Assembly (NCBI GenBank): GCA_014534095.1 | Contig: JACVSD010000076.1 | Coordinates: forward strand, 1-7,937 | Length of the DNA: 7,937 bases | Direction: 5' to 3' | Origin: Nitrospiraceae bacterium | Lineage (GTDB): Bacteria > Nitrospirota > Nitrospiria > Nitrospirales > Nitrospiraceae | Part shown: positions 1-7,937 of the stretch, piece after piece | How positions within the stretch are numbered: position 1 is the stretch's first letter | Layout of the letters: each line of letters opens with the position of its first letter | Position numbers and translations under genes: made by a program | Notes under the pieces: generated by a model | The model's input: the letters and a program-made list of their open reading frames with translations, nothing else | Told to the model about the DNA's origin: nothing | Database searches by the model: none

Positions 1-256
1 AGACATGCGGCGGACCGGCTTCTACGAAGCTCTAAACGGTTTCTTGGCTACTGTGAATAGCATTTGAGAATGGTCCAGGAAGAGATGTTGTCGCTTATCC
101 AGCTATGACCGGCGACTTGACGAACTGTTCGCAAACATTCACTTGAATGCGGTATCTGCTGGTGGTGCGGAGCACAAGGCATAAAGTACCAGCATGGAAC
201 ACAGGTAAAGCATCCCGCGAGTTCAAAGAAGCGGCGAGAATATGCCTGCTGTCTTG
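1..256. other. left-edge region with no convincing gene
   Basis: No reading frame here has a credible start, ribosome-binding site or recognisable protein. On the plus strand, frame 2 is open from the left edge to a TGA at 65-67 and has a more gene-like third-base composition than its neighbours, so it could be the last 21 codons of a gene entering from the left; this cannot be shown. On the minus strand a TTG-initiated frame at 48-260 contains the string LRTVRQVAGHSWIS, which faintly recalls the end of tyrosine recombinases, but the catalytic tyrosine context is missing. Confidence 0.4.
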
Positions 257-622
257 TCAAATGCGGCGCGACGGATTGTGCGATGATTGTGGCGGTACGC
301 CTTGGTCCAGCATCGATAAAAAGTCTTCAGTGCCTTCAGGCCCAGTGACTTCTAAGAACAGCGACCCATCGCCCGGTTCGACGATCAGGACGAAGCGCAA
401 GAAGGGACAACAACGATGCTCTGCTTCAATGACCGCCGCAGCCTGCTGCACCGTGCCCTGTTGGGCATCAAGCCTCCAGCGAAAGCCACCGGGAATATGC
501 TCTTTCTCAACGGCGTTTCTTAGGAGACCGGGCAGAAGTCCTTCACGGGATGCCTCTAGCTCCATGGGAGTCAGAGAGCACGCTATAGGCAGATCACGCC
601 GCGTCTCGCTTTGCAGTGTCAT
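257..622 (-). CDS. small conserved protein of unknown function with a CC-P-F motif
   Basis: This 121-residue protein is probably cytoplasmic: it has no signal peptide or membrane segment. It has a cysteine at residue 15 in ACSLTPMEL, a leucine-rich stretch (GLLPGLL, 28-34), the strongest motif AEHRCCPFLRF (67-77, cysteines 71 and 72), then VEPGDG and TGPEGTEDFL (93-102). I remember small proteins with this same order (a CxLTxxEL opening, ERxCCPFLxF core and TGPxGTxxFL end) as a recurrent uncharacterised family in several phyla, which is why I call it real. The paired cysteines could bind metal or be redox active, but that is inference. The ATG at 622 has AGGA three bases upstream. The gene lies 118 bases downstream of the pyruvate kinase gene on the same strand, so co-transcription is possible but not shown. 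The last 12 residues are polar and probably disordered. Confidence 0.75.
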   Translation of the reverse strand: MTLQSETRRDLPIACSLTPMELEASREGLLPGLLRNAVEKEHIPGGFRWRLDAQQGTVQQAAAVIEAEHRCCPFLRFVLIVEPGDGSLFLEVTGPEGTEDFLSMLDQGVPPQSSHNPSRRI

Positions 623-740
623 TTTCCTGAACGTAACATCTGTCGAAGTGGGTGGGCAACTCGCCTCTGAGGAAGAAGGCCACAGTCGCGTAGGTGGCTG
701 TTGATCCGTGAGCGCGGGAGCTCAGAGTCCCACTCTTTTG

Positions 741-2186
741 CTATGCCTGGTTGGCCCCGGAGGACGTGTCGGACGGGAGGTCGTCCGAAGGAACGTCACG
801 GATCTGAATCGAGTCGACCCGTTGCTGCGCCAAGACGTCCGAGATGATGACGACTTTGTCTCCCACCTGAAACTGTTCCCGATCTTTCAGGATTCGGAAG
901 GCCGTTTGCAGCGTTTTTTCAGGGTCTGAACTGAAATCGATCTTGAATGGAAAGACGCCGCGGTTGAGCATCATAGTCCGTCGGGGCTGGCTCATGTTGG
1001 TAAAGGCGTAGATGTTGGTCGAGAAGGGGCGGCAGTTCGCAACGAGATCGGCCATCAGTCCGCGTCTGGTGATGACGACGATGCCTTTCGCCTTGACCCC
1101 CTCGGCCAGTTGAACGGCCGCCGCGGCCAATTGCTGCTTGTTTTCCGCATTGCGCAACTGCGTCGCAAACCGCAATCCGGGTATCGTCTCGGACTTCAGC
1201 GCAATCCTGCGGAGGTATTCGACACACTTGACCGGATACTTGCCCACCGTCGTTTCCCCGGACAGCATGACGGCATCGGCTTCTTCATAGATTGCATTGG
1301 CGACGTCGGTCACCTCGGCGCGCGTCGGGTGCGGATTGTGGATCATGGATTCCAGCAGATGGGTGGCTACGATCACGCGCTTTCCGTACTCGGCGCACAT
1401 CTGCACGATCGTGCGTTGAACATTTGGCAAATCTTCCAAATTGATCTCCACACCCAGATCGCCACGCGCCACCATGATGGCGTCCGATTCCTTGACGATC
1501 TCTTTCAGATTCTTGACCCCTTCCTGGTCCTCGATCTTCGCAACGATCTTTACCTTTCCGACCTTCTCACCCATGAGTGCCTTCAGTTGCTGGATGTCGC
1601 CGGCTTCGCGTACGAAAGACAGCGCGATGAAGTCCACATCTCGCTCCAGACCGAACAGGATGTCCTTGGTGTCTTTTGCCGTAATCGCCGGCAGATTGAC
1701 CCGGATACCCGGGAGGTTGACGTGGCGTTTGCTCTTCAAGAGCCCGCCGTCCAGGACGCGGCACCGCATGAGGCGCTCTGCTTTCTCCAGCACCTCGAAA
1801 TTGATTAACCCGTTGTCCACGGTAATCCGGTCCCCGACGCTGACCGCCTCGTGCAAATCGGCATAGTCGATATGGATGGAGCTCTCCTCCACGTCCATGG
1901 GGCCCCGTGTGGTGACTGACACAATGTCGCCCTGCCGCAAATCGAGGTCGTTCGAGAGGTCCCCGGTGCGGATCGCCGGCCCTTGCGTGTCCAGAAGGAT
2001 GGGGATGGGGAACTTCACTTTCTTGTTCAGGGCCTTGATGTGCTGGATGACTCTCGCATGGGAGTCGTGATCGCCGTGCGACATGTTCAGACGAGCGATG
2101 CTCATCCCGGCTTCGTACAGCGCCTGTAACATCTCGTAGGATTCCGTGGCTGGGCCGATCGTGCAGATGATGCGAGTTTTTTGCAT
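741..2186 (-). CDS. pyk: pyruvate kinase
   Basis: This 481-residue enzyme makes pyruvate and ATP from phosphoenolpyruvate and ADP, the last step of glycolysis, and acts in the cytoplasm. Its length is normal for the family. In order: N-terminal barrel strand CTIGPATES (8-16); substrate and cation-site residues R32, N34 and S36 in ARLNMSHG; LLDTQGPAIRTG (64-75); a B domain at about 76-170; the general-acid lysine K217 in VAKIEDQEG; the metal-binding stretch MVARGDLGVE (238-247); THLLESMI (275-282), PTRAEVTDVANA (287-298) and MLSGET (307-312); and a C-terminal regulatory domain from about 350. Two departures stand out: the usual DTKGPEIR reads DTQGPAIR, and the usual TQMLESMI reads THLLESMI. 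The last 17 residues are a polar Ser/Asp-rich tail. The ATG at 2186 is preceded by an AGGGA motif. A probable promoter overlapped by an inverted repeat lies about 90 bases upstream. Confidence 0.97.
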   Translation of the reverse strand: MQKTRIICTIGPATESYEMLQALYEAGMSIARLNMSHGDHDSHARVIQHIKALNKKVKFPIPILLDTQGPAIRTGDLSNDLDLRQGDIVSVTTRGPMDVEESSIHIDYADLHEAVSVGDRITVDNGLINFEVLEKAERLMRCRVLDGGLLKSKRHVNLPGIRVNLPAITAKDTKDILFGLERDVDFIALSFVREAGDIQQLKALMGEKVGKVKIVAKIEDQEGVKNLKEIVKESDAIMVARGDLGVEINLEDLPNVQRTIVQMCAEYGKRVIVATHLLESMIHNPHPTRAEVTDVANAIYEEADAVMLSGETTVGKYPVKCVEYLRRIALKSETIPGLRFATQLRNAENKQQLAAAAVQLAEGVKAKGIVVITRRGLMADLVANCRPFSTNIYAFTNMSQPRRTMMLNRGVFPFKIDFSSDPEKTLQTAFRILKDREQFQVGDKVVIISDVLAQQRVDSIQIRDVPSDDLPSDTSSGANQA

Positions 2187-2281
2187 GGTGTTCCCTGTGA
2201 TACTGAGTGGTCCCCGCTCGTGGAAAAGAAGCCACAGACTTATGATGACCGAATCCGGCGGGGTACGAGAGGAACCGGGCC

Positions 2282-2310
2282 ATTCTACTTTGTACCGGCG
2301 ACCGAGTCTA
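2282..2310 (-). promoter_or_regulatory. probable housekeeping promoter of pyruvate kinase
   Basis: On the minus strand, TAGACT (2305-2310, four of six matches to TTGACA) is separated by 17 bases from TAGAAT (2282-2287, five of six matches to TATAAT). The expected start would be near 2275, giving a leader of about 90 bases before the pyk ATG. The boxes and spacing are seen directly; promoter activity is inferred. Confidence 0.45.
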
Positions 2311-2318
2311 TCCGGTAC
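2292..2318. promoter_or_regulatory. inverted repeat overlapping the pyruvate kinase promoter
   Basis: GTACCGG (2292-2298) and CCGGTAC (2312-2318) form a perfect 7-base inverted repeat with a 13-base spacer, so the half-site centres are 20 bases apart, about two helical turns. The repeat brackets the proposed -35 box of pyk and ends five bases before its -10 box. It therefore looks like an operator for a dimeric regulator, probably a repressor. A cruciform or chance occurrence cannot be excluded. Confidence 0.4.
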
Positions 2319-2676
2319 GGCATGAAAACATCGGTGTGATGCACATTTTACGTCTTCTTCTCACGTTCTTTGCACATTCAAGGGAGACCCGGTATGGAGG
2401 GCAGTTTTCTTAGAGTAGTGGAAGCGAGATTCCAGTAGTCAGAGGCCCTCAAGTCGGAGCGGTACTCGTCGTTTCGGATCTGCGGCATGGGGAGTATGCC
2501 CCGTCGCGAGCGAACTGGGGCTTGAAGGCAGCCTGCGACCACTGGAGCGCAAGACAACGTGCCCTGAGATGAAGTAAGCAAGGTATCCGCTTTTCCTCTG
2601 CCAGCCATGTCGATTTGGTGGTGCCCTGTACGACTATGGGTATAGAGCCGGCTCAGCGGTTCACTCACCAAACTCC

Positions 2677-2683
2677 AGGAGGG
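2677..2683 (+). promoter_or_regulatory. strong Shine-Dalgarno site deciding the SRPBCC start
   Basis: AGGAGGG lies three bases before the ATG at 2687. The same frame is open back to a TTG at 2615, but that start has no ribosome-binding site and would add 24 residues before the conserved N-terminal strand. The site fixes the start at 2687. Confidence 0.8.
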
Positions 2684-2686
2684 CAT

Positions 2687-3145
2687 ATGGCAGACATCAT
2701 TCATAGAATTGGGATCAGGGCACCGATCTCAAAAGTATATGCCGCGTTATCGACGGTCGAGGGCGTAGCCGGCTGGTGGACACGACACACCACTGGCTTG
2801 TCCAAGATCGGAGGAACGATGGGCGTTCGCTTCCATTCTACGGATGGAAAAGAAATAGGCAGCATGAACATGGAGGTCATCGCGCTCGATCCGAACAAGA
2901 AGGTGCACTGGCGCTTCACCGCTGGGCCGGAAGAATGGGTAGGGACTGACGTAGTATTCAACCTGTCGAAGGATGGAGATTACACAACTGTGCTTTTCGG
3001 CCATAAGCACTGGCGGGACGCAAACGAGTTCACCTCCCATTGCAGCATGAAATGGGCAACATTTTTGTTGAGCCTCAGGGAACTTGTTGAAACCGGTAAA
3101 GGAAAGCCCTCGCCAGACGACTTGAAAATTGATAATTGGAATTAG
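2687..3145 (+). CDS. SRPBCC domain protein (AHSA1-like)
   Basis: This 152-residue protein is a single START/SRPBCC-fold domain with no signal peptide. The N-terminal strand and first helix read HRIGIRAPISKVYAAL (6-21). GWW at 29-31 followed by a glycine-rich turn (GGTMGVRF, 42-49), strands around VHWRF (73-77) and a GTDVVFNL strand (86-93) follow. The closing amphipathic helix is WATFLLSLRELVETGKGKP (123-141). This is the layout of the Aha1 C-terminal-like subgroup of bacterial SRPBCC proteins, which bind small hydrophobic ligands in a cavity; the ligand here is unknown, and the family name does not imply a role with Hsp90. It stands alone on the plus strand between divergent pyk and convergent PilZ genes, so context gives no pathway. 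Its third-base composition looks less GC-biased than pyk or the lipoprotein gene, which may reflect low expression or transfer. Confidence 0.88.
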   Translation: MADIIHRIGIRAPISKVYAALSTVEGVAGWWTRHTTGLSKIGGTMGVRFHSTDGKEIGSMNMEVIALDPNKKVHWRFTAGPEEWVGTDVVFNLSKDGDYTTVLFGHKHWRDANEFTSHCSMKWATFLLSLRELVETGKGKPSPDDLKIDNWN

Positions 3146-3156
3146 AGCAGCGAGAT

Positions 3157-3169
3157 TCTTCAGCGAAGA
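3157..3169 (+). terminator. weak hairpin just after the SRPBCC gene
   Basis: TCTTC (3157-3161), the loop AGC and GAAGA (3165-3169) form a 5-base stem 11 bases after the SRPBCC stop codon. No T-run follows, so it is at best a weak or factor-assisted terminator, or part of a larger structured element reaching to about 3250. Confidence 0.25.
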
Positions 3170-3229
3170 GGTAAGGAGGCGGGGGCAGGCGAACGAGAAA
3201 CGGCCGACGTTGTTTCACGTTGGGGATGA

Positions 3230-3250
3230 CTAATCCTGCCGCGGGATTAG
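3230..3250. repeat. perfect palindromic element between convergent genes
   Basis: CTAATCC (3230-3236) and GGATTAG (3244-3250) are a perfect 7-base inverted repeat around the loop TGCCGCG. It sits in the 205-base gap between the convergent SRPBCC and PilZ genes. No T-run flanks it on either strand, which argues against a classical terminator. It may be the end of a dispersed intergenic repeat: the adjoining stretch (3157-3229) gives a proline- and arginine-rich translation on the minus strand of a kind I associate with repeated intergenic DNA, but I cannot confirm copies. Confidence 0.4.
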
Positions 3251-3317
3251 AATGCTCCATCTCGATAAGTGGAGTGCTCGCTACGCGGCCATAGCGATCC
3301 CTTCATCTCCTTGGTTT

Positions 3318-3343
3318 GGCAGTGAGGCAGCATCGCCTGTGCC
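3318..3343 (-). terminator. possible terminator hairpin after the PilZ gene
   Basis: Reading the plus strand, GGCA (3318-3321) pairs with TGCC (3340-3343) and AGGC (3325-3328) with GCCT (3335-3338), around the loop AGCATC and with an internal GTG/G bulge. It begins eight bases past the PilZ stop codon in the direction of transcription. There is no T-run, so the call is weak. Confidence 0.25.
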
Positions 3344-3350
3344 ATCTCGA

Positions 3351-3740
3351 TTAGGCCGAGTAGTGGTCGCGTTGGAACCGCGTGATGTGGCGGACCAAGA
3401 TGTCTCGGTCCTTGGCCGGCATGCGGATGAAGCGGGCGTGCAGGCGATACGTCCTGGGCGGATAGGGAATGTGATCGAGGCGGAGAACTTCGGCGAAGGC
3501 GTTGAAGAGGCCGTGCTCGGGGAGACGGAACGTGACGACGAGCACATCGCTCGGCTGATAGACCTCGGTGATGGTGACGCCGATGCCGCCGCCGCTCAGG
3601 TTGACTGACTTCTCCACGAACGCGCCCTCCATCTGGTCCGATTCTCGCAGAATGCGGATCGGCAGCGTGACGGTGACGCGATAGTACTCCCGGCGCTCTC
3701 TGGGGGACGGCAGCTGATCCGGGTTGTCGGAAGCCATCAT
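3351..3740 (-). CDS. PilZ domain protein, probable c-di-GMP receptor
   Basis: This 129-residue cytoplasmic protein is essentially one PilZ domain. The two ligand-binding motifs of the family are intact: RxxxR as R17-EYY-R21 (within RERREYYR), and the (D/N)xSxxG motif as N47-L-S49-GG-G52. A barrel strand (DVLVVTFRLP, 65-74), a linker and a C-terminal strand-helix (RLHARFIRM and DILVRHITRF) complete the fold. In known PilZ proteins these residues bind cyclic di-GMP, and single-domain members relay that signal to motility, adhesion or polysaccharide machinery; the partner here is unknown. Two tandem ATGs (3738-3740 and 3735-3737) compete for the start. Neither has a Shine-Dalgarno site, and an extended -10 box ends seven bases before the first. 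It lies 132 bases downstream of the lipoprotein gene on the same strand, but its own promoter suggests separate transcription. Confidence 0.9.
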   Translation of the reverse strand: MMASDNPDQLPSPRERREYYRVTVTLPIRILRESDQMEGAFVEKSVNLSGGGIGVTITEVYQPSDVLVVTFRLPEHGLFNAFAEVLRLDHIPYPPRTYRLHARFIRMPAKDRDILVRHITRFQRDHYSA

Positions 3741-3747
3741 GTGTAGA

Positions 3748-3756
3748 ACTATAGCA
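3748..3756 (-). promoter_or_regulatory. extended -10 promoter of the PilZ gene
   Basis: On the minus strand TGCTATAGT has the extended -10 form TGnTATAGT. No good -35 hexamer is found 16-18 bases upstream, which is typical of extended -10 promoters. Only seven bases (TCTACAC) separate it from the first ATG, so transcription would start at or next to the initiation codon. Confidence 0.5.
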
Positions 3757-3872
3757 AATCCGCATGAAGCGCAGCGGCGTAACCTGGCCCGCCCTGCTTT
3801 GATCCACTTCGGTTGGTTGGGAACCGTGGAGTCTATTGTTCCTCGTGGAGCCGGCCGTCGGCGGTGCCGCGC

Positions 3873-5108
3873 TTAACCGCCCTTTGAAATGGAAATGATG
3901 GGCGTCTTCGCGTTTGAGACGTCGGTCACCGTCATTTGGAAGAGATTAGCGAGCACCGAGAAGCACTCCTGGTTCCAGCTGGGAAGCATGCCGCCCGTGA
4001 CGGGATATTTCCGGATCGCGTAGTGCTGTCCCTCGAACTCGACGGAGAATTCATAGTCGCGCGGGGCTGCGGCGGTTTCTTCGACCTCCAGGACGCGGTC
4101 GGGATTCATCGTGACCGGGCCGGAGCGGGGGTCGGGATCGACATGGAAGCCCGGGTCCTCGGCAATACTGCGGGCCACGAAAGAGATGATCGCATTGAAG
4201 CTCCTCAGCTGAATGACACCCCGCATGGGCCACTCGCCGCCTGGAAAGCCTGGCCGGATGTCGAGAAAGACATGGTCTAACGGATACCGCTGGATGACGT
4301 CGTTGAGCTGGCGGCGCTCTTCATTGGTGAGCGTCCAGGGTTCATAGTTGGTGATAGCCAGACGGCCGATGACTTTGCGGGTGAGGCTCTCGGCTTGGGA
4401 TTTGGATTGCGTGGTCCACCGATAGCCTTTGTCCAGCGCAGCCACGGCTTCGGCCGGTGTCAGCGCACGGTCTATGGCCACCGGAAACTGCTCTTCATAC
4501 GTCATCGGTTCGATAAACAAGGTGTGCGCTTGCTGGAGGGAGGCCAAGTGCAGCAGCGCCTGTCGGAAGGCGATAAACTCCGCGCGACGGCCCGGCGTAT
4601 TGGAGAGCACCTGTTTGGAATCCCGCTCCTGTTCCAGCGTCATGCCTCTGGCCATGAGCTGCAGAATCATATTGATGTCAAATCCTTGATGAGCCAGAAA
4701 ATCGAAGTGCGACTCCTCTAACGAACGCAGAATCCGCTCGGTAAATTCTTCTCCGGAGATGGGAATAATGGTGACCGTCGGATTCTCCGCCACCTGTACG
4801 CCATAGGTGAGATCCACCACGGGGTCCTCGGCGAACGGACCTCGCGCGATGCGGCCCGTCACCCCGGCCGACGTCCGGAAGTCGAAGGTCGCCGCGACAC
4901 TGGAGACGGCAGTGAAATGAACCGGACGATGGTGCCGGGCGCGCGCAATATTGAGTAAGAGCAGCTCAGCTTCGACTCGGCTCACCGTCCGATCGTACTC
5001 GATCACGGCCCGATGCATCGCGATCGGGGAGAGACAGCCGCTCAAGAAAAGCAAACCGGCTCCCGCGATCGTCCAACCTATCCGCATTGCGATGGTGCAG
5101 GCATTCAT
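3873..5108 (-). CDS. outer-membrane lipoprotein of unknown function
   Basis: This 411-residue protein begins with a lipoprotein signal: hydrophobic segment IGWTIAGAGLLFL (10-22) and lipobox LSGC with the lipidated cysteine at 25. Residue +2 is leucine rather than aspartate, which favours the outer membrane. The mature part starts with an amphipathic helix (RAVIEYDRTVSRVEAELLLLNIARARH, 33-59), then HFTAVSSVAATFDFRTSAG (64-82), ENPTVTIIPISGEEFTERIL (108-127), a helical middle, and YEFSVEFEGQHYAIR (352-366) near the C-terminus. I have seen this opening pattern (LLLLNIARAR, then HFTAVSSxxATFDFR) in uncharacterised proteins of several Gram-negative groups, but know no function. The ATG at 5108 has GGAGAG six bases upstream; the internal ATG at residue 8 has none. 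It is divergent from the ECF sigma gene and carries an ECF-type promoter, so it is probably a target of that sigma factor. Confidence 0.88.
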   Translation of the reverse strand: MNACTIAMRIGWTIAGAGLLFLSGCLSPIAMHRAVIEYDRTVSRVEAELLLLNIARARHHRPVHFTAVSSVAATFDFRTSAGVTGRIARGPFAEDPVVDLTYGVQVAENPTVTIIPISGEEFTERILRSLEESHFDFLAHQGFDINMILQLMARGMTLEQERDSKQVLSNTPGRRAEFIAFRQALLHLASLQQAHTLFIEPMTYEEQFPVAIDRALTPAEAVAALDKGYRWTTQSKSQAESLTRKVIGRLAITNYEPWTLTNEERRQLNDVIQRYPLDHVFLDIRPGFPGGEWPMRGVIQLRSFNAIISFVARSIAEDPGFHVDPDPRSGPVTMNPDRVLEVEETAAAPRDYEFSVEFEGQHYAIRKYPVTGGMLPSWNQECFSVLANLFQMTVTDVSNAKTPIISISKGG

Positions 5109-5190
5109 CGGTTTCTCTCCACAGCTATGGGCAGCAAGTTGAAGCGGGTCTTTCGCGATGTGGGGACCCGCCGGTCATCGTTCTCATGTG

Positions 5191-5217
5191 TGTCGTTCCA
5201 CGGCGGCCCACCTTACA
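5191..5217 (-). promoter_or_regulatory. ECF-type promoter of the lipoprotein gene
   Basis: On the minus strand TGTAAG (5212-5217) is followed after exactly 16 bases by CGACA (5191-5195). The expected start near 5185 gives a leader of about 75 bases. The same two blocks at the same spacing occur twice before the exported-protein gene. ECF sigma factors typically use a GTAA-containing -35 and a CG-starting -10 about 16 bases apart. Confidence 0.65.
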
Positions 5218-5240
5218 GTCCATGGCGCAAGCAGACTGCA

Positions 5241-5268
5241 CGTAAGGAGTGTGGTGTTTCGGGCGACT
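5241..5268 (+). promoter_or_regulatory. ECF-type promoter of the sigma/anti-sigma operon
   Basis: CGTAAG (5241-5246) is followed after 17 bases by CGACT (5264-5268). This matches the three minus-strand sites except for the first base of the -35 block and one extra spacer base, which may make it weaker or a chance match. The expected start near 5275 is compatible with either candidate start of the sigma gene. It lies back to back with the lipoprotein promoter, the two -35 blocks being 23 bases apart. Confidence 0.5.
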
Positions 5269-5387
5269 GACTATGAGAACCCAGGGCAGGACTTCCCTGA
5301 GACCGCCGATTTGACGATATGGGAGGCTTTCGCTACCATCTCGCCACATCACAAAGGTTTCAGGGGGCATCTGGGGACGCGGACGCG

Positions 5388-5978
5388 ATGGACTGCAGGC
5401 CACTCTCCGATCCGGAGGCTTGGGTAGAGCAGCACGGAGATTACTTGTTTCGCTGTGCCATGCTTCGCGTCCAGGACCGCGTGCTTGCCGAAGATTTGGT
5501 GCAAGAGACGTTTCTTGCCGCACTCACCGCGCAAGAACGATTCACCGGACAGTCCTCGGAGCGGACTTGGATGGTGGGGATCCTCAAGCATAAGATCATC
5601 GACCGGTTTCGAAAGGACATTCGCGAGCGGCCGGCCGATGATCCGCTCTTAGTGGACGAGACGGAAGACGACGCGTCGTTCGATGAGTCGGGACATTGGA
5701 AGCTGGATCAGACCGCGCCCCTTGATTGGCCCGACCATCCAGGCGCGGTCCTCGAGAGAAAGCAGTTCTGGAGCACGCTTCAACGGTGCGTCGGAACGTT
5801 GCCCCCCACGATGGCCCAGGTCTTCACGTTGCGGGAAGTCGATGAGGTGGAGAGCGGGGCGATTTGCGACATGCTGAAGATCAGCGCATCCAACCTCTGG
5901 GTGCTCCTTCACAGGGCACGGAAGCATTTGCGGCAGTGTCTGGAGGGCCACTTCTTTGGACATCGCGAGGCACATTGA
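5388..5978 (+). CDS. ECF-type RNA polymerase sigma factor
   Basis: This 196-residue protein directs RNA polymerase to a small set of promoters. Region sigma-2 occupies about 10-75 and contains AEDLVQETF (34-42), RF-GQSSERTW (51-61) and GILKHKIIDRFRK (64-76), which cover the core-binding and -10 recognition helices. Region sigma-4 (about 124-186) has LPPTMAQVFTLREVDEVES and the helix-turn-helix ISASNLWVLLHRARKHLR that reads the -35. The linker has the signature SGHW (101-104) and APLDWPDHP, which I associate with the ECF subgroup of TIGR02943 type. There is no extra C-terminal domain. The frame is open back to an ATG at 5319, adding 23 residues without family resemblance; I prefer the ATG at 5388, with GGGGA upstream and family-like length. 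The zinc-finger anti-sigma gene begins six bases after its stop, so the two are one operon. Confidence 0.93.
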   Translation: MDCRPLSDPEAWVEQHGDYLFRCAMLRVQDRVLAEDLVQETFLAALTAQERFTGQSSERTWMVGILKHKIIDRFRKDIRERPADDPLLVDETEDDASFDESGHWKLDQTAPLDWPDHPGAVLERKQFWSTLQRCVGTLPPTMAQVFTLREVDEVESGAICDMLKISASNLWVLLHRARKHLRQCLEGHFFGHREAH

Positions 5979-5984
5979 CGAGCC

Positions 5985-6314
5985 ATGCAGCTGGGACCCA
6001 AGCAAGACGTTGAACGACTGAGACTGGGCATTGGCCCTCTGGTGGGGTGGCTGATTCGTGTGACGCCGACCTGCCAGGAAATGACTCGTCTGCTCTCCGA
6101 CGAGATGGATCGGCCGCTGCCATGGAAGACACGCGCGAAGATGCGCCTGCATTTCCTCATCTGTAAGTGGTGCGAGCGCTATAAGAACCAACTCCGCTTT
6201 CTCCGGCAAGCCGTCCGGCGCCATCCTGAGCAGATTAGCAGTGATGACCCTGCCACACCGAGCCTGTCTTCGGAAGCCAAGGACCGCCTCAAACGGACCT
6301 TGCGCGAGCGGTAA
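5985..6314 (+). CDS. zinc-finger anti-sigma factor (ZAS type)
   Basis: This 109-residue cytoplasmic protein probably binds and silences the sigma factor encoded just upstream. The zinc-binding set is complete: C30 in TPTCQEMTRLLSDEMD, then H56, C60 and C63 in LHFLICKWC (Hx3Cx2C). The spacing C-26-H-4-C-3-C is the same as in the redox-responsive anti-sigma RsrA (C11, H37, C41, C44). There is no membrane segment; the hydrophobic patch GIGPLVGWLI (15-24) is too short to span one. The C-terminal tail after about 80 is polar. The start is uncertain: the ATG at 5985 has only a poor GACGAG site, whereas an in-frame GTG at 6060, after a G-rich stretch, would begin five residues before the first zinc ligand like shorter relatives. 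Unlike most membrane anti-sigmas, a soluble ZAS protein senses a cytoplasmic signal such as oxidation or metal; which one is not visible here. Confidence 0.88.
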   Translation: MQLGPKQDVERLRLGIGPLVGWLIRVTPTCQEMTRLLSDEMDRPLPWKTRAKMRLHFLICKWCERYKNQLRFLRQAVRRHPEQISSDDPATPSLSSEAKDRLKRTLRER

Positions 6315-6380
6315 CCAGTTTCGTCTGTCAGCAAAGCCGGCCGAGGGTGTGGGCGAGGAGAGGAGCGCCCGTCGTGCGGA

Positions 6381-6416
6381 GCGTCGGGGTCGAGCCGGGC
6401 GGCTCAATCCCGACGC
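6381..6416. terminator. long hairpin between convergent genes, probable bidirectional terminator
   Basis: GCGTCGGG (6381-6388) pairs with CCCGACGC (6409-6416). The helix continues with a G-T and a T-A pair, one C/A mismatch, then GAGCC (6392-6396) with GGCTC (6401-6405) around the loop GGGC. It sits between the anti-sigma stop and the convergent exported-protein stop, where a shared terminator is expected. No T-run follows on either strand, so release would depend on stem strength or Rho. Confidence 0.6.
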
Positions 6417-6425
6417 CTGCGGACA

Positions 6426-7460
6426 TTACTCTTCGATGCTGATGATCGGGCAATTCACCACCACGCCGATCGGTCCCCAGGGTTTGCCTTCCGGGCCGGA
6501 CATCTGGCCGGCCAGGCCGAGCTTCGCGACCGTATTGAAATCCATTTGTAGGATTGAATTTTTCACCGGCATCGGCTTCTGCGCCCACACGGAGGCATAC
6601 ACATCCCACATAGGACTGTAGGCGGTTGCGCGTTCGCCCGCCGGAATTTCCTGCACGATGTTGAGCGGATCTCCCTCGCCCAGCAGAGCCGAACTCAATC
6701 CTTGCCGTTGCGGGTTCATTTTGCCGGTCGGGCCGTTGACGATCGGCGCGAGTCCAGTCAATGCGGAACTCGGCGCGTTCGAGCCTTTGTTTGGTAGCGC
6801 TTTAAGATTCGGCGTATAGTTCGCCGCTTCGATCGCTGCGACCGCGGGATCCGAGGCGTTAAACGAGGTATAGTGGACCCGGCGGCCTTCGAAGAATCCG
6901 TCCGTCATGCGAAACGTGGCCACGCGTTTGTCGAGGTCAATACGGATCAGCCGGTCGTGGTGGCCGCTGGTATTCTTGATCTGTGGCGCGTTTAAGACCA
7001 CGCCGTTCGGCAGTTCGATCAAGGGTGTATACAGCGCCTCACCAATCGCTCCGGGCGCCGCTTCCTTCGGAGGAAAGCCCGTCGCGCTCGGCGTGACGAC
7101 CCGCTCGGGCGCAAAGTCCACGCTGCCTAAGAAATGCACGCGGCCGTCGATCAGGCCCACCTTCTGAACGGCCAGGGTACCTTTGCCGTTGGCCATCTTC
7201 GGGCTCCAGTGCACCCCGCGCTGCTCCGCGTCGGCCCGGTCCGACGATTCCGTGACCACGAACCACACAGTCTCGCCGCTCCGCCGTCCTTCGAAAATCG
7301 GCAAAGTCACTTCTGTGTAGTCCGCATTTTCGATGGCGCTCTTGAGCAGGAGCCGGTGCCCCTTCTTCATCCCGATGCCGTCGGCCGCTAGGGCGAGGGA
7401 CGTGGCAGCAATTCCGATCACACATGCGCCGATGCCAAACGATTGTGCAACTGTTCTCAT
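6426..7460 (-). CDS. exported periplasmic protein of unknown function
   Basis: This 344-residue protein has a clear Sec signal peptide (MRTVAQSFGIGACVIGIAAT then SLALA), cleaved after A25 or A26, and no further membrane segment. The mature part has ETVWFVVTESSDRADAEQRG (63-82), FLGSVDFAPER (110-120), NAPQIKNTSGHHDRLIRID (157-175), TDGFFEGRRVHYTSFNASDP (186-205) and, after a Gly/Pro/Asn-rich linker (221-255), YSPMWDVYASVWA (281-293) and VVVNCPIIS (333-341) with the only mature cysteine at 337. Its nearest match in my memory is an uncharacterised family, possibly DUF7482, which I cannot verify. The start is fixed by a near-perfect AGGAGGT six bases before the ATG at 7460; the frame is open further to 7565 without support. 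Two tandem ECF-type promoters precede it, and it is convergent with the anti-sigma gene, so it is a probable target of the sigma factor. Confidence 0.88.
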   Translation of the reverse strand: MRTVAQSFGIGACVIGIAATSLALAADGIGMKKGHRLLLKSAIENADYTEVTLPIFEGRRSGETVWFVVTESSDRADAEQRGVHWSPKMANGKGTLAVQKVGLIDGRVHFLGSVDFAPERVVTPSATGFPPKEAAPGAIGEALYTPLIELPNGVVLNAPQIKNTSGHHDRLIRIDLDKRVATFRMTDGFFEGRRVHYTSFNASDPAVAAIEAANYTPNLKALPNKGSNAPSSALTGLAPIVNGPTGKMNPQRQGLSSALLGEGDPLNIVQEIPAGERATAYSPMWDVYASVWAQKPMPVKNSILQMDFNTVAKLGLAGQMSGPEGKPWGPIGVVVNCPIISIEE

Positions 7461-7466
7461 GACTGA

Positions 7467-7473
7467 CCTCCTA
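7467..7473 (-). promoter_or_regulatory. strong Shine-Dalgarno site of the exported-protein gene
   Basis: On the minus strand AGGAGGT lies six bases before the ATG at 7458-7460. It decides this start over the longer open frame and suggests efficient translation once the gene is transcribed. Confidence 0.85.
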
Positions 7474-7506
7474 AAATATGATGGTGAGTGACATGTCCGT
7501 GGATGA

Positions 7507-7532
7507 GTCGTGAGAAGGGCGCAACCCTTACA
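7507..7532 (-). promoter_or_regulatory. proximal ECF-type promoter of the exported-protein gene
   Basis: On the minus strand TGTAAG (7527-7532) is followed after exactly 16 bases by CGAC (7507-7510, continuing TC). The expected start near 7500 gives a leader of about 40 bases. The blocks and spacing match the distal site and the lipoprotein promoter while the spacers differ, as expected for functional rather than duplicated DNA. Confidence 0.65.
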
Positions 7533-7557
7533 AGGCACGAAGCTCACCAACCGGAGG

Positions 7558-7572
7558 GCCTGCACTGCAGGC
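7558..7572. repeat. 15-base palindrome between the tandem promoters
   Basis: GCCTGCACTGCAGGC is perfectly symmetric around its central base. It lies between the two ECF-type promoters, downstream of the expected start of the distal one, where it could be a regulator site or a hairpin (6-base stem, 3-base loop) in the longer transcript. Confidence 0.45.
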
Positions 7573-7588
7573 GCCGTGTCAGTGAGAA

Positions 7589-7614
7589 GTCGAGCAAGCC
7601 GGGGATTTCTTACA
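7589..7614 (-). promoter_or_regulatory. distal ECF-type promoter of the exported-protein gene
   Basis: On the minus strand TGTAAG (7609-7614) is followed after exactly 16 bases by CGAC (7589-7592, continuing TT). The expected start near 7582 would give a leader of about 120 bases that contains the palindrome and the proximal promoter. Confidence 0.6.
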
Positions 7615-7744
7615 GGGGGCAGAAAGAATTATGTACGGATGGGCATGCCGGGCGGTGGAACGGAAACCGCAGGGCGGTGGTTGGAGACTTCCTCAGGCGT
7701 GCCGGACGTGTGGGAGGTTGTGGAGTGATCGAAGAGGTAGCCGC

Positions 7745-7936
7745 CTATAATATGTCGAATACTCCGCGCTCAATCTTATAGCCCATCTTTTCGAGCGGCG
7801 TTAGAACAGACTGTGGGCCAATCATGTGGAGCGATCCGACTGCTGCGAAGACTGTTCGATGCCTGCAGGGCGGCAGGTTAGCCCCGTCATCTCGGCGCCG
7901 ATGCATCAGTATATGAAGAGCGCGCCGTCTTCTACG
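7745..7936 (-). pseudogene. C-terminal part of a TraB/GumN-family protein, possibly decayed
   Basis: The minus-strand frame ending at a TAG (7745-7747) reads VFAAVGSLHMIGPQSVLTPL then EKMGYKIERG, the typical C-terminal core of TraB/GumN proteins. It contains the GxxH motif (G-S-L-H) that is one of the two metal-site motifs in the related TIKI proteases. Such proteins are often exported in bacteria and their role is poorly known. The frame is open to the window edge, but the 28 or so codons before VFAAVG are arginine-rich and unlike the family. A second frame there contains AEMTGL and AGIEQ, which suit the expected sequence, and would join the core if one base were restored near 7850-7854. That second frame also has a stop at 7906-7908. 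I therefore suspect at least one frameshift; a sequencing error or an atypical intact protein are alternatives. The N-terminal part lies outside the window. Confidence 0.55.
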
Positions 7937-7937
7937 C

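Follow-up and report, generated by a model that had tools for sequence, protein, structure and literature searches.

Does an ECF sigma factor gene in a Nitrospiraceae bacterium, together with the anti-sigma gene beside it and two flanking genes for exported proteins, constitute a regulon of the kind known from Neisseria sigma-E and MseR? The question is raised by the window, i.e. the whole stretch of 7,937 nucleotides that was analysed, for which an earlier note had proposed a self-contained stress module. We put the probability of the regulon reading at roughly 80%, based on the family membership of sigma and anti-sigma, a promoter-like motif and the co-occurrence of motif and sigma across the genomes of another phylum, all of which are observed. 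The features are:

3873..5108, minus strand: gene for an exported lipoprotein of 411 aa (lipobox LSGC read by eye)
5192..5217, minus strand: promoter-like element TGTAAG-N16-CGAC of the lipoprotein gene, -35 at 5212-5217 and -10 at 5192-5195 (motif match; putative regulation)
5241..5267, plus strand: near match CGTAAG-N17-CGAC(T), a promoter-like element of the sigma gene that points away from the neighbouring lipoprotein element (motif match; putative regulation)
5388..5978, plus strand: gene for an ECF sigma factor of 196 aa, a TIGR02943 member (TIGR02943 score; start from homologue alignment)
5985..6314, plus strand: soluble zinc-binding anti-sigma gene, 109 aa, with C30 and H56-x3-C60-x2-C63 (NF052368 and PF13490 scores)
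6426..7460, minus strand: gene for an exported protein of 344 aa, DUF7482 (PF24298 score)
7507..7532, minus strand: the proximal of two promoter-like elements ahead of the DUF7482 gene, element 1 (motif match; putative regulation)
7589..7614, minus strand: the distal of these two DUF7482 elements, element 2 (motif match; putative regulation)

The sigma/anti-sigma pair and its neighbours

The window sigma reached 184.1 bits against TIGR02943, the family containing Neisseria sigma-E (cut-off 162.2; scored on a 219-aa reading). It matched PF04542 (region 2) and PF08281 (region 4) above cut-off, while region 3 gave no match. The gene had been thought to start at 5319; homologue alignment favours the ATG at 5388 as the more likely start, which would leave an expected 5' leader of about 115 nt. 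The adjoining gene had been described as encoding a soluble zinc-finger anti-sigma. This description is supported by scores of 63.1 bits for NF052368 (cut-off 50) and 23.8 bits for PF13490 (cut-off 22.2) and by the motif C30-H56-C60-C63; solubility was judged from sequence only. The RsrA family (TIGR03988; Streptomyces sigma-R partner) was also tried for this protein and rejected (14.9 bits, cut-off 62.5).

In N. gonorrhoeae, sigma and anti-sigma likewise score above the cut-offs of TIGR02943 (284 bits for the sigma) and NF052368. The four zinc ligands and their spacing C-26-H-4-C-3-C, counted on the sequence for the window protein, are shared with Neisseria MseR, and the spacing also with RsrA, as given in the accessible part of PMC2893595. 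According to excerpts of PMC2893595 and PMC3240639, the Neisseria system is also a small, autoregulated regulon. By its description in the accessible text of PMC7907618, Haemophilus influenzae RpoE2/HrsE similarly comprises a small cytoplasmic zinc anti-sigma encoded beside the sigma gene and has a periplasmic repair theme, with different targets.

The lipoprotein matched neither Pfam nor NCBIfam, and its family occurs mostly in Nitrospira-type bacteria. The 344-aa protein, whose N-terminus resembles a signal peptide when read by eye, scored 34.2 bits against PF24298 (cut-off 27.5); of 7995 candidates scored, 1297 qualified as its homologues (E<=0.001). The predicted models of the lipoprotein (pLDDT 79.0; fold search at E<=0.001) and the DUF7482 protein (pLDDT 89.9) gave no fold match in the PDB. 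A tie to a defined stress sigma would give two uncharacterised envelope families a testable role. Neisseria sigma-E has other targets, namely msrA/msrB together with a DoxX cluster. Neither a methionine sulfoxide reductase gene nor an Hvf gene turned up in the window, which counts against the regulon reading.

In the mechanism that we propose, the soluble anti-sigma would keep the sigma inactive through its Cys-His-Cys-Cys zinc site until the presumed signal, i.e. oxidation, hypochlorite or a thiol-reactive metal, ejects the zinc. The freed sigma would then start transcription at the TGTAAG-N16-CGAC elements before the lipoprotein and DUF7482 genes, where we place the probable start sites, and would also fire the weaker copy ahead of its own gene. 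The two envelope proteins may protect or repair the envelope. The H. influenzae RpoE2 regulon responds to hypochlorite (accessible text of PMC7907618), and in N. meningitidis sigma-E expression is unchanged by oxidative stimuli (accessible part of PMC2893595); this last point counts against the regulon reading.

A promoter-like motif that tracks the sigma family

The earlier note had reported three copies of TGTAAG-N16-CGAC at equal spacing and with differing spacers, each before a gene for an exported protein. All of this held: the whole window contains exactly three matches (N15-18 allowed), all on the minus strand, one upstream of the lipoprotein gene and two upstream of the DUF7482 gene, and their spacers differ. 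A further TGTAAG at 6162-6167 in the anti-sigma gene indeed lacks the second block and corresponds to codons of the zinc motif C-K-W-C. The near match CGTAAG-N17-CGACT ahead of the sigma gene was also found again, and it is the only addition when the pattern is relaxed to (C/T)GTAAG-N15-17-CGAC (four matches in the window). The -35 box reads TGTAAGG in two of the three exact elements, TGTAAGA in the third and CGTAAGG ahead of the sigma gene. Apart from the TGTAAGA copy, the window elements contain GTAAGG, the published -35 of Neisseria sigma-E (PMC2893595, accessible part). The -10, which varies within the sigma family, differs, being CGTCTAA in Neisseria and CGAC in the window, where the four elements continue with AC, TC, TT and TG (CGACA or CGACT) and never with TAA; Burkholderiales members of the family go with CGACTAA, and this mismatch counts against the regulon reading.

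The elements might instead be products of chance or belong to another regulator, for example as half-sites of an activator or as housekeeping promoters, with the sigma controlling only itself. The imperfect copy ahead of the sigma gene, mismatched and with N17 spacing, favours this and counts against the regulon reading. Chance is opposed by 200 dinucleotide shuffles of the window, which gave 0.02 matches on average and never three or more; 1000 windows simulated with a Markov-1 model gave a mean of 0.007 and a maximum of one. It is opposed as well by the distribution of the motif in 200 Burkholderiales genomes, 86 with a TIGR02943 sigma above cut-off and 114 without. TGTAAGG-N14-16-CGACTAA occurred 38 times in 22 genomes, all among the 86 and none among the 114 (Fisher 1.5e-9), whereas the reversed pattern gave 14 matches, seven in each set. 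We therefore regard this alternative as quite improbable.

Since the Burkholderiales motif is confined to TIGR02943-encoding genomes, mostly has N16 spacing (33 of 38 matches) and shares the -35 published for Neisseria sigma-E (PMC2893595, accessible part), the data support the motif as a promoter-like signature of this sigma family. A CGACTAA match is absent from 64 of the 86 TIGR02943-carrying genomes, a point against the regulon reading. The variant with the Neisseria -10, CGTCTAA, proves nothing in Burkholderiales, because its four matches, all in the 86, compare with 12 for the control, 10 of them in the 86. The interpretation in the earlier note is partly supported: the regulon reading is strengthened by the tracking of the sigma family; the attribute 'self-contained' is unproven, as motif copies sit at scattered loci in Burkholderiales. 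The family identity, the likely theme of the regulon and the embedded copies in relatives go beyond what that note had recognised.

In Hydrogenophaga flava, a TGTAAG-N16-CGACT copy faces away from the sigma gene and precedes redoxin and DUF2282 genes. Other Burkholderiales copies precede genes for MsrP (seven loci, the commonest), thioredoxin, HvfX, HvfA-like and DUF2282 proteins. These genes therefore make an envelope-oxidation or metal response our best guess for the theme of the regulon. Could the signal for the anti-sigma be a metal that binds thiols, such as copper, and not an oxidant, with the DUF7482 protein and the lipoprotein handling metal in the envelope? HvfX, HvfA-like and DUF2282 proteins, the last of which we take to be bufferins, speak for it. 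According to the accessible text of PMC12452194, bufferins are copper-chelating modified peptides. Against it stand the predominance of MsrP behind the motif and the invariant columns of DUF7482, which display no visible metal-binding pattern; we consider this version possible, if rather doubtful. The motif-bearing genes are in line with the H. influenzae RpoE2 regulon, as far as the accessible text on it goes.

Motif copies inside the sigma genes of relatives

In 77 of 188 sigma-family genes from several phyla, TGTAAG-N16-CG(A/T)C lies within the helix-turn-helix codons and is directed at the anti-sigma gene. Cys-Lys pairs in the same 188-gene count are spelled TGTAAG in 87 of 99 cases, a strong synonymous-codon bias, and both boxes of the embedded copy are constrained. 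The duplicate proteins L083, L097, L099, L100, L102 and L186 as well as L020 (helix unaligned) were left out of the 77/188 and 87/99 counts and of the comparison given below (75/84 and 19/98); L022 and L023 were additionally left out of the 77/188 and 87/99 counts. The window sigma gene lacks the element (C-D-M-L-K-I-S-A-S-N, with TGC GAC ... GCA TCC), as do all seven plasmid-collection relatives examined, among them N. gonorrhoeae, so that the window and Neisseria genes agree in this respect.

We think it probable that in a large ECF clade spanning several phyla the helix-turn-helix codons double as the sigma's own promoter, with TGT AAG in Cys-Lys as the -35 and, 16 bases apart, xCG ACN or xCG TCN in [APST]-[TS]-Asn as the -10. 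The anti-sigma gene, which begins some 80 nt further on, would be transcribed from this promoter, so that active sigma would produce its own restraint from within its own coding frame. Promoter and peptide would evolve jointly, as a single dual-coded element. In some cases of loss, a free-standing copy appears to lie just past the sigma stop codon. A literature search, thin on subscription journals, found no published account of such an embedded self-promoter. If true, a promoter in recognition-helix codons would be a new wiring of negative feedback, as far as known, and would escape scans of intergenic DNA; synonymous recoding should then alter anti-sigma output and leave the sigma protein unchanged.

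Alternatively, the bias towards TGT AAG ... xCG AC may stem from preferred codon pairs, from a ribosome-binding sequence inside the gene (AAGGAG) or from some other constraint at the nucleotide level, and not from a promoter. C-K-E codons indeed spell AAGGAG in some genes, T follows the embedded CGAC in only 12 of 51 copies, Cys-Gln genes likewise favour TGT (10 of 11), and the absence from the window gene and the seven relatives points the same way. So does the search for TGTAAG-N15-17-CGTCTAA in 30 Bacteroidota genomes, where 18 matches against 22 for the reversed control indicate no genome-wide excess. Nevertheless, we judge this explanation unlikely. TGTAAG is far commoner among Cys-Lys pairs at the helix (75 of 84) than elsewhere in the same loci (19 of 98; p 1e-22), and the constraint acts on both boxes at promoter spacing. 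TGTAAG is also kept ahead of codons for D, A, S, G, R, I, K or N, where no ribosome-binding sequence remains.

The promoter-like motif and the sigma/anti-sigma pair

The earlier note had reported TGTAAG-N16-CGAC three times in the window, and the window, 7937 bases long, does contain exactly three matches, each on the minus strand. The near match that it placed before the sigma gene was also recovered, and the relaxed pattern (C/T)GTAAG-N15-17-CGAC returned only these elements:

5192-5217, minus strand: TGTAAG-N16-CGAC element, exact pattern match
7507-7532, minus strand: TGTAAG-N16-CGAC element, exact pattern match
7589-7614, minus strand: TGTAAG-N16-CGAC element, exact pattern match
5241-5267, plus strand: CGTAAG-N17-CGAC(T), near match before the sigma gene, pattern match

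Shuffling the window gave a mean of 0.02 exact matches, with three in 0 of 200 shuffles, and a Markov-1 simulation of 1000 windows gave a mean of 0.007 and a maximum of 1. The sigma element and the lipoprotein element lie back to back within a single divergent intergenic stretch. The further TGTAAG at 6162-6167, within the anti-sigma gene, has no -10 after it, as the note had said; here, TGT AAG encodes the first two residues of the zinc motif C-K-W-C.

The products of the proposed sigma/anti-sigma pair both exceed their family cut-offs. The sigma factor, for which homologue comparison favours the start ATG 5388, contains regions 2 and 4 according to domain search and scores 184.1 bits against TIGR02943 (cut-off 162.2; scored on the 219-aa reading). 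The following gene product scores 63.1 against the anti-sigma family NF052368 (cut-off 50) and exceeds the cut-off for zf-HC2. A count along the sequence gives C30, H56, C60 and C63 of this product the same spacing as the ligands listed in PMC2893595 for RsrA (11, 37, 41, 44) and MseR (4, 30, 34, 37).

The motif in Burkholderiales and the predicted response

Among 200 sampled Burkholderiales genomes, 86 carry TIGR02943 over cut-off and 114 do not. TGTAAGG-N14-16-CGACTAA gave 38 matches, 33 of them with N16 spacing, in 22 of the 200 genomes; all 22 belong to the 86 and none to the 114 (Fisher 1.5e-9). Eight matches lie inside sigma genes, and without these 19 genomes are left, all within the 86. 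A reversed-pattern control gave 14 matches, 7 per set. As 64 of the 86 family genomes lack a CGACTAA match, the strict consensus is incomplete. No support comes from the variant CGTCTAA, whose 4 matches in the same 200 genomes (all in the 86) compare with 12 for the control, 10 of them in the 86.

Neighbouring loci were obtained for 30 of the 38 matches. MsrP is encoded behind copies outside sigma genes at 7 Burkholderiales loci (3 over the NF003767 cut-off, 4 assigned by PF00174 and a similar N-terminus), and thioredoxin-like proteins at L142 (over the Pfam cut-off) and L131 (below the NCBIfam cut-off). Further genes behind the motif include those for HvfX, an HvfA-like protein, DUF2282 and ArsS, along with several to which no identity could be given. 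In Hydrogenophaga flava (L017), an element divergent from the sigma gene precedes a redoxin-like gene, and DUF2282 is encoded farther along; region 8059-10776 of this locus holds both an element embedded in the sigma gene and the divergent TGTAAG-N16-CGACT. Sigma relatives also occur near msrPQ, DUF692 or DoxX genes on plasmids of Klebsiella quasipneumoniae, Acinetobacter ursingii and Enterobacter asburiae, and the N. gonorrhoeae pair (L317) is TIGR02943 (284 bits) plus NF052368.

According to PMC2893595, Neisseria sigma-E controls msrA/msrB and has a -35 of GTMAGBWTT and a -10 of CGTCTAAH. RpoE2 of H. influenzae, which is paired with the small anti-sigma HrsE, is hypochlorite-responsive, and its targets are MsrAB and a DoxX cluster (PMC7907618). 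The family's target genes and these published regulons suggest that the window's system, which joins the Neisseria sigma-E type as a new member, responds to envelope oxidation or metal. Counter to the oxidation reading, sigma-E expression in N. meningitidis is unchanged by oxidative stimuli in PMC2893595. The earlier note's finding is real, and its interpretation as a stress module appears mostly right.

Copies embedded in the sigma genes of relatives

The wider result, and the one deserving follow-up, is that the recognition-helix codons of relatives probably dual-code a self-promoter. Where it occurs inside their sigma genes, the motif lies in the region-4 helix-turn-helix codons, in sense direction, in a peptide like C-K-x-L-x-I-x-[APST]-[TS]-N. 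Among 188 family genes (a non-random sample, TIGR02943 matches taken best first), 176 have Cys at the helix position and 99 Cys-Lys, spelled TGT AAG in 87 (9 TGCAAG, 2 TGTAAA, 1 TGCAAA). At the first 151 loci, TGTAAG encodes 75 of 84 helix C-K pairs versus 19 of 98 outside the helix at those loci (p 1e-22). The bias holds for Omnitrophota with Elulimicrobium (13/14, p 1e-5), Bacteroidota with Kapabacteria (11/12, p 3e-6) and Burkholderiales (40/43, p 3e-10), and is not significant in the Gammaproteobacteria class sample (10/14, p 0.08). Of 80 A/P/S/T cases at the -10 codon (94 loci), 67 use xCG, versus 26.6 expected. When codon conservation was compared over 185 columns in 14801 pairs with identity under 45%, the Lys of TGTAAG (excess 0.39) and the xCG codon of the -10 (0.31) gave the two highest values; the SD across columns was 0.075, and Cys reached just 0.10. 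Among 63 ECF genes from outside the family, none has Cys-Lys at this position, and one, at L112, has Cys-His.

An exact TGTAAG-N16-CG(A/T)C is embedded in 77 of the 188 genes, and its 37 changes on the FastTree tree point to frequent loss or gain. In the Bacteroidota sample, each of the 10 exact copies reads CGTC, because the residue is Ser, not Thr; 7 of them are CGTCTAA, the Neisseria -10. An anti-sigma-like frame with zinc motif follows at 66/66 loci with an exact element, 27/29 with a partial one and 49/56 with none, and the expected start site lies a median of 80 nt before the anti-sigma start (quartiles 71 and 89, n=76). Companion copies (TGTAAG-N15-17-CG(A/T)C(A/T)A within 1.6 kb, coding ones included) share the embedded -10 type in 12 of 12 cases (10 CGAC, 2 CGTC); 19 more occur at loci lacking an embedded copy. 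At four loci without an embedded copy, TGTAAG-N16/17-CGAC follows the sigma stop (L062 at 46 nt, L101 at 9, L211 at 11, L213 at 18), versus none of the 95 that have an exact or partial one (p 0.018); the association does not reach significance on the tree, and at L211 and L213 the next frame does not match the anti-sigma pattern.

Several observations count against an embedded promoter. The window's own sigma gene lacks the copy, as do all 7 plasmid-collection relatives, N. gonorrhoeae (QQMCGISTSN) and B. glumae included, and T follows CGAC in only 12 of 51 copies. Cys-Gln genes keep TGT in 10 of 11 cases, though the -35 is not TGTCAG; something other than a promoter may therefore account for some of the preference for TGT. 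Across 30 genomes of Bacteroidota, TGTAAG-N15-17-CGTCTAA gave 18 matches (7 embedded) versus 22 for the control, and thus no genome-wide excess. TGT CAG spells the helix Cys-Gln at L039, L042, L066, L069, L070 and other loci; one TGTCAG upstream site occurs, at L096.

Envelope proteins of the window

The 344-aa exported protein belongs to DUF7482 (34.2 bits, cut-off 27.5), a name for which the literature searched yielded no use, while the 411-aa lipoprotein has no family match in Pfam or NCBIfam. Neither predicted fold (pLDDT 89.9 and 79.0, respectively) has a PDB relative. Among the best 120 per search, most of them nameless, named close homologues come from Nitrospira, Nitrospiraceae, Nitrospirota or similar, while distant DUF7482 relatives belong to other phyla; the window itself therefore probably derives from the Nitrospira group. 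Both proteins are putative effectors of the window's response and predicted to represent two new target families of the Neisseria sigma-E type.

By eye, the halves of DUF7482 (6426-7460) resemble an internal repeat (FEGRR...ESSD versus FFEGRR...NASD). A PilZ-domain protein gene (PF07238; 3351-3740, minus strand) lies downstream of the lipoprotein gene, and a 121-aa reading frame (257-622, minus strand; no Pfam match) carries a CCPF motif.
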